Made by a program: the position numbers and the translations under genes. From positions 3,746,501 through 3,810,500 of the forward strand of contig NZ_CP069338.1 of NCBI RefSeq assembly GCF_016859125.1: DNA of 64,000 bases, read 5' to 3'. Under the pieces are notes generated by a model. That model saw only the letters and a program-made list of their open reading frames with translations. It was not told where the DNA came from and ran no database searches. The stretch's first letter is position 1; each line of letters starts with the position of its first letter. The stretch comes from Archangium violaceum (lineage in GTDB: Bacteria > Myxococcota > Myxococcia > Myxococcales > Myxococcaceae). This document shows, in pieces, positions 1 to 64,000 of the stretch.

Positions 1-1123
1 GCAGGTGCTGCCCGAAGTCCTGCGAGCGGATGCGGGCCCATACCTGTCCGTCCTCGCGCGTCTCCAGGGTACCGCTGACGAGGTAGGTGAAGCCGGCCTG
101 CTTGTGGCGCCCATCGTCGAGGCGGACGCGCACGCGTTGGCGCTCCTCGGAGACTCCCTGGTGGCGCAACAGGAGCGGGCGGGCGAATTGGTCGAAGGCC
201 ACGGTGGCGGCGCCAGGGGTGCCGGGGAGCACGACGACGGCGGTGGTGCCGAGTCTCGCCACGGCCACGGGCTTGCCGGGTTTGAGGGCCACGCCGTCCA
301 CGAGGAACGAGGCCCCCAGCTCGGAGAGCACGTGCTTCACGAGGTCCTTCTCTCCCACGGAGGCGCCGCCCGTGGTGACGAGCACGTCGGCCTCGCCCGT
401 CAGTCGCCGCAGGGTGGAGCGCAGCGCGTCGGCGTCATCCCGGGCGCGCTCCAGGGAGACCACGTGGGCTCCGGCCTCGCGAGCCAGGGCGGCGACGAGG
501 ACGAGGTTGCTCTCGTACACTTGGTGGGGGAGGGCGGGCGTGCCGGGGGAGACGAGCTCGTCTCCGGTGGCGAGCACGGCGACGCGCGGAGGCGGGCGCA
601 CGAGGACATGGGTATCGCCCATGGAGGCGAGCACGCCGAGCACGGAGGCCTCGAGCCGCTGTCCGGCGCGGATCAGGAGCGTGCCGGCGAGCAGATCCTC
701 CCCGGTGGGGCGGATGTCCTTGCCCGGCGGGACGCCGACGCAGATGTCGACGAGCCCCGCCTCCGGGACGACGGTGGCCTCCTGGCGCACGATGGCATTG
801 GCGCCCTCGGGGAGTGGCGCGCCGGTGAAGATGCGTGAGGCCTCGCCGGGCTGGAGGACGCGCGAGGGCAGGTGACCGGCGTAGATGGTATCCACGACGC
901 GCAGGCGCGCGGGGCGGTCGCGGTTGACGTCGGAGGTGTCCTCGGCGCGGACGGCATAGCCATCCATGGCGGAGACAGGGCAGCCGGGGAGCGAGCGCGC
1001 GGCGATGACGTCCCGGGCGAGGAAGCGGCCGAGGGCCTCCAGGAGGGGCATGCGCACGGGAGGAGCGGGGCTGAGCGCGTCGAGGGCTGTCGTCCGGGCG
1101 GTGGCGAGGGATGCGAGGGACAT
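1..1123 (-). CDS. moeA: MoeA, molybdopterin molybdenumtransferase (3' end beyond window)
   Basis: Inserts molybdate into adenylylated molybdopterin, the last step before Mo-cofactor is complete; cytoplasmic. The 374 visible residues start at ATG 1123 and run off the left edge without a stop. Seen in order: N-terminal residues resembling domain I/II with PVSAMDGYAVRAEDT near residue 55, IFTGAPLPEGANAIVRQE near 110, the central MoCF domain with VAVLATGDELV near 200 and the diagnostic TTGGASVGEKDLVK near 255. Only the end of C-terminal domain IV is missing. It is divergent from mobA with 117 bp between the starts, so the two Mo-cofactor genes probably share a promoter region. Identification is from family motifs and is secure. 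Confidence 0.93.
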   Translation of the reverse strand, partial: MSLASLATARTTALDALSPAPPVRMPLLEALGRFLARDVIAARSLPGCPVSAMDGYAVRAEDTSDVNRDRPARLRVVDTIYAGHLPSRVLQPGEASRIFTGAPLPEGANAIVRQEATVVPEAGLVDICVGVPPGKDIRPTGEDLLAGTLLIRAGQRLEASVLGVLASMGDTHVLVRPPPRVAVLATGDELVSPGTPALPHQVYESNLVLVAALAREAGAHVVSLERARDDADALRSTLRRLTGEADVLVTTGGASVGEKDLVKHVLSELGASFLVDGVALKPGKPVAVARLGTTAVVVLPGTPGAATVAFDQFARPLLLRHQGVSEERQRVRVRLDDGRHKQAGFTYLVSGTLETREDGQVWARIRSQDFGQHL

Positions 1124-1240
1124 GGTGGAGGCGTCGTCCACCGGGCTTTAGCGCAAGAGCGCGCCGGGAGGTGGGCGGAGAGAAGGTAGCCTCCTCCAGT
1201 GGACGGAGCACGGGAGTGCCGAGGAGCGAGGAGGCACGGC

Positions 1241-1885
1241 GTGAGCGATAGGGAACGAAAGGGGCCGGAGTACCCGGACGTGACGCTGGCGGTCATCGCG
1301 GGAGGCAAGGGCGAGCGGCTGGGCGGGGTGACGAAAGGCCTGCTGGAGGTGGAGGGCCAGCCGGTGCTGGCGCGGGTGCTGCGGCTGGCGGGGCTGTTCG
1401 GGGACGTGCTGCTGGTGGCGAACGACGCGGCGCCCTACGCGCGCTTCTCCCTGCGGACGGTGGAGGACGTGGTGCGAGGCCGGGGCGCGCCGGGAGGGGT
1501 CCACGCGGCGCTGGTGGGAGCGAGGACGGAGTGGGTCTTCGCGGTGGCCTGCGACATGCCGTTCGTGTCGGAGGCGGCGGTGCGGGTGTTGCTGAGCGCG
1601 CGGAAGCCCGAGGTGGACGCGGTGTGCTTCACGGTGGGAGGCAGGGTGGAGCCACTGCTGGCCCTCTACCGGAGGACGTTGGCGGACCCCTGGGGCGAGT
1701 CCCTGCGAGTGGAGGAGCCTTCCCTGCGCACCTTGCTGTCACGCTGTCGGGCGAAGCTGCTCCCCGAGGAGGCCCTGCGAGCGGTGGACGAGCACCTCCG
1801 CTCGGTGGTGAGCGTGAACACGCCGGAGGATCTGTCACGCCACGGTGCCACCCTCCCCTCTCCCTCTGGGAGAGGGACGGGGTGA
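1241..1885 (+). CDS. mobA: MobA, molybdenum cofactor guanylyltransferase
   Basis: Transfers GMP from GTP to Mo-molybdopterin to give the guanine dinucleotide form used by DMSO-reductase-family enzymes such as the formate dehydrogenase at 19-22 kb. The GTP-binding loop VIAGGKGERLGGVTKGLL lies at residues 14-31 and the metal-binding CDMPFV near 103. I chose GTG 1241, preceded by GAGGAGCGAGGAGG; an upstream start at 1199 has no ribosome site. 214 residues, close to the usual 190-210. Oddity: the last residues (LPSPSGRGTG) are encoded by a copy of the dispersed 36 bp repeat, which also supplies the stop codon, so the native C-terminus was probably replaced. Confidence 0.9.
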   Translation: MSDRERKGPEYPDVTLAVIAGGKGERLGGVTKGLLEVEGQPVLARVLRLAGLFGDVLLVANDAAPYARFSLRTVEDVVRGRGAPGGVHAALVGARTEWVFAVACDMPFVSEAAVRVLLSARKPEVDAVCFTVGGRVEPLLALYRRTLADPWGESLRVEEPSLRTLLSRCRAKLLPEEALRAVDEHLRSVVSVNTPEDLSRHGATLPSPSGRGTG

Positions 1886-1890
1886 GGGTA
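1855..1890 (+). repeat. Dispersed palindromic repeat, copy 1
   Basis: 36 bp copy of a repeat with a CCCTCTCCC/GGGAGAGGG hairpin followed by ACGGGGTGAGGGT. It forms the 3' end of mobA. Nearly identical copies lie at 22529, 41307, 44551, 44742 and 60203. Confidence 0.9.
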
Positions 1891-2079
1891 TCCGTCCCCC
1901 GGGTTGAATCCCCGGTCCCCGCGGTCCGCTCGGGCTCCGAGCCAACACTCGGAAGGCGCTCGAAAAGGGGGCTCCCTTCGAGACGTGGAGGTGGTTATCG
2001 GAGGCGGCGAGGCACACCCTCGTAAGTAGGGGCCGCTGACGAGCCAGCGGTCATTCCACACATGCACAGGGGGTGGGCC

Positions 2080-2565
2080 ATGCCAACGAAGAGTTCCCGG
2101 GTAACGATCGATCATGAGGAAATCCGCAACTGGGCGGAGGCGCGCTGTGGGCGCCCCTCGGTGGTGACGGGGACGGGGAAGGGCGACGAGACGGGCATCC
2201 TGCGCATCGACTTTCCGGGTTACGCGGGCAGGGGAACGTTGGAGCCCATCACCTGGGACGAGTTCTTCGCCAAGTTCGAGGAGAGCAAACTGGCGCTCGT
2301 GTACTCGGCGCATGCGCACGGCCACCGGAGCAACTTCAACAAGCTCATCGCCCGCGAGACGGTGGACCTGGAGACGGGCGAGAAGGTGGGGCCGTCGCGC
2401 CATCGCCAGAAGCAGGCGGCGGAGCGCGGTGAGCGCCGGGGGCCTCGGAGCGAGGCGGCTCGCACGGTGCGCAAGACGACGGGGCGGGGCTCGCTGCGGG
2501 GAGGCGCGAGGCAGAACCCCGAGCGGCGAGGCTCCAGCCGGGGCACCAGCTCCCGCGGCAGGTGA
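2080..2565 (+). CDS. Small conserved protein with basic low-complexity tail
   Basis: 161 residues from ATG 2080, preceded by CAGGGGG; an ATG at 2062 in the same frame has no ribosome site. The first ~95 residues are a compact domain (ILRIDFPGY near 45, WDEFFAKFEESKLALVY near 63) that I recognise as a widespread short family sometimes mislabelled '1,4-alpha-glucan branching enzyme'; there is no glycosidase domain. The last ~65 residues are Arg/Gly/Ser-rich and probably disordered, compatible with nucleic-acid binding (inference). Same direction as mobA and the downstream SDR, but with 194 and 134 bp gaps. Function unknown. Confidence 0.75.
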   Translation: MPTKSSRVTIDHEEIRNWAEARCGRPSVVTGTGKGDETGILRIDFPGYAGRGTLEPITWDEFFAKFEESKLALVYSAHAHGHRSNFNKLIARETVDLETGEKVGPSRHRQKQAAERGERRGPRSEAARTVRKTTGRGSLRGGARQNPERRGSSRGTSSRGR

Positions 2566-2699
2566 CGCACTGTCCCATGAGTCCCGGGTCCCACCCTGCC
2601 CTACGGGTGCCACTCAGGGGACGAACCGAGCTCTGGCCTCGGGCCCGCATTTCCAGGCAAGGAAGGCCAGAAAGTCGGGTAACGTACGTTTCAGCCTCT

Positions 2700-3482
2700 A
2701 TGAGTCGACTGAAGGACAAGGTGGCCCTCGTAACGGGGGCCGCATCGGGTATCGGCCGAGCCACGGCGCTGCTGTTCGGCCGTGAGGGCGCGCGCGTGGT
2801 GGTGACGGACATCGCTCCTTCGGGCGAGCAGGTGGCGCAGGAGATCCGCGCCGCGGGAGGCCAGGCCTTCTTCTGCGTGCACGACGTGACGGACGAGGTG
2901 ACGTGGCAGAAGGTGATGACACGCACGCTCGACCTGTATGGCCGGCTGGACGTGCTGGTGAACAACGCGGGCATCGCGATTTCGCGCTCGGTGGCGGAGA
3001 TGTCGATGGCCGAGTGGCGCGAGCAGATGGCGGTGAACCTGGACGCCACCTTCCTGGGCACCAAGTACGCGGTGCGCACCATGCGGCTGGGCAAGCGCGG
3101 GGGCTCCATCATCAACGTGGCGTCGGTGTCGGGGCTCGTGGGCAGTCCCGGAACGGCGGCGTACTCGGCCAGCAAGGGCGGGGTGCGCATGCTGAGCAAG
3201 GCGGTGGCGGTGGAGTGCGCGCCGGACGGCATCCGCGTCAACTCGGTGTTCCCCGGAGGGGTGCGCACGCCCATCTGGGAGAACGCGGACTGGTGGGACG
3301 GCTTCGTCTCGCAGGTGGGGAGCGAGGAGGAGGCCTGGAGGAAGCTCGAGGCCGCCTCGCCGCTGGGCCGCATGGGCGAGCCCGGGGACATCGCCGAGTC
3401 CATCCTCTACCTGGCCTCGGACGCCTCGCGCTACGTGACGGGCGCGGAGCTCGTCGTGGACGGGGGCTACACCGCGCGTTAG
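2700..3482 (+). CDS. Short-chain dehydrogenase/reductase (SDR), glucose-1-DH-like
   Basis: 260-residue classical SDR. Visible: nucleotide-binding TGAASGIG at residues 12-19, an acidic residue after beta-2 (VVVTDIAP, suggesting NAD preference), NNAG near 88, catalytic Ser in NVASVSG near 141, YSASKGG near 155 and the C-terminal GAELVVDGGYTAR typical of FabG/glucose-dehydrogenase-like SDRs. Start ATG 2700 was chosen because the SDR fold begins there; the frame is open upstream to 2562 but without homology. Its stop overlaps by 4 bp the end of the convergent chaperone gene. Substrate unknown; one of four SDRs in this window. Confidence 0.9.
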   Translation: MSRLKDKVALVTGAASGIGRATALLFGREGARVVVTDIAPSGEQVAQEIRAAGGQAFFCVHDVTDEVTWQKVMTRTLDLYGRLDVLVNNAGIAISRSVAEMSMAEWREQMAVNLDATFLGTKYAVRTMRLGKRGGSIINVASVSGLVGSPGTAAYSASKGGVRMLSKAVAVECAPDGIRVNSVFPGGVRTPIWENADWWDGFVSQVGSEEEAWRKLEAASPLGRMGEPGDIAESILYLASDASRYVTGAELVVDGGYTAR

Positions 3483-4333
3483 TTGCGGCCCCACTGCCGG
3501 GGGCGGGTGAAGCGGAAGAAGCCGCTCCGCTCCTCCTGGGCGAGGGTCTCCGCCTCGTCGGAGAAGTAGCGCGAGCGCAGCTCCGTCAGCCGCGCCTCCA
3601 GCTCGGGTCCCGAGTACTGCTGGGCGAGCAGCTCGCGCTCGGACATGTACTGCGAGCCCACCTCCCAGCGCACGTCACGCCGCCGGTCGAGGTCCTCCCA
3701 GCGCCGCAGGGCCTCCTCGTCCAGGCCCATCTCCTCGCGGATGGAGCGCAGGCTCCGGGCGCGCTGGTCGGGCGTCATGGCCCCGAGCTCCTGCTGCACG
3801 GAGCCCAGGTCCAGGAAGCGGTTCATCAGCTCCTGCTGGTGCGTCTGCATATAGGCCTGGGCGCTCTCGCCGTACGTCTTGCCGAGGCTCTGCTTGTACC
3901 GGGCCATGCGCTCCTGGACGTTGGCGTTGGGGAGCGCGTCGATGGCCTCGAGCGAGTCCGCCACGGCCTGGTTGCGCAGCTCGGCGAGCCAGATCTTCTC
4001 CGCCACGTCCTTGCCGAAGAGCCGGTTGCGCTCCTCCCAGACGGCGGCGCGGCGCTCGTCGTTCGTCTTGTCGCGCAGCTCGGCGCGGTGCTCCTTCACC
4101 CACTTCTCGTAGTCCAGGCGCTGGCGCAGGCGCAGGGCCAGCTCGTCATACAGCTCGGGGAAGGCCTGCTGGAGCAGGGCGAGCAGGTCCGCCTCCCAGC
4201 CGGTGGGGTTGAGCTGCTGGAAGTGGCGCATGAGCTGCTCCAGCATCCGCATCTGCGTATGCGGGTCGCGGATGCGGGCCCCATAGCGCGAGCGCAGGTA
4301 GGAGACCAGGTCTCCCGTGGGGGGTCGTTCCAC
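3479..4333 (-). CDS. Lipase chaperone (LifO/Lif family), frameshifted from its anchor
   Basis: Lif proteins are inner-membrane-anchored periplasmic foldases that activate a cognate secreted lipase. This 284-residue frame has the extended helical, Arg/Glu-rich composition of the family; RRAAVWEERNRLFG near 93 and the C-terminal LTELRSRYFSDEAETLAQEE resemble the second chaperone domain. It lies 41 bp downstream of the lipase on the same strand, the classic lipA-lifO order. The frame opens with a GTG at 4333 and lacks signal or membrane segment; a matching N-terminal anchor is encoded immediately upstream in another frame (4334-4551). The first mini-domain motif RxxFDY is not evident, so the family call is moderate. 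Confidence 0.68.
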   Translation of the reverse strand: MERPPTGDLVSYLRSRYGARIRDPHTQMRMLEQLMRHFQQLNPTGWEADLLALLQQAFPELYDELALRLRQRLDYEKWVKEHRAELRDKTNDERRAAVWEERNRLFGKDVAEKIWLAELRNQAVADSLEAIDALPNANVQERMARYKQSLGKTYGESAQAYMQTHQQELMNRFLDLGSVQQELGAMTPDQRARSLRSIREEMGLDEEALRRWEDLDRRRDVRWEVGSQYMSERELLAQQYSGPELEARLTELRSRYFSDEAETLAQEERSGFFRFTRPRQWGRN

Positions 4334-4551
4334 GCCGTCCGCGCCGGGTTGTGGTGGGCTGAGCGCCGCGGCGGACCCCCGGCTCCTGGCTGTCGGGGCC
4401 AGGGAGCCGGGGCCGCCGCGCGCGTCGCGGTCCCTTCCGGGGACGCTCCTTGGGGGAGGCGCGTCTTGAAGACGAGCAGGGCCGAGCCGGCCAGGACGAG
4501 CACGAATGCCAGCAGCAGGGGCGCCTTGCGTCGGTTCATGGGTGACTTCAT
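4334..4551 (-). other. Out-of-frame N-terminal membrane anchor of the lipase chaperone
   Basis: From ATG 4551 (or ATG 4539) this stretch encodes MNRRKAPLLLAFVLVLAG, a basic start then one hydrophobic span, followed by an Ala/Pro/Gly linker, exactly the anchor a Lif protein should have. It continues out of frame relative to 3479-4333, and the two frames overlap through the linker without a stop for about 70 codons. A single indel between about 4360 and 4450 would join them. Either a true frameshift mutation or a sequencing error in this GC-rich linker. Confidence 0.6.
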
Positions 4552-4592
4552 CTCCGGAAGGGGGCGGGAGGGCGTGTGTCGGTCCTCGTGTG

Positions 4593-5699
4593 TCAGTCGT
4601 GGGTGGCGATGTAGTGGATGATGGAGGCGTAGAACTCCGGCTCGTCGAAGGTGTCCGGACCCAGGCCCACCACGTCCATGTGATCCTGGTTGATGACGCT
4701 CGAGGTGGAGGTCATCTGCGCGGAGGTGCTGGGCGTATTGATGTCGTCCATGTAGGGGACGTTGGTGTCGGTGGTGACGGAGTCGAAGCCGAAGGTGGAC
4801 TCGGTGTATTTCAGCCGGTAGCCCATTTGCTGCGAGTTGATGCCCACCAGGCCGTCGTCATCCGTCTCGTTGGCGTAGCCGTCGCCCCTGCCCGCGGCGC
4901 CGTCGTTGTCGCAGTCGTCCACGCAGTAGCCGTCGCCGTCGATGTCGTAGAAGAGCTCGCTCACCAGGTAGAGCGCGGGGTTCACATTCACGCCGTTCTG
5001 CGCGGTGATGAGCGACACGTAGCGGGAGGCGTAGCGCGCGTCGATGGGGTTGTTGATGTTGAAGTTCCGGGCGCCCGTCGTCACGCCATCGGTGCTGCTG
5101 TAGTCGTTGTAGACGAGCTGCTTGGCGCCGGCGAAGGCGTCATTGCCCGGCCCGTAGACGACGTCGCCGTAGAGCTCGGCCAGGGCGGCGATGACGCTGG
5201 TGACGCCGGGCTTCAGGTCGAGGATGTACTTGGCCACGGGCGAGCCGCGGTGGGGCGAGGACACGCTCACCAGCACGGCCACCACGGTGTAGCCCTTGCG
5301 CGTGTAGAGCACCTTGGCCGCCTTGCGCGCGTCCAGACCGCCCTGCGAGTGGCCGATGAGGTTCACCCGTGTGGCGCCCGTGCTGGCCATGTAGCCCTCG
5401 ATGTCGTTGGCCAGATCCAGGCCACGCACCTCGGACGACTGGAAGGGCTGCACCTGGCCCACGAAGGTCTTCTGGCCGCCGTCGATGTCCTCGTTGCAGG
5501 GCATCTCGAAGAGGCTGCAGGTGTCGCCGACGAACATGCCGTAGTCGTCGCCCCAGTAGTCGTTGCCGAGGAGATTGTCGAAGCCGCCCATGCCGTGGGC
5601 GAACACCACGGGGTAGGTCGTCTTCGCCGCGCCGGCCCGGGCCTCGGTGCCGAGCCCGAGCGCGCACAGCGCCAGCAGGAGGGTGTGCAGCTTCTTCAT
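4593..5699 (-). CDS. Secreted triacylglycerol lipase (family I.1/I.2-like)
   Basis: 368-residue secreted alpha/beta-hydrolase. N-terminal signal peptide MKKLHTLLLALCALGLGTEA; oxyanion motif VFAHGMGG near 33-40; nucleophile elbow GHSQGG with Ser118; likely catalytic Asp282 in DDDGLVG and His340 in NQDHMDVVG. Between residues 252 and 282 sits an Asp/Gly-rich insert (DIDGDGYCVDDCDND) that resembles thrombospondin-type-3 calcium loops and holds two Cys. Start ATG 5699 chosen for the signal peptide; the frame is open upstream. The gene directly downstream encodes its presumed Lif chaperone, so export by Sec and type II secretion is expected (family knowledge). Confidence 0.9.
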   Translation of the reverse strand: MKKLHTLLLALCALGLGTEARAGAAKTTYPVVFAHGMGGFDNLLGNDYWGDDYGMFVGDTCSLFEMPCNEDIDGGQKTFVGQVQPFQSSEVRGLDLANDIEGYMASTGATRVNLIGHSQGGLDARKAAKVLYTRKGYTVVAVLVSVSSPHRGSPVAKYILDLKPGVTSVIAALAELYGDVVYGPGNDAFAGAKQLVYNDYSSTDGVTTGARNFNINNPIDARYASRYVSLITAQNGVNVNPALYLVSELFYDIDGDGYCVDDCDNDGAAGRGDGYANETDDDGLVGINSQQMGYRLKYTESTFGFDSVTTDTNVPYMDDINTPSTSAQMTSTSSVINQDHMDVVGLGPDTFDEPEFYASIIHYIATHD

Positions 5700-5931
5700 G
5701 GGGACTCCTTGGGGTGTCCCTGGCGGAGGGCTCCGAGCAGGGCGGGGTAGGGGAGGGGCGTGCGGCCCGTCAGGAAGGAGCCCGAGGTCGGGGGGGCGCT
5801 CCCTGACAGCGAAGCACTGGAGCAATCCCCGCGCCAGACCCACTGCGTCATCCGTCCCAGGACGACGCGTTGCGTTACATGGGAAAGTGGAGCATTGATG
5901 CTCCAGTCAATCGCGGGCCCTGCTGGCTCCG

Positions 5932-5958
5932 CAGGGCTCTCGAGGGTTGAGAGCCCTG
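5932..5958. promoter_or_regulatory. Perfect 10 bp hairpin upstream of lipase
   Basis: CAGGGCTCTC and GAGAGCCCTG pair perfectly around a 7 nt loop. It lies about 235 bp before the lipase start, in its leader or promoter region. No T-tract follows on either strand, so an operator or mRNA structure is as likely as a terminator. Confidence 0.4.
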
Positions 5959-5990
5959 GAATATCAACGGCTTGGAAGACAATTGCATCA

Positions 5991-6033
5991 ACTGTCCTAA
6001 AAGAAGACAGAAAGTGGACTGATTCAGGACAGT
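5991..6033. promoter_or_regulatory. Spaced inverted repeat ACTGTCCT-N27-AGGACAGT
   Basis: Two perfect 8 bp inverted arms (5991-5998 and 6026-6033) flank 27 bp of purine-rich, AT-richer sequence in the region upstream of the lipase. The spacing would suit a dimeric regulator; no regulator gene lies next to it. Confidence 0.35.
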
Positions 6034-6066
6034 CGCGGGGCGGGGGGAGGCGGGGCCCGGGGAGGG

Positions 6067-6106
6067 CAAAAAAAACCCCCGCGCTCTCGGGGAGAGGGCG
6101 CGGGGG
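6067..6106 (-). terminator. Intrinsic terminator of the carboxypeptidase-like gene
   Basis: Read on the minus strand: a 9 bp GC stem (CCCCCGCGC/GCGCGGGGG) extended by CTCTC/GAGAG pairs, immediately followed by eight T residues (A8 at 6068-6075 on the plus strand). It lies 36 bp past the stop of 6142-7044 and is a classical Rho-independent terminator. Confidence 0.85.
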
Positions 6107-6141
6107 CCGGGGGGGTACGGCAAGGCGGGGGGGCTACGAAA

Positions 6142-7044
6142 TCAGGGCCGGAACTCCCAGTGCCAGGGCTCGGAGGGGACGGTGCGGGTGAAGCCGAAGC
6201 GGCTCGCGTTGGCGGCCAGCCAGCGGTAGGTGGAGGAGCCCGTGCCGCCCACGTTGATGTCCACGGCGATGCCGCCCTGGTGGTTGGAGTAGCCGGGCTT
6301 GGCGGCGAGGTTGCCGGTGCCGTTGCGGTAGGCCTGGTAGAGGGCGCGCTGCTGCTCCATGGAGCGGAAGCCGCTGTTGACGGTGAGGTTGATGCCGGCG
6401 GCGCGGGCCGCGGCGTGCATGCGGTTGAAGGCGGCCGCCGCGTCGGAGCGCATCTCCTTGCCGTTGGGGATGGGGGAGAGGGTGATTTGACGGGGCACGC
6501 CGTTCACGTAGCCGGTGACGACGCGGCCACCGCCCGAGGGGGTGGAGGGCGTCTGCACCTTGATGCCGAGCTTGTCCCACGTCTTGGGGCCCACGATGCC
6601 GTCGGCGGTGAGGCCGCGGGACTTCTGGAAGGCCTTCACGGCGGCGAGCGTCTTCGGGCCGAAGTCCCCGTCGGCGGTGCCGGCGTTGAAGCCGAGCGCG
6701 TTGAGCCGGTTCTGGAGGGCGCGCACGGGCTCGCCCCGAGCACCCTGGCGCAGGGTGGGGCCGGAGCCACCGGAGGAGGCGGTGGCCGCGTTGAGGGCGC
6801 TCCACGTCTTGGGGCCCACGACGCCATCGGTGGCGAGGCCACGCGCCTTCTGGAAGGCCTTCACGGCGGCGAGCGTCTTCGGGCCGAAGGCGCCATCGGC
6901 GGCGCCTGGGTCGAAGCCCGCGGCCTTCAGCTTCTTCTGGAGGGTGACGACGGAGGCGCCGCGGGAATCCAACCGGAGGGTGGGGGGAGCGGAGCTGGCC
7001 GCGAGGCGGGGGGCGAGGGCGGCGGAACGGGAGATGGCGACCAT
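6142..7044 (-). CDS. D-Ala-D-Ala carboxypeptidase-like (VanY/M15B) with two PG-binding domains
   Basis: 300 residues. Two peptidoglycan-binding_1 repeats (about 20-87 and 96-160), each containing the sequence DGAFGPKTLAAVKAFQK or a close copy and ending with GPKTW, followed by an M15B peptidase domain (190-300). Zinc ligands are visible as H255 and D262 in SNHQGGIAVDI and H295 in EPWHWEF; R in NSGFRS matches the substrate-binding Arg. It should trim D-Ala from peptidoglycan stem peptides. No signal peptide is visible, which is odd for a wall enzyme; a lysis-type (endolysin-like) or non-classical export role is possible. The two PG-binding repeats are strongly similar, indicating recent duplication. 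Confidence 0.9.
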   Translation of the reverse strand: MVAISRSAALAPRLAASSAPPTLRLDSRGASVVTLQKKLKAAGFDPGAADGAFGPKTLAAVKAFQKARGLATDGVVGPKTWSALNAATASSGGSGPTLRQGARGEPVRALQNRLNALGFNAGTADGDFGPKTLAAVKAFQKSRGLTADGIVGPKTWDKLGIKVQTPSTPSGGGRVVTGYVNGVPRQITLSPIPNGKEMRSDAAAAFNRMHAAARAAGINLTVNSGFRSMEQQRALYQAYRNGTGNLAAKPGYSNHQGGIAVDINVGGTGSSTYRWLAANASRFGFTRTVPSEPWHWEFRP

Positions 7045-7185
7045 GGGGGGACGGCTCGCTTTCCGGGGGGGAGAAACTGTTTTTATTTTCGTAAGTGCCG
7101 GGAAGAAGTTTCCTCACATCGCTTCGAAAGTGCATCGAGGCGGGGGGCTGGGTACGCTGGGGCCTCGCGGTTCCGGGAGGGGAAC

Positions 7186-7716
7186 GTGGCGATCAGGATG
7201 AGACTCGACACGATGGCGGGGGAGACGTTCCTCCGGATGGATGGACCGGTGCCGGAGGACGGGCCGCGGCTGGCGCTGGTGACGCGCGGGGAGGAGCTCG
7301 CGCGGCTGCTGGAGGGCGCCATGGCGTGCTCCTTCTCGCACGAGGTGCCGGAGCGCCCCGAGGAGGGCGAGGTGGTGGAGCGCTTCCTGCGGGACTGCTC
7401 GGAGTACAGCGACGTGCACGGGCTGCCGGACTCGCTGCGCCAGGAGATGGAGGAGCACTTCGGCCAGCTGCTGGACGCGCTGTGGAAGCTGGACTGGCTG
7501 GTGTTCGGCAACGCGCGGGAGACGACGCTGGTGCCGGGGGATGATCCGGTGCGAGGGCGGGCGGTGATGCTGTGCCTGGCGCGCTACGACAGCCCCTCGG
7601 TGGAGATGGACGCGAGGCTGCGCCGCTACCTGGAGAGCTTCAAGGAGGCGGTGGTGCGCATCCAGGGGGGCCGCTCGAACCGGAGCGAGGGCGGCGCTGG
7701 CGGACTGCTGCACTGA
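7186..7716 (+). CDS. Unrecognised acidic protein
   Basis: 176 residues from GTG 7186, preceded by GGGAGGGG at good spacing; ATG 7198 is the alternative. No signal peptide, membrane span or recognisable motif. It is rich in Glu and Arg with helical central and C-terminal parts (residues 60-110 and 130-165) and a short Gly/Ser tail. Codon usage matches its neighbours, and the frame has clear G/C third-position bias, so it is real. It is divergent from the carboxypeptidase gene (141 bp between starts). Function unknown. Confidence 0.7.
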   Translation: MAIRMRLDTMAGETFLRMDGPVPEDGPRLALVTRGEELARLLEGAMACSFSHEVPERPEEGEVVERFLRDCSEYSDVHGLPDSLRQEMEEHFGQLLDALWKLDWLVFGNARETTLVPGDDPVRGRAVMLCLARYDSPSVEMDARLRRYLESFKEAVVRIQGGRSNRSEGGAGGLLH

Positions 7717-7795
7717 CACGCCCGCTCGCCTCGTGAAGAGGGCCATGAGGGCGGGTCTTCCCCCCAGGAGTGAACCCTGTCCCCGGCCCCTGTCC

Positions 7796-8405
7796 ACTGG
7801 TGATGACTCGCGCGTGGATCAGACGCTGAGGATGCCCACCGCGTACACGCCCCAGCAGCGCCCGGACGACTACCGCTGTTTCCTCCTCGACTGGCCGTAC
7901 ACCGACACGCAGTACGTGACGGGCTTCCGCGCGGACCCGGGCAACATGGACATCGTCCACCACGTCATCGCGTTCCTCGCCGAGCCCCACCAGGTGGCCG
8001 AGGCCCAGGCGCTCGACGACCGGGAGCCGGGGCCGGGCTACACCTGCTTCGGAGGACCGGGCCTGAATGGTGGGCAGGTCGCGTGGCTCGGCTCCTGGGC
8101 TCCGGGCAGCCGTGGACCAACCCCGACTGGGTCAACCAGCGGACCATGAACATCCCCGCGGGCCAGACGGACGTCGTCCACGCGTGGGCGCTCGAGCCAA
8201 CGAGCGTCGCCGACCAGCTCACGGGAGGCCTCTTCCAGAAGGACGAGCCCCTCACCGTGCACTCCGTCGCGCTGCACATGCACACGCTGGGGACGAGCAC
8301 CCGGATGGACATCCAACGCGGCTCCGGCGAGCGCGAGTGTCTGCTCGACATCCCCCGCTGGGACTTCCACTGGCAGGCGGCCTACCAGCTCGAGCAGTCG
8401 CGGCG
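7796..8405 (+). pseudogene. Remnant of a copper type II ascorbate-dependent monooxygenase (PHM-like)
   Basis: Two frames together encode pieces of a PHM-fold enzyme. In frame 2, up to about 8105, DYRCFLLDWPYTDTQYVTGF and MDIVHHVIAFLAEP carry the first copper-site HH. In frame 1, from about 8100, WTNPDWVNQRTMNIPAG then VHSVALHMHTLGTSTRMD carry the second-domain HxH-type histidines. In intact relatives some 40 residues separate WLGSWAPG from the PWTNPxW segment; here they are juxtaposed and out of frame, so there is an internal deletion plus frameshift. The 5' end with signal peptide is missing, and homology stops about 8400, where the convergent ankyrin gene ends. Confidence 0.75.
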
Positions 8406-8406
8406 C

Positions 8407-9255
8407 TCAGTTCTTCCGGCCGGCGCCCGGGTTCCACGGCCATTGCAGCACCCGGGTGAGCGGCCTCTCCTCGGCGCGACGCTCGAGCAGCCGGGTGATG
8501 TGGGGCCTGCCGTGGGCACGTGACAGGGACAGCGCGGTGGCCCGACGCGCGTTCTCGCGCAGCGGGTCCGCTCCGGCCAGCAGCAGGACGCGGACGCTGT
8601 CCTCGTCGCCGTGGTGGGCCGCCAGCATCAACGGCGTGGTACCTCCGGTGCTTGGCGCGTCCACCCGGGCTCCGGCGTCGAGCAGCAGCTGCACCAGCAG
8701 CGCGTGCCGGCGGTCCGCCGCGTGGTGCAGCGGGTGCCAGCCGGAGTCTTCGCGGCTCTCACAATGGAGGACGCCGGAGCTGCGCGCCTCCACGTCCGCT
8801 CCGCGGCGCAGCAGCTCCTCGGCCAGCGCGGTGTGGCCCCCGAGGATGGCGCAGGTGAGGGGTGTCCTCCCGTCCGTTCCGCCGAACTCGAGCGCGGCGT
8901 CCGCCTCGTCCAGCAACCACTCCACGAGCTCGATACGGCCCGTGCCCGCGGCGTACCGCAGGGCCTCGCCGCGCTCGTCCGGGCCCGTCCGCGGCACGAG
9001 GAGGCGTGTGACCTCCAGGTGGCCGCGCTCGGCGGCGATCATCAGCGCGGTGGCGCCTCGCGCGTCCCTCATCGACACATCCGCGCCGCGCGCCAGCAGC
9101 AGTTGGACGAGCGACGCGTGTCCCTGCCGGGCGGCCCACAGCAGGGGCGTCATGCCGTGCGCATCCCCTCGGCCGAGCGCCTTCGGCTCCGTGTTCAGCA
9201 GGGCCTCCACCCGGGAGGTGTCTCCGCGTCGGACGGCATCGATGAGGTGGGGCAT
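8407..9255 (-). CDS. Ankyrin-repeat protein
   Basis: 282 residues made almost wholly of ankyrin repeats, about seven or eight units of 33 residues. Clear copies: GMTPLLWAARQGHASLVQLL near 34, GATALMIAAERGHLEVTRLL near 67, GRTPLTCAILGGHTALAEEL near 128, TTPLMLAAHHGDEDSVRVLL near 205. No signal peptide or extra domain, so it is a cytoplasmic protein-interaction scaffold; partner unknown. The 3' end touches the truncated monooxygenase remnant, suggesting that the junction that broke that gene lies here. A hairpin with T-tract lies 20 bp upstream of the start. Confidence 0.9.
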   Translation of the reverse strand: MPHLIDAVRRGDTSRVEALLNTEPKALGRGDAHGMTPLLWAARQGHASLVQLLLARGADVSMRDARGATALMIAAERGHLEVTRLLVPRTGPDERGEALRYAAGTGRIELVEWLLDEADAALEFGGTDGRTPLTCAILGGHTALAEELLRRGADVEARSSGVLHCESREDSGWHPLHHAADRRHALLVQLLLDAGARVDAPSTGGTTPLMLAAHHGDEDSVRVLLLAGADPLRENARRATALSLSRAHGRPHITRLLERRAEERPLTRVLQWPWNPGAGRKN

Positions 9256-9274
9256 GAAGGACTCCGTTCATGCG

Positions 9275-9317
9275 AAAAAGGGCGGAGGCGTCGCCACGAG
9301 CGAACGCCGCCTCCGCC
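9275..9317 (-). terminator. Hairpin with T-tract on the minus strand
   Basis: Perfect 10 bp arms GGCGGAGGCG (9281-9290) and CGCCTCCGCC (9308-9317) with a 17 nt loop, followed on the minus strand by CTTTTTCG. It probably terminates transcription from 9437-10156, although it could act as an attenuator in the ankyrin leader. Confidence 0.6.
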
Positions 9318-9436
9318 TGGGGTGCTACGGCCGCACGCCTCGGGCCTGCATGTTCGGGAGTTCCAGGGTCAAGTCAATGCGGTGGAATTTTCCGCGTCCT
9401 TCTCGTGGCTCGCGTGACGCGCGGGCCCGGAAGTGG

Positions 9437-10156
9437 TCACGGACGCGGGCCGAGGTGCTTCGCGTAGAGGGACTCGAGCGATTGGAAGTAGCCGCGCTCT
9501 TCCCACATGGAGGCGGCGAGCCGCTCGGACAGCGAGGCCACTTCCTGGTCCTCGCCCTGCTGGGGCGTGCGGGGAGCGCCGCTCCAGTTCTCCAGGGCCT
9601 TGGAGAGCTCGTCGAGCAGCAGCCGGCTGCCGGCGAAGAGGCGGCGCAGGGCCTGGTTCACCGGGCGCGCGTCCAATTCCTTGCAGGCGGCGTCGATGGC
9701 GGCGTGCACGCGGCGCGGGACGTCCTCGGTGGCGAGCGTGCGCGCGTCGAGGTCTCCCCGCTCCAGCGCGTGCTGCAGCAGGTGGCCATGGTGCAGGGAG
9801 ATGGAGGCCATGTCCACGCAGTCCTTCACCCAGAGGGCCGTGGCCAGACGCCTGTAGCCCTTGCGCCAGGTGAGCCGGAGCGAGACGAGCGCGGCCTTGC
9901 TTGCGAGCTGTTGGAGGCGGCTGCCCTCGCGGGGGTGGAGCCCGGCGAGCATCGTCACGGTGCGATCCGGCGGGGAGAAGGAGCGCTCGCGCAGGATGGT
10001 GCGCACCATCTGCTCGCGTACGCGGCGCAGCGCGTACTCATCCAGGAAGGGCACGGGAATGAGCGGGGTGAGGCCGGAGACCACGGCGTAGAACGCCACA
10101 CGCTGCACCGAGGTGGGCACGGCGGATGAGGAAGACGGCGATTCCTGGGAGGACAT
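9437..10156 (-). CDS. Uncharacterised protein with hydrophobic Pro-rich N-terminal patch
   Basis: 239 residues. After a Ser-rich start, residues 20-45 (FYAVVSGLTPLIPVPFLDEY) form a hydrophobic Pro-rich patch like those in DUF697-type membrane-proximal proteins. The rest is helical and charged, with TWRKGYRRLATALWVKDCVD near 95 and a C-terminal MWEERGYFQSLESLYAKHL. No catalytic motif is recognised. Transcribed in the same direction as the kinase-PilZ gene, whose stop is 54 bp upstream of this start, so the two are probably cotranscribed. Confidence 0.7.
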   Translation of the reverse strand: MSSQESPSSSSAVPTSVQRVAFYAVVSGLTPLIPVPFLDEYALRRVREQMVRTILRERSFSPPDRTVTMLAGLHPREGSRLQQLASKAALVSLRLTWRKGYRRLATALWVKDCVDMASISLHHGHLLQHALERGDLDARTLATEDVPRRVHAAIDAACKELDARPVNQALRRLFAGSRLLLDELSKALENWSGAPRTPQQGEDQEVASLSERLAASMWEERGYFQSLESLYAKHLGPRP

Positions 10157-10210
10157 ATCTGGCGGCGGGGAGTTAGCACGGACGGGCCCGCGCCGTCTCC
10201 CGCCCGAACG

Positions 10211-12118
<1,908 letters not shown>

Positions 12119-12237
12119 GAAACGTCCCCTCCGGAACACCTCCCATCCAGTTGCCTACCCGACAGAGCGGGGAGGGAATGGGGGTGAGCGAGGGCCTGTT
12201 CGCGGCGCCATTCGAACCCACACAGGGGGAGCACTCC

Positions 12238-13023
12238 ATGGAGAAGCGATTCACGGACAAGGTGGCGCTGGTGACGGGGGGCAGCTCGGGCATTGGTCTG
12301 GCGGCGGCCCGGGAGCTGGGACGGTCGGGAGCGAAGGTGGCGCTGGTGGGCCGGACGCGCGAGCGCGGCGAGGCGGCGGCGAGGGCGCTGCGGGAGGAGG
12401 GAATGGAGGTGCTCTACGTGCAGGCGGACATGGCGCGCTCGGAGGACGTGCGGCGGATGGTGGAGGAGGTGGTGGAGCGGTGGGGGCGGTTGGATCTGGC
12501 GGTGAACAACGCCGCACTGGGAGACATGCAGCTGGTGCCCCTGACGGAGCTGCCCGAGGAGGAGTTCGACCGGGTGCTGGCGGTGGACCTCAAGGGCGTC
12601 TGGCTGTGCATGAAGTACGAGATTCCGGCCATGCTGCGAATGGGGGGCGGGGCGATCGTCAACGTTTCGTCCATCAATGGGCTGACGGGCACGCCCATGG
12701 GGACGGCGTACGTGACGGCGAAGCACGGCATGCACGGGCTGAGCAAGACGGCGGCCCTGGAGTTCGCGCGGCAGGGACTCCGGGTGAACGTGGTGTGTCC
12801 CGGAGCGCACCGCACACCGATGCTGGAAGGCCTCCTCGAGAAGATTTCACCCGGAGCGCCGGAGCTGGCGGAGACGCAGTTCTACGTGCCGAGGATTCCG
12901 ATGGGGCGCGTGGGCAGTCCAGAGGAGTGCGGCAGGGCCATCGCGTGGCTGCTGTCGGAGGATGCCTCGTATGTGAACGGCTGTGTGATGACGGTGGATG
13001 GCGGGATGATGGCCGGGCTGTGA
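12238..13023 (+). CDS. Short-chain dehydrogenase/reductase (SDR)
   Basis: 261-residue classical SDR starting at ATG 12238 after AGGGGGA. Visible motifs: TGGSSGIG near 13, VGRTRERG after beta-2 (an Arg suggesting NADPH), NNAA near 90 in place of NNAG, NVSSING near 143, YVTAKHG (catalytic Tyr/Lys) near 157, and the C-terminal [12 protein letters not shown]. Substrate is not predictable. It is divergent from the kinase gene (119 bp apart) and stands alone, with 324 bp before the next gene. Confidence 0.9.
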
Positions 13024-13347
13024 TTCCTCCTCTTGTCTGGCATTGATGCCGCGCATGACCTGGGTGGTTCGCTCCAGCCCCACCTGGGTCTTCCGGGACC
13101 GCGCTCCCCTCGGGGGAACCGGCGCGATGCACATGCAAAATTACGCATGAGCCATACCATTTGCATCTGCTTCGCTTGTTCATATTCAATTCCCCGAGGG
13201 GGCCCTCCCGGGTTGGATGCGGATGGGTTGCTCCATTGGAAAATTCGCTCCAAATGGGGGGTAGATCCAAGACGGCCCCGTCGTTGCAAAGCAGGTAGTG
13301 TGGGTCCCCAGGAGGGGAGACCTGAAACGCTCGAGCGGGAGATCACC
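13024..13347 (+). other. 324 bp intergenic region, probable promoter of 13348
   Basis: No gene seen. The stretch 13130-13260 is notably AT-richer than its surroundings (for example ATGCAAAATTACGCATGAG) and most likely carries the promoter of the haem-oxygenase-fold gene. No confident -35/-10 pair could be assigned. Confidence 0.5.
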
Positions 13348-14070
13348 ATGAAGGCAGTGCTGCAACACATCAGCGTCCGGCAGTCCCGTTTCGCCGAGCA
13401 CCCCTGCTTCGGAGCGCTGCGGCAGGATCTGCCGTTGGAGCAGGTGCTGGCTTTCGCCCCGAGGCTGGCTTTCTGGGTGATGAGCTTCCAGGACGTGCTG
13501 CGCCTCAACGCGCAGCGGGTGCGGGACCCGGAGCTCACCATGCTCATGCTCCGACATCGCTCGGAGGAGCGCGGGCATGACGACTGGTTCTTCGAGGACC
13601 TGGCCGCGTTGCAGGGGCGTCCCCTCACCCTGACCGACATCTGGAGCCGCGGGCATGAGGCCACCCGCGACGCCAGCTTCGCGCTCATCTCCGAGGTGCT
13701 CCGCCCGATGGACGACCGGCTGCGCGTGGTGTTCGTGCTGGCGCTGGAGTCCACCAGCCACGCCTTCTTCAGCCGCACCTCCTCGCTTCCCCAGAAGCTG
13801 AGCTCCGGCAAGCGGCTGAAGTACTTCTCCAACCACCACATGGAGGCGGAGGAGCAGCACGAGGTCTTCGAGGAGCAGATGGAGGCGATGCTGCTCGGCA
13901 TTGAGCTCACGCCGGAGCTGCGCGCCGAGGCCATCGCGCTGGTGGACCGCGTCTACGAGGCGTTCCACGCCATGTTCGATGGGATGTCGGGTGAGTCGCG
14001 GCCGGTGGTGGCGGGGCCCGGGCTGACGGCCGCTCTTCCCGAGCAGGCCCTCCTCTCCAGGGCGTCCTGA
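13348..14070 (+). CDS. Iron-containing redox/haem-oxygenase-fold protein
   Basis: 240 residues from ATG 13348 (CGGGAGATCACC upstream). All-helical, with His and Glu at positions expected for a haem-oxygenase-like di-iron or TenA-like fold: HRSEERGHDDWFFEDL near 70, ESTSHAFF near 138 and NHHMEAEEQHEVFEEQME near 167. I place it in the 'iron-containing redox enzyme' group (PF14518-like). The substrate is unknown; relatives oxidise or cleave small aliphatic molecules. Single gene, ended by a strong hairpin at 14079. Confidence 0.72.
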   Translation: MKAVLQHISVRQSRFAEHPCFGALRQDLPLEQVLAFAPRLAFWVMSFQDVLRLNAQRVRDPELTMLMLRHRSEERGHDDWFFEDLAALQGRPLTLTDIWSRGHEATRDASFALISEVLRPMDDRLRVVFVLALESTSHAFFSRTSSLPQKLSSGKRLKYFSNHHMEAEEQHEVFEEQMEAMLLGIELTPELRAEAIALVDRVYEAFHAMFDGMSGESRPVVAGPGLTAALPEQALLSRAS

Positions 14071-14078
14071 AACGGCAA

Positions 14079-14106
14079 CGGGGATGGCTCGAGAGAGCCA
14101 TCCCCG
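14079..14106. terminator. 12 bp perfect hairpin between convergent genes
   Basis: CGGGGATGGCTC and GAGCCATCCCCG pair over 12 bp with a GAGA loop. It lies 8 bp after the stop of 13348-14070 and 24 bp before the end of the convergent cupin gene. It has no T-tract, but placement and strength suggest a bidirectional terminator. Confidence 0.6.
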
Positions 14107-14130
14107 CCGCTTCCGTCGGAGGAGCCGAAC

Positions 14131-14664
14131 CTACGGGTTCTCGACGACGTTGTAGAAGGACTTGATGACCTCCTTGCCCTTCACCTCCCAGATGACCACC
14201 TGGCCCTGGCGGATGAAGTAGCTGTCACCCTCCTTGAAGGTGTGGCTCTGGCCGGACTCGTCGGTGATGGTGACCTTGCCCTCGAGGATGGTGGCGTGCT
14301 CCGAGAAGGGGAACGTCACCCGGATCTTCCCCTTGGTGGCCTTGAAGATGCCCGCCGCCATGCCGTCCTTGCTGTAATCGATGCGGCCGTAGAGCCTCGG
14401 CGAGCCTTCCAGCACCTGGCCACCCATCGCCTCCGGCGGCCCCAGCCAGACGAACTTCGAGTCGTCCACCTTCTCCCGCTTGGAGTAGACGACCATCTTC
14501 TTGGGGCGGGGGGCGCTCTCGCCACCCTCGAGCGCCGCGGCGCTCGTCCCCAGCCCATCCGACTCACTCTGAAGCTGCTCCCCTCCGCACGCGGTGGTCA
14601 GGAAGGCCGCGAGGACTGCGGCGCCGAGACTCATCAGACGGTGGGGGCGAACGGTGTGAGCCAT
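14131..14664 (-). CDS. Cupin-domain lipoprotein
   Basis: 177 residues. A signal sequence ending in the lipobox LTTAC (Cys26) predicts a lipid-anchored envelope protein. Residues 95-170 form a small beta-barrel of the cupin_3 (DUF861) type: FPFSEHATILEGKVTITDES, FKEGDSYFIRQGQVVIWEV, ending with IKSFYNVVE. The metal-binding cupin histidines are largely absent (one His), so catalysis is doubtful and ligand binding more likely. Single gene on the minus strand, with no nearby partner. Confidence 0.85.
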   Translation of the reverse strand: MAHTVRPHRLMSLGAAVLAAFLTTACGGEQLQSESDGLGTSAAALEGGESAPRPKKMVVYSKREKVDDSKFVWLGPPEAMGGQVLEGSPRLYGRIDYSKDGMAAGIFKATKGKIRVTFPFSEHATILEGKVTITDESGQSHTFKEGDSYFIRQGQVVIWEVKGKEVIKSFYNVVENP

Positions 14665-14753
14665 GGTCCCTCTCTGTTTCAGTGATGACGTATACTTTGA
14701 ACCATCTTAGATTCGCTGTCCAGGGGGATTAGAAAGAATTCGTAAAAGTGGAT

Positions 14754-14774
14754 CCGGCCGGCGAGCCCGGCCGG
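14754..14774 (-). terminator. Terminator of the V4R-like gene
   Basis: CCGGCCGG arms with a CGAGC loop, followed on the minus strand by ATCCACTTTTACG. It lies 25 bp past the stop of 14800-15339. A 12 bp palindrome GTCTTTAAAGAC (14788-14799) directly follows that stop. Confidence 0.6.
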
Positions 14775-14799
14775 CCCGGGCGAGGGGGTCTTTAAAGAC

Positions 14800-15339
14800 T
14801 CACCATTTGAGGTTGTAGGTGCAGGAGCGGGCACCCTTGGCGCGGCAGGCCGTGCCCTCGTGCTCGATGCGGAGCACGAAGGAGCCCTTGGGTTGGAAGC
14901 GGTCGTAGAGGGCTTCCATGATGCCCTGGTCGAACTCGCAGGGATAAGGGTTGTCGGCCATCACGCGGGCGCTGCGGCCCTCCCCGGGGATGAAGCGGTA
15001 GCTGCCGATGTCACCGCTGCCGCGGTGGTTCATCCGGTAGGCCTGGTCGAGGGAGAGCAGGGCGGACTCGAACGAGTTGATGGCGGGGGGGAAGACGGCG
15101 CTCTTGGGGACGGCGCGGCCGATGGCGCGGGTGGTGTGCGGCCCGACCTGCTTGAGGATGTCCTCGAAGCTGTTGAGGACCTTCTGGAGGGGGTACCACT
15201 GCTCGGGCTGGAGCGACTCGATGCCGTGGGTGGCGAGGATGCGCTGGGCCTTGAGCTTGAGGAATTCCATGGCGCTGGCCACGGCCTGGACACTCCGTCC
15301 GTACACCTCGACCGAAGTGGCTGACGTACTGCGAGTCAT
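14800..15339 (-). CDS. V4R/haem-NO-binding-associated-like protein
   Basis: 179 residues, cytoplasmic. The C-terminal half (IGSYRFIPGEGRSARVMADN, then NPYPCEFDQGIMEAL, then GTACRAKGARSCTYNLKW at the end) matches what I know of a small family related to the 4-vinyl-reductase (V4R) ligand-binding fold. The final CRAxGARSCTY is its most recognisable feature and could bind a metal through its two Cys plus Cys in NPYPC. The N-terminal half is helical with a conserved-looking GPHTTRAIGRAVP. It is upstream-adjacent to the alkyl-DHAP-synthase-like gene on the same strand (95 bp). Likely a small-molecule sensor; function unproven. Confidence 0.6.
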   Translation of the reverse strand: MTRSTSATSVEVYGRSVQAVASAMEFLKLKAQRILATHGIESLQPEQWYPLQKVLNSFEDILKQVGPHTTRAIGRAVPKSAVFPPAINSFESALLSLDQAYRMNHRGSGDIGSYRFIPGEGRSARVMADNPYPCEFDQGIMEALYDRFQPKGSFVLRIEHEGTACRAKGARSCTYNLKW

Positions 15340-15434
15340 AAAAGGTCCTTTCCGTGCTGGGGGGCGTCATACTCAAGCACGCGGCCAGATCTGCCCTCAA
15401 GACGTCCGCCGCCACCAGCCACGGAGAGTCTTCA

Positions 15435-17042
15435 TCAAGGACCCACGAGGACACCCGGGTTGAGGATGCCATGGGGGTCGAGTGCCTGCTTCACGGCCCT
15501 CAAGGCGAGCGCGAAGGGCTCGGGGCGCTCGCGGTCGTACCAGGGGCGGTGCAGCCGGCCCACCGCGTGGTGGTGCGTGATGGTGCCGCCGTGTGCGCTC
15601 ACGGCGTCGCTGGCGGCGTGTTTGAGCGCCATCCACTGCTCCCACTCGCCGCCGGGCCGGGCCGGGCCGAGGAACGTGTAGTAGGGCGCGGGCCCATCCG
15701 GGTAGACGTGGGTGAAACGGCAGCTCACGAGCCCGCCGCCGCAGATGCGCTCCAGGGCGCCGCGCACGGACTCGAGGATGGCGCCGTGGAGCGCGTCGAA
15801 CCGGTCCCACGTGCAGGCGGTCTCGAAGGTGTCGGCGATGACTCCGAGGCTCACCATGACGTTCTGCAGGTAGGGGGCCTCGATGAAGGCCGAGCGCCAG
15901 CTCTCCGCGGCGCCACCGGGGCGGGCCCGGGTCCCGGGTTCGTCGGAGCGGTAGCGGGCGCCCTCGCGGCACTCGCCGCCGTGGGAGGCGGTGATGGCGA
16001 GCGCGCGCTCCATCTTCGCCCGCGGGGGATGGTCGGCGGACTCGAAGGCGAGCACGAGCACGCTGGAGCCATCGCCCGTGACGCCATTGAGGAAGGACTC
16101 CCGTTCGTCGAGCAGACGACAGTTGGAGGGGTGGAGGCCGGACTGGGAGAGCTCGCGGACGGCGCGCACGCCGGTGGCGAAGTCGGGGAAGAGGACGCTG
16201 GCGTTGGCGCGGAAGAGGGGGCGGGCCTGGACGCGCACCCAGGCCTCGGTGATGACGCCGAGCGTGCCCTCGGAGCCGAGCACGAGCCGATCCGGGGCGG
16301 GGCCCGCGCCCGAGGCGGGCAGGCGGCGCGTTTCGTGGAGGCCGCGCGGGGTGAGCATGCGGGTGGACTGCACCAGGTCGTCGATGTGCGTGTAGAGCGT
16401 GGCGAAGTGGCCACCGGCGCGCGTGGCGATCCACCCGCCGAGCGTGGAGAACTCGAAGGACTGGGGGAAGTGGCGCAGCGTGAGGCCATGCGGGGCGAGC
16501 CGGGCCTCGAGCACGGGCCCGGTGGCACCGGCCTGGATGCGGGCGGCGCGGGAGAGGGGGTCCACCTCGACGACACGGTCCATGCGGCGCATGTCGAGCG
16601 ACACGGCGCCGTGGAAGCCCTCGCCGATGGCGGCCTCGACACCCCGGACGACGCTGGTGCCTCCACCGAAGGGGATGAGGGCCACGCGGTTGTCCGCGCA
16701 CCACTCCATCACGGCCCGCACGTCGTCCTCGTTATGGGGACGGGCGACGAAGTCGGGAGCGGGGGAGAAGTCCCCGTGGAAGCCTCGCACGAGGTCTCCG
16801 TAACCCTTGCCGTAGGTGTGCGCGGCGCGGTCGCTGTCCTCGGCCGAGCAGAGCTCCGCCAGGGATTCGGGTGGAGCGACGCGGGGAGGAGGGAGGCGCG
16901 GGCTCGCGGCGGGCTCGCGGGGCTCCAGGTTGGGGCCCCCGAGGAGTGGGGACACCTGCTCGGCGAGGGCCCGCCGTGCCTCGATGTCCGGGAACTTGTC
17001 CGCGTAGCCCCAGCCCCAGATGCTCGTCGCGCGAGTGCTCAT
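15435..17042 (-). CDS. FAD-binding oxidase of the alkyldihydroxyacetone-phosphate synthase family
   Basis: 535 residues. FAD_binding_4 (PCMH) domain at about 90-270 with PFGGGTSVVRGVE and LGSEGTLGVITEAWVRV; C-terminal FAD-oxidase domain with FTHVYPDGPAPYYTFLGP and the His-rich THHHAVGRLHRPWYD near 500, which is the hallmark of alkyl-DHAP synthases. Such enzymes swap the acyl chain of acyl-DHAP for a fatty alcohol to start ether-lipid synthesis; myxobacteria make ether lipids as developmental markers (established knowledge). D-lactate or glycolate dehydrogenase is the alternative, but the HHH motif argues against it. Start ATG 17042. No other lipid gene adjoins. Confidence 0.8.
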   Translation of the reverse strand: MSTRATSIWGWGYADKFPDIEARRALAEQVSPLLGGPNLEPREPAASPRLPPPRVAPPESLAELCSAEDSDRAAHTYGKGYGDLVRGFHGDFSPAPDFVARPHNEDDVRAVMEWCADNRVALIPFGGGTSVVRGVEAAIGEGFHGAVSLDMRRMDRVVEVDPLSRAARIQAGATGPVLEARLAPHGLTLRHFPQSFEFSTLGGWIATRAGGHFATLYTHIDDLVQSTRMLTPRGLHETRRLPASGAGPAPDRLVLGSEGTLGVITEAWVRVQARPLFRANASVLFPDFATGVRAVRELSQSGLHPSNCRLLDERESFLNGVTGDGSSVLVLAFESADHPPRAKMERALAITASHGGECREGARYRSDEPGTRARPGGAAESWRSAFIEAPYLQNVMVSLGVIADTFETACTWDRFDALHGAILESVRGALERICGGGLVSCRFTHVYPDGPAPYYTFLGPARPGGEWEQWMALKHAASDAVSAHGGTITHHHAVGRLHRPWYDRERPEPFALALRAVKQALDPHGILNPGVLVGP

Positions 17043-17120
17043 GTCGCGCGAGCGTAGTGGGTCGGCCGGGGAGCGGGAATCCAGGGGGCCGGAGGTGAGA
17101 TGGGTGGTGAACGCGGCGGC

Positions 17121-18341
17121 TCAGGACTCGGGGGCCGAGGGGGGCTCCGGCTCCAGCTCTTCGAACCGAGCGGAGGATGTCTGTCTTCGAGGTGGCTCCG
17201 GTGACTCGCGCAGCACGGGCAGCGGGAACTCGAAGGGCCTCCCGTCCGAGGCGTGCGTGTTCCCCGTCACCTCGGCCGCGCCCATGCCCTCTCGTTGCGG
17301 CTGGAACGTGGCCTGAGGATCGCTCGCGGACGCCTTGCCCGCGCGGAACACCGCGAAGCGCGTCAGCAGCGCGCCCGTGGAGCCGAGCAGCGCGCCCGCC
17401 ACCTTCATCCACCTGCGCCGTCCCGGCCACACGCCCAGCACGAGCGACGCCGCGGTACACGCCTTCGCCGCCTTCCACATCCGCCCCGTGGGGCCGTGCT
17501 TCAGCGGCCGCTCGAGCACTTCCAGCCTCGAGGCCTCGTGCTGCACCGCGACGCCCGCGAGCAGCTCGCATACCTTGCCGAGCGTGCTGAACAGGCGGAG
17601 TATCTTCTCCTCGCCGCGCGAGTGCGGCAGCAGCTCCAGGAGGCTCCCCGCGCTCGCCATCGCCGAGGACATGAACAGCAGGGGCAGCGTCTTGCGCGTG
17701 GCCTGCCAGACGGGGACCGCCGTGTTGGCGATGAGCACCGCCGTATACCCGGCGAGCGGGAATCCGAACAGGCCCGCTCCCAGCGCCGCCCCCTCGCCCG
17801 CGCGCCCCAACCAGCCGCGCCGGCCCGCGAACAGCAGGGACGCGGTGTTCATCGCTCCCGAGCCCGCCAGCACCCACGAGCCCACGCTCATGGGCGACGT
17901 GGGCCGGAACACCCGCATCATGTTCAGGAAGCGCTCGGGCCTGCCCAGGTCGTAGATGAGCAGCCCCGCGCTGACCATATCGCCCACCGTGCCCACCCAC
18001 CGGCACTTGCGCCCCATGCCCTCCAGGTGCTTGCCGCCGGCCACGTCCGTCGCCGCGCCCAGCACGCTCGCCGCGCCCGCGACTCCTCCCACGTAGAAGT
18101 AGAGCGGGATGCTCCAGATCCACACGGGCTCCTTGAGCGCCGGTTGCCCGTAGTAGCTCGGCGACTCCGCGAGCACTCCCGACCGCGAGGGCCGCGTCCG
18201 CAACACCCCACGTGTGGGATTGGCCTCGTCGATGTCCCGCACCCGCTGCTGGGCACCCTCCCCGGAGAGCTCGCCCAACCGTGAGTCGATGTTGCGCCCG
18301 TCCTGGCGCTTCTCCAGATCCTCGGGCCGGATGTCACCCAT
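17121..18341 (-). CDS. NrfD/PsrC-type membrane subunit of formate dehydrogenase
   Basis: 406 residues, about eight hydrophobic spans between 70 and 340 (for example IPLYFYVGGVAGAASVLGAA near 78), with a 70-residue hydrophilic N-terminus and a ~75-residue soluble C-terminal tail. NrfD-family subunits anchor the complex and pass electrons to quinone. Start ATG 18341 overlaps the end of the iron-sulfur subunit by 8 bp, so translation is coupled. It replaces the cytochrome b556 gamma subunit found in E. coli FDH-N. Last gene of the fdh operon; no clear terminator before 17042. Confidence 0.88.
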   Translation of the reverse strand: MGDIRPEDLEKRQDGRNIDSRLGELSGEGAQQRVRDIDEANPTRGVLRTRPSRSGVLAESPSYYGQPALKEPVWIWSIPLYFYVGGVAGAASVLGAATDVAGGKHLEGMGRKCRWVGTVGDMVSAGLLIYDLGRPERFLNMMRVFRPTSPMSVGSWVLAGSGAMNTASLLFAGRRGWLGRAGEGAALGAGLFGFPLAGYTAVLIANTAVPVWQATRKTLPLLFMSSAMASAGSLLELLPHSRGEEKILRLFSTLGKVCELLAGVAVQHEASRLEVLERPLKHGPTGRMWKAAKACTAASLVLGVWPGRRRWMKVAGALLGSTGALLTRFAVFRAGKASASDPQATFQPQREGMGAAEVTGNTHASDGRPFEFPLPVLRESPEPPRRQTSSARFEELEPEPPSAPES

Positions 18342-19134
18342 GCGTCACCTCGCGTCCAAACAGCACCGCTCCGAGCGCCACCACGGCCATGCCCAGCGCG
18401 CCCCAGCCCATGGAGGCCCAGGCCTCCTTGCCCTTCATCGTGGGCACCACGGGATCGGGCGGCAGGTTGTAGACCTCGGGTTTGTCCACGAGCAGGAAGA
18501 ACGCGTTGAGCCCGCCGGTGCCCGGCTGGCTCTCCGCGTCCGCGCCGTACAGGTACGCCTGCTCCCATCCCTTCTCATGGAGCTGCGCCACGCGCCGATA
18601 TGCCCGCTCGCGCAGCTCGTCCACGTCTCCGAACTGGATGGAGGCGGTGGGGCACGCCTTGGCGCAGGCGGGCGTCATGTCCTCGCCCAGCCGGTCGTAG
18701 CAGAGCGTGCATTTCCACGCGCGCCCGTCGTCCTCGCGCCGGTCGATGACGCCGAAGGGGCACGCCGCCACGCAATAGCCGCAGCCGTTGCACACGTCCG
18801 GCTGGACATAGACGGTGTCGAACTCGGTGCGGATGATGGCGCCCGTGGGGCACGCCTCCAGGCACCCCGCGCGCTGGCAGTGCTTGCACACGTCCGAGCT
18901 CATCAGCCACGAGAAGTCCATCAGGCCCACCGTCTGGGTGGGCAGGGGCACCGGCCGCTCGACGAAGGCCACGTGCCGCCAGGTGGACGCCCCCAGGTGC
19001 CCCGTGTTGTCGTACGACATGCCGGTGAGCCGGAAGCCGTCATCCGGGAGCTGGTTCCACTGCTTGCAGGCCACCTCGCACGCCTTGCAGCCGATGCAGA
19101 GGGTCGTGTCGGTGAAGAAGCCCTTCTGTCCCAT
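18334..19134 (-). CDS. Formate dehydrogenase iron-sulfur (beta) subunit
   Basis: 266 residues carrying four Cys clusters for four [4Fe-4S] centres: CIGCKACEVAC near 13, CKHCQRAGCLEACPTGA near 85, CNGCGYCVAACPFG near 115 and CTLCYDRLG with CAKACP near 140-155. It transfers electrons from the molybdenum/selenocysteine subunit to the NrfD subunit. C-terminal residues 240-260 (GWGALGMAVVALGAVLFG) form one membrane span, as in FdnH-type beta subunits. Start ATG 19134 lies 5 bp after the catalytic subunit's stop with GGAGAAGAGG overlapping that stop. Confidence 0.92.
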   Translation of the reverse strand: MGQKGFFTDTTLCIGCKACEVACKQWNQLPDDGFRLTGMSYDNTGHLGASTWRHVAFVERPVPLPTQTVGLMDFSWLMSSDVCKHCQRAGCLEACPTGAIIRTEFDTVYVQPDVCNGCGYCVAACPFGVIDRREDDGRAWKCTLCYDRLGEDMTPACAKACPTASIQFGDVDELRERAYRRVAQLHEKGWEQAYLYGADAESQPGTGGLNAFFLLVDKPEVYNLPPDPVVPTMKGKEAWASMGWGALGMAVVALGAVLFGREVTHG

Positions 19135-19139
19135 GGGCG

Positions 19140-22100
19140 CTACCTCTTCTCCTGCTGGGGTTTGTCCGTGGGCGGGCCGACGTCCTCGTGGTCCCTCCCC
19201 ACTTCGCTGACACCCGGTGGCAGCGGCCATGGCTCCCAGCCCATGGCGGCGCGCCGGCCCCGGCTGCGTCTGCCGGGGAGGAGGTTGCAGGTGAGCGCCT
19301 TGGACTCCTGGATGGAGACGTTCGGATCCGCCGAGAAGTGCGTCAGATCATTGGCGCTCTCGCCCTTCGACCGCCCCGTGTAGCCCCAGTGGTACGGCAG
19401 GCCCACCTGGTGCACCCGCTTGCCGTCGAGCTGCAACGGGCGGATGCGCTCCGTCACCAGCACCCGGCACTCCACCTCCCCGCGCGCCGTGTACACCGTG
19501 CACCAGCCACCGTTCTCCAGCTCCACCTCGTCGGCCAGCTCCGGAGACACCTCGACGAACATCTCCGGCTGCAGCTCGCTCAGCCACGACAGCCAGCGCG
19601 ACATGCCGCCCGCGGTGTGGTGCTCGGTGAGCCGGTACGTGGTGAGCACGTAGGGGTAGCGCGGGTCCTCCCACGCGCGGTGGTAGGGATTGTCCCGGCG
19701 CCGCCAGTCGTAGCGCGCCGGATTGCACTGCTGCCCGTAGAGGAAGTTGTGGACGGGGGACTCCAGCGGCTCGTAGTGCGTGGGCAGCGGCCCGTCCATC
19801 ATCCCGCTCGGCGCGAAGAGCCAGCCCTTCCCGTCCGCCTGCATGATGAATGGATCATTCCCGGAGATGGACTCCAACCCGATGGCGCCCTTCTCGGGGC
19901 GGTAGGTGGGCGGTCGGTCGGCGATGTAGTCGGGCACGTCCTCGCCCGTCCAACTGCCCTTCTGGGCATCCCACCAGACGTACTTCTTGCGCTCGCTCCA
20001 GGGACGGCCCTCGGGGTCCGCCGAGGCGCGGTTGTAGAGGAGGCGCCGGTTGGCGGGCCACGCCCAGCCCCACTCGAGCGCCACCCACGTCTGCTCGCGG
20101 CCCGGCTTCTTGCGCGCCGGCTGGTTCACCCCGTCCGCGTAGCAGCCCGAGTAGAGCCAGCAGCCACTCGCGGTGGAGCCGTCGTCCTTCAACTCCTTGA
20201 AGCCACTCACCGGCTCGCCATCCGCCACCGTGTAACCGTTGATCTCCTTCAGCACGGCCTCGGCGTCGGGCTCCTGGAGCGGGCCCTTCGTCGGATAGTC
20301 CCAGGTGAGGGCCTGGATGGGCCGGTCCTTCTCCTCGGTGGAGTGCGCGTAGAGCTTCTTGAGCCGGCGCCCGAGCTCGAAGACGAGGTGCAGATCACTG
20401 CGCGCCTCTCCGGGTGGCTCCACGGCCTTGAAGTGCCACTGCAGCAGGCGCTGGGTGTTGGTGTACGAGCCCTCCTTCTCCGTGTGCGCGGCACAGGGGA
20501 AGAAGAAGACCTCGGTTCGAATGTCCTGGGGGCGCACATCGCCGCGCACCACCTCGGGGGCGGTGCGCCAGAACTCGGCCGTCTCGGTGAGGCTGAAGTC
20601 GTTCACCACCAGCCAGTCGAGCTTCTGCAGGGCCTTGCGCTGGAGGGCCCCGTTCATCGAGCCCACCACGGGATTCTCGCCCATGACGAAGTAGCCCTTC
20701 ACGCGGCCATCGGCCATGTCGGCCACGGTCACCATGTGCGAGTGGTTGCCGGTGAGCTTCGGTATCCAATGGAAGCCCCAGTCGTTGTCCTTCGTGGCGG
20801 CGTCGCCGTAGTACGCCTTGAGCAGCGAGACGACGTACTTGGGGAACTCGCTCCACCAGCCGCTGGCCGACTCGTTGTCGTGGATGTACTGGTCGAAGCG
20901 CTGCGCGTCCGGCGCGTGCGGCATGGGGATGTAGCCGGGCAGCAGGTTGTAGAGCGTGGGGAGGTCGGTGGAGCCCTGGATGGAGGCGTGGCCGCGCAGG
21001 GCCATGATGCCGCCGCCGGGCCGGCCGATGTTGCCGAGCAGCAGCTGGATGATGGCGGCGGTGCGGATGTTCTGCACGCCCACCGAGTGCTGCGTCCAGC
21101 CCACCGCGTAGCAGAAGGCGCTGGTGCGCTCGCGCCCTGAGTTGTCGCAGAGCGCCCTGGCCACCTTCAGGAAGAGCTCCTCGGGGACGCCGCAGATGCG
21201 CGAGACGACCGCCGGCGTGTAGCGCGAGAAGTGGCGCTTGAGCACCTGGAAGACACAGCGCGGGTGCTGGAGCGTCTTGTCCCTGGACACCTCGGTGACG
21301 TTCTTGCCGCGCACGCGCCCGTGGCCGCCCGCTCCCGGCTCGCCGAAGAGCTCCTTATGGCCCGCGGCGGGCACCACGCCGTCCATGTTCTCGTACTGCC
21401 AGGATTGGGGATCGTACTTGCCCGTCTCCGGGTCGTAGCCGCTGAAGAGGCCATCCAACTCCTCGGTGTCCCGGAAGTCCTCGCGGAGGATGGCGGGCGC
21501 GTTGGTGTAGTTCACGACGTAGTCGTGGAAGTAGCGCTCGTTCTCCAGGATGTAGTGGACGATTCCCCCGAGGAACGCGATGTCCGAGCCCGCGCGAAGC
21601 GGCACGTACACGTCCGCCATGGCGCTGGTGCGGGTGAAGCGGGGGTCCACGTGGATGACGGTGGCGCCGCGCTCTCGCGCCTCCATCACCCACTGGAAGC
21701 CCACCGGGTGACACTCGGCCATGTTGCTGCCCATGATGACGATGCAGTCCGCGTTCTGCAGATCCTGCTGGAACGAGGTGGCACCGCCGCGACCGAACGA
21801 GATGCCCAGACCGGGCACCGTGGAGGAGTGTCATATTCGAGCCTGGTTCTCCACCTGGACGATGCCGAGCCCGGCGGTGAAGAGCTTCTTGATGAGGTAG
21901 TTCTCCTCGTTGTCGAGCGTGGCGCCGCCCAGGTGGGCAATCCCCAGGGTGCGATTGACGATCTCCCCCTTGGCGTTCTTCTCTTCCCAGGTGGCGTCGC
22001 GCGTCTTCTTCACGCGCTCGGCGACCATGTCCAGGGCCTTGTGGAGGGGGATGCGCTCCCACTGCATGGCGCCGGGACGCCGGTAGAGGACGGTGTCGAG

Positions 22101-22403
22101 CCGGTGGCTACCGGTGACGAGCTGGAAGGTGGCGGCGCCCTTGGGGCAGAGCCGGCCGCGGGAGATGGGTGAGTCCTCGTCACCCTCGATGTCGAGAATC
22201 CTCTCGTCCTTCACATAGACGCGTTGGCCACAGCCGACGGCACAGTAGGGGCAGATGGACTGGACGACCTTGTCGGCCTGGGCCGTACGTGGCTCCAGCT
22301 CGCGGCTGCGCTCGGACATGGCCGTCTCACCCAGGGCGGTGGAGTCCTTCTCCTGGAGTTGACGGATGAGAGGCCAGCGAGAGAGCAGGTCCAAGAGTCC
22401 CAT
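19140..22403 (-). CDS. Selenocysteine-containing formate dehydrogenase, catalytic subunit
   Basis: 1087 residues including Sec191, encoded by an in-frame TGA at 21831-21833. Reading through it joins two perfectly collinear halves: NQARI before and HSSTVPGLGISFGRGGAT after, exactly the formate dehydrogenase active-site strand. A SECIS hairpin follows the TGA. Other landmarks: [4Fe-4S] ligands CPYCAVGC near 70 and LCPKG near 103, DPRFTRTSAMADVYVPLRAG near 245, and a C-terminal MGD-binding domain. It oxidises formate to CO2 with Mo/W-bis-MGD. Start ATG 22403 follows GGAGGC. No twin-arginine signal is present, unlike E. coli FdnG. First gene of a three-gene operon with 18334 and 17121. Confidence 0.93.
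21802..21833 (-). promoter_or_regulatory. Selenocysteine UGA codon and bacterial SECIS element
   Basis: Minus strand: UGA, 12 nt, then stem GUGCCC / GGGCAU (one G-U pair) with the apical loop GGUCU. This is the same loop and almost the same UGA-to-stem spacing as in E. coli fdhF, where SelB binds. It lies inside the coding sequence and is itself translated. Confidence 0.9.
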
Positions 22404-22438
22404 GGCATGCCTCCGGGAGGACGAGGTTCCGACGAAAG
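22404..22438. promoter_or_regulatory. Divergent region before fdh operon and toxin frame
   Basis: Short gap holding the GGAGG ribosome site of the formate dehydrogenase gene on the minus strand. The fdh promoter must lie further right, in the sequence up to about 22640 that also carries repeat copy 2. Confidence 0.4.
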
Positions 22439-23353
22439 GTGGGGATGGACGAGACGGGAAGCGAGGGGGGAGGGAGCTGTTCCGTGGAACAGTCACCGAA
22501 CCCACCAGGCAACCGAGCGTGCCCCACTCCCCTCTCCCTCTGGGAGAGGGACGGGGTGAGGGTCGACAATCCACTCGGCCTGTCCTGCACTACCACTCCT
22601 CACGCGCCGCACGGTTCGTTCCCAGGCTCACGGTCCCGGTTCAACCAGTCGTGTGGTGCAGCCTGTGCCGCCCCCGTCAATGCAAGCACCGGGGAGTTCC
22701 TCGCTCCAACGGCGACCCGCGCCGGTCAGGTGCTCGACAAGGTCGTTCAGGTCGCGGAGGCCGTCCAGGGCCTCAACATCCTCGCGAGGGCCCTGTCCGG
22801 CGCGGAGCTGGATCTCGTCGAGGAGACTCTCAAGGATTGCGCGGCGCAGGCCCACGCTGACGTCAACGCTGCCTACCAGCAACGGGATGGGGGCTCGAAG
22901 TTCGAGAACGGCAAGTTTCCAAATGACGCCGAGTGCTTGAAAACAGTCGGGTTCGATGACTCGGGGGAAAATGTCTCCCTCGCCCAGGAGCTTGGCCGAC
23001 TCAAGCACGCTGTGGCCTTTGCCTGCCTCAAGGTTCGCCTACCTCTGGACCTCCGTGAAAACTTCACCGTCGAGCCTCGCTACAAGCCGGACCCGGATGT
23101 GAATGGCGTCGTGCTGACCAACAAGGGTCTCGACACCCTCCATCCAGACTTCGTGGTGCACGGGACGAGGAATGCCACCGACGTGCAGTGCGTCTACGAG
23201 TTCAAGTTTCCCTGCCTCTCCTCCTACAAGCTGGACCCTCGCAAGTCTCCGGGAGTAAAGGCTCAACTGGATGCCTACCAGAAGCTCACGAAACGATGTC
23301 CCGCGGCCATCATCTCTCCCGGGGGGCTTTTCCAACACGGCATCCATCCATGA
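22439..23353 (+). CDS. Putative PD-(D/E)xK nuclease toxin (start uncertain)
   Basis: The frame is open from GTG 22439 (304 residues), but the first ~45 codons read through repeat copy 2 and look non-coding; conserved-looking sequence starts near 22640. The C-terminal half carries a nuclease signature: D237 in HPDFVV, E254-x-K256 in CVYEFKFPC, then Q-x-x-x-Y in AQLDAY near 276-280, as in RecB-like PD-(D/E)xK enzymes. Four or more Cys suggest an exported protein. Its stop overlaps the ATG of the DUF3396 immunity gene (ATGA), so they are coupled. No signal peptide or delivery domain is visible, so the 5' end may have been lost. GC at third positions is lower than in neighbours, suggesting transfer. 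Confidence 0.65.
   Translation: MGMDETGSEGGGSCSVEQSPNPPGNRACPTPLSLWERDGVRVDNPLGLSCTTTPHAPHGSFPGSRSRFNQSCGAACAAPVNASTGEFLAPTATRAGQVLDKVVQVAEAVQGLNILARALSGAELDLVEETLKDCAAQAHADVNAAYQQRDGGSKFENGKFPNDAECLKTVGFDDSGENVSLAQELGRLKHAVAFACLKVRLPLDLRENFTVEPRYKPDPDVNGVVLTNKGLDTLHPDFVVHGTRNATDVQCVYEFKFPCLSSYKLDPRKSPGVKAQLDAYQKLTKRCPAAIISPGGLFQHGIHP
22529..22564 (+). repeat. Dispersed palindromic repeat, copy 2
   Basis: 36 bp copy in direct orientation, between the fdh operon and the conserved part of the toxin gene. It is open in the toxin frame and may mark the point where the toxin's N-terminus was lost. Confidence 0.9.
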
Positions 23354-24399
23354 CTTCACCCTTCCCTCGCATCCGCCATCGTGGACGTCGCCCTGGCTAC
23401 GTCAAGCTCTGGAGTGGTGAAGAGCCCCGCTTTCCGCGGGAACTTCTCGCGCGAGACGTGGTTCGCTTCGCCTTCTACCTGCCCTACGACCACCCGGACA
23501 TCGCCTCTGGGGTGAGTCATGCTGTCGAGAGCTATATGCGTGTTGTCGGGCAGGGTCCCAAGACCATCAACCGTGCCTTCACCAACGACGATGAAGGTGA
23601 TGCTCTGCACGAAGAGCGCTGGAGCTATATCCGCCGTCTTCTTCTTCCCGAGCGGCCTTTCCGCTTCGTCGAGGAACTCAGCGAGCCAACTGCCAACCGA
23701 TTGGAAAAGAGGGGCTATGCCACTCAGCTCATCTTCAACGGAGGCATCTTCAGCAGCAATGGCTACGAGCTTTGCTACCGGGCCCGCCTTCCCTGGCGTA
23801 CGCCATCACCGGACTCCGTGAGCCTCCTCACCGCGACGTTTCCCACCGAGTACCTGGAGGTGCACGGCGCTGCGAGGGTGCGCGAGCTCGCCTTGGAGAT
23901 GGCGTCCCAGCTTCGTTTCGCCTCTGGCCACGCCGGCCTCGCTCTCCACCTCTACGGGTCCCTGCGTCCCTCGGATGCGGCCCTCCGCGCCGAGTTCCTG
24001 CGTTATCCGGGGATCGATCTGCGCACGGCCTGGCTCGGCGCTCACCGGATGGGCTTGCGAGTCGATGGTGTCCACTGGCTCAACTTCCTCGCGCAACCCG
24101 TGCTGGGCCAGCTCGGTGGTGCCACTGCCCTACGCTCTCGTCTCCATGCCCCCGAAACCACCGTGCACGAACTCGAGGGCGACCGCGTCGTCGTCTCCCT
24201 CGGTGAAATGCCCGAAGCGGGAGACCTGTCCGCCGGGAAGGCCCTTCCCGCGTACCACGAGCTCGCACGGGTGCTGGAGCCCTGGCTCGAGCCTCCGCGG
24301 TTGTGGGAGCGCATCTGGCCCGGCGAGCCTGTGCTTCACTCGAGCCTGTGCTTCAGCGAGGACGAAGCTCGGCGCTGGTGGATGCGATTCCTCGATTGA
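23350..24399 (+). CDS. DUF3396 (type VI/TsiV-type) immunity protein
   Basis: 349 residues from ATG 23350, overlapping the toxin stop as ATGA. Family features of DUF3396: N-terminal VRFAFYLPYDHPDIASGVSH near 38, central FPTEYLEVHGAARVRELALE near 175, SGHAGLALHLYGSL near 207, and the C-terminal block HWLNFLAQPVLGQLGG then LEGDRVVVSLGEMPEAGD and LARVLEPWLE. DUF3396 proteins neutralise cognate toxins in T6SS and other polymorphic systems (family knowledge). No signal peptide, so it acts in the cytosol, consistent with a nuclease target. Tight coupling makes this a toxin-immunity module. Base composition is less GC-biased than in housekeeping neighbours. Confidence 0.85.
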   Translation: MTSPFPRIRHRGRRPGYVKLWSGEEPRFPRELLARDVVRFAFYLPYDHPDIASGVSHAVESYMRVVGQGPKTINRAFTNDDEGDALHEERWSYIRRLLLPERPFRFVEELSEPTANRLEKRGYATQLIFNGGIFSSNGYELCYRARLPWRTPSPDSVSLLTATFPTEYLEVHGAARVRELALEMASQLRFASGHAGLALHLYGSLRPSDAALRAEFLRYPGIDLRTAWLGAHRMGLRVDGVHWLNFLAQPVLGQLGGATALRSRLHAPETTVHELEGDRVVVSLGEMPEAGDLSAGKALPAYHELARVLEPWLEPPRLWERIWPGEPVLHSSLCFSEDEARRWWMRFLD

Positions 24400-24417
24400 T
24401 GCGCCTCGCGGGCGGGC

Positions 24418-24612
24418 TCAGGCCTGCGCGACTTCGTACGTGATGCGCAGCCCCCGGTGGGTCATCGTGACGAGCGGACGGCCGAACCAGCCGCAGTACT
24501 TGCAGACGCCGTTCGGTCCGGACGCGGTGACCCGCACCGGCAGGTCCGCCGCGCACACGGGGCAGCCCTCGGGAATCATGTAATCGCGTGGCGTTGTCTG
24601 AACGTCGGTCAT
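24418..24612 (-). CDS. Small zinc-ribbon protein
   Basis: 64 residues from ATG 24612. Two CxxC pairs, CPVC near 17 and CKYC near 37, spaced like a zinc ribbon, followed by a beta-rich WFGRPLVTMTHRGLRITYEV. It is convergent with the immunity gene, with 18 bp between stops. The start has no strong ribosome site; the frame is open upstream to 24762 but that part has a Pro/Arg-rich, shadow-like composition. Function unknown, perhaps nucleic-acid or protein binding. Confidence 0.65.
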   Translation of the reverse strand: MTDVQTTPRDYMIPEGCPVCAADLPVRVTASGPNGVCKYCGWFGRPLVTMTHRGLRITYEVAQA

Positions 24613-24780
24613 TGTTTCTAGGTAATGCAGGCATCGCGCTCCGCAACGTCGCGCGACGACTCTTCCCGGCAACGTCCGCGTGCAAGGGCTCGGCTGCCTG
24701 CTCGGGCTCTCTCGCGAGCACGGCGCTCCGGGAACCGGGTCGTTGGAATCTCGTGCGTCCACCCCACGAGGAACCGGCGA

Positions 24781-24808
24781 GGGAACGGCGCCCGGTGGCG
24801 CCGCTCCC
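24781..24808 (-). terminator. Hairpin downstream of the HEAT/M23 operon
   Basis: CGGCGCC and GGCGCCG pair around CGGT, extended by GGG/CCC after a 2 nt mismatch. It lies 30 bp past the stop of the M23 gene on the minus strand. No T-tract, so a Rho-independent role is uncertain. Confidence 0.4.
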
Positions 24809-24837
24809 CGGCCGGTGTCGGGCCCCGCACGCTCCGC

Positions 24838-25365
24838 TCAGTCGAGGTAGCCGAGCGTCTCGCTGCGATCCACGTACTCGCCCTTGGTGGTGTAGTTCGC
24901 GTACCAGGACGTGTCGTTGGAGCCGTTCAGGTCGTACTGGATGTGGCTGTGGGGACCGGTGACGTTGCCGGTGCCGCCCTCGTCACCGACCTGGCAGCGG
25001 TCGCACGTACGGTCATACGAGTTGGCCGTCTTGTTGAAGTGCCAGATGCGGAAGGTGTACCCGTTCGCCCAGATGTGCTTGACCTCGTTCTGGTTGCCGC
25101 TGCCGTTCCCGTAGCAGACGTTGGTGCTGGTGCGGATGGTCACGTTCCAGGAGACCGAGCCCACCACGCCCGTCTGGACACCCCAGTAGTTGCAACCGGA
25201 ACCGCTGGCCACGTCGATCGCGCCGTGGAACGAACCGCTCGAGTAGTACGTGAGGGCCGTCACCGTGCCCGGGTGCGGAGACCGGACCTCGTGCGCGGTC
25301 ACCGCCGTGGGGAGGATCGCCAGGGACGCCAGCGCCGCCAGGGACATCTTCATCGTCTTGCGCAT
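24838..25365 (-). CDS. Secreted M23-like metallopeptidase domain protein
   Basis: 175 residues with signal peptide MRKTMKMSLAALASLAILPT. Peptidase M23 (lysostaphin-type) zinc motifs are visible: HGAID (HxxxD) near 47 and GPHSHIQ (HxH) near 136. Cys pairs (CNYWG, CYGN, CDRC) suggest disulfides in a secreted enzyme. It should cut peptide crossbridges in peptidoglycan or Gly-rich proteins such as prey walls. The domain is minimal, with no SH3 or LysM targeting module. Last of three genes on the minus strand behind two HEAT-repeat genes (54 bp gap). Confidence 0.8.
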   Translation of the reverse strand: MRKTMKMSLAALASLAILPTAVTAHEVRSPHPGTVTALTYYSSGSFHGAIDVASGSGCNYWGVQTGVVGSVSWNVTIRTSTNVCYGNGSGNQNEVKHIWANGYTFRIWHFNKTANSYDRTCDRCQVGDEGGTGNVTGPHSHIQYDLNGSNDTSWYANYTTKGEYVDRSETLGYLD

Positions 25366-25419
25366 CGTCGTTCCTCTCGGGCCGGTTCACGGCCCGCGTG
25401 GAGGGGGGAGGTTGCTGTT

Positions 25420-26406
25420 CTACGGAGCCTGCTGCAGCCGCTGCTTCTCCCTCAGGATCAGGCTCCACTCCTGAAGGCCCATGTCGAGCACTCGGATCCA
25501 CGTGTCGACCTCGGGTGCCAGGCTGGGGTCGACGTCGCGCAGCCGCCGCAGCTCGGGCACCGCGCTGGAGAAGCCGAGCTGCGCGATGCTCCGCAGGAGG
25601 GCCTTGCGCACTCCGGGGTCGCGCTCGTCGCGGTACATGCCGAGCAGGGACTCCCGGGCGCTCGCCATCTGCTCCGCGCCCACCCCGCCCAGCGCGGTGG
25701 CCGCCGCCGCGCGGACCCCGGCATCGTCGCTGCGCAGCAACGACTGAATCCCGCTGGCCGAGCCGGCGCTGATTTTATGGGTGTCGATATTGCCGAGAAT
25801 CTTCGCCGTCACCTGGGGATCCGCGGAGGCCACCGCGGCCGCCACCGCGGTGTTCGAGGCCGGGCCGTGGTAGCCCGAGTAGACCTGCTGGATGTCCTCG
25901 ACGATGTTCGTCGCGGCCTCCTGGCGCACCTCGGGCGAGGCGTCCCTCACCAGGCGCTCGTACATGTCCCCCGTCTTCTCGAGGGCGCTGGTGCGCCGCA
26001 TCGCGCGCACGGTGGCGGCGCGGAGGGCCGGGTCGGGTTCCTCCAGGACCCTTCGGACCACGGCCTCCATGGCGCTGGGGTCCGCCTCGCGCTCGGTGCG
26101 CGCGACCAGGGCGGCCGCCAGGTGCTCGGCCATGAGCGGATCCCTCTCCCGCTCGAAGGCCGCCTGGAGCTCGCCGCCGGGCAGGTTCACGGCGGACTCG
26201 CGCAGCAGGGTCCGCATGTATTTCTTGTAGGCCTCCGACTTCGAGTGGAGCCCACGGCGGATGGAGTCCATCAGGCCCTCCACCGAGCAGGTCTCCGCTT
26301 GGAGGGCGGGCGCCGGGCCCGGGGAAGCCGCCCGCGCGGCCGTGGGCAGGAGAGGGCTGAGCGTGAGCGCCAGCAGGAGGGGGCGGAAGGAAGGGGGGCG
26401 TGTCAT
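25420..26406 (-). CDS. Secreted HEAT-repeat protein
   Basis: 328 residues from ATG 26406. Signal peptide MTRPPSFRPLLLALTLSPLL then AARAA; residues 75-300 are HEAT-type alpha-solenoid repeats (DPALRAATVRAMRRT, SPEVRQEAATNIVED, DAGVRAAAATALGGVG, DPGVRKALLRSIAQLG). A Cys after the signal (ETCSVEGL) may pair with that of its upstream partner. The frame continues upstream to 27303, but that is antisense-like overlap with the next gene. Sits between a membrane-anchored HEAT protein (14 bp upstream) and the M23 peptidase, so a common envelope function is likely. Confidence 0.82.
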   Translation of the reverse strand: MTRPPSFRPLLLALTLSPLLPTAARAASPGPAPALQAETCSVEGLMDSIRRGLHSKSEAYKKYMRTLLRESAVNLPGGELQAAFERERDPLMAEHLAAALVARTEREADPSAMEAVVRRVLEEPDPALRAATVRAMRRTSALEKTGDMYERLVRDASPEVRQEAATNIVEDIQQVYSGYHGPASNTAVAAAVASADPQVTAKILGNIDTHKISAGSASGIQSLLRSDDAGVRAAAATALGGVGAEQMASARESLLGMYRDERDPGVRKALLRSIAQLGFSSAVPELRRLRDVDPSLAPEVDTWIRVLDMGLQEWSLILREKQRLQQAP

Positions 26407-26420
26407 GGGGGCTCCCGTGC

Positions 26421-27644
26421 TCAGTCGTGGCGGTCGAGGCAGTGGAAGGGATCCTGCTCGGGCAGGCTGTTCCACAGCCGCACCCAGTCTTGCGTGCCGC
26501 TCGCGTAGAGCTGCTCGAAGGCCTGGTAGAGCGGCTGGAAGCGCGGGTCGGCGAGGGCCATGTTCGCCATGACCGGGAGCGCGTCCCTGCCGGCCACGCG
26601 AGCGGAGAAGCGGAAGAGGGCCCAGCGCACGCACACGGACGGGTCGGTCTCGAAGGTCTTCGCGAACAGCGCCAGCACCTTCTCCTTCTCCGGAGAGAGG
26701 GAGAGGAGGTGCGCCGCCACATCCCGGCCCGCCTCGTTGCCCTCGGAGGTGAGGATCCGGGCGTAGCGCTCGGTGCTCCGTGCATCGAGGAGGGGCGCGA
26801 CGTGCATGGGCATCATCTGCCCCAGGTAGCGGATCTGCTCGTCGGGGGACTCGACGCCGATGGTGAGCAGCCTGTCCAGGTAGGGCGCGAGGTCGCCGTT
26901 GCGCCGGGCATCGTGCTTCATGACCCGCCCGATGGTGCGGGCGGCGGCCCAGCCCGCCTCGCCGGAGGCCGGGTCGCTGGCGAAGGTCGCGAGCCGGTCG
27001 AGCGCGGCCGGAGCGAGCTTCTTCTGCGTGTCCAGGGCCGACAGGATTCCCGCGCGCCGCTCCGGAGCGATGCGGGCGTCCAGGCCCATGTCCAGGAGCT
27101 TCGCCGAGACCTGGGGGAGGTGGACGGCCTCGGAGTCCCTCACGGCCGTCAGGAACACCCCGAACGACTTGCCCTCGGCGTCGAGGGCCCAGTCCACCAC
27201 CTGGAGGGCCCGGCCCGCGTCGTTGCCGATGAGCTCCGTGAGGCGCTCCTTCAGGTAGTTGCGCACGAGCGGATCCCTCGCGCTCAGCAGGGGGGCGGCC
27301 CACTCGCGGAAGTTGTCGAGTGTCACCTCCACGTTGAAGCGCTCCAGGTCCCTCCAGCAGGTCGTCGCGTCGAATTGCGCGCCCCGGGCCTCTCCGCTCG
27401 CGGCTTCGGGCCCGGTCTGGCCGGGGGGGCCCGTCCTCCGGGTGGCGCCCTGTTTCGGGTCCTTGGGCGCGGCGGCCTGCCGTGCCTCCGCCGTGTCCGC
27501 CTCGTCACCACCGCCACGGCGGAGCAGCGCCACGCCGGCGAGCAGGGCCACGAGGCCAACCCCGGCAATGAGCAGCGGCCCGCGCCGACGCGGAGGCGCG
27601 TCTGTCCGGGGTGAAGTGGAGCAAGGGGGGGCGTCTGGGGTCAT
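26421..27644 (-). CDS. Membrane-anchored HEAT-like protein
   Basis: 407 residues from ATG 27644. A short cytoplasmic Pro/Arg start, one membrane span (LLIAGVGLVALLAGVALL, about 24-41), a disordered Ala/Gly/Pro linker to about 90, then an alpha-helical solenoid (110-390) with degenerate HEAT repeats such as RRAGILSALDTQKKL and EAGWAAARTIGRVM. The solenoid is therefore on the periplasmic side. First gene of the HEAT-HEAT-M23 operon. I do not recognise a named family. Confidence 0.78.
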   Translation of the reverse strand: MTPDAPPCSTSPRTDAPPRRRGPLLIAGVGLVALLAGVALLRRGGGDEADTAEARQAAAPKDPKQGATRRTGPPGQTGPEAASGEARGAQFDATTCWRDLERFNVEVTLDNFREWAAPLLSARDPLVRNYLKERLTELIGNDAGRALQVVDWALDAEGKSFGVFLTAVRDSEAVHLPQVSAKLLDMGLDARIAPERRAGILSALDTQKKLAPAALDRLATFASDPASGEAGWAAARTIGRVMKHDARRNGDLAPYLDRLLTIGVESPDEQIRYLGQMMPMHVAPLLDARSTERYARILTSEGNEAGRDVAAHLLSLSPEKEKVLALFAKTFETDPSVCVRWALFRFSARVAGRDALPVMANMALADPRFQPLYQAFEQLYASGTQDWVRLWNSLPEQDPFHCLDRHD

Positions 27645-27660
27645 GGCGGTCGGACCGGTC

Positions 27661-27686
27661 GGGAGGTTCCTGCTCTAGGACCTCCC
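27661..27686 (-). promoter_or_regulatory. Hairpin in the leader of the HEAT/M23 operon
   Basis: GGGAGGTTCCT and AGGACCTCCC pair with a single bulged base around GCTCT. It lies just 17 bp upstream of the operon's first start, where it could hide the ribosome site or mark an operator. Confidence 0.35.
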
Positions 27687-27801
27687 GATTTCGCCAACGG
27701 CTCATAAAAAGGAATTTCGGGTGATTTACCCGAGACCCGACGCTCCTGTACGGACAGTAAATCCATGAAAAACGGAAGTCCCACATGAAGGGAGCGGGAG
27801 C

Positions 27802-29235
27802 TCACCCCTTGCGCCACACCTCGCTGGCGAGCAGCGCGCGCGCGGCGAGGAACCCGCACAGCCCGTGCACTCCAGGTCCGGGAGGCGTCGAGGACGAGCA
27901 CAGGTAGAGGCGCGGGTCCGGCGTGGCATAGGGCACGAGCCGCGCCAGGGGCCGGGCGAACAACTGCATTCCCTCCAGCGAGCCGCCGGAGATGTCGCCG
28001 CCGATGAAGTTGGGGTTGTAGGCCTCGTACTGCGCGGGCGAGCGCGTGTGCCGGGCGAGGATGCGCGCGCGGAAGCCGGGGGCGAAGCGCTCCACCTGGG
28101 CCTCAATCCGCTCCGTCATGTCCTCGGTGCAGCCGTTGGGCACGTGGCAGTAGGCCCAGCCGGTGTGCTGGCCCGGGGGCGCGCGGCTGTCGTCGAACAG
28201 CGTGTGCTGGGCCAGGAGCACGTAGGGGTACTCGGGAGCCTCCCCGCGCGAGATGGCGGCCTCGCTGGCGGAGATCTCCTCCAACGTGCCACCGAGGTGC
28301 ACGGTGCCGGCGCGGGCACACGCCTGCGCACTCCAGGGAATGGGACCGGAGAGGGCCCAGTCCACCTTGAAGACGCCGGGCCCGTAGCGGAAACGCCGGA
28401 GCTTCTCCACGTAGCGCGGCGGCAGCTTGTGGCCGGCGAGCTTCACGAGCTGCGCGGGCGTCACGTCGAGCAGCACGGCGCGCGAGCGCGGGAGCTCGTC
28501 CACGTTGTGCACGCGATGGCCGGTGACGACCTCACCGCCGAGCGCGCGCAGGTAGCTGACGAGCGCGTCCACGAGCTTCTGCGTGCCGCCGCGAGGGAAG
28601 GGCCAGCCCACGGCATGGCCCGAGGCCATGAGGAGGATGCCGAAGGCGGAGGTGAAGGGGCGCTCGAGCGCGGAGAAGGAGTGCGCGGCGGAGCCGGCGA
28701 AGAGGGCGCGCGCCAGGGGCCCCTGGAAGGCGTTCTCGGCGAGCGAGCGGGCGGGACGCAGGGCACGCAGGCCGAAGCGGGCGAGGCGCAGCGGACGGCG
28801 GGGGACGCGCAAGGGGTCGCCCAGCTGCGCCATGACGTCGTCGAAGGCGCGCACCATGGGGCGCATCCACTTCCCATAGGTGTCCGCGTCGGGGCCGAGC
28901 CCCCGGGCGGTGGCCTCGAGGCCGCGCTCGAGCACGGCGGCGGTGCCGTTCTCCAGGGGGTGGGCGAGCGGGGCGTCGGGGTGCACCCACTCCAGGCCGT
29001 GGGCGTCGAGCGGGAGCTGGCGGAAGAAGGGCGAGGCCGCGGCGAGCGGGTGGATGGCGGAGCAGACGTCGTGGACGAAGCCGGGGCGGGTGAGCTCGGC
29101 CGAGCGGGCACCACCGCCGGGCGAGGGGGCTGCTTCCAGCACCCGCACCGAGCGTCCCGCGCGAGCCAGGGAGATGGCGGCGGCGAGCCCGTTGGGGCCC
29201 GCGCCCACCACGACCGCATCGAGCACCGAGCTCAT
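27802..29235 (-). CDS. FAD-dependent oxidoreductase, carotenoid desaturase/CrtI-like
   Basis: 477 residues from ATG 29235. N-terminal Rossmann dinucleotide site VVVGAGPNGLAAAISLARAG (residues 7-26) and E35 in VLEAAPSPGGGARS; C-terminal FAD-closing segment DPRLYLCSSSTPPGPGVHGL. Overall it resembles the phytoene-desaturase/NAD(P)-FAD family whose members, in many bacteria, are annotated as 'NAD(P)/FAD-dependent oxidoreductase'. Substrate is unknown, and no carotenoid genes lie nearby. The frame is open to 29445, but the FAD site sets the start. It is divergent from the SDR at 29457, possibly coregulated. Confidence 0.85.
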   Translation of the reverse strand: MSSVLDAVVVGAGPNGLAAAISLARAGRSVRVLEAAPSPGGGARSAELTRPGFVHDVCSAIHPLAAASPFFRQLPLDAHGLEWVHPDAPLAHPLENGTAAVLERGLEATARGLGPDADTYGKWMRPMVRAFDDVMAQLGDPLRVPRRPLRLARFGLRALRPARSLAENAFQGPLARALFAGSAAHSFSALERPFTSAFGILLMASGHAVGWPFPRGGTQKLVDALVSYLRALGGEVVTGHRVHNVDELPRSRAVLLDVTPAQLVKLAGHKLPPRYVEKLRRFRYGPGVFKVDWALSGPIPWSAQACARAGTVHLGGTLEEISASEAAISRGEAPEYPYVLLAQHTLFDDSRAPPGQHTGWAYCHVPNGCTEDMTERIEAQVERFAPGFRARILARHTRSPAQYEAYNPNFIGGDISGGSLEGMQLFARPLARLVPYATPDPRLYLCSSSTPPGPGVHGLCGFLAARALLASEVWRKG

Positions 29236-29456
29236 ATGCGTAATCTCACCCGACCTGACGGGTTCGCGAGGAAATGGCCATCGCATTGCGTTCACCAGTG
29301 GACGTCTGGAGTCGTCTGGCGCCAGGGGACCCGGGCGGGCAGGCACGGGGAGCAGGGGGCGGGGTGCGCGGAGGGGGCGGGAATTCCCATCCTCCCGGTT
29401 GGAATCGCGCGTGAACGCCGGGCACTCCTCCGGGGTTCGAGACACAGGGAGAGGAC

Positions 29457-30440
29457 ATGGCTCGCCAGGACCTGATGGGCAAGGTCGCCATCGTGACGGG
29501 GGCGTCGAGCGGGGTGGGTTGGCAGTCGGCGGTGCGGCTGGGCGAGGCGGGGGTGAAGCTGTGCGTCACCGCGCGCCGGGTGGAGGCACTGGAGAAGCTG
29601 CGCCACCAGATGGAGGAGCGGGGCATCGAGTGCATCGCGGTGCCCGGGGACGTGACGATCCAAGGGGACGTGGACCAGGTGGTGCGCGAGTGCCTGGCGC
29701 ACTTCGGCCGTGTGGACATCCTGGTGAACGACGCGGGAGTGCAGAGCTACGGGCTCTTCGACGAGCTGCCGTGGGAGCACATCACGCGCATCTTCGACAT
29801 CAACTGCTTTGGCTTCATGCGCTTCGCGCGGGCGGTGCTACCGCATTTCCGGGCGCGGGGCAGCGGGCACATCCTCAACATCCAGTCGATGCTGTCGAAG
29901 GGCTCGGCGCCACTGTTGTCCGCGTACAGCGCGAGCAAGCACGCCACGCTGGGGTGGGCGAAGAGCCTGGAGCTGGAGTTGATGGGGACGGGCATCCAGG
30001 TGTCGAACGTGCTGGTGCCCTCGGTGGACAGCAACATGTTCGCGCACGCGCCGACGATGTTCGGCCTGGCGCCCAAGCCGGTGCCGCCCACGTATGACGT
30101 GGACGTGGTGGCGCGAGCGGTGGTGCGGTGCGCGATGCGCCCGGGGAAGACGGTGGTGCCGGTGTTCCTCCAGGGCAAGCTGATGCTGTGGCTGAACCAG
30201 CTCTTCCCGTGGGTGGGCAAGGCCATCATGGGGCAGTGGGGCGCGCGGATGCAGATGCGCGACGTGCCCGTCACCCGGCCCAAGGGCAATCTCTTCCACG
30301 CGATACCGCAGGGGGTGGGCCCTCACGGGCCGGTGCCGCCCACGCCACTGTGGAAGCGCATTTCGGCGACTGCGGGGCTCGCCGCGCTCGTAGGTGGCTT
30401 GGTACTGAGCGTGGCCGGACTGGCGCGCGCGGCACGCTGA
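29457..30440 (+). CDS. SDR with C-terminal membrane segment
   Basis: 327 residues from ATG 29457 after GGGAGAGGAC. SDR core: TGASSGVG near 15, TARRVEAL after beta-2, NDAG near 94 instead of NNAG, Ser in IQSMLS near 143, YSASKHA near 157. Residues 230-327 are an extension unusual for SDRs: a hydrophobic patch LMLWLNQLFPWVGKAIM near 243 and a final span ATAGLAALVGGLVLSVAGLA. Such SDRs are often membrane-associated and act on lipids or sterol-like substrates (inference). Divergent from the CrtI-like gene. Confidence 0.88.
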   Translation: MARQDLMGKVAIVTGASSGVGWQSAVRLGEAGVKLCVTARRVEALEKLRHQMEERGIECIAVPGDVTIQGDVDQVVRECLAHFGRVDILVNDAGVQSYGLFDELPWEHITRIFDINCFGFMRFARAVLPHFRARGSGHILNIQSMLSKGSAPLLSAYSASKHATLGWAKSLELELMGTGIQVSNVLVPSVDSNMFAHAPTMFGLAPKPVPPTYDVDVVARAVVRCAMRPGKTVVPVFLQGKLMLWLNQLFPWVGKAIMGQWGARMQMRDVPVTRPKGNLFHAIPQGVGPHGPVPPTPLWKRISATAGLAALVGGLVLSVAGLARAAR

Positions 30441-30522
30441 GCGAGGCCTGCCCTACCTCTCCCGTCAGACCTTCCTGTAGAATGCGAGCGGTCAGGCAGC
30501 AAGGCCTGCGGGAGGAGCGGAC

Positions 30523-31110
30523 ATGGGCAGGGGAAAGCGTCCAGCCACCTACGAGGACATCGAGGCGCTACCGCCGGGGTGGGTGGGGGAGATCATCGAC
30601 GACGAGCTGTGGGCCTTTCCACGGCCGGCGAAGTGGCACGCGTGGGTGGCTTCGGCACTTGGGGGGATGTTGGGCAATACCTTCAGCTATGGGCAGGGAG
30701 GCCCGGGTGGCTGGTGGATCCTGTACGAGCCGGAGCTGCACTTCGGTCGGCAGGTGTTGGTGCCCGACCTCGCGGGCTGGCGCCAGGAGCGTGCATCCGG
30801 ACTGCTCGAGCGGGATGATCCCTTCTTCGACCTGACGCCCGATTGGGTCTGTGAGGTGTTGTCGCCCTCCACGGCCGCATTGGATCGTGGGCGCAAGTTG
30901 TCCCTCTACTACCAGGAGGGGGTGAGCCATGCCTGGCTGGTGGACCCGCGGGCTCACACCCTGGAGATCTACCGTCGAGGAGAGCAGGGCTGGCAGTTAT
31001 CAGCCCGTCATGGCGGCGCAGAGGTGGTCCGCGCCGAGCCATTCGATGCCGAGCCGCTCGACCTGGGGCGACTCTGGGCTCCACGGTCTACTCCAGCGCC
31101 TGGGCCCTGA
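30523..31110 (+). CDS. Uma2 family putative endonuclease (DUF820)
   Basis: 195 residues from ATG 30523 with GGAGGAG upstream. Uma2 hallmarks of the PD-(D/E)xK fold: EIIDDELWAFPRP near 23, VLVPDLAGWRQER (catalytic Asp) near 76, DWVCEVLSPSTAALDRGRK (Glu and Lys) near 106 and HAWLVDP near 135. The catalytic set is complete. These genes are abundant and scattered in cyanobacteria and myxobacteria; their role is unknown. A degenerate relative is at 53356. Confidence 0.85.
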   Translation: MGRGKRPATYEDIEALPPGWVGEIIDDELWAFPRPAKWHAWVASALGGMLGNTFSYGQGGPGGWWILYEPELHFGRQVLVPDLAGWRQERASGLLERDDPFFDLTPDWVCEVLSPSTAALDRGRKLSLYYQEGVSHAWLVDPRAHTLEIYRRGEQGWQLSARHGGAEVVRAEPFDAEPLDLGRLWAPRSTPAPGP

Positions 31111-31126
31111 TGCTTCGGAGGGTTGC

Positions 31127-31528
31127 TCACTCCTCCGATTCCAACTCCTCGATTGTGGGGAAGCGGATGAAGACCCACTCGCCGTCGGGCATGCGCGCGA
31201 CGTTGTAAAGAGTCCCCGCTACCCCCAGGACGGTTTCATGGGGAACTGTCCACTGGGCCCGCAGCCATGCAAGGGCCGCGTCCCGGCATGCGAAGGAGTG
31301 CTGGGGCTTCGGCCAGGCTTCTTCAGTGTCGAAGATCCTGGCGAACTCCCAGAAGTCTTTCATCCGGCCGATGTGCTGGATGAAGTGGAGCGCCTTGGCT
31401 GCGGTCTTGATGGTGGTCTCCGCATCCGGTTCGCTGGAGTGCTGCCCGGCCAGTACTTCGAGGGTGTTGCAGAGGTTTTCCAGCTTGGAATCCATGTCAC
31501 TCCACGTATCGATGGAACCCATGGGCAC
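31127..31528 (-). CDS. Unrecognised small acidic protein
   Basis: 133 residues from ATG 31528; ATG 31495 (MDSKLENL) is an alternative start that fits the helical first domain better. Helical N-terminus (TTIKTAAKALHFIQHIGRM near 40), aromatic middle (RDAALAWLRAQW) and a beta-rich acidic C-terminus (EWVFIRFPTIEELESEE). No signal or membrane span. Base usage is less GC-biased than usual here. The size, acidity and neighbourhood of small orphan genes would suit an immunity protein, but no toxin is adjacent. Confidence 0.6.
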   Translation of the reverse strand: MPMGSIDTWSDMDSKLENLCNTLEVLAGQHSSEPDAETTIKTAAKALHFIQHIGRMKDFWEFARIFDTEEAWPKPQHSFACRDAALAWLRAQWTVPHETVLGVAGTLYNVARMPDGEWVFIRFPTIEELESEE

Positions 31529-31645
31529 GATTGCGCAGGTCGGGTTCGCTATTCTACCTGTGAAGTGGGACGCGGACTAGAATTCTCCGTGCATGTACCT
31601 CACTAGAGAACCCGGCTGTTCGGCCGAGTCTGGACGGCGGGAGAA

Positions 31646-31906
31646 ATGGTCATCGTCCGTTATGACGAGGCTCAGGTTCCTGGAGGGGAGCGAATGCCCT
31701 TCTGTGCCGAGGTCGATGACAGCGGCGGGCAGGAGAAGAAGCCGGAGTCTCCCCCTGGCGTGGCCCTCATCCAGGACAATTTCGCTGCCGTGAGGGCCGT
31801 CTCCCGCTATGGCGAAATCGATTTCTCCAAGGAGCGGGGCAGGGTCTACCTCTACAGGACCATCGAGGATCTACCGCCGGAGGTGCGTGGCAAACAGAAG
31901 CAGTGA
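31646..31906 (+). CDS. Small hypothetical protein
   Basis: 86 residues from ATG 31646 with GGGAGAA just upstream (close spacing). Beta-strand-like start (MVIVRYDEAQ), acidic Pro/Ser linker, then SRYGEIDFSKERGRVYLYRT. No known motif. It is divergent from 31127-31528 and convergent with fghA. Weak G/C bias; possibly a recent arrival together with its neighbour. Confidence 0.5.
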   Translation: MVIVRYDEAQVPGGERMPFCAEVDDSGGQEKKPESPPGVALIQDNFAAVRAVSRYGEIDFSKERGRVYLYRTIEDLPPEVRGKQKQ

Positions 31907-31915
31907 GCCGCGCCC

Positions 31916-31948
31916 CTTCGCCGGGCGGAGACGTCTCTCCCGGCGAAG
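31916..31948. terminator. Bidirectional terminator-like hairpin
   Basis: CTTCGCCGGG and CCCGGCGAAG form a perfect 10 bp stem between the stop of 31646-31906 and the end of fghA, two convergent genes. Confidence 0.65.
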
Positions 31949-31969
31949 AGGTCATTAGCGTTCTCCGCT

Positions 31970-32821
31970 TCAGCCGAGCAATGCCTGCGCGTGGTGGCGC
32001 AGGTGGTCGTCGATGAAGCTGGAGACGAAGTAGTAGCCGTGGTCGTAGCCGGGCTGCCGGCGCAGGGTCAGCGGATGTCCCGCGGCGGCGGCGGCGCGCT
32101 CCAGGGCCTCGGGCAGGAGCTGGGTGGCCAGGAAGTCATCGGCGTCTCCCTGGTCCACCAGCAACGGCAGCTTCTCCGTCGCCCCGGTGATCAGCGCGCA
32201 CGCGTCCCACTCGCGCCACGTGGTCCGGTCGGGCCCCAGGTAGCGGCTGAAGGCCTTCTCGCCCCAGGGGCAATTCATCGGGTTGCTGATGGGCGCGAAC
32301 GCGGACACCGACAGGTAGCGCCCCGGGTTGCGCAGCGCGCACACCAGCGCCCCGTGCCCGCCCATCGAGTGTCCGCTGATGCCTCGCTTCCCGTTCACCG
32401 GGAAGGTCTTCTCCACCAGCGCGGGCAGCTCGTGCACCACGTAGTCGTGCATGCGGTAGTTCCGCGACCAGGGCTCTCGCGTGGCGTTGACATAGAAGCC
32501 CGCCCCGTGCCCGAAGTCCCAGGCGCCGTCCGGATCTCCCGGCACGTCCTTGCCTCGCGGGCTGGTGTCGGGCACCACCAGGGCGATGCCCAGCTCCGCC
32601 GCGAGCCGCTGCGCCCCGGCCTTCTGCGAGAAGTTCTCGTCCGTGCAGCTCAGCCCGGAGAGCCAGTAGAGCGCCGGCACCTGCTCGCCCCGAGCCGTCT
32701 TCGGCGGCAGGTAGATGGCGAACGTCATGTCGCAGCCCAGCGTGCTGGACTTGTGGCGGTAGCGCTTGAGCCAGCCTCCGAAGCTCTTGTGGCTGGAGAC
32801 GACCGTCAGGGTTTCACTCAT
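31970..32821 (-). CDS. fghA: S-formylglutathione hydrolase
   Basis: 283 residues, the usual length. Hydrolyses S-formylglutathione to formate and glutathione, the second step of glutathione-dependent formaldehyde oxidation; cytosolic. Esterase D family signs: [11 protein letters not shown] near 30, [11 protein letters not shown] near 55 (oxyanion Cys), nucleophile Ser in [11 protein letters not shown] near 149, Asp in [11 protein letters not shown] near 225 and His in GYDHGYYF near 259. Starts 13 bp after the stop of frmA, so the two form an operon whose product, formate, can feed the dehydrogenase at 19-22 kb. Confidence 0.95.
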
Positions 32822-32834
32822 CGCGGCCTCCGGC

Positions 32835-33992
<1,158 letters not shown>

Positions 33993-34078
33993 CTAATCCA
34001 TGGGGGCGGGTGGATCTTCATCGCTCCGGGAAAAGATTGTTGCCGTCCAGGGATAATCCCGTGGCAGATGGACCCCGC

Positions 34079-34972
34079 ATGAACCGGTGGGAAGGAATCG
34101 ACGAGTTCGTCGCCGTGGCCGAGACGAGCAGCTTCTCGCGCGCGGCCGAGCGCCTGGGGGTGTCCTCCTCGCACGTGAGCCGGCAGATCAGCCGTCTGGA
34201 GGACAGGCTCCAGGCGCGGCTCTTCTACCGCACCACCCGGCGCGTGTCGCTGACGGAGGCGGGGCACACCTTCCTGGCCCATTGTCAGCGGCTCGCCGAG
34301 GAGCGGGACGAGGCCTTCCTCGCGGTCAGCGACCTACAGGGCACGCCCAAGGGTCTACTGCGCATGACGTCGGCGGTGACGTACGGCGAGCGCTTCATCG
34401 TGCCGCTGGTCAACGCCTTCATGGCTCGGCATCCCGGGCTGCGCGTGGACATCCACCTCACCAACCAGACAGTGGACCTGGTGCAGGAGGGGTTCGATCT
34501 GGCGATCCGGCTCGGCCGGCTGACGGACTCCACGCTGGTGGCGACGCGCCTGGCGCCGCGGTCGATGTACCTGTGCGCCGCGCCGGAGTACCTGGAGCGC
34601 TACGGCACGCCGCACAGCCTCTCGGAGCTGGAGCGCCACCCGTGTCTGATTGGCACCACGGATGCCTGGGTGTTCCAGGACGAGCAGGGCCACGAGCACG
34701 TCTTCCGGGCGCGCGGGCCGTGGCGCTGCAACAGTGGCGCGGCGGTGCTGGATGCGGCGCTGCGGGGCTTCGGCCTCTGCCAGCTCCCGGACTACTACGT
34801 GCGCGAGCACCTGCGCTCGGGCCGGCTCATCTCCCTGCTCGAGGCCAACCAGCCGCCGAACACCGCCGTCTGGGCGCTCTATCCGCAGAAGCGGCACCTC
34901 TCGCCCAAGGTTCGCCTGTTGGTGGAGCACCTCAAGCGCGAGCTGCCGCTGCTGCCCGAATACCGGGCCTGA
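34079..34972 (+). CDS. LysR-family transcriptional regulator
   Basis: 297 residues from ATG 34079. N-terminal winged helix-turn-helix (FVAVAETSSFSRAAERLGVS, then SSHVSRQISRLEDRL, residues 9-48) and LysR substrate domain (about 90-290), in the CrgA-like subgroup (SAVTYGERFIVPLVNAF, RLAPRSMYLCAAPEYL). Divergent placement next to frmA-fghA makes those the likely targets, perhaps in response to an aldehyde or thiol adduct (inference); the 125 bp gap should hold the operator, but no clear T-N11-A palindrome was fixed by eye. Confidence 0.9.
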   Translation: MNRWEGIDEFVAVAETSSFSRAAERLGVSSSHVSRQISRLEDRLQARLFYRTTRRVSLTEAGHTFLAHCQRLAEERDEAFLAVSDLQGTPKGLLRMTSAVTYGERFIVPLVNAFMARHPGLRVDIHLTNQTVDLVQEGFDLAIRLGRLTDSTLVATRLAPRSMYLCAAPEYLERYGTPHSLSELERHPCLIGTTDAWVFQDEQGHEHVFRARGPWRCNSGAAVLDAALRGFGLCQLPDYYVREHLRSGRLISLLEANQPPNTAVWALYPQKRHLSPKVRLLVEHLKRELPLLPEYRA

Positions 34973-35101
34973 CGGCCACCCGGAGAAGCAGACGGCCGAT
35001 CGACCCTCTCCGTGTCAGGGGGAGTTCACGGGTTGTCCACCCCTGGCGCTGGCCCAACCTTGAACCCGTTTTCGTGAACCCTTCGACAGGGAGAGACGGA
35101 C

Positions 35102-35926
35102 ATGATCAAGGCTGACAGACCCAAGCTATCGGATCGCCCCCTCGCGGTCGTGACGGGCGCTTCCAGCGGCATCGGTTACGAGCTCGCCAGGCAGTTCGCG
35201 CGCAATGGCTTCGACCTCCTGGTCTGCGCGGAGGACCCCGGCATCGTGGAAGCCGCGCAGACCTTCGAGACCCTGGGTGCCAGGGTGGAGAGCATTCAGG
35301 CGGACCTCTCCATCTACGACGGTGTCGAGAAGCTCTACGCGCGGACCCAGGCGCTGGGCCGTCCCGTGGATGCCATCGCCATCAACGCGGGCGTGGGCGT
35401 GGGCGGTGACTTCGCCCGGGAGACGTCGCTCGAGGCCGAGCTCAACCTCATCAACCTCAACGTCACGTCCGCCGTGCACCTCTCCAAGCGCGTGCTGAAG
35501 GACATGGTCGCGCGCGGGGAGGGACGCATCCTGTTCACCTCGTCCATCGCGGCCGCCATGCCCGGGCCCTTCGAGGCCGTGTATGCCGCCTCCAAGGCCT
35601 TCCTGCTCTCGTTCTCCGAGGCCATCCGCAACGAGCTCAAGGACACCGGCATCACGGTCACGGCGCTCCTGCCGGGCCCCACCGAGACGAACTTCTTCCA
35701 CCGCGCGGGCATGGAGGACACCAAGGCGGGGCAGAAGGACGAGCAGGACAGCGCGGAGCTCGTCGCGCGTCAGGGCTTCGAGGCCTTGATGGCCGGTGAG
35801 GACAAGGTCGTCGCCGGTTCGTTCAGGAACAAGGCGATGGCCGCCGCGGCCAAGGTGTTGCCCGACAAGGCCTCGGCCGAGCAGCACCGCAAGCTGTCGG
35901 AGCCGGGTTCGGGCCGCCACCACTGA
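35102..35926 (+). CDS. SDR family oxidoreductase
   Basis: 274 residues from ATG 35102 after AGGGAGAGACGG. SDR motifs: TGASSGIG near 19, CAEDPGI after beta-2, INAGVGVGG near 99 (NAG), FTSSIAA near 146 and YAASKAF near 160. Resembles the DltE/KR-like short SDRs. The C-terminal 40 residues are Lys/Ala-rich with GEDKVVAGSFRNKAMA. Substrate unknown. Ends at a strong bidirectional terminator. Confidence 0.88.
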   Translation: MIKADRPKLSDRPLAVVTGASSGIGYELARQFARNGFDLLVCAEDPGIVEAAQTFETLGARVESIQADLSIYDGVEKLYARTQALGRPVDAIAINAGVGVGGDFARETSLEAELNLINLNVTSAVHLSKRVLKDMVARGEGRILFTSSIAAAMPGPFEAVYAASKAFLLSFSEAIRNELKDTGITVTALLPGPTETNFFHRAGMEDTKAGQKDEQDSAELVARQGFEALMAGEDKVVAGSFRNKAMAAAAKVLPDKASAEQHRKLSEPGSGRHH

Positions 35927-35937
35927 GTCGCGCGCCG

Positions 35938-35967
35938 GAGCGGATCCACGGGCGAGTGGGTCCGCTC
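35938..35967. terminator. Bidirectional terminator between SDR and lipoprotein genes
   Basis: GAGCGGATCCAC and GTGGGTCCGCTC pair over 12 bp (one T-G pair) with a GGGCGA loop; the right arm touches the stop codon of the convergent lipoprotein gene. Confidence 0.65.
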
Positions 35968-36445
35968 ACTGGAACGTGTCGACCACGGTGAACGGGACGC
36001 TCCGGGGCAGGGTGATGGAGCCGGGGGTGGTGCCCGCCTCGGCGTAGACGCCTCCCGGGGCCGGGGAGCCGAGCACCAGGCACACGGGCAAGGTCTGCCC
36101 ATCCGGCGTGCGCGCCTGGGTGTAGTGGGCCTGGACCCTGCCCGTGTCCATCCAGAGCACGCCGTCGACGAGCGTGCCCGCGGGCAGGGTCCCCACGGCC
36201 GTCTCCAGGCGGCTCGTCACCTGGCCCTGGCGGTAGACGCCGTAGTCCTGGGGGCCTCCAGGCTGATCGGCTTCGAGGAGCATGGAGCCCTTCTGGCCCG
36301 GCTCCACCTCCAGCTTCTTCATGAGCTCGAGGGTCTGGGGCGTGCAGGTCTGGCGGGGCGCGGCGGTCTGCTTCTTGCCGACCAGGGCGCACGCGGTCAG
36401 CGCGAGGGCACTCGCGCCAAGGCAGAGCTTCAGATGGATCCTCAT
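35966..36445 (-). CDS. Envelope lipoprotein of unknown function
   Basis: 159 residues. Signal sequence MRIHLKLCLGASALALTAC with lipobox LTAC (Cys19) predicts lipid anchoring. The mature part is beta-rich: GSMLLEADQPGGPQDYGVYR, VGTLPAGTLVDGVLWMDTGR, LPVCLVLGSPAPGG and ITLPRSVPFTVVDTFQ. I recognise the general type from myxobacteria, where such lipoproteins often neighbour kinase genes, but not a named family. Single gene. Confidence 0.78.
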   Translation of the reverse strand: MRIHLKLCLGASALALTACALVGKKQTAAPRQTCTPQTLELMKKLEVEPGQKGSMLLEADQPGGPQDYGVYRQGQVTSRLETAVGTLPAGTLVDGVLWMDTGRVQAHYTQARTPDGQTLPVCLVLGSPAPGGVYAEAGTTPGSITLPRSVPFTVVDTFQ

Positions 36446-36518
36446 GGGGCTGTCTTACTCCCCCGAGGTGCCCGGGTGCCGGTGTCCCGCGTGCGGCCGT
36501 CGGGCAACGGACGAAGCG

Positions 36519-36854
36519 CTACGCGTCGGTGAGCGGCCTTCGATGGGGCGTCCACGTCCGGTGATCCCAGACGAGCGACAGCACGCCGACGAGCACGCCC
36601 ACGATGATGGCGTTGAGGGTGGGGGTGCGGTAGCCGCCATAACCCAGCGCGAAGGGCGAGAGGATGAGCCACACGGCGAGCAGGGTATTGGCGTAGCGCA
36701 ACTTGGGGATGGCGATGGCCGCGAGGGCCATCAGGATGACGCCCAGACCCACGCACAGGTCATTGAGCTGCGCTACCCGGAGACGGTAGTCGAGCACGAA
36801 AGGAGCCGACACCAACCAGAAGCCCAGGATGACGTTCAACCAGCGAGCCCACAT
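36519..36854 (-). CDS. SPW-repeat membrane protein
   Basis: 111 residues, four predicted spans. Two SPW-type motifs are visible as pairs of Trp-Pro-containing helices: WLNVILGFWLVSAPFVLDY near 5 and TLLAVWLILSPFALGY near 56 (both with W-x-x-x-S-P/A-F). Found as small inner-membrane proteins of unknown role. Stands alone between the lipoprotein and a second membrane protein on the same strand (50 bp). Confidence 0.85.
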   Translation of the reverse strand: MWARWLNVILGFWLVSAPFVLDYRLRVAQLNDLCVGLGVILMALAAIAIPKLRYANTLLAVWLILSPFALGYGGYRTPTLNAIIVGVLVGVLSLVWDHRTWTPHRRPLTDA

Positions 36855-36903
36855 GCGCCGCTCCTCCGGACACTTGCACCGGTGATGGTTTCAGTTGATG
36901 GAT

Positions 36904-37422
36904 TCAAATTGGGGAGGCCGGTCTGCCCCTGCCAACCCGGAGCGGGTGAGCCGAGCCAGGGCTGTCCGCCTGCCCTCGGGAGAGCACGGCCTCGGTGAAG
37001 AACCCGAAGACGAGCGTCTGGAGCACGAGCAGCCGGCGCTCGGTGGGAGACCAGGTGCGAGGTGGGCGCGTGACACGGAGGACGGGAAAGGTGAGCCGCT
37101 CGAGGAGCCACACCGCACCTCCCAGCGAGAGCCCGCGAAGCCGGACGGTGGACGGAAGCGCGGGCCGGAGCCACGCATAGAGCGCGCCGAGTGTGGGCCC
37201 GTAGACCCAGCGCATGAGGAGTCCCCAACGAAAGGCCTCACGAGCACCGAGCCGTACGCCGAGCCACCGTCTGGCCCCTCGCCTGGCGATATCCCTGACG
37301 GAGTAGGGAGGCAGATGACCGCTCCAGCGATCGCGGAAGGGCTCCCACCCGGTGAGTGCGAGTGTGCCGAGTACCCCCGCGCCCAGCCCATGCAGAAGAC
37401 GCCTGCCTGGCCCGGTTCCCAT
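36904..37422 (-). CDS. Unrecognised membrane-associated protein
   Basis: 172 residues from ATG 37422, preceded by CGGGAGGTGCGC; the frame is open to 37584 but that part is Pro/Arg-rich and lacks a ribosome site. Hydrophobic stretches at about 10-28 (LLHGLGAGVLGTLALTGW), 62-82 (WGLLMRWVYGPTLGALYAWL) and 96-112 (LSLGGAVWLLERLTFPV) suggest a small multispan membrane protein. No family recognised. Divergent from the metal-efflux operon head; 206 bp lie between them. Confidence 0.65.
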   Translation of the reverse strand: MGTGPGRRLLHGLGAGVLGTLALTGWEPFRDRWSGHLPPYSVRDIARRGARRWLGVRLGAREAFRWGLLMRWVYGPTLGALYAWLRPALPSTVRLRGLSLGGAVWLLERLTFPVLRVTRPPRTWSPTERRLLVLQTLVFGFFTEAVLSRGQADSPGSAHPLRVGRGRPASPI

Positions 37423-37628
37423 GCGCACCTCCCGAAGTGCTTCCTTCGCACTCCGAGGAAGGTAGGGGTGCCCCGGGGAGGCAGAGCGAGCCCGCCTCCT
37501 CTCCCCGTGGGGTGGGGGGGGAGCCCTCGAGCGGACAGATAGCTCTTGCGCATGCGAAGCCCGAGACACACGGGCACAAGGCAATTGCGTCCGCTATTCC
37601 TTTGCGGCCTACTAGGCCGTAACGAAGG

Positions 37629-38036
37629 ATGGCAATGGGACTGCGCGTACTGGCATTGGTGGCATTCCTCGGGCTGCACTCAGGCATGGGTGCGCTGACG
37701 GGATTGCTGCACCTGTGCCGGGACGAGGTGCGGCTGCGGGCCACGTGCTGCTGTGGCCACGGCAAGAAGGCCGGACAGCCCGCGCCCCAGGAGCTGGGAC
37801 AGGCGGCGGAGCTGCGCTGCTGCGACGCGCCCGTGGTCCGGCCCGAGCAGTCCACGGCGCTCGCGATGTTCGAGAGCCGCTGGGAGCTGCCCGCGAAGGC
37901 CCTGCTTCCGGTTCGGCCCGTGCTGCCGCCGCCGCCCGAGCCGGAGTCGCTGCCCGAGGCGTGGGTTCGCACCCAGAGCCACCATCGTTCCACGGCGCCG
38001 CCGATCTACATCCAGCACTGCACGTACCTGATTTGA
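37629..38036 (+). CDS. Cys/His-rich small envelope protein heading the metal-efflux operon
   Basis: 135 residues from ATG 37629 (ATG 37635 possible). A signal-peptide-like start (MGLRVLALVAFLGLHSG), then CRDEVRLRATCCCGHGKK near 30-47 and RCCDAP near 63, a Pro-rich spacer and a His-containing tail (SHHRSTAPPIYIQHCTY). Six Cys and several His in a short exported protein at the head of a Cus-type operon suggest a periplasmic metal binder or sensor (inference). The gap to the outer-membrane factor gene is 131 bp. Confidence 0.65.
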   Translation: MAMGLRVLALVAFLGLHSGMGALTGLLHLCRDEVRLRATCCCGHGKKAGQPAPQELGQAAELRCCDAPVVRPEQSTALAMFESRWELPAKALLPVRPVLPPPPEPESLPEAWVRTQSHHRSTAPPIYIQHCTYLI

Positions 38037-38167
38037 GCCGGGAGCCCGAGCGCTGAAGCGCGGAGGGACGGGTGCACGTGTGCCCGCCGTCCGTCTTTCG
38101 CCCGAGGCCCCGGTGTGCGTTCGCGCTCCGGGAGCGGGCCCTCGTCTCACTTTTGGAGTCCGAGCAG

Positions 38168-39484
38168 ATGTTCCACGACATGAAGAACCGGTGGCCCCGC
38201 GTGGGCGCCACCGCGGTGACGCTTGGCGCGCTGTGGCTCGCCGGTGTCGCCCGGGCCCAGGCTTCCGACGAGCCCTTCACGGGCGCGCGGGTGCTGGAGC
38301 GGGCGGAGCTCGTGCGGCAGGTGCTGGAGCGCAACCCGGGATTGGAGGCGGCGCGAGCGGCGTGGCGGGCGGCGCAGGCGCGGCCCGAGCTGAGCACGGC
38401 GCTGGAGGATCCGATGCTGCGCTACGAGATGGCGCCGCTGTCGCTCTTCTCGCGCGAGACGAGCTTCGGCCAGTCCATCGAGCTGAGTCAGCGGTTGCCC
38501 TTTCCGGGCAAGCGGGCGCTGGCGGGCGAGGTGGCCAGGGCCGAGGCGGAGGCGATGCGCGGGGACTTCGAGGCGGCGCGGCTGCGGCTCGCGCTGATGG
38601 CCTCGATGCTCTACGACGACCTGTACGTGGTGCACCGCGGGCTGGTGGTGAACGCGCACCATGAAGAGGTGCTGCGCGAGATGCGGCGCGCTGCCGAGGC
38701 GCAATATGTCGCGGGCCGGGCGTCGCAGCAGGATCCCCTGCAGGCGGAGGTGGAGCTGGGGATGCTGGAGCGCGAGCGGCTGATGCTCGAGTCCCAGCGC
38801 GAGGTCCTCCAGGCCCAGCTCAACGGGCTGCTGCACCGGGCGCCACACCTGCCCCTGCCGCCACCGCCCGAGACGCTCGCGGTGTCCACGGAGTCACCGC
38901 CGCCGGTCGAGTCCCTCGCGGAAGAGGCGCTGAAGCAGCGTCCGGAGCTGGCGAGCCAGCGCGCGCGGGTGGGCGGCGGCGACGCGTCGGTGAAGCTGGC
39001 GCGGCGCGAGTCCTTCCCGGACGTGATGGTGATGGGCTCGTACAGCACGATGTGGATGGAGACGCCGCACCGGTTCATGGCGGGCGTCGCGCTGGAGCTG
39101 CCCCTCTTCCAGGGGAAGCGGCGGGCGATGGTGGACGAGGCGCGGGGGATGCTCCAGCGGATGAAGAGCGAGGAGGAGCAGCTCGCGGACGACATCCGGG
39201 TGGAGGTGGCGCAGGCGAGGGCGCGGCTGGTGGAGGCGCGCAAGGCGGTGGCGCTGTACCGGGACCGGGTGGTGCCGGCGGCGAACGACCAGGTGGCGGC
39301 GGCGCGAGCGGGCTTCGAGTCCGGGCGCAACGGCTTCCAGGTGTTGCTGGACGCGGAGAAGAACCAGCGCGGCGTGGAGCTGCGCTTCGAGGAGGCCCTG
39401 GCGGACGTGCAGCGTCGTCAGGCCGAGCTGCAACGCGCGCTCGGGCGGGTGCCCGGGTTGCCCGAGGAGGGGAGTGTTCCATGA
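38168..39484 (+). CDS. cusC: Outer-membrane efflux protein (TolC/CusC family)
   Basis: 438 residues from ATG 38168, with ATG 38180 as alternative. Signal peptide ending near ARAQA (residue 32), then two OEP repeats of long coiled helices: NPGLEAARAAWRAAQARPEL near 57, the typical LSQRLPFPGKRALAGEVARA near 114, and ELPLFQGKRRAMVDEARG near 318. Forms the outer-membrane duct of the tripartite pump with the following two genes. Its stop overlaps the adaptor's ATG (ATGA), so translation is coupled. Confidence 0.9.
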   Translation: MFHDMKNRWPRVGATAVTLGALWLAGVARAQASDEPFTGARVLERAELVRQVLERNPGLEAARAAWRAAQARPELSTALEDPMLRYEMAPLSLFSRETSFGQSIELSQRLPFPGKRALAGEVARAEAEAMRGDFEAARLRLALMASMLYDDLYVVHRGLVVNAHHEEVLREMRRAAEAQYVAGRASQQDPLQAEVELGMLERERLMLESQREVLQAQLNGLLHRAPHLPLPPPPETLAVSTESPPPVESLAEEALKQRPELASQRARVGGGDASVKLARRESFPDVMVMGSYSTMWMETPHRFMAGVALELPLFQGKRRAMVDEARGMLQRMKSEEEQLADDIRVEVAQARARLVEARKAVALYRDRVVPAANDQVAAARAGFESGRNGFQVLLDAEKNQRGVELRFEEALADVQRRQAELQRALGRVPGLPEEGSVP

Positions 39485-41298
39485 GCACGCAAACGTCGTC
39501 GTATCGCCGCTGGCTGGGGCCCCTGCTCTGGAGCGTGGGGCTCGTGGTGTTGGGGCTCGTCTTCCGGGGGCCGCTGGTGGACTGGTTCACCGGGGCGCGG
39601 GTGAAGGACGCTCCGGCGAAGGCGGCTCCGGCGGCCACCGCGCACGAGGCGCACGGACACGAGCAGGCCCAGGGGCCCACGGGACCGGCACTGCCCTCGG
39701 GGCCGCTGCCGGGCGTGTCCGTCGAGTACGCGCGAGCGGCCTTCGAGGCCACGGAGCGGATGCGCCTGCTGCTGGCGAACGACTCGCTGGAGGGGCTCGA
39801 CACGCGAGCGCGCGAGGTGGTCGCGGCGCTGCGGGCCCTGGCCGGGGAGCTGAAGGGCGCGGAGGGGACGAAGGGCGTGGAGTCGGGCGCGGAGGCGGCC
39901 GAGCGGCTCGCGGAGACGAAGGGCCTGGACGAGGCGCGGGCGCGGTTCGGCGAGGTGACCCGGGTGCTGGTGGGCCTGGCGGAGGCGGACTCGCGGCTGC
40001 GCGAGGGCTGGCACGTCTTCCAGTGCCCGATGGAGAAGGGCTTCAACAAGTGGGTGCAGCGCAACCAGGCGATGGAGAACCCGTACATGGGCCGGCGGAT
40101 GCTGGCGTGCGGCGTGGAGTCCGAGTGGAAGGTGGGCTCGAAGCCGAAGGCACCCGCGCCGGCCCCGGGGGAGATCGCCCACTACACGTGTCCGATGCAC
40201 CCCTCGGTGAAGCAGGCGGGACCGGGGCAGTGCCCGAGCTGCGGCATGGACCTGACGCCGGTGACGCGCGAGGAGCTGGAGAGCGGGACGGTGCTGATCG
40301 ACTCCATCCGCCGGCAGCGGATTGGCGTGAAGACGGCGCCGGTGAAGGTGGGGCCGATGGACCTGTCGGTGACGGCGCTGGGGCGGGTGACGTACGACGA
40401 GACGGCGCTGGTGGACGTGACGCTGAAGCTGGACGGCTACATCCACGAGCTGCACGTGGACGCGACGGGGCAGCCGGTGAAGAAGGGCCAGGCGCTGTTC
40501 ACGCTCTACAGCCCGGAGCTGTACGCGGCGCAGCAGGAGTACCTGCTGGCGTTGAAGAGCCAGGCGGCGGCGAAGGACTCAGGGGCACCGGAGCGGATGG
40601 ACTCGCTGGTGCATGCGTCGCGCAAGCGATTGGAGCTGTGGGGCCTGACGAGGGCGCAGCTCGACGCCATCGCGAAGAAGGGCGCGCCCATCGAGAACCT
40701 GCCCTTCCTGGCTCCGGCGAGTGGCTACGTGCTGGAGAAGAGCGTGGTGGCGGGCGCGGCGGTGCGAGCGGGAGACCGGCTGTATCGGATCGCCCCGTTG
40801 GACAAGGTGTGGGTGGAGGCGGACGTCTACGAGACGGATCTGCCGAGAGTGAAGGTGGGGCAGGAGGTGGTGGTGACGCTGCCGTACCTGCCGGGACGCA
40901 CGTTCAAGGGACGGGTCGGGTACATCTATCCGGCGCTCCAGGCGAGCACGCGCACGGGCCGCATCCGGGTGGAGCTGAAGAACCCGGAGCTGGAGCTGAA
41001 ACCGGACATGTACGCGGAGGTGCAGCTGAAGCAGGAGGGAGGAGCGCGGTTGCAGGTGCCGGAGTCAGCGGTGCTGTACACGGGGCCGAGACGCCTGGTG
41101 TTCGTGGACCTGGGGGAAGGGCGACTGGCGCCGCGCGAGGTGAAGCTGGGCGTTCACGCGGGAGAGTCGTACGAGGTGTTGGAGGGATTGAAGGAGGGGG
41201 AGGTGGTGGTGACGAGTGGGAACTTCCTGGTGGCGGCGGAGAGCCGGATCCGTTCGGCGGCGGACCACTGGGGAGGAGGCGAACATGAGTCCCACTGA
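39481..41298 (+). CDS. cusB: Periplasmic adaptor (CusB-like) with DUF3347 and heavy-metal-binding domain
   Basis: 605 residues from ATG 39481. Order: membrane anchor (WLGPLLWSVGLVVLGLVFRG, 11-30), His-rich linker HEAHGHEQ, a DUF3347 region (80-220, with FQCPMEKG and NPYMG), a heavy-metal-binding domain HYTCPMHPSV...CPSCGMDL near 238-262, then the adaptor's barrel-sandwich hybrid and beta-barrel (290-590; YIHELHVDATGQPVKKGQ). HMBD and DUF3347 occur in copper/silver adaptors, so Cu+ or Ag+ is the likely cargo (inference from family). Fusion of DUF3347 and HMBD at the N-terminus gives two extra metal sites. Its end overlaps cusA by 14 bp. Confidence 0.92.
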   Translation: MSTQTSSYRRWLGPLLWSVGLVVLGLVFRGPLVDWFTGARVKDAPAKAAPAATAHEAHGHEQAQGPTGPALPSGPLPGVSVEYARAAFEATERMRLLLANDSLEGLDTRAREVVAALRALAGELKGAEGTKGVESGAEAAERLAETKGLDEARARFGEVTRVLVGLAEADSRLREGWHVFQCPMEKGFNKWVQRNQAMENPYMGRRMLACGVESEWKVGSKPKAPAPAPGEIAHYTCPMHPSVKQAGPGQCPSCGMDLTPVTREELESGTVLIDSIRRQRIGVKTAPVKVGPMDLSVTALGRVTYDETALVDVTLKLDGYIHELHVDATGQPVKKGQALFTLYSPELYAAQQEYLLALKSQAAAKDSGAPERMDSLVHASRKRLELWGLTRAQLDAIAKKGAPIENLPFLAPASGYVLEKSVVAGAAVRAGDRLYRIAPLDKVWVEADVYETDLPRVKVGQEVVVTLPYLPGRTFKGRVGYIYPALQASTRTGRIRVELKNPELELKPDMYAEVQLKQEGGARLQVPESAVLYTGPRRLVFVDLGEGRLAPREVKLGVHAGESYEVLEGLKEGEVVVTSGNFLVAAESRIRSAADHWGGGEHESH

Positions 41299-44200
41299 GG
41301 ACAAAACCCCTCTCCCTCCGGGAGAGGGACGGGGTGAGGGTATCGAGAACCCCGGGTTGCTCCAGAAGCTCATCGCGGGGAGCGCGAAGAATCCATTCTT
41401 CACGCTGCTGTTGGTCGGAGGACTCGCGCTCTGGTCCGTGCTCGCGATGCGAGACACGAGGCTCGACGCGATTCCAGACCTGTCGGACGTGCAGGTCATC
41501 GTCTTCACGGAGTGGGAGGGGCGGAGCCCGGACCTGATGGAGGACCAGGTGACGTATCCCATCTCCTCGGCGCTGCTGGCGGCGCCGAAGGTGCGCTACG
41601 TCCGAGGGCAGTCGATGTTCGGGATGTCGTTCGTGTACGTCATCTTCGAGGACGGCACGGACATGTACTGGGCGCGGAGCCGGGTGCTGGAGTACCTCGA
41701 CACGGCGAAGTCGAAGCTGCCGGAGGGGGTGATGCCCTCGCTGGGGCCGGACGCGACGGGAGTGGGCTGGGTCTTCCAGTACGCGCTGGTGGACGAGACG
41801 GGGAAGACGGACCTGCAGGAACTGCGGAGCATCCAGGACTGGAACATCCGCTACGCGCTGGAGAGCGTGCCCGGGGTGGCGGAGGTGGCGAGCCTGGGGG
41901 GCTACGTCAAACAGTACCAGGTGGACGTGGACCCGAACCGGCTGCGGGCCTACGGGGTGACGCTGGGCGAGGTGGCGCAGGCCATCCGCGAGTCGAACGA
42001 GGACGTGGGCGGACGGGTGCTGGAGATAGCGGGCCACGAGCACATGATCCGCGGGCGCGGCTACATCCAGAGCACGAAGGACATCGAGAGCATTCCGCTG
42101 AAGGTCGAGTCCAACGGCACACCGGTGCGGGTGAAGGACGTGGCGCAGGTGTCGCTGGGCCCGGAGCCGAGGCGGGGGCTGGCGGAGCTGGACGGCAAGG
42201 GCGAGACGGTGGGCGGCATCGTGGTGATGCGCTACGGGCAGAACGCGCTGGACGTCATCGACGCGGTGAAGGCGCGGCTGGCGGAGGTGCAGCGCAGCCT
42301 GCCGGAGGGGGTGGAGGTGGTGGTGACGTATGACCGCTCGGGGCTCATCCGGGACGCGATCGCCACGCTGACGGACACGCTGGTGGAGGAGATGGTGGTG
42401 GTGAGCCTCATCATCTTCCTCTTCCTGCTGCACGCGAGGAGCGCGCTGGTGCCCATCATCACCCTGCCGGTGGCGGTGGTGCTGTCGTTCCTGCCGATGC
42501 TCTGGCAGGGGCTGACGGCGAACATCATGTCGCTGGGCGGAATCGCGGTGGCGATTGGCGAGCTGGCGGACGCCTCCATCATCCTGGTGGAGAACGTGCA
42601 CAAGAAGCTGGAGGAGTGGGAGGACGCGGGGAAGCCGGGGACGCGGCTGAACGTCATCATCCACGCGATGCAGGAGGTGGGGCCGAGCGTCTTCTTCTCG
42701 CTGCTGGTGATGACGGTGGGGTTCATCCCGGTCTTCACGCTGGAGGCGACGGAGGGCCGGATGTTCAAGCCGCTGGCGTTCACGAAGACGTACAGCATGG
42801 CGTTCGCGTCGGTGCTGGCGGTGACGTTGACGCCGGCGCTGGCGGCGCTGTTCATCCGGGGGAAGGTGATTCGGGAGGAGTCGAACCCGGTGAACCGCTG
42901 GCTGGTGCAGGGGTACGCGCCGGTGGTGCGCTGGGTGGTGAGGCACCGCAAGGCGGTGGTGCTGGGCTCGGTGGTGGTGATGGCCTTCACGGTGCCGGCG
43001 TTCCTGCGGCTGGGGAACGAGTTCATGCCCCCGCTGAACGAGGGCGCCATCCTCTACATGCCGAGCGCGCCGCCGGGCATGTCGGTGACGGAGGCGGCGA
43101 AGGTGCTCCAGTCGATGGACGCGGAGCTGAAGAAGATACCGGAGGTGGAGCGCGTCTTCGGGAAGATGGGGAGGGCGGAGACTCCAACGGACCCGGCGCC
43201 GATTGGAATGGCGGAGACGGTGGTGACGCTCAAGCCGAAGGACCAGTGGCGTCCGGGGATGACGTGGGAGGGCCTGCTGCGGGAGATGGACGAGAAGGTC
43301 CAGTACCCGGGCATGCCGAACATCTGGTGGATGCCCATCCAGACGCGCACGGAGATGTTGGCCACGGGCATCCGCAGTCCGCTGGGCATCCAGGTATTCG
43401 GAGACGACCTGGAGACCATCGAGAAGGCGGCGGTGGATATCGAGAAGGTGATGGCGGGCGTGCCGGGGACTCGGAGCGCGTTCGCGGACCGCTCGACGGG
43501 TGGCTTCTACGTGGACGTGAAGGTGAAGCGCGAGGAGGCGGCCCGGCTGGGCCTGAGGGTGCGGGACGTGAACGAGGTGGTGATGGGGGCGATTGGCGGC
43601 GAGGAGGTGACGCAGACGGTGGAGGGTCGCGAGCGCTACCCGGTGAGCGTGCGGTACGCGCGCGAGCTGCGTGACACGCCGGAGCTGCTGCGCGAGGTGT
43701 TGGTGCCCACGCCGGGAGGCGCGCAGGTGCCGCTGGGGCAGGTGGCGGACATCCGCTTCGTGAATGGCCCGCCAATGATTCGCAGCGAGGATGGCAAGCT
43801 GGTGGGCTACGTCTTCGTGGACCCGGGAGACGTGCCCATCGCCGACTACGTCCAGACGGCGAGGGCGGTGGTGGAGAAGGAGGTGAAGCTGCCGGACGGC
43901 GTGCGCATCGAGTGGAGCGGGCAGTTCCAGTACTTCGAGCGGGCGAAGGAGAAGCTGAAGGTGGTGGTGCCGCTGACGCTGCTGGTGGTGCTGGTGCTGC
44001 TGTACCTGAACACGAAGTCCTGGACGGAGACGGGGATTGTCTTGCTGGCGGTGCCCTTCAGCCTGATTGGGGCCATCTGGCTTCTGTACCTGCTCGACTA
44101 CAACCTGAGCGTGGCGGTGTGGGTGGGGTTGATAGCGCTGGCGGGACTGGACGCGGAGACAGGGGTGGTGATGCTGCTGTACCTGACGCTGGCGCACCAG

Positions 44201-44530
44201 AAGGCGCAGCAGGAGGGCCGGCTGAGAAGCTTCGCGGACCTGCGGGAGGCCATCGTCGAGGGAGCGGCGCGGCGGATCCGCCCGAAGCTGATGACGGTGC
44301 TGACGACGCTGTTGGGGCTGGCGCCGGTGATGTGGAGCACGGGGACGGGGGCGGACGTGATGAAGAGAATCACGGCGCCGATGGTGGGAGGCGTGCTGAC
44401 GTCCTTCCTGTTGGAGCTGACGGTGTACCCGGCCCTGTTCGCGCTGTGGAAGGCGAGGAAGCTGCCACCGGAAGAACCCGGAGAGGACGTGCGGATACCA
44501 CCGGAGTCCCCGAAGGCCCTGTCCGCGTGA
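41285..44530 (+). CDS. cusA: Heavy-metal RND efflux pump, CusA/CzcA family
   Basis: 1081 residues, standard for HME-RND pumps. From ATG 41285 inside the end of cusB. Visible: first span LLLVGGLALWSVLAM near 43, VQVIVFTEWEGRSPDLMEDQ near 67 (HME-RND signature), TM4 GIAVAIGELADASIILVENV near 420, and C-terminal pump half with WSGQFQYFERAKEKL. Residues 9-19 (PLPPGEGRGEG) are encoded by repeat copy 3 inserted in the N-terminal cytoplasmic arm without breaking the frame. The TM4 motif is neither the classical CzcA nor the CusA form; Cu/Ag is inferred from the adaptor. Confidence 0.93.
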   Translation: MSPTEDKTPLPPGEGRGEGIENPGLLQKLIAGSAKNPFFTLLLVGGLALWSVLAMRDTRLDAIPDLSDVQVIVFTEWEGRSPDLMEDQVTYPISSALLAAPKVRYVRGQSMFGMSFVYVIFEDGTDMYWARSRVLEYLDTAKSKLPEGVMPSLGPDATGVGWVFQYALVDETGKTDLQELRSIQDWNIRYALESVPGVAEVASLGGYVKQYQVDVDPNRLRAYGVTLGEVAQAIRESNEDVGGRVLEIAGHEHMIRGRGYIQSTKDIESIPLKVESNGTPVRVKDVAQVSLGPEPRRGLAELDGKGETVGGIVVMRYGQNALDVIDAVKARLAEVQRSLPEGVEVVVTYDRSGLIRDAIATLTDTLVEEMVVVSLIIFLFLLHARSALVPIITLPVAVVLSFLPMLWQGLTANIMSLGGIAVAIGELADASIILVENVHKKLEEWEDAGKPGTRLNVIIHAMQEVGPSVFFSLLVMTVGFIPVFTLEATEGRMFKPLAFTKTYSMAFASVLAVTLTPALAALFIRGKVIREESNPVNRWLVQGYAPVVRWVVRHRKAVVLGSVVVMAFTVPAFLRLGNEFMPPLNEGAILYMPSAPPGMSVTEAAKVLQSMDAELKKIPEVERVFGKMGRAETPTDPAPIGMAETVVTLKPKDQWRPGMTWEGLLREMDEKVQYPGMPNIWWMPIQTRTEMLATGIRSPLGIQVFGDDLETIEKAAVDIEKVMAGVPGTRSAFADRSTGGFYVDVKVKREEAARLGLRVRDVNEVVMGAIGGEEVTQTVEGRERYPVSVRYARELRDTPELLREVLVPTPGGAQVPLGQVADIRFVNGPPMIRSEDGKLVGYVFVDPGDVPIADYVQTARAVVEKEVKLPDGVRIEWSGQFQYFERAKEKLKVVVPLTLLVVLVLLYLNTKSWTETGIVLLAVPFSLIGAIWLLYLLDYNLSVAVWVGLIALAGLDAETGVVMLLYLTLAHQKAQQEGRLRSFADLREAIVEGAARRIRPKLMTVLTTLLGLAPVMWSTGTGADVMKRITAPMVGGVLTSFLLELTVYPALFALWKARKLPPEEPGEDVRIPPESPKALSA
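41307..41342 (+). repeat. Dispersed palindromic repeat, copy 3 (inside cusA)
   Basis: 36 bp copy, CCCCTCTCCCTCCGGGAGAG then GGACGGGGTGAGGGTA, lying 22 bp into cusA and translated in frame as part of its N-terminal arm. Confidence 0.9.
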
Positions 44531-44550
44531 CCCTCCCTCCATCCATCCCT

Positions 44551-44585
44551 CCCTCTCCCTCCGGGAGAGGGTCGGGGTGAGGGTA
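44551..44585 (+). repeat. Dispersed palindromic repeat, copy 4
   Basis: 35 bp direct-orientation copy 20 bp after the cusA stop. With the inverted copy 5 it brackets 156 bp of non-coding sequence; the hairpin could serve as the operon's transcript end. Confidence 0.9.
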
Positions 44586-44741
44586 TTGCCCAGGGCTGTT
44601 CTCGTTGCCCGGTGTTCCTGGTGGCCAGACGGAACGTTGGCTTCTCGCCAGAGGCTCGGGGCGCACCGTGTCAACCCATTCACGTGGGGCGCATATCGGG
44701 ACCACCCTGACCATGTTCACGGTCTGGAAGACGGTGACGGA

Positions 44742-44777
44742 TACCCTCACCCCGTCCCTCTCCCGGAGGGAGAGGGG
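44742..44777 (-). repeat. Dispersed palindromic repeat, copy 5 (inverted)
   Basis: Inverted 36 bp copy ending 16 bp before the glutathione reductase start. It abuts that gene's ribosome site TAGGAGAC, so its hairpin lies in the 5' leader. Confidence 0.9.
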
Positions 44778-44793
44778 ATATATAGGAGACACG

Positions 44794-46200
44794 ATGCCCC
44801 AGTACGACTTCGACTTGTTCACCATTGGCGCGGGCTCGGGCGGTGTGGCGGCCAGTCGCCGGGCGGGCTCCTATGGTGCTCGGGTCGCCATCTGTGAGGA
44901 CAGTCGCATCGGCGGCACCTGTGTGCACCGCGGTTGCGTGCCCAAGAAGCTGCTCGTCTACGGCGCGCACTTCCGCCATGACTTCGAGGACGCCGCCGGT
45001 TATGGCTGGGAGCTCTCCGAGCCCGGCTTCGACTGGAAGAAGCTCCAGGCGGCGAAGGACAAGGAGTTGGAGCGGCTCGACGGCGTGTACCGGCGCTTGC
45101 TCCGGGACTCGGGAGTCCAGCTCATCGAGGGCCGGGGCCGCGTCGTCGACGCGCACACGGTGGAGGTCAACGGCCAGCGCTACTCGGCCGAGCGCATCCT
45201 GGTGGCCACGGGCTCGCGTCCCTTCCTCCCCGAGGTGCCGGGCATCGAGCACGCCATCTCCTCGGACGGCGCACTCTCCCTGCCGGAGCTGCCGCGCCGG
45301 CTCGCCATCGTGGGAGGGGGCTATATCGGGGTGGAGTTCGCGGGCATCTTCAACGCGCTGGGCGCGAAGGTGATGATGATCATCCGCGGCGACACGCTGC
45401 TGCGTGGCTTCGATGACGACATCCGCTCGTTCCTCACGCAGGAGCTGCGCAAGAAGGGCATCGAGCTGCGACCGGAGACCTTCATCCGCGACATCGAGAA
45501 GCGTCCGGACGGCACGCTGAGCCTGCTCACCCGCATGGGGGACACGCTCGAGGTGGACGCGGTGCTGTACGCGACGGGACGGGTGCCCAACACGAAGGGG
45601 CTCGGACTGGAGGATGTGGGCGTGCGCCTGGATGAGCACGGAGCCATTCAGGTGGACGAGTGGTCGCGCACCAGCGTGGAGAGCATCTTCGCGGTGGGGG
45701 ACGTGACGGACCGCATCAACCTCACGCCGGTGGCGATCGCCGAGGGTCGAGCCCTCGCGGAGACGCTCTTCCACGACAACCCCACGAAGATGGACCACAC
45801 GGGGGTGGCCTCTGCGGTGTTCAGCCAGCCGCCGGTGGGGACGGTGGGGTGCTCCGAGCGCGAGGCGCGCGAGCGTCACGGCAAGGTGGACGTCTACGTC
45901 TCCAACTTCCGGCCCATGAAGCACACCCTGAGCGGGCGGGACGAGCGCACGATGATGAAGGTCATCGTCGAGCGCGACACCGACCGGGTGCTGGGCTTCC
46001 ACATGGTGGGCGCGGACGCTCCGGAAATCATCCAGGGCCTGTCGGTGGCGCTGAAGTGTGGCGTCACGAAGAAGCTGCTCGATGCGACGGTGGGCATCCA
46101 CCCCACGGCGGCCGAGGAGTTCGTGACGATGCGCGACAAGCGCCCGGATCCGGTGGAGGACGCGGCCCGGGAGCTCGGCCACGACGCCCTCCAGCGCTGA
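44794..46200 (+). CDS. gor: Glutathione reductase
   Basis: 468 residues from ATG 44794 after TAGGAGACACG; the longer frame to 44605 reads through repeat copy 5 and is rejected. Reduces oxidised glutathione with NADPH. FAD site TIGAGSGGVAASRRAGS near 10-26, redox disulfide GGTCVHRGCVPKKL near 42-55, NADPH-binding GGGYIGVEFAGIFNALG near 171, FAD-closing FAVGDVTDRINLTPVA near 308, and catalytic HPTAAEE near 441. The GGTCVxRGCVPKK form separates it from mercuric reductase and lipoamide dehydrogenase. It follows the metal-efflux operon and could support thiol balance under metal stress or feed the FrmA/FghA pathway. Confidence 0.95.
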   Translation: MPQYDFDLFTIGAGSGGVAASRRAGSYGARVAICEDSRIGGTCVHRGCVPKKLLVYGAHFRHDFEDAAGYGWELSEPGFDWKKLQAAKDKELERLDGVYRRLLRDSGVQLIEGRGRVVDAHTVEVNGQRYSAERILVATGSRPFLPEVPGIEHAISSDGALSLPELPRRLAIVGGGYIGVEFAGIFNALGAKVMMIIRGDTLLRGFDDDIRSFLTQELRKKGIELRPETFIRDIEKRPDGTLSLLTRMGDTLEVDAVLYATGRVPNTKGLGLEDVGVRLDEHGAIQVDEWSRTSVESIFAVGDVTDRINLTPVAIAEGRALAETLFHDNPTKMDHTGVASAVFSQPPVGTVGCSEREARERHGKVDVYVSNFRPMKHTLSGRDERTMMKVIVERDTDRVLGFHMVGADAPEIIQGLSVALKCGVTKKLLDATVGIHPTAAEEFVTMRDKRPDPVEDAARELGHDALQR

Positions 46201-46274
46201 GCCTCAGGTCCTCGCCCTCGTGAGCGAGCTTCACCAGGTCCGCACCCGTCCTTCAGCACAGCCGGAGCGGAGTC

Positions 46275-46301
46275 TTGCAATCCTCATGAATTGAGGATAA
46301 T
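46275..46301 (+). promoter_or_regulatory. Possible promoter with overlapping palindrome
   Basis: TTGCAA (46275-46280) and GATAAT (46296-46301) with a 15 bp spacer resemble -35/-10 elements of a sigma70-type promoter. The palindrome ATCCTCA-N5-TGAGGAT (46280-46298) fills the spacer and could be an operator. It stands 40 bp before the small gene at 46341. Confidence 0.4.
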
Positions 46302-46340
46302 CTGTCGAACACTGATTCCTCGTTCCAGGAAGGGGGGGAC

Positions 46341-46538
46341 ATGATCGAGCTCACGTCGACGTACCTCCTGGTGGAGGTGCCCCGGCTGGATGACGGCTGC
46401 GAGGATGGACTCTCGCTGTCCCGTCGCTCCGTACTCACCGAGAAGCTCCTGCCCGCGACCCGGACGCCCGTGCCGCGCAATCGGGTCTGGCGTGCCGTGC
46501 CGAGGGAGCCCGAGCCCCTCGAATCACTGCCCGTCTGA
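46341..46538 (+). CDS. Small hypothetical protein
   Basis: 65 residues from ATG 46341, with a strong AGGAAGGGGGG ribosome site. Composition: IELTSTYLLVEVPRLDDG then an Arg/Pro-rich C-terminal half (PATRTPVPRNRVWRAVPREP). No Cys pattern, signal or known motif; the form (hydrophobic start, acidic and basic tail) would suit a short peptide or leader protein. The good ribosome site and promoter-like element upstream are the main support. Confidence 0.5.
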   Translation: MIELTSTYLLVEVPRLDDGCEDGLSLSRRSVLTEKLLPATRTPVPRNRVWRAVPREPEPLESLPV

Positions 46539-46590
46539 ATCTTTTGCGTCTCCCTGCAACCTCAAGGTTCTAGGTTGATCTCCCCGGATT

Positions 46591-46604
46591 TCAGGATAGC
46601 CTGA
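46591..46604 (+). promoter_or_regulatory. Palindrome before padR
   Basis: TCAGG-ATAG-CCTGA ends 5 bp before the padR start codon. PadR regulators commonly repress their own promoters by binding palindromes; this is a candidate site only. Confidence 0.35.
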
Positions 46605-46609
46605 GGTTC

Positions 46610-46921
46610 ATGGACACTCCGATATCCGCGCGGACCGCCATCTTGATGTCGCTGATGGGCGGCAGGGGATTCGGTCTGGAAATCATCGAGCGGGTGAGGG
46701 AGAGGACGCACGGGAAGATCAGCCTGAACGAGGGCTCCGTGTATCCGGCGCTCAAGGCGCTCGAGCGGGAGGGCTTGCTGCGCAGCTTCGATGGAGAGCC
46801 CATGCCCGAGCGGGGCGGACGGCCACGGCGTTATTACGAGTTGACGGGGGAAGGGCGCAGGGTGGCGAGGGAACAGCGCACGGCATTGCTCAATCTGCTG
46901 CAGCCCGCGGAGGCAGTCTGA
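46610..46921 (+). CDS. PadR-family transcriptional regulator
   Basis: 103 residues, the short PadR type. N-terminal winged helix: TAILMSLMGGRGFGLEIIER near 9, recognition helix NEGSVYPALKALEREGLLRS near 39 and the wing RGGRPRRYYELTGEGRRVA near 67, all diagnostic. A short C-terminal helix replaces the longer dimerisation domain. Start and stop are immediately followed by the next gene (TGA then ATG), so the regulator and its partner are cotranscribed. Confidence 0.9.
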   Translation: MDTPISARTAILMSLMGGRGFGLEIIERVRERTHGKISLNEGSVYPALKALEREGLLRSFDGEPMPERGGRPRRYYELTGEGRRVAREQRTALLNLLQPAEAV

Positions 46922-47371
46922 ATGGAAGTCCACTACCCGCCCGAGCCCGGTTCCCGGTTCCCGCTGTTGAGCGCGTTCGGGATGGAGGGAGACGTCGAGG
47001 ACGGGCTCACGGACTCGCGCCGCCAGGTGCTCGCCGCGGACCTCCGCGGTGGCCGTGGGACGCTGGGGGTTCACGCGCCGCGGCCGCACACGCCCCTTCC
47101 GGAGCCGGAGGGGGAGACCTCCCGGACGTGGCTTTCCCCCGTGGCGCCGGAGTACCGGGTGGTGCGGCGCGTGGCGTGGTTCCTGGATGGGGTGGGCCGG
47201 TGGGTCGATCCGCGCATCGCCAACGAGGAGGTGGGGGACGCGCTGGAGCGCATCCATCAGGTGGCGGGGGCTCGGGCGCCCGCCTGGGTGCTCTATGCCA
47301 TGGCGGGCGTGTCCGCCTTCCGGGTCCTCACCCACGCGGTGCAGGAGGCCCTGCGCCGGATGCTGCGGTAG
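46922..47371 (+). CDS. PadR-linked hypothetical protein
   Basis: 149 residues beginning directly after the PadR stop. The first ~80 residues are Pro/Arg/Glu-rich and likely unstructured; the rest is helical (VVRRVAWFLDGVGRWVDPRI near 85) with an amphipathic or weakly membrane-interacting end (WVLYAMAGVSAFRVLTHAVQ). PadR genes are often followed by a membrane protein they regulate; this may be such a protein in reduced form. No homologue recognised. Confidence 0.7.
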   Translation: MEVHYPPEPGSRFPLLSAFGMEGDVEDGLTDSRRQVLAADLRGGRGTLGVHAPRPHTPLPEPEGETSRTWLSPVAPEYRVVRRVAWFLDGVGRWVDPRIANEEVGDALERIHQVAGARAPAWVLYAMAGVSAFRVLTHAVQEALRRMLR

Positions 47372-47378
47372 GGCCGGG

Positions 47379-48314
47379 CTATCCCTTCACCAGGTTCTTC
47401 ATCACGAACCAGACGTTCGCGGGACGCTCGGCGAGCCGGCGCATGAAGTACGGGTACCAGTGCCTGCCGTACGGCACGTAGACGCGTACCGGGTGGCCCT
47501 CGGCCGCCAGTCGCTCCTGCAGGTCGCGGCGGATGCCATAGAGCATCTGGAACTCGAACGCGCCGCGCGGCAGCCCCTTCTTCCGGGCATACGCCAGCGT
47601 TTCGTGAATCATCCGCTCATCGTGCGTGGCGATGCCGTGGTACACCCCGCTGTCGAGCAGGATGCGCATGACGCGCAGGAAGTTCTCGTCCACGTCGCGC
47701 TTGTCCTGGTACGCCACGTCGGGCCCTTCCAGGTAGGCGCCCTTGCACAGACGGATGCGGATGCGCTCGGCGCACAGGGCGCGCGCATCGGCCTCGGTGC
47801 GGTAGAGGTAGCTCTGGAGCACCGCGCCCACGTGCGGCTCGCCGAACTCCCGGTGCAGCGCGCGCACCACGTCCAGCGTCGTCTGGGTCACCGCGCCGTG
47901 CTCCATGTCCACGCGCACGAACGAGCCGCGCCGCTTCGCGTCGGCCACCACCTCGCGCGCGTTGGCCAGGGCGAGCTCCCGGTCGAAGAGCAGTCCGCAC
48001 TGCGTGAGCTTCAGGGACACGTTGCCGCGCACGCCCACCTGGTCGATGCGCGCCAGCAAGCGCTGGTACTCGCGCACCTCGTCGCGTGTCTCGGCCTCGT
48101 TGCGCACCGCCTCGTTGAGGTGGTCGAAGGAGACCGACAGCCCACGCGCGTTCAACTCCTTCACCGCGGGCACGGCTTCCTCCAACGTCTCACCGGCGAT
48201 GAAGCGCCGGGAGATGCGCCGCAGGGCCGGCACGCCGGTGGCGACATCCTTCAAGCCCTCCTGGCGCGAGAGGAACAGCAGGGCGGAGCGGGACAGTTGG
48301 GTGGCCTGGTCCAT
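47379..48314 (-). CDS. Proline dehydrogenase
   Basis: 311 residues, monofunctional bacterial PRODH. Oxidises proline to pyrroline-5-carboxylate using FAD and passes electrons to quinone. TIM-barrel motifs: VSFDHLNEAV near 61, KLTQCGLLF near 103, RVDMEHGA near 131, VLQSYLYRTEADA near 164, RLCKGAYLEGPDVAYQDK near 187, YHGIATHDERM near 222, FEFQMLYGIRRDL near 248 and RVYVPYGRHWYPYFMRRL near 276, which carries the substrate-binding Arg pair. No PutA dehydrogenase domain. Stop is 7 bp from the convergent gene, and it trails the hydrolase gene by 8 bp. Confidence 0.93.
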   Translation of the reverse strand: MDQATQLSRSALLFLSRQEGLKDVATGVPALRRISRRFIAGETLEEAVPAVKELNARGLSVSFDHLNEAVRNEAETRDEVREYQRLLARIDQVGVRGNVSLKLTQCGLLFDRELALANAREVVADAKRRGSFVRVDMEHGAVTQTTLDVVRALHREFGEPHVGAVLQSYLYRTEADARALCAERIRIRLCKGAYLEGPDVAYQDKRDVDENFLRVMRILLDSGVYHGIATHDERMIHETLAYARKKGLPRGAFEFQMLYGIRRDLQERLAAEGHPVRVYVPYGRHWYPYFMRRLAERPANVWFVMKNLVKG

Positions 48315-48322
48315 GGTGTTTT

Positions 48323-49183
48323 CTACGAGCCGTGTCGGGCGAGGAAGTCGCCGACGAAGGCATTGAAGGAGTCGGTGTGGCTCATGTAGGGCAGGTGGCT
48401 GGCCTCGCGGATGACCTCCAGGCGCGAGCCGGGGATGCGCGCGGCCACGTCCCGCGCATACGAGAGGGGCACCAGCATATCCCTGGCGCCGTGGATGATG
48501 AGGGTGGGCACGCGCAGGCGCTCGAGGTCATCCAGGTAGTCCACGGCCAGGATGTCCTGCAGCCGCCGCAGCAATTCCAGCGGTGAGAGCCGGCGCGCCT
48601 CGCGCACGATTTCGGCCCGGCCCTCGGGAGGCAGGTGGCGTCCACCCAGCACCCTCGCCACGGTGGGGGCGAAGATGTATGCGAAGGGTTTGGGTATGCG
48701 CACCAGCGTGGACAGGGCGAGGGCCCAGCGCCGGACCCGTTGCACGCTGGCCACCGGCGAGACGAGCACCAGGGCCTTCACCCGCTCGGGGTGCGTGAGC
48801 ACGAAGAGGATGGAGAGGAGGCTGCCGAAGGACGAGCCCACCAGGGCGAAACGCTCGGGGAGCCGCGCGTCCGGGTGCTCCAGCGACGCCATGTTCCACT
48901 GCAACGGCGTATGCGTCAGGGGCGTATGCAGCGTCGGGGTCCATAGAAGGAACCGGTGCTGGTCCGCCAGGGGGCGCATGGGCGCGAACGAGCGGCCGGA
49001 GGCTCCCAGCCCAGGCAGACACAGCACGGTGCGCGACTCGTCCCGGGCGCCCCCCGGGAAGGTGAAGAGTCGCACCGGGGCGCCGCGCACCATCCGCTGC
49101 TCACACGACAGCTCATACCCTGGTTGGATTTCCTCCGGCTCGGGGACGAGCCGCGGCGCGGCGGGAAGGATGGCTTCACGCAT
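48323..49183 (-). CDS. Alpha/beta-hydrolase
   Basis: 286 residues. Nucleophile elbow GSSFGS near 116 (a G-x-S-x-G form), oxyanion-site CLPGLGASGR near 54, catalytic Asp in IHGARDMLVP near 230 and His in REASHLPYM near 263. Substrate unclear: esterase, thioesterase or lactonase-like. It overlaps the acyltransferase by 8 bp upstream and lies 8 bp before the proline dehydrogenase, so the three form one operon. Confidence 0.85.
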   Translation of the reverse strand: MREAILPAAPRLVPEPEEIQPGYELSCEQRMVRGAPVRLFTFPGGARDESRTVLCLPGLGASGRSFAPMRPLADQHRFLLWTPTLHTPLTHTPLQWNMASLEHPDARLPERFALVGSSFGSLLSILFVLTHPERVKALVLVSPVASVQRVRRWALALSTLVRIPKPFAYIFAPTVARVLGGRHLPPEGRAEIVREARRLSPLELLRRLQDILAVDYLDDLERLRVPTLIIHGARDMLVPLSYARDVAARIPGSRLEVIREASHLPYMSHTDSFNAFVGDFLARHGS

Positions 49184-49958
49184 GACAGGCTCGGACGAGA
49201 AGGTGGCTCACGGTGGTGGCGATGCGGTCTCGGAAGTGTTTCAGCCGGGACTCGGGTGCATCCGAGGGCGGCGGGGTGAGCGCCGGTCCGATGACGAACG
49301 TCATCTTCACGGGCAGGGGCAGCGGGCCCAGGCCAATGCCCAGCGGCACCCGGTATTTCTCTCCGGGTGCGAGTGGCACACACCACCGTTCGTCATTCGG
49401 ACAGAGGAAGGTGTCATCCACGCCAAAGCCAGCGAAGGGCACGATGGGCACCCGCGCCTGGGCGGCGAGCCGCGCGAAACCAAGCGTCCCCTCCCACCGC
49501 AGCGTGTAGTGGTGCCGGGGCTTCTTGAATGTCTCCCAGGCCCCGCCCGGGTAGCAGACGACGAGGTGTCCTTCCCTCAGTGAGGCCAACGCCTTCTCCC
49601 GGGTGCCCTCGACACCTCCCAACCAGGGCAAAACGGTTCTCACCAGGGGGATTCTGAAGAACCCCCGCTCGGCCAGTCCCAACGGGTAGCGGCCTGTAGC
49701 TTGATGTATCAAATGAAAGAAGGCGGGTGTTTCATAGCCCCAGAGGCCATGGTTGCCCACGAGCAGCACCGGGCCCCGGGCAGGCAGGTGCTCGGCTCCG
49801 AGCAGGCGGGCCCGGTGGTAGAGCGCGGAGAGGGCCGCGCCCGTCTCGGCGAACCGGAAGACCGCGCGGCGTAAGGGGTTCTGGGTCGCGTCCACGCGGT
49901 CTGAAGATGGAGACGCCCGGCCTGGATGACACACCCCCGCCGCGTGCCTGCCTGCCAA
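49176..49958 (-). CDS. Lysophospholipid/diacylglycerol acyltransferase-like protein
   Basis: 260 residues; the start is uncertain (TTG 49958 opens the frame, GTG 49898 is shorter). PlsC/DGAT-like: NHGLWGYE near 69 (HxxxxE instead of HxxxxD), RGFFRIPLVRTVLPWLGGVEG near 95, VVCYPGGAWETFK near 132 and VPIVPFAGFGVDDTF near 163. The YPGGAxE motif is typical of eukaryote-like DGAT2/MGAT relatives in bacteria. Transfers acyl chains to glycerolipids; membrane-proximal although no clear span is visible. First gene of the operon with the hydrolase and PRODH. Confidence 0.8.
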   Translation of the reverse strand: MAGRHAAGVCHPGRASPSSDRVDATQNPLRRAVFRFAETGAALSALYHRARLLGAEHLPARGPVLLVGNHGLWGYETPAFFHLIHQATGRYPLGLAERGFFRIPLVRTVLPWLGGVEGTREKALASLREGHLVVCYPGGAWETFKKPRHHYTLRWEGTLGFARLAAQARVPIVPFAGFGVDDTFLCPNDERWCVPLAPGEKYRVPLGIGLGPLPLPVKMTFVIGPALTPPPSDAPESRLKHFRDRIATTVSHLLVRACHA

Positions 49959-50064
49959 CTTCCAGCCTCAACGCCTGTCAGGAAGGCGGGAGGGCGCTGA
50001 CGGAGGGGGACTTCCGGGCCCGGTGGTTGTCCGCCTTCCGAGCGGTGGCGATGGTTGTGGGGCC

Positions 50065-50562
50065 ATGGGGCCTTTCGAAATGTTGTCAGGGAAGCACCGG
50101 GAGCTGCTGGCGTGCCTCGAGACGCTGGAGACGGGTGGGGGTGGGGTGCCGCCAGAGGCGCGGGTCGAGGCGCTGCTCGATGCGCTTCGGCTTCACATCC
50201 GGTTGACGGAACGCCACCTGCAACCACTGATAGTGCGGGTGGAGGGGCATGCTCGAGCCTTGCAGGAGGCCGAGCTCCTCCTGACGATGCATGAGCTGAT
50301 GGCCGAGCTGGAGTGGTTTCCGCGAGGCGGCCTGGAGTGGCAGGTGCGGCTATTGGCCCTCGGGGACGCGGCGCTGGCGCATATCCGCTCGTTGGAGCTG
50401 CAGCTCTTTCCCCGGCTGGACGCGGCCCTCGATGACCGGGAGGAGCAGGACCTCGTCCGGGCCCTGGCGGCCACACGCGAGGCTTTGTGCTTGGAAATGC
50501 GGCGCACGCGTCATGGGTTGGGGGCGTTGGATCACGCCGATCCCTGCTCAATCGCTACCTGA
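50065..50562 (+). CDS. Hemerythrin-like (HHE) four-helix protein
   Basis: 165 residues from ATG 50065. Helical, with His/Glu placed as in HHE cation-binding proteins: KHRELLACLETLE near 9, LTERHLQPLIVRVE near 46, TMHELMAELEW near 76 and AHIRSLELQLFPRLD near 104. This set could hold a di-iron centre for O2 or NO handling, but the N-terminal His of the canonical hemerythrin is uncertain. Single gene, divergent from the acyltransferase operon. Confidence 0.65.
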   Translation: MGPFEMLSGKHRELLACLETLETGGGGVPPEARVEALLDALRLHIRLTERHLQPLIVRVEGHARALQEAELLLTMHELMAELEWFPRGGLEWQVRLLALGDAALAHIRSLELQLFPRLDAALDDREEQDLVRALAATREALCLEMRRTRHGLGALDHADPCSIAT

Positions 50563-50748
50563 ACAAGCGGACAGTGATGTCCAGAATCGCCACGAAAAGC
50601 GCAACATTCATTTAAATTTAATCGACAAATCGTGTATCTGTGGAGTTATGACTGGGCAGCTGTTGAAGTAGAACAGCTCCTCATCAACAAACCCCTGATG
50701 AGGCGTCTCGCCCAGGAGACGGTCTCATCGAGAAGAGGATACACGAGC
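50563..50748 (+). promoter_or_regulatory. AT-rich promoter region of the AT-hook protein
   Basis: 186 bp without a gene, including 50605-50650, one of the most AT-rich stretches of the window (CATTTAAATTTAATCGAC). A 7 bp inverted repeat AGCTGTT-N7-AACAGCT sits at 50658-50678 and a GGAGACGGTCTC palindrome near 50716. The start at 50749 has only a weak GAAGAGGA ribosome site. Confidence 0.5.
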
Positions 50749-51288
50749 ATGTCGGTCGACAAGGCATTCCGGGAGATGGTTCGTAACGAGATCGAGGCGC
50801 AGCTCAAGCCGCTGCGCGACCTTGTGTCGCGTCTGGAGGCGGGCACGTCGGATCTCGACAGGCTGCGCAACGTGGCCGAGCAGCTGGCGCCCCTGGCCAG
50901 CGCGGTGGGTCCCCTGTTCGGCGTTGCTGGTGGCGGTGGCGGTGGCGGCGGTGGTCGCGCCGCGACGACGGGCCGTCGTGGCCCGGGCCGTCCCGCCCGG
51001 AGCGCGGCGGCGGCTCCCGCTCCCGCGGCGACGGGTGGCAAGAAGCGCGGCCGCAAGCCGGCCGCCGAGGGTGGGGCGCGTGATTGCGCCATCATCGGCT
51101 GCGGCAAGCCCAGCCGCACCAAGGGTTACTGCGCCGCGCACTACCAGAAGCTGCGCATGCTCGAGAAGACCAACCGCCGCCCGTCGAACTGGGTGGACTA
51201 CGCCGACCCGAACAGCGTGGAGGACATCAAGCTCCCGCGCGGTCGCGCCGCCGCCAAGGCCCTGGCCGAGGCGAAGAACGCGGGGTAG
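50749..51288 (+). CDS. AT-hook and CxxxxC/CxxH zinc-finger protein
   Basis: 179 residues from ATG 50749. Order: helical N-terminus (FREMVRNEIEAQLKPLRDLV, then LEAGTSDLDRLRNVAEQLAP), a Gly-only run near 63-72, two AT-hook-like motifs (RRGPGRPAR near 79 and KKRGRKPAA near 101), a compact zinc module CAIIGCGKPSRTKGYCAAHY near 113-132, then RRPSNWVDY and a basic tail. AT-hooks bind the minor groove, so a nucleoid or regulatory DNA-binding role is likely (inference). This domain set matches proteins I associate only with myxobacteria. It has a long upstream promoter region and a strong terminator, so it is probably a highly expressed single gene. Confidence 0.8.
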   Translation: MSVDKAFREMVRNEIEAQLKPLRDLVSRLEAGTSDLDRLRNVAEQLAPLASAVGPLFGVAGGGGGGGGGRAATTGRRGPGRPARSAAAAPAPAATGGKKRGRKPAAEGGARDCAIIGCGKPSRTKGYCAAHYQKLRMLEKTNRRPSNWVDYADPNSVEDIKLPRGRAAAKALAEAKNAG

Positions 51289-51320
51289 GCCCCCTCTCCG
51301 GCCGAGCCGGAGTTTGAGAG

Positions 51321-51353
51321 CCGGGCCCTCCCATCTCTTGCTGGAGGGTCCGG
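51321..51353 (+). terminator. Terminator of the AT-hook gene
   Basis: CCGGGCCCTCC and GGAGGGTCCGG pair over 11 bp (one G-T) around an 11 nt loop, followed by TTCTTGC; 32 bp after the stop. Confidence 0.7.
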
Positions 51354-51391
51354 TTCTTGCGGGCCAGCAGTGAGCCCGTCATTCTTGTTTC

Positions 51392-52246
51392 ATGAACAAG
51401 CGCGAGCTGGAACCCGGAATCTTCACCGACCTGGCCGGACGGACCACGTACGGCGACTACCTGCAGCTGGACCGGTTGTTGTCCGCGCAGGTGCCCCGCT
51501 CGCAACCGCCGCATCATGATGAGCTGCTGTTCATCATCCAACATCAGACGAGCGAGCTGTGGATGAAGCTGCTCGTGCATGAGCTGACGGCGGTCATCCG
51601 TTACATCCAGTCCGACAACCTGGAGCCCTCGTTCAAGATCTTCTCCCGCGTGGGGCACATCCAGCGGATGCTTTTCGAGCAGTGGAGCGTGCTGGAGACG
51701 CTCACCCCCAACGAGTACCTCGAGTTCCGGGGCGCGCTGGGGCAGGCCTCGGGCTTCCAGAGCTATCAATACCGCGCGCTGGAATTCCTGCTCGGCCACA
51801 AGGACGAGCACGCGCTCGGGCCCTTCAAGCACATGTCCGGAGTGCGCCTGGAGCTGGAGCGCTTCCTGGAGTCGCCCAGTGTATATGACGAGTTCTTGCG
51901 GCACCTGGCGCGCAAGGGGCACGCGGTGCCGGCGGACCGCGTCGAGCGCGACTGGCGTCAGCCCTATGAGAAGAGCGCCGGCGTGATGGAGGTATTCCGC
52001 GGCATCTACGAGAACATCGAGAAGCACTGGGATGCCTACGAGATGTGCGAGAAGCTGGTGGACGTGGAGGAGCGTTTCCAGCTCTGGCGCTACCGGCACA
52101 TGATGACGGTGATGCGCGTCATCGGCTTCAAGCAGGGCACGGGGGGCTCCTCGGGCGTGGGCTTCCTGCGCAAGGCGTTGGACCTGCGCTTCTTCCCCGA
52201 GCTCTGGGATGTGCGCACCGAGCTCGCTCCCCCGGCCGGCAGGTAG
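51392..52246 (+). CDS. kynA: Tryptophan 2,3-dioxygenase
   Basis: 284 residues, family-typical. A haem enzyme that opens the indole ring of Trp to N-formylkynurenine, the first step of kynurenine degradation. Motifs: [16 protein letters not shown] near 18, [17 protein letters not shown] near 45 (distal His), [15 protein letters not shown] near 123 and [20 protein letters not shown] near 234 with the haem-binding His and substrate-binding Arg/Thr. No kynurenine pathway gene is adjacent; deformylation of the product would release formate. Confidence 0.95.
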
Positions 52247-52310
52247 GGCACCTGTCAGCGCTGTTCCCGGCGTGTCTCGTTCCTACCTTGAGCAGGAAAA
52301 GGAGGAGCAC

Positions 52311-52490
52311 ATGGCCGAGCACGAAAGGCCCAAGCACGAGCCCCCGCTTCCCGAGGATGACGAGGGACATCTTCGACGTCAGGCCGGAGACAGGCCCATT
52401 CCCACTCCCGGGCACATCGGCAATCTTCCCGATGATGCACCCGGCCCCGGCAAGCCGGTCGTCTTCCCTCCGCGTTCGCCAGAGGATTGA
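52311..52490 (+). CDS. Small hydrophilic protein
   Basis: 59 residues from ATG 52311, with AAAGGAGGAGCAC immediately upstream. Charged and Pro-rich (HERPKHEPPLPEDDEGHLRR, PGHIGNLPDDAPGPGKPVVF), probably disordered. No motif. The strong ribosome site and codon usage support translation. Function unknown. Confidence 0.6.
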   Translation: MAEHERPKHEPPLPEDDEGHLRRQAGDRPIPTPGHIGNLPDDAPGPGKPVVFPPRSPED

Positions 52491-52553
52491 GTGTTCACTC
52501 CGGAAGGAGGGTGGATTGGGCTCCCTCCTTCCGCGTGCTAGGACAGCGGGGAC

Positions 52554-53306
52554 ATGCTCGTGCTCGCCCTCGCCGCCGTGCTCGTGGCCAATCCCAATCC
52601 CATCGACGCCTGGGCCCGGAAGGCCTGCCCTCCGCCCAAGCAGATGCCCGACTCCAACATCGAGATGAAGTTCATGGAGCAGAAGCGCGCGGAGTGCCTG
52701 CGCAAGGCCATGAACAAGGCGCTCGACAAGGTCATCGTCCCCCTCAAGAAGCAGAAGCCCGCCGCCTTCAAGGAGTGGATGTCCTTGCAGGCCGACTACA
52801 ACCGCTGGATGGCCGAGTCCTGCGCCGCCCTCGAGGAGGCCAACTGGGTCGACCTCTCCTCCGGAGAGCGCTCCATGGGCACCGGCTACGGTTACACCGA
52901 GCTCCAGTGTCTCCAGCGGCAGTACGCCTGGCGCGGCTTCTACGCCGATGCCTGGGCCCGCAGGGACTGGAAGGGGATTGAGAAGGCCCTCCAGGGCTTC
53001 GCCGAGCCCGCCCGCAAGGCGCGCGAGTCCCTCCAGGCCTACCGCGCCAGGACCGGGGAGGTCGCCGCCCGCGCCCCCGTCCACGTGGAGGAGTCCGACC
53101 TCCCCGTGCGTCAGCTCTCCAAGGAGGACTGGAAATCCTACAACGAGCGTCTGGAGCGCGCCGCCGCCGGCCCCGAGGCGCTCGCCCCGCGCCAGTGCGC
53201 CCTCGTCCCCAGCCCCACCCCGGACTGCACCCAGCGCTTCGCCGACAGCCTCTTTTCCCAGCTGGACTTCTCCGAGGCCCTCGGCGGCGCGGAGGGGGGG
53301 AAGTAG
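52554..53306 (+). CDS. Secreted protein, LprI/DUF1311-like
   Basis: 250 residues from ATG 52554. A short signal-like start (MLVLALAAVLVANP), then a helical Cys/Trp-rich region: ARKACPPPKQMPDSNIEMKF near 21, KRAECLRKAMNK near 43, WMAESCAALEEANW near 84 and ELQCLQRQYAWRGFYADAW near 115. The Cys-spaced helices resemble lysozyme-inhibitor LprI-N (DUF1311), here with an extra ~100-residue C-terminal part ending in a disulfide-like QCALVPSPTPDCTQRF. Family call is moderate; the cellular location is probably the periplasm. Confidence 0.65.
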   Translation: MLVLALAAVLVANPNPIDAWARKACPPPKQMPDSNIEMKFMEQKRAECLRKAMNKALDKVIVPLKKQKPAAFKEWMSLQADYNRWMAESCAALEEANWVDLSSGERSMGTGYGYTELQCLQRQYAWRGFYADAWARRDWKGIEKALQGFAEPARKARESLQAYRARTGEVAARAPVHVEESDLPVRQLSKEDWKSYNERLERAAAGPEALAPRQCALVPSPTPDCTQRFADSLFSQLDFSEALGGAEGGK

Positions 53307-53355
53307 CGCCGTCCGGCCCGGGGATGTCAGACCCCCTCCTCATCATGGTGGCCCC

Positions 53356-53904
53356 ATGAACGCCATGATGAGCCCCGCCACCGTCTCCCACCTCGAGCCC
53401 CTGGCCCCGCGCCGGATGGGGCTCCCGATGGCCGCGCGTCCCGTCACCCCGCGCTCCGCCACGCTCCACGCCTATGCCACCTCCCAGCTCGGCGCCGAGC
53501 TCATCGGCACCTATGGGGCGGGCCGTGGCGTCCCCGGCTCCTGGCTCCTCTTGTCCGGCCTCGAAATCCACCTCGGCCAGAGCGTCCTCTCGCCGGATCT
53601 GCTCGGCTGGCGGCGCGAGCGCATTCCCCGCCTGCCCCGGGGCTCCTCCGGCATCGTCCTGCCCCCGGACTGGGTCTGCGAGGTGCTCGCCCACCCCGAC
53701 GAGCGCGCCCACCTGCTGCCCCTCTACGCCCGGGAGGGCATCCGCCACGTCTGGCTGGTGGACCCCGAGGTGCGCACCCTGGAGGTGCTCGAGCTCGACG
53801 GCCGCCGCTACTCGCTCGTGGCGCTCCATTCGGGCTCCAGTACCGTCCGTGCCGAACCTTTTGGTGCATTGGAGCTCCCGTTGCGCCTCCTGTGGGCGGA
53901 ATGA
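53356..53904 (+). CDS. Divergent Uma2-family protein, probably catalytically dead
   Basis: 182 residues from ATG 53356. It keeps the Uma2 core strands: LLLSGLEIHLGQSVLSPDLL near 59 (with D), DWVCEVLAHPDERAHLLPLY near 105 and IRHVWLVDPEVRTLEVLELD near 132. However, the N-terminal strand motif ExIDGELW is replaced by a Pro/Met-rich region, and the LSPST...DRxxK segment that holds the catalytic Lys is replaced by LAHPDERAH. Compare the complete copy at 30523. Function unknown, probably a decayed or repurposed relative. Confidence 0.75.
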   Translation: MNAMMSPATVSHLEPLAPRRMGLPMAARPVTPRSATLHAYATSQLGAELIGTYGAGRGVPGSWLLLSGLEIHLGQSVLSPDLLGWRRERIPRLPRGSSGIVLPPDWVCEVLAHPDERAHLLPLYAREGIRHVWLVDPEVRTLEVLELDGRRYSLVALHSGSSTVRAEPFGALELPLRLLWAE

Positions 53905-53925
53905 GCGGTTAGGCTGCGACTTCCC

Positions 53926-55044
53926 ATGGTCGCAGCTCCGCTCATCATCGAGAGGGCCCAGGTCCTCTGTTACCGCACCTTCGACATCGCCGAGGAGATC
54001 AACCTCGACCACGCCCGGCGTGTCGTCTCCTCGGACACCCGCCGCCTCAAGCTCGGCCGGGAGAACAGCCAGTACCTCCAGTTGCCCAACCCGCCCCTGG
54101 CCTTCGAGCTGGGCCGGCGCGCGCTCGCCCTGCGTGAGGGGCCCGTCACCGTGGACGTGACGGCGCGCCTGTTCGACCACGGCGCCGCCTCCATCATCCT
54201 CCGCGTCCCGGTGTCCTCCGGCACCACGCTCGAGGCGCTCACCTCGCTGGCCGACGAGCTGTATGACAGCGTGGCCCTGGAGGAGCTCGCCCTGGAGCTC
54301 ATCGAGGCGGTGCGCCGGATGATCGCCCCGGCCGTGCAGGGGCCCCACCTGTGGGACCAGAACGAGAGCTACACCGTCCTCTTCGTCGAGCGGATGGAGG
54401 GCAACCCCTCCGCCGAGGAGCTGCTGGCCCGCGCGGACCTGGCCCGGGTGCTGCTCGGCGAGGTGGACTCCAAGCCGCTGTCCTCCCGCGAGCGCGAGGC
54501 CGTCACCCAGTCGCGCTTCAGCTACACCGAGGAGGACCTGGTCGTCGTCGACTGGAACAGCGCCTTCGTCTACGAGCCCTCCGGCTCCGGTGACATTCCG
54601 GATCTGCTCGAGGTGGCCAACGCCCAGCTGCTCGAGTTCCGCTACTACGACGAGCAGCTCGATGGGCACATCGCCCGCATCCACGACCAGGTGCAGGCCC
54701 GGCGTCACGGCTTCCGCGCGCTCTTCCGCAGCCCCTACCGCGCCCTGGCCCGCGAGACGCTCGCCACCCTGGTGGACCTCAACGAGTTCATCGAGCGCAT
54801 CGAGAACAGCCTCAAAATCATTGGCGATTTCTACCTGGCCAAGGTGTACGAGGCCGCCGTCAAGCGCATGCGCATCCCCGCGTGGCAGGCCTCGGTGACG
54901 CGCAAGCAGCAGCTGCTGGCCCAGACGTACGGCCTGCTCAAGGGCGAGGTGGACACGGATCGCAGCCACACCCTGGAGCTCACCGTCGTGCTGCTCATCG
55001 TCCTGGAGATCCTCTTCGCCGTCCTCCGGGTCTTCGAACATTGA
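53926..55044 (+). CDS. RMND1/DUF155-like membrane-anchored protein
   Basis: 372 residues from ATG 53926. A long soluble part with VDWNSAFVYEPSGSGDIPDL near 205 and AQLLEFRYYDEQLDGHI near 231, a helical region, and one C-terminal span LELTVVLLIVLEILFAVLRV (349-368). The plan, a variable domain, an ELRYYD-type segment, long helices and a final E-L-x-V-V-L-L-I-V-x-E-I span, fits the DUF155 (RMD1/SIF2) family. In eukaryotes RMND1 supports mitochondrial translation; the bacterial role is unknown. Start is 21 bp after the Uma2 stop, so cotranscription is possible. Confidence 0.6.
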   Translation: MVAAPLIIERAQVLCYRTFDIAEEINLDHARRVVSSDTRRLKLGRENSQYLQLPNPPLAFELGRRALALREGPVTVDVTARLFDHGAASIILRVPVSSGTTLEALTSLADELYDSVALEELALELIEAVRRMIAPAVQGPHLWDQNESYTVLFVERMEGNPSAEELLARADLARVLLGEVDSKPLSSREREAVTQSRFSYTEEDLVVVDWNSAFVYEPSGSGDIPDLLEVANAQLLEFRYYDEQLDGHIARIHDQVQARRHGFRALFRSPYRALARETLATLVDLNEFIERIENSLKIIGDFYLAKVYEAAVKRMRIPAWQASVTRKQQLLAQTYGLLKGEVDTDRSHTLELTVVLLIVLEILFAVLRVFEH

Positions 55045-55190
55045 GCCTGTGAACTTCCGGGCGAGCCAGAGAGTTCCGTTCATCTTGAATCCGACGCTTC
55101 GCCCGGCGGCGGGTGGGCAAGCGTGGCAAGTCGTGGAAAACTCTCATCTCAGGCCCGGGGCTGGTGGAGACCGGGTTTGGGGGGTGGGGC

Positions 55191-58058
55191 ATGCAGATGC
55201 CCGGAAACAACTTTGTCGCCGCGGTGGAGCGCATGTCGCGCGCGCTGGAGCAGTTGGCTGCGGCTCCATCCGCGAAGGCCATGCTGCAAGAGGTGGTGCG
55301 CTGCGCCGCGGCTTCCCTGGGGATGGAGCGCGCGGCCGTCGCCTGGTTCGACGTGGAGGGCTCCCTGCTGGCCCAGGTCACGCCCGGGTTGTCGCCCGAG
55401 GCCGTGGTCTCGTGTGGGCGTCACCTGTTGCAGGGCGCGGAGCTGGCGTCCGCGCCCTGGCACTTCGAGCTGGGGGCCGCGGGAGTGGATCCGAAGCTGG
55501 CCGGGATGATGGACGCGATGGGGGCGGCGTCGCTGCTGGCGCTGCCGGTGCTCGGCGCGAGCGGCGGGTGTGTGGGCATCCTGTTGGGGCCCTCGCCCGA
55601 GCCGCGCGCCTTCTCGTGTGAGGAGACGCGGCGCTTCAATCTGTATGCGCGGCTGGCCGGACTGGCCATCGAGCGCGGCCGGTGGGTGGAGTCCGCGCGC
55701 ACCTCCGCGCTGCAGGCCCGGGCCGAGGCCGAACAGGCCGAGCTGCTGCGCCTCACCAGCGTCCAGGCGGTGACGGAGGCCTTCGGGCGCGCCCTCACCC
55801 GCGAGGACGTGGGGCGGGCGGTGTTGGAATTGGGTGTGCCCGCGGTGGGCGCGTTGGGCGGGACGGTGCACCAGGAGTCGGCGGATGGGCGCTCGGTGGA
55901 GTTGGTGGCGGCGGTGGGCACCACCCAGGAGGAGCTGGCCCCGTGGAAGTCGTTGCCCCGGGAGATGCCCGGGATGCCCGGCTACGACGCGGCGGAGCGC
56001 GGCTCGCCCGTGTGGTTGGAATCCCCGGAGGAAGCACGGACGCGCTACCCCACCTTCGTGCCCTCCATGGAGCGCCAGCTCGCCAAGGCCTTCGCCTTCC
56101 TCCCCCTGCGGGTGGAGCAGCGCAACCTGGGGTTGCTCGTGTTTGGTTTCGCGCAGGCGCGGCACTTCACCGAGCTGGAGCGCACCCTCATGCTGGGGCT
56201 GGCCCGCCAGTGCGCGCAGGCCCTGGAGCGCGCTCGACTGTACGAGACGGAGCGCACGGCCCGGCTCCAGGCGGAGGCCGCCGGGCAGCGGTTGCAATTG
56301 CTGGCGGACGCGGGCGTGCTGTTGTCCAGCTCGCTGGAGTGGGAGTCCACGGTGGTCGGGGTGGCGCGGCTCGCGGTGGACGCCTACTCCGACTGGTGCG
56401 CGGTGGACTTCCTCGACGAGCATGGCGCCTTGCGGCGGCTCACCGTCCAGCACGCGCGCCCCGAGCGGGCGCTGCTCCATGGCACCATCGAGTTCTTCTC
56501 CCCGGAGCGCTCGCGGCCCTCGGCCATCACGGACGTGGTGCGCACCGGGCGCTCGCAGCTCGTCACCGGGCTGAGGCCTCCCGGTGCTCGCGAGGCGGAG
56601 GCGGGGAGCGGGCGGCAGCCGGAGGGGGGCTCGTTCATCCTCGTGCCCCTGGTGGCGCGCCAGCGCACCCTGGGCGCCATGTCCTTCGTGCGAGGGCCGG
56701 AGAGGCCGCCCTTCACGGAGGCGGACCGCTCGCTCGCGGAGGACCTGGCCGCGCGCGCGGGGCTGGCCATCGACAACGCGCGCCTGTTGCGCAAGGCCCG
56801 CGCCGCCGAGGCCGAGTCCCGCCACCACGCCGCGCGCCTGCGCATCCTCGTGGACGTGGACCGGATGCTGGCCGAGGCGGGGCTGGACCTGCCCGCGGTG
56901 TTGGATGTGATTGCCCGCAAGGTGTCCGAGGTCATCGGCGACGGGTGCGTGCTTCAGCTCATGGCGGAGGACGGCGACTTCCTGGAGCCCGTCACCATCC
57001 ACCACCCGGACCCGGAGGCGCGCTGGCTTCTCGCGGGCACGGTGCACGCGCGGCGGCAGAAGCGGGGCGAGGGGTTGCATGGGAGCACCGTCTCCAGCGG
57101 GCGCGCGGTGTTGTTGCCGGACATCGACGTGGAGGAGGCGCGCGCGTCCGGCGGGCTCCCGGAGTACCTGCCCTACCTGGACCGCTATGGCCCGCAGAGC
57201 CTGTTGGTGGTGCCGCTCGCGGTGAAGGGGCGGGTGTTCGGCACCCTGGGCGTGGTGCGGGACGTGGCCGGCGGACGGCCCTACGCCGAGGATGATCAGC
57301 TGCTCCTGCAGAGTCTGGCCGAGCGCGCGGCACTGGCCATCGAGGACGCGCGGCTGTACGGCGCCGCCACCGAGGCGGTGCGCCTGCGCGATGACTTCCT
57401 CTCCGTGGCGGGGCACGAGCTGAAGACGCCGCTGAGCGCGCTGCGGCTGCAGATTCAAATGCTGGCGCGCGTGACGCGGGACGTGGCCACCACGCCCGGG
57501 CTGGCCCAGCGCGTGGAGAAGGCCGAGCGCACCAGCGAGCGGCTCGGGGCCCTCATCGACGAGCTGCTGGACGCGGGCCGCATCACCGCCGGACGGTTGA
57601 CGCTTCAGCGCGAGGAGATGGACCTGGCCTCGCTCACGCGCGACACCGTGGGGCGCATGTCCGAGGCCCTGGCCCGCGCGGGTAGCGAGGTGAAGCTGGT
57701 GGCGGACGCCGCGGTGATGGGGCGGTGGGATCGGGTACGGCTCGAGCAGGTGGTGGGCAACCTGCTGTCCAACGCGGCCAAGTACGGGCGCGGTCAGCCC
57801 GTGGAGGTGTGCGTGGAGAAGGGACACGACGGCCGCGCGCGGCTCGTGGTGAAGGACCACGGGATTGGCATCGCCCCCGAGGACCAGTGCCGCATCTTCG
57901 AGCGTTTCGAGCGCGCCGTGAATGGCAGGCAGTTCCACGGGCTCGGATTGGGGCTGTGGATTTCGCGGGAGATCGTCGAGTCCCACGGCGGCCACATCCA
58001 GGTGTGGAGCGCCCCCGGCGAGGGCTCCACCTTCACCGTGGAGCTGCCCCGGGAGTAG
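55191..58058 (+). CDS. Soluble histidine kinase with four GAF domains
   Basis: 955 residues from ATG 55191 (GGGGTGGGGC upstream); the frame opens at 55113. No membrane span. Four GAF-type sensor domains (about 10-165, 190-355, 375-545 and 560-730) joined by helical linkers such as RARLYETERTARLQAEAAGQ. Then HisKA with phospho-acceptor H742 in GHELKTPLSALRLQ and HATPase_c with N-box VVGNLLSNAAKYG, G1 DHGIGIAPEDQ, F-box FERFERA and G2 GLGLGLWISREIVESHGG. Catalytically complete. No receiver gene is fused; the next gene, 166 bp downstream, carries a receiver and an adenylate cyclase and is the natural partner. Confidence 0.9.
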   Translation: MQMPGNNFVAAVERMSRALEQLAAAPSAKAMLQEVVRCAAASLGMERAAVAWFDVEGSLLAQVTPGLSPEAVVSCGRHLLQGAELASAPWHFELGAAGVDPKLAGMMDAMGAASLLALPVLGASGGCVGILLGPSPEPRAFSCEETRRFNLYARLAGLAIERGRWVESARTSALQARAEAEQAELLRLTSVQAVTEAFGRALTREDVGRAVLELGVPAVGALGGTVHQESADGRSVELVAAVGTTQEELAPWKSLPREMPGMPGYDAAERGSPVWLESPEEARTRYPTFVPSMERQLAKAFAFLPLRVEQRNLGLLVFGFAQARHFTELERTLMLGLARQCAQALERARLYETERTARLQAEAAGQRLQLLADAGVLLSSSLEWESTVVGVARLAVDAYSDWCAVDFLDEHGALRRLTVQHARPERALLHGTIEFFSPERSRPSAITDVVRTGRSQLVTGLRPPGAREAEAGSGRQPEGGSFILVPLVARQRTLGAMSFVRGPERPPFTEADRSLAEDLAARAGLAIDNARLLRKARAAEAESRHHAARLRILVDVDRMLAEAGLDLPAVLDVIARKVSEVIGDGCVLQLMAEDGDFLEPVTIHHPDPEARWLLAGTVHARRQKRGEGLHGSTVSSGRAVLLPDIDVEEARASGGLPEYLPYLDRYGPQSLLVVPLAVKGRVFGTLGVVRDVAGGRPYAEDDQLLLQSLAERAALAIEDARLYGAATEAVRLRDDFLSVAGHELKTPLSALRLQIQMLARVTRDVATTPGLAQRVEKAERTSERLGALIDELLDAGRITAGRLTLQREEMDLASLTRDTVGRMSEALARAGSEVKLVADAAVMGRWDRVRLEQVVGNLLSNAAKYGRGQPVEVCVEKGHDGRARLVVKDHGIGIAPEDQCRIFERFERAVNGRQFHGLGLGLWISREIVESHGGHIQVWSAPGEGSTFTVELPRE

Positions 58059-58223
58059 GGCCCCGGGAGCGAAGGGAGGGATTATAGGGGGTAAAGGGTG
58101 GCGTGAGAATTCTTCCGCCCGCCCGGACTCCGGCCAGGGAAGCGTGTCGCGTCCCTGTCTCCACCCCGGGTGCTGGGATACGCTGCGCCCCCGGAATCAC
58201 CCCTTTCGAAGGTGGAGAGCCCG

Positions 58224-59768
58224 TTGACCCGTCCTGTCCTGGACAACGTGCCGCCGGCCGAGCGCGCCGAGAGTGGCAAACGCTCCGCGGTTCGCGCGGA
58301 CAGCCCGCTCTTCGGCGAGCTCCTTCTCAAGCTCGGCATCGTCACGCCCAATCAAATCGAGGAGGCCCTCGCCCTCCAGGCCCTCAACGGCCAGCGGCTC
58401 GGCGAGGCCCTCATCTCGCTCGGCTACGTCACCCGCGAGCAGATTCAAGACGCCCTCGGCGAGGCGCTCGGCCTGCACAACCCGCCTCCCCAGGGCCTCA
58501 CCCCCATCCAGCCCCCGCTCGGGGAGCTGCTCGTGGGCCTCAAGTACCTCACCGTCGCGCAGCTCGACGAGGCGCTCGCCCTCCAGCGCCGCACCGGCCG
58601 CAAGCTGGGCGAAATCCTCGTCGAGAATGGGTACTGCACCTATAAGCAGCTCTACGAGGGCCTCGGTCTCCAGGGCCGCGTCGGCCGCCAGGAGCCCCCC
58701 GCCCGCCTCGAGCCCCACGAGGGTGGCCACCACCGCGTCATGGTGGTGGATGACAGTCCGCTCGCCTGTGCCTTCGTCCAGGACGGGCTCGTGTCGCTCG
58801 GCTACGAGGTCGTCTGCTTCCAGGACCCCTACGAGGCCCTCGAGCAGGTCAACAAGGTGCAGCCGGCCATCGTCCTGAGCGACCTGGACATGCCCGGCAT
58901 CGACGGCATGGAGCTGTGCCACCGCATCAAGGACGGCCCCAGCCGCGCCCTGCCCGTCATCATCCTCACCGCCAACGACAACGACACCGAGCGCGTGAGG
59001 GGTCTGCGCGCGGGCGCCGACGACTACGTCAACAAGTCCGCCTCCATGGACGAGCTCGCCGCGCGTATCGAGAGCGTCATGCGCCGCACCGGCGAGACGG
59101 AGCGGATGCGCAAGCTCTTCGCCCGCTATACCTCCGACGCCGTCGTGGAGGAGATCCTCAAGAACCCCGACTCGGTGGTCCTCACCGGCGAGAATCGCGA
59201 GGTCACCATCCTCTTCGCCGACATCCGCAACTTCACCGGGCTCGCCGACAGCCTCCCGCCCGAGCAGACCGTCGGGGTCCTCAACCAGGTGCTCGGCGGA
59301 CTGTCGGACGCGGTGCTCACCTGCGGCGGCACCCTGGACAAGTTCCTCGGCGATGGGCTCATGGCCGTCTACGGCGCGCCCGTGTCCCGCGCGGATGATC
59401 CGCTGCGCGCGCTCCAGTCCGCGAAGATGATGATGGCCTTCATGGTCGAGCTGCGCGAGCGCGCCGAGGCCGAGTGGGCCACCACGCGTCAGGGCCGCCC
59501 CCTCACGCTCGAGCTGGGCATCGGCATCAACTCGGGCGTGGTGGTGGCCGGCAACATCGGCGGCGCCATGCGCGCCGAGTACACCTGCATCGGCGACGCG
59601 GTGAACGTGGCCGCCCGCCTGTGCGCCCTCGCCGGGCCGGGAGAAATCCTGGTGGGCGAGCGCACCGTCGCCCTGCTGGCCGGTCAGGACTCGGGTTTCG
59701 AGGAGCTGCCCCCCGTCCGCCTCAAGGGCAAGCCACATCCCGTGCCGCTCTTCCGCGCCCTGTGGTAG
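58224..59768 (+). CDS. MshEN-like, receiver and class III adenylate cyclase protein
   Basis: 514 residues from TTG 58224, where GGTGGAGAG gives a ribosome site; GTG 58170 and 58212 are longer alternatives. Order: two ~50-residue repeats of the MshEN/T2SSE-N type ([20 protein letters not shown] and [20 protein letters not shown], about 30-150); a receiver domain (about 170-290) with DD in VVDDSPLA, phospho-acceptor D220 in [11 protein letters not shown] in ILTAND and K in NKSAS; a short linker; then a class III cyclase (about 315-510) with [29 protein letters not shown] and [12 protein letters not shown]. Metal Asp residues are present. Predicted to make cAMP under control of phosphorylation and possibly c-di-GMP. 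Confidence 0.88.
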
Positions 59769-59789
59769 TGCGTGGCTCGAGAGGTCACC

Positions 59790-60176
59790 GTGACGCAGCG
59801 CCGCTCCCCCCATCCGATGGTCATCTTCCTGGCGGTCGCCTTCGTGGCGCTCGTCCTCGCCGTGTGGCTCGGCCTGCGCGGCAAGCGCGACCCCGGCGCC
59901 GTCCAGGCCCACGCTGATTTCGAGCGCATCCTCTCGGCCCTCGAGGCCTACCGCGCCGAGCATGGCTCCCTCCCCGAGGAGGGTGACCTCTCCTTCCTCG
60001 TGCCCAAGTTCCTCCCCGCCGAGCCGACCGACTTCTGGGGTCATCCCTATGTCTATTCGAGCGATGGGCAACGGCCCTTCATCCAGTCGCTCGGAGAGGA
60101 TGGGCGGCGCGGCGGTAATGGGTCCAACCAGGACCACACCATCCATGACGGGCACTCGGTGCTCGGGTCGCGGTAG
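59790..60176 (+). CDS. Type II secretion pseudopilin-G-like protein
   Basis: 128 residues from GTG 59790 (GAGAGGTCACC upstream); GTG 59772 is the other choice. One N-terminal span (HPMVIFLAVAFVALVLAVWL), then the globular GspG-like C-terminus: ERILSALEAYRAEHGSLPEE, LVPKFLPAEPTDFWGHPYVY and GEDGRRGGNGSNQD, close to the calcium-site region of major pseudopilins. The G/E-type prepilin cleavage motif is absent, so it may be a stand-alone relative fixed in the membrane. Lies 4 to 21 bp after the cyclase stop, so probably cotranscribed. Confidence 0.75.
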   Translation: MTQRRSPHPMVIFLAVAFVALVLAVWLGLRGKRDPGAVQAHADFERILSALEAYRAEHGSLPEEGDLSFLVPKFLPAEPTDFWGHPYVYSSDGQRPFIQSLGEDGRRGGNGSNQDHTIHDGHSVLGSR

Positions 60177-60202
60177 CGCCGAGTAGGGCCTCGGGGCTCG
60201 CA

Positions 60203-60237
60203 TACCCTCACCCCGGCCCTCTCCCGGAGGGAGAGGG
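60203..60237 (-). repeat. Dispersed palindromic repeat, copy 6 (inverted)
   Basis: Inverted 35 bp copy 26 bp after the pseudopilin-like stop. Between genes transcribed in the same direction, its GGGAGAGGG/CCCTCTCCC hairpin could act as a transcript end. Confidence 0.9.
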
Positions 60238-60379
60238 TGGTTGGTGGGCGGGGGACGGGGCGTGCTCGCGGGGGCATGGGCGGCCGGGGGGCTCCGGTGC
60301 TTTCTGGCAATGGTCATCCTCCCCTCGTGGGTTTTCCTGTCAGGAGGGCATTCCCTCTGGCCCTCTGTGGGAGGCCGTC

Positions 60380-61738
60380 ATGCCCGTGGTGTGTGCAAGC
60401 AATCTGTCGGAGTCCTCCGTTCGGGCCACCCTGGCCGCGGCCGCCATCGCCGCCCGTCTTCGTGAGCCGCTGTGGTTGCTCGGCGTCCTCGATGGCCACC
60501 ACCCCGCTCCCGAGGGCCCCACCTCCCTCGAGGACGCCCGCGCGCGTCTGCTCGCCGAGGCCTCCCGCCTGCGCTCCCCCGACCTCGCCGTGGAGACGCG
60601 GCTGGTGGAAGGTCCCCCGGGCTCCGTGCTCATCAGCGACGAGCTCCTCCAGGACGCCCGGTTGCTCGTCCTCTCCTCCGAGGGCTGGGGCCCCGTCTCC
60701 TGGCACCGCGCTCCCCTCCATGAGCGCCTCGCCCAGCGGGCCCATGCACCCGTGCTCGTGGTGCGCCGCAATGGCGACTCCCTCCGGGAGTGGGCGCTCG
60801 GCCGGCGCCGCCTGCGGGTGCTCGTCGGCGCGGATGACTCGCGCAGCTCGGAGGCCGCCGTGGCGTGGCTGCACGAGCTGCGCCGCGTGGGCCCCTGTGA
60901 CATCATCGCCGCCGTGGTGTGCTCGCCCGTGGAGGAGCGCGAGCGGCTGGGCATCCACACCCCCGTGCACCTGGAGGTGCTCGACCCGGTGGTGCGCCGC
61001 ATCGAGGTGCTCGATCCTCAAGTGGAGCGCGTGCTGCTGCGCGAGCTGGGCGAGCGCGTGGGGGAACTGCCCGGAGAAGGCACGCTCGAGCTGCACCTGG
61101 AGCCGGGCTTCGGCCGCCCCGCGGACCACCTGCTGCACGTGGCGCACGCGCGCGGCGTGGACCTCGTCGTCGTGGGCAACCACCAGCGCGGAGGCCTGGC
61201 CCGGCTGTGGCATGGCTCGGTGTCCGCGGGCGTGCTGCGCCACGCCGAGCAATCCGTGGCGTGCGTGCCGCCCTCCCGGGCCCATGTCCGGGCGTCCGTG
61301 CCGCCGCGCTCCGTGCTCGTGCCCATCGACTTCTCCGAGGCCAGCGCCCGCGCCATCTCCGAGGCTCGCGCGTTGGTGCGTCCCGGAGGCCGCGTCCACC
61401 TGCTGCACGTGCACCGCCGCCGCGTCGCGGACAGGGCCTGGGTGATGGACCAGTACGGCGTGGTGCCCGAGCCACCTCACGAGCAGTCCCTCGTCATGGA
61501 GCGGCTCAAGGCGCTGGTGCCCCACGAGGACGGCGCCCAGCAGGTGCGGTGGACGATGGAGGGCGTCACCGGTGACGACGTGGCCCGGGCCATCTGCCAG
61601 GCCACCGAGCGCGAGGGCGTGGACCTGGTATGTCTGGGGACGTCCCGCGCGCCGGGTGAAGCCGGGTACCTCAGCGACGCGGTGGCGCGGGCCCTGGTGG
61701 AGCGCTGCCGGCGCCCCGTCGTCGTTCTCCACGCGTGA
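60380..61738 (+). CDS. Triple universal-stress-protein (USP) domain protein
   Basis: 452 residues from ATG 60380 after GGGAGGCCGTC. Three UspA-like units: a degenerate one (1-135), a second (about 150-300) with VLVGADDSRSSEAAVAWLHE and the ATP-type G-x2-G-x9-G-S loop in GNHQRGGLARLWHGSVSAGV, and a third (about 310-452) with VLVPIDFSEASARAISEARA and a weaker VCLGTSRAP...YLSDAVARAL loop. So at least one site should bind ATP. Role in stress is family inference only. Single gene. Confidence 0.88.
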   Translation: MPVVCASNLSESSVRATLAAAAIAARLREPLWLLGVLDGHHPAPEGPTSLEDARARLLAEASRLRSPDLAVETRLVEGPPGSVLISDELLQDARLLVLSSEGWGPVSWHRAPLHERLAQRAHAPVLVVRRNGDSLREWALGRRRLRVLVGADDSRSSEAAVAWLHELRRVGPCDIIAAVVCSPVEERERLGIHTPVHLEVLDPVVRRIEVLDPQVERVLLRELGERVGELPGEGTLELHLEPGFGRPADHLLHVAHARGVDLVVVGNHQRGGLARLWHGSVSAGVLRHAEQSVACVPPSRAHVRASVPPRSVLVPIDFSEASARAISEARALVRPGGRVHLLHVHRRRVADRAWVMDQYGVVPEPPHEQSLVMERLKALVPHEDGAQQVRWTMEGVTGDDVARAICQATEREGVDLVCLGTSRAPGEAGYLSDAVARALVERCRRPVVVLHA

Positions 61739-61813
61739 ATCGCCGGTGATGTTGGTGTCGCGCCGCCGCTCGACTATGGGAGCATCCTCTTTCAGGTCGA
61801 GCAGGAGTAGCGG

Positions 61814-63019
61814 ATGCGAAGCAGTACCGGGTTGTGGATGAATGGACTCCTGGGAGTCTGGCTCGGAGTGGGGGGGGTGGTCGGCTGTGGGCCGGCGAAC
61901 GAGGTGCCGGAAGCGCGGGCGGTGCTCGACGCGCCGCTGCGTACGCAGGTGCGAATCCCTGTCGCGGCGGGGGAATACCATTCCCTGGCATTGCACGAGG
62001 ATGGCTCGCTCTGGGCCTGGGGGTTCAACTCCTCCGGCCAGCTGGGAGATGGCTCCGGTTCCAGCTACTCCGTGCAGCCGGTGCGGGTACAAGGCGTGAG
62101 CGGTGTCGTGTCCGTCTCCGCGGGCGACAACCACTCGCTGGCGGTGCTGCGCCCCGAGGGCACCGTGTGGGCCTGGGGCGCCAACTACGCCGGCCAGTTG
62201 GGGGATGGGACCGAGCTCGGTCGCTCCGGGCCGGTCCAGGTGCGGGGGTTGAGCAAGGCCGTGGTCGTGGTCGCCGATTATGACCACTCGCTGGCGGTGC
62301 GCACGGACGGGACCGTGTGGGCCTGGGGCAACAACGCCTCCGGTCAGCTGGGGGATGGCACCACGACCCGTCGCTCCACGCCCGTGCAGGTGTCGGGGCT
62401 GAACGAGGTGGTGGCAGTGAGCGCGGGTTGGTCCTTCTCGTTGGCGGTGCGCTCCAACGGGAGCGTGTGGGCCTGGGGCTACAACGGCTACGGCCTGCTG
62501 GGGGATGAATCCACTCCCTACCGCTCCACACCGGCGCAGGTGCCAGGGTTGAGCGGGATCATGGACGTGGCCGCCGGTGCCTACCACGCGCTGGCGTTGC
62601 GCTCCGACGGGACCGTATGGGCCTGGGGCAACAACTTCTACGGCCAGCTGGGGGATGGCACCACGACCAATCGCTTCACGCCGAGGCCGGTGCCAGGGCT
62701 GAGCGGGGTGGTGGCCGTGGCCGCGGGCTCCCATCACTCACTGGCGTTGCGCTCCGACGGGACCGTGTGGGCCTGGGGCAACAACTCCTCCGGCCAGCTG
62801 GGGCATGACACCTCGTCCTATCGCTCCGTGCCGGTGCGGGTGCCAGGGCTGAGCGATGTCGTGGCCGTGATGGGCGGGGGTTCCCACGCGTTGGCGGTGC
62901 TCTATGACGGCTCCGTATGGACGTGGGGCTTCAACGCCTACGGCCAATTGGGGGATGGCACCGAGACCAGCCACTCCCTGCCGGTGCGGGTGCCAGGGCT
63001 GAGCGCGGATGGGACGTAG
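61814..63019 (+). CDS. RCC1-propeller lipoprotein
   Basis: 401 residues from ATG 61814. Lipoprotein signal ending GVWLGVGGVVGC (Cys25). Then seven RCC1 blades of about 48-50 residues, each with a W-A-W-G-x-N-x-x-G-Q-L-G-D-G core: WGFNSSGQLGDG, WGANYAGQLGDG, WGNNASGQLGDG, WGYNGYGLLGDE, WGNNFYGQLGDG, WGNNSSGQLGHD and WGFNAYGQLGDG, giving a complete beta-propeller. The DNA repeats are about 147 bp and highly alike (blades 3, 5 and 6 most). A surface-anchored binding protein; ligand unknown. Confidence 0.9.
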   Translation: MRSSTGLWMNGLLGVWLGVGGVVGCGPANEVPEARAVLDAPLRTQVRIPVAAGEYHSLALHEDGSLWAWGFNSSGQLGDGSGSSYSVQPVRVQGVSGVVSVSAGDNHSLAVLRPEGTVWAWGANYAGQLGDGTELGRSGPVQVRGLSKAVVVVADYDHSLAVRTDGTVWAWGNNASGQLGDGTTTRRSTPVQVSGLNEVVAVSAGWSFSLAVRSNGSVWAWGYNGYGLLGDESTPYRSTPAQVPGLSGIMDVAAGAYHALALRSDGTVWAWGNNFYGQLGDGTTTNRFTPRPVPGLSGVVAVAAGSHHSLALRSDGTVWAWGNNSSGQLGHDTSSYRSVPVRVPGLSDVVAVMGGGSHALAVLYDGSVWTWGFNAYGQLGDGTETSHSLPVRVPGLSADGT

Positions 63020-63044
63020 CCATGCTGTGTACGAGATGGCCGCG

Positions 63045-63677
63045 TCAGTAGACGATGCAGTCGAACTTCTCGATGACGGCGCGGAGCTCTTCGGGTGTGG
63101 TCTCGAGCAGCCTGGCGGCGGCGGGAGCGTAATAGGTCAGGGCCCTGGTCGTCGGTGGGTTCTTGAGGAGCGTGTCCGGGATGATGTCGCCATGGGCACC
63201 CGGCCACTTGACGCTGCGCAGCTCTGGGGCTCGTCCAATGGGGTCCAGGATGGTGAAGCAGGGCCACTTGGGAAAGCGAAGGGTGGCGGGGTCACACCCT
63301 ATGACGCGGCAGCCATCCAGGCGGGCTTCGGTGAAGTCACAGTCCTCGATGGAGCCGTGCTGATACCACGGCAGACTCATGTATTCAGGCCAGTGGCCGA
63401 AGTCGCACCCCGTCAGCCGCCCCTTGAATCGGCAACCCTTGAGAGACGCGGCCACCCAGCTCTGGTAATTCTTCAACTCCTGCTTCACCTCGAAGGTGCA
63501 GCCGACGAACCGGGGCTGCTGGAGGCTCAGGCGCCGAGAGGACACCTTCAGCACGAGGGTACAGTCCTTCAGCAGCAGGTTGGGGCCGAGGATGTAGTTC
63601 GCCTTGTTGTCCGTCAGCTCCAACCGCTCGTTTTCGATTTCCCGGTCGTTGAAGACGATGTTACCGAGCGAATCCAT
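63045..63677 (-). CDS. Putative immunity protein with pentapeptide-like repeats
   Basis: 210 residues from ATG 63677, 17 bp after the stop of the truncated toxin gene on the same strand. Residues 35-130 have irregular beta-helix-like repeats with CTF/CDF units (KDCTLVLKV, FVGCTFEVK, LKGCRFKGRLTGCDFG, IEDCDFTEARLDGCRVIGCD) such as pentapeptide-type proteins show. The C-terminal 70 residues are mixed and end with ELRAVIEKFDCIVY. No signal, so cytosolic. Its position directly behind a toxin C-terminus makes immunity the best guess; lower GC bias than neighbours. Confidence 0.6.
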   Translation of the reverse strand: MDSLGNIVFNDREIENERLELTDNKANYILGPNLLLKDCTLVLKVSSRRLSLQQPRFVGCTFEVKQELKNYQSWVAASLKGCRFKGRLTGCDFGHWPEYMSLPWYQHGSIEDCDFTEARLDGCRVIGCDPATLRFPKWPCFTILDPIGRAPELRSVKWPGAHGDIIPDTLLKNPPTTRALTYYAPAAARLLETTPEELRAVIEKFDCIVY

Positions 63678-63694
63678 CGCCGCCCTTTTCTCTT

Positions 63695-64000
63695 TCAGAA
63701 GGTGAGCATCCGGAAGAACTCGCCCGCCATGCGCCTGCCATGGCGCGCCAGATTCGAGTCCGTGCCGGAGAGAATCTCGTACCGGGTGCCCGTTACCGGG
63801 TCAATGACGTCGACGCCCTTTCTCAGGCTGAAGTCGTAGAGATGCTGGAACTGCTCTTTCACCTTCACTTGCACGAAACGCCCCCGGGCCTCGCGTTCCA
63901 GCAGCCGCGCCAGCCAGTACTCACCGTTCTTCCTGGCCTTTTCGATGGCGGCGATCTCTCTATTCGTGAGCCTATGTGGCCCCCACTCTTTCGCGGCCTG
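63695..64000 (-). CDS. C-terminus of a polymorphic-toxin-like protein (cut by right edge)
   Basis: The last 101 residues before TGA at 63695 are seen; the 5' part lies beyond the window. A charged helical part (HRLTNREIAAIEKARKNGEY, then ARLLEREARGRFVQVKVKEQ) is followed by the block YDFSLRKGVDVIDPVTGTRY and EILSGTDSNLARHGRRMAGE, ending FFRMLTF. This D...RYEIxSG ending is one I associate with C-terminal toxin domains in myxobacterial polymorphic toxins; the activity is unproven, and a nuclease-like fold is only a guess. It is followed at once by the putative immunity gene. Confidence 0.6.
   Translation of the reverse strand, partial: QAAKEWGPHRLTNREIAAIEKARKNGEYWLARLLEREARGRFVQVKVKEQFQHLYDFSLRKGVDVIDPVTGTRYEILSGTDSNLARHGRRMAGEFFRMLTF

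Follow-up and report, generated by a model that had tools for sequence, protein, structure and literature searches.

A formate dehydrogenase gene split by TGA in an Archangium-like genome is very probably an intact selenoprotein gene with a covarying downstream hairpin

Introduction

Read with translation table 11, the 64,000-nucleotide stretch of Archangium violaceum DNA analyzed here (the window) divides what resembles one formate dehydrogenase gene into two open reading frames (ORFs), 22574-21831 (247 aa) and 21818-19140 (892 aa). The question raised by this locus is whether these ORFs are the two halves of a broken gene or parts of one selenoprotein gene, fdhA, in which UGA is decoded as selenocysteine (Sec). 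The second reading had been proposed in an original prediction made from the sequence alone; its observation was right, and our analysis supports its interpretation in substance. A Sec-containing formate dehydrogenase is a well-known kind of bacterial gene, and the gene in the window is ordinary in kind. In the excerpted text of PMC13188914, the formate dehydrogenase alpha subunit is described as the most widely distributed bacterial selenoprotein family, and an excerpt of PMC5029168 names it together with SelD as the most widespread.

Results

The gene and the interrupting codon were placed as follows.

19140..22403, minus strand: fdhA-like gene whose product is the alpha subunit of a molybdopterin formate dehydrogenase, with 1087 residues including Sec 191 (from translation with TGA as U and family matches)
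21831..21833, minus strand: TGA codon 191, read here as Sec (from alignment to 1h0h and 1kqf and conservation in 186 loci)

Between the start ATG at 22403 and the terminal stop at 19142-19140, the minus strand holds 1087 codons, and the only interruption in this frame is the TGA at 21833-21831 (codon 191). The frame is open on both sides, which confirms the claim that a TGA at 21831-21833 splits a single gene. Translation with TGA as U gives QVENQARI-U-HSSTVPGLG around the site, where the codon pair TGA-CAC corresponds to Sec followed by His. The product, FdhA, matched NF041513 (formate_DH_Act) best (1871 bits, cut-off 1400; next match, 1052 bits); it also exceeded the cut-off of TIGR01553 (1052.4 versus 814.2 bits) and contained three molybdopterin oxidoreductase domains (PF04879, PF00384, and PF01568). 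A PDB sequence search returned near full-length matches to 1h0h (best, E 1.5e-245) and 1kqf, and residue X (Sec) of both structures aligned with codon 191, in agreement with the proposed position of the TGA within the active-site strand NQARI-Sec-HSSTV. The 1h0h protein, which we take to be the W formate dehydrogenase of Desulfovibrio gigas, carries Sec at the same site but is more distant than the members of FdhA's clade. The computed mass, with Cys placed at site 191, was 122.3 kDa, and the subunit mass of ~118 kDa given previously needs correction. The closest named relatives were Archangium loci (86-87% identity). FdhA is a myxobacterial member of NF041513, with at most 64% identity to the Actinomycetota forms listed; these Actinomycetota loci were 54-64% identical to FdhA and mostly shared the same fdhA-beta-NrfD order.

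The Sec-site codon was read in 186 homologous loci and was TGA in 182, TAG in 1, and Cys in 3. Within the phylum, all 106 loci with a readable site carried TGA (70 in a first set and 36 in a later set); the phylum search gave 109 match rows, equivalent to 107 loci because two genes span two rows each, and locus L190 was left out of the codon count since its contig ends before the site. The 80 named loci, drawn from Myxococcota, Geobacter relatives, Actinomycetota, Chloroflexota, and a few others, comprised 76 with TGA, 3 with Cys, and 1 with TAG. The same TGA was present in all five other genomes of the window's genus that the phylum search returned. On a FastTree tree of 150 loci, the codon changed twice, once to Cys and once to TAG. 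The Cys forms (two Streptomyces and one Plantactinospora) made up one clade, and the TAG form was found in Geodermatophilus saharensis (L160:6540), at the Sec site of the same formate dehydrogenase. The best tRNA-Sec match in this genome (65.4 bits) had the anticodon CTA and lay ~250 bases from selA; UAG-Sec formate dehydrogenases were already known in Geodermatophilaceae, as stated in an excerpt of PMC5330540.

Among the 49 named genomes tested, a SelA match accompanied the recoded codon in 44 of 46 and the Cys form in 1 of 3; the two TGA-form genomes that gave no SelA match (L144 and L159) may reflect draft gaps. FdhA or a relative was detected at E <= 1e-100 in 78 of 195 phylum genomes, some via a second, more distant clade only, and 77 of these 78 also had a SelA match when the lists were compared by eye, the exception (G020) being 61% complete. 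Plantactinospora mayteni (L128) has the Cys form and yet keeps SelA and a tRNA-Sec with the anticodon TCA. A record labelled Comamonas sp. KCTC 72670 agreed in its place and SelA match with a genome of the window's family (G125), so this label is probably wrong.

The original prediction held that SelA, SelB, SelD, and tRNA-Sec must be encoded elsewhere in the genome, and a search of the genome holding the window (12,677,854 bases, single contig) recovered all four, at sites far apart from one another and from fdhA. These were selA at 10385565-10386641 (484.7 bits), selB at 5529429-5531339 (325.6 bits, cut-off 242.25, with SelB-wing_2 and SelB-wing_3 domains), selD at 12336739-12337668 (380.3 bits), and tRNA-Sec at 8421001-8421095 (73.2 bits, cut-off 47), which ARAGORN reported as tRNA-SeC, tca (anticodon UCA). 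Both selB and tRNA-Sec are thus present, where their absence had been named as evidence against the prediction. The expectation that the Sec trait is not universal in myxobacteria was also correct, but the trait is common: a SelA match at E <= 0.001 was found in 151 of 195 phylum genomes, with 150 over the cut-off. There were also 74 phylum genomes with a SelA match (weak in G174) but without this formate dehydrogenase at E 1e-100.

Two further genes of the same genome contained an in-frame TGA. One is selD itself (HCAG-U-AAK, a single TGA), and the other is a peroxiredoxin-family gene at 986862-987230 (FTGG-U-TREL) whose product has a signal-like N-terminus. Judging from the family motifs, we assume that both TGA codons stand at expected Sec sites, in the peroxiredoxin likely the peroxidatic position. 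The candidate selenoproteins of the genome are therefore at least three in this partial search (FdhA, SelD, and the peroxiredoxin). Rfam detected nothing in the selD locus at E values up to 1, and the stretch after the selD TGA folded better than its shuffles (z -2.95), a result from a single sequence rather than from comparison. The end of the tRNA-Sec gene (60 bases or more, as judged by eye) recurs in the same orientation ~19.8 kb away (8401214), and a phage integrase-family gene (PF00589) lies ~120 bases from the tRNA gene, between the repeats. The selC gene is a common integration site, and here a mobile element seems to have used it for attachment (8401214-8421095 of contig C1; L093, L227, and L228).

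Downstream of the TGA, the following element was predicted.

21801..21819, minus strand: candidate SECIS hairpin with a 7-bp stem, GGUGCCC/GGGCAUC, and the loop GGUCU (from folding and covariation)

The hairpin had been described as lying 12 nt after the UGA, with a GGUCU loop on a GUGCCC/GGGCAU stem. The loop and the position of the GUGCCC arm were retained in our analysis, but the full stem is longer, as listed, starting 11 to 12 nt downstream of the UGA, with the loop beginning at 18 nt. On 34 nt, it folded at -12.2 kcal/mol as an unbulged 7-bp stem. The bSECIS model, as given in the excerpted text of PMC13188914, asks for a loop of 3-9 nt, an upper stem of 4-16 bp, a G in the first two loop positions, a UGA-to-loop distance of 16-37 nt, and an energy of at most -7.5 kcal/mol; the hairpin, with a 5-nt loop, a 7-bp stem, G in both of the first two loop positions, a distance of 18 nt, and the energy given above, lies within all these limits. 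An Rfam scan of the 64-kb window at the gathering threshold found no RNA family, and SECIS_3 (RF01989) scored 26.9 bits on the hairpin (E 6e-4 in a 401-base search), below the gathering score of 63. The hairpin works like a member of SECIS_3 but scores outside that Rfam family. Folding energy was rejected as evidence for the hairpin since it was not exceptional in three of four stretches: of 200 shuffles, 146 folded as well for the 49-nt stretch, 62 for the 47-nt, 185 for the 65-nt, and 14 for the 34-nt stretch.

Covariation among loci, rather than folding energy, is what establishes the hairpin as real. We compared the first 150 loci, of which 147 were recoded (140 distinct sequences) and 3 were Cys forms. 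The fourth stem pair, at offsets 17 and 29 from the UGA, joins the third bases of a Val and a Gly codon, both of which are synonymously free. A standard pair was nonetheless present in 146 of the 147 recoded loci and in 139 of the 140 distinct sequences (G-C 52, C-G 51, U-A 26, U-G 6, G-U 3, A-U 1, and one mismatch), that is, 99% pairing compared with a mean of 45% and a maximum of 61% in 10,000 shuffles. The mutual information of this pair (1.33 bits) ranked at the top of 2346 third-position pairs taken from positions -58 to +149 relative to the Sec codon, the next pair reaching 0.52. When the hairpin codons were left out of the FastTree reconstruction, at least 24 changes of its pair type were counted on the resulting tree. 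Offsets 16 (U), 22 (G), 23 (U), and 25 were invariant in all 147 recoded loci. The three Cys forms had GGCCTC or GGGCTC where recoded loci have GGTCTG, with loss of the GGUCU loop, and none of their predicted folds was the 7-bp hairpin. Taken as comparative sequence evidence, these patterns argue decisively that the stem is under selection as RNA.

The hairpin had been called an E. coli-type SECIS, which held for the loop, the spacing, and the conserved bases but not for the helix, given the unbulged 7-bp stem. The window and E. coli K-12 fdhF, fdnG, and fdoG have in common UGA-CAC, the distance, an (A/G)GUCU loop, and U16, and G22 and U23 are likewise shared by the window hairpin and the E. 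coli hairpins. We take offsets 16, 22, and 23 to be U17, G23, and U24 of fdhF, presumably the bases contacted by SelB in E. coli. In fdnG and fdoG, U16 is predicted to be bulged, and in fdhF the neighboring U17 is; unlike fdnG and fdoG, the window hairpin has U16 opposite an A, and its 7-bp stem is unbroken. The base opposite U16 in the 140 distinct sequences was most often A (111) and otherwise G (21), C (5), or U (3).

The genes downstream of fdhA were assigned as follows.

18334..19230, minus strand: 4Fe-4S beta subunit (TIGR01582, 188.7 bits, below the cut-off of 334.7; PF13247)
17121..18341, minus strand: NrfD-type membrane subunit (PF03916, 44.1 bits; PF14589, 38.5 bits; both over cut-off)
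15435-17042, minus strand: GlcD-like FAD-linked oxidase that follows the NrfD gene, with a close copy near the formate dehydrogenase in two Archangium loci

The listed beta ORF overlaps fdhA, and the ATG at 19134 (MGQKGFF...) is therefore the likelier and probably the true start. Downstream of fdhA in 106 loci, a relative of the beta subunit was found in 102 and one of the NrfD-type subunit in 97; among the 88 loci with at least 2.5 kb of downstream DNA, the counts were 87 and 86. The GlcD-like flavoprotein was rejected as a fourth operon gene because it matched in only 3 of 120 loci (L096, L097, and L121), the L121 match covering 123 residues at 31%. Elsewhere in the window, the ORF 23188-24399 (plus strand) matched PF11876 (TsiV, type VI immunity for VRR-NUC, 147.7 bits).

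When the sequence preceding the first Fe-S motif was scanned with a regular expression for Tat-like motifs, 134 of 135 loci of FdhA's clade gave none, and in the single exception (L105) the motif probably precedes the real start. In the second clade, whose proteins are 38-46% identical to FdhA of the window, a Tat-like motif was present in 8 of 11, and none of its 14 loci matched the window's NrfD-type subunit within the DNA compared. The alpha subunits of E. coli FdnGHI and FdoGHI belong to the same family and have Sec in the same column as FdhA, but their third gene is fdnI or fdoI, whereas that of the window is NrfD-type (PF03916 and PF14589). Judged by its sequence, with neither a Tat signal nor an FdnI-type gamma subunit found, the enzyme encoded in the window is not of the exported, periplasmic E. 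coli FdnGHI type. The missing Tat motif and the NrfD-type subunit make cytoplasmic formate oxidation with transfer to quinone the most likely mode, in which the active site would face the cytoplasm.

Discussion

Our results indicate, with a probability of about 97%, that fdhA is an intact selenoprotein gene in which UGA 191 would be decoded as Sec through the hairpin and the Sec machinery of the genome. The ORF split under table 11 would also be expected if the TGA were due to faulty sequencing or to a nonsense mutation of recent origin, which would leave a broken gene. Its conservation in relatives excludes a sequencing error in practice; a broken gene is left with a negligible chance by the recurrence of the TGA in the genus (five other genomes) and in 182 of the 186 loci read, by the frame open on both sides, and by the presence of the sel genes. 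A UGA read as Trp or Cys without selenium, by near-cognate readthrough or a code change, would also keep the gene whole. This is highly improbable in view of the alignment of the site with Sec in solved enzymes and the presence of a Sec pathway with a tRNA(UCA), and a change to Cys in one clade that goes with loss of the hairpin speaks against it too, as does the occurrence of TGA at the expected Sec sites of SelD and the peroxiredoxin.

The hairpin could, for its part, be a by-product of GC-rich coding sequence with no role in decoding, a view with which its folding energies, close to those of shuffles, are compatible. Covariation at offsets 17 and 29 that greatly exceeds the values of all other tested third-position pairs, the invariant loop bases, and the Cys forms without the loop run against such an origin, which we consider very improbable.

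The sequence itself shows that the codon is conserved, that the hairpin covaries, that selA, selB, selC, and selD are all present, and how the three genes are ordered. By analogy with known families, a ribosome arriving at UGA 191 would meet SelB, carrying Sec-tRNA(UCA), bound to the downstream hairpin, and Sec would be inserted instead of termination. Sec 191 would then serve as a ligand to the metal (Mo or W) in the bis-pterin cofactor, and formate, the substrate suggested by the same families, would be oxidized to CO2. Electrons may pass from FdhA to the 4Fe-4S beta subunit, on to the NrfD-type membrane subunit, and finally to the quinone pool as acceptor.

Among myxobacteria, the closest precedent is the anaerobic Anaeromyxobacter dehalogenans, for which an excerpt of PMC1794560 reports 11 selenoproteins, including three FdhA, SelD, and peroxiredoxin. 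The same three families appear in the genome studied here, where our partial search found 3 selenoprotein candidates in all, versus the 11 selenoproteins listed for that species (PMC1794560, excerpt). Our search of the open-access literature, outside of which most subscription journals fall, found no paper on a Sec formate dehydrogenase in myxobacteria beyond Anaeromyxobacter, and in the open-access literature, we likewise found none on a Sec formate dehydrogenase with NrfD in Actinobacteria.

Since U16 mostly faces A, and in the window does so within an unbroken helix, a matching SelB might flip the U out of its pair or recognize only the loop; we put this forward tentatively and consider it rather unlikely. 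If true, SECIS recognition would have a variant form that extends across Myxococcota, Actinomycetota, and Chloroflexota. The gene in the window leaves the knowledge of Sec decoding unchanged. It does restore as one gene what standard calling reports as two, and an Archangium-like genome is shown to carry Sec genes together with at least three candidate selenoproteins. It also marks a SECIS subtype that the Rfam threshold missed in the window, and loci that carry Sec, Cys, or UAG at the same site, within an operon that is largely conserved, offer a good natural series for studying SelB-SECIS recognition.
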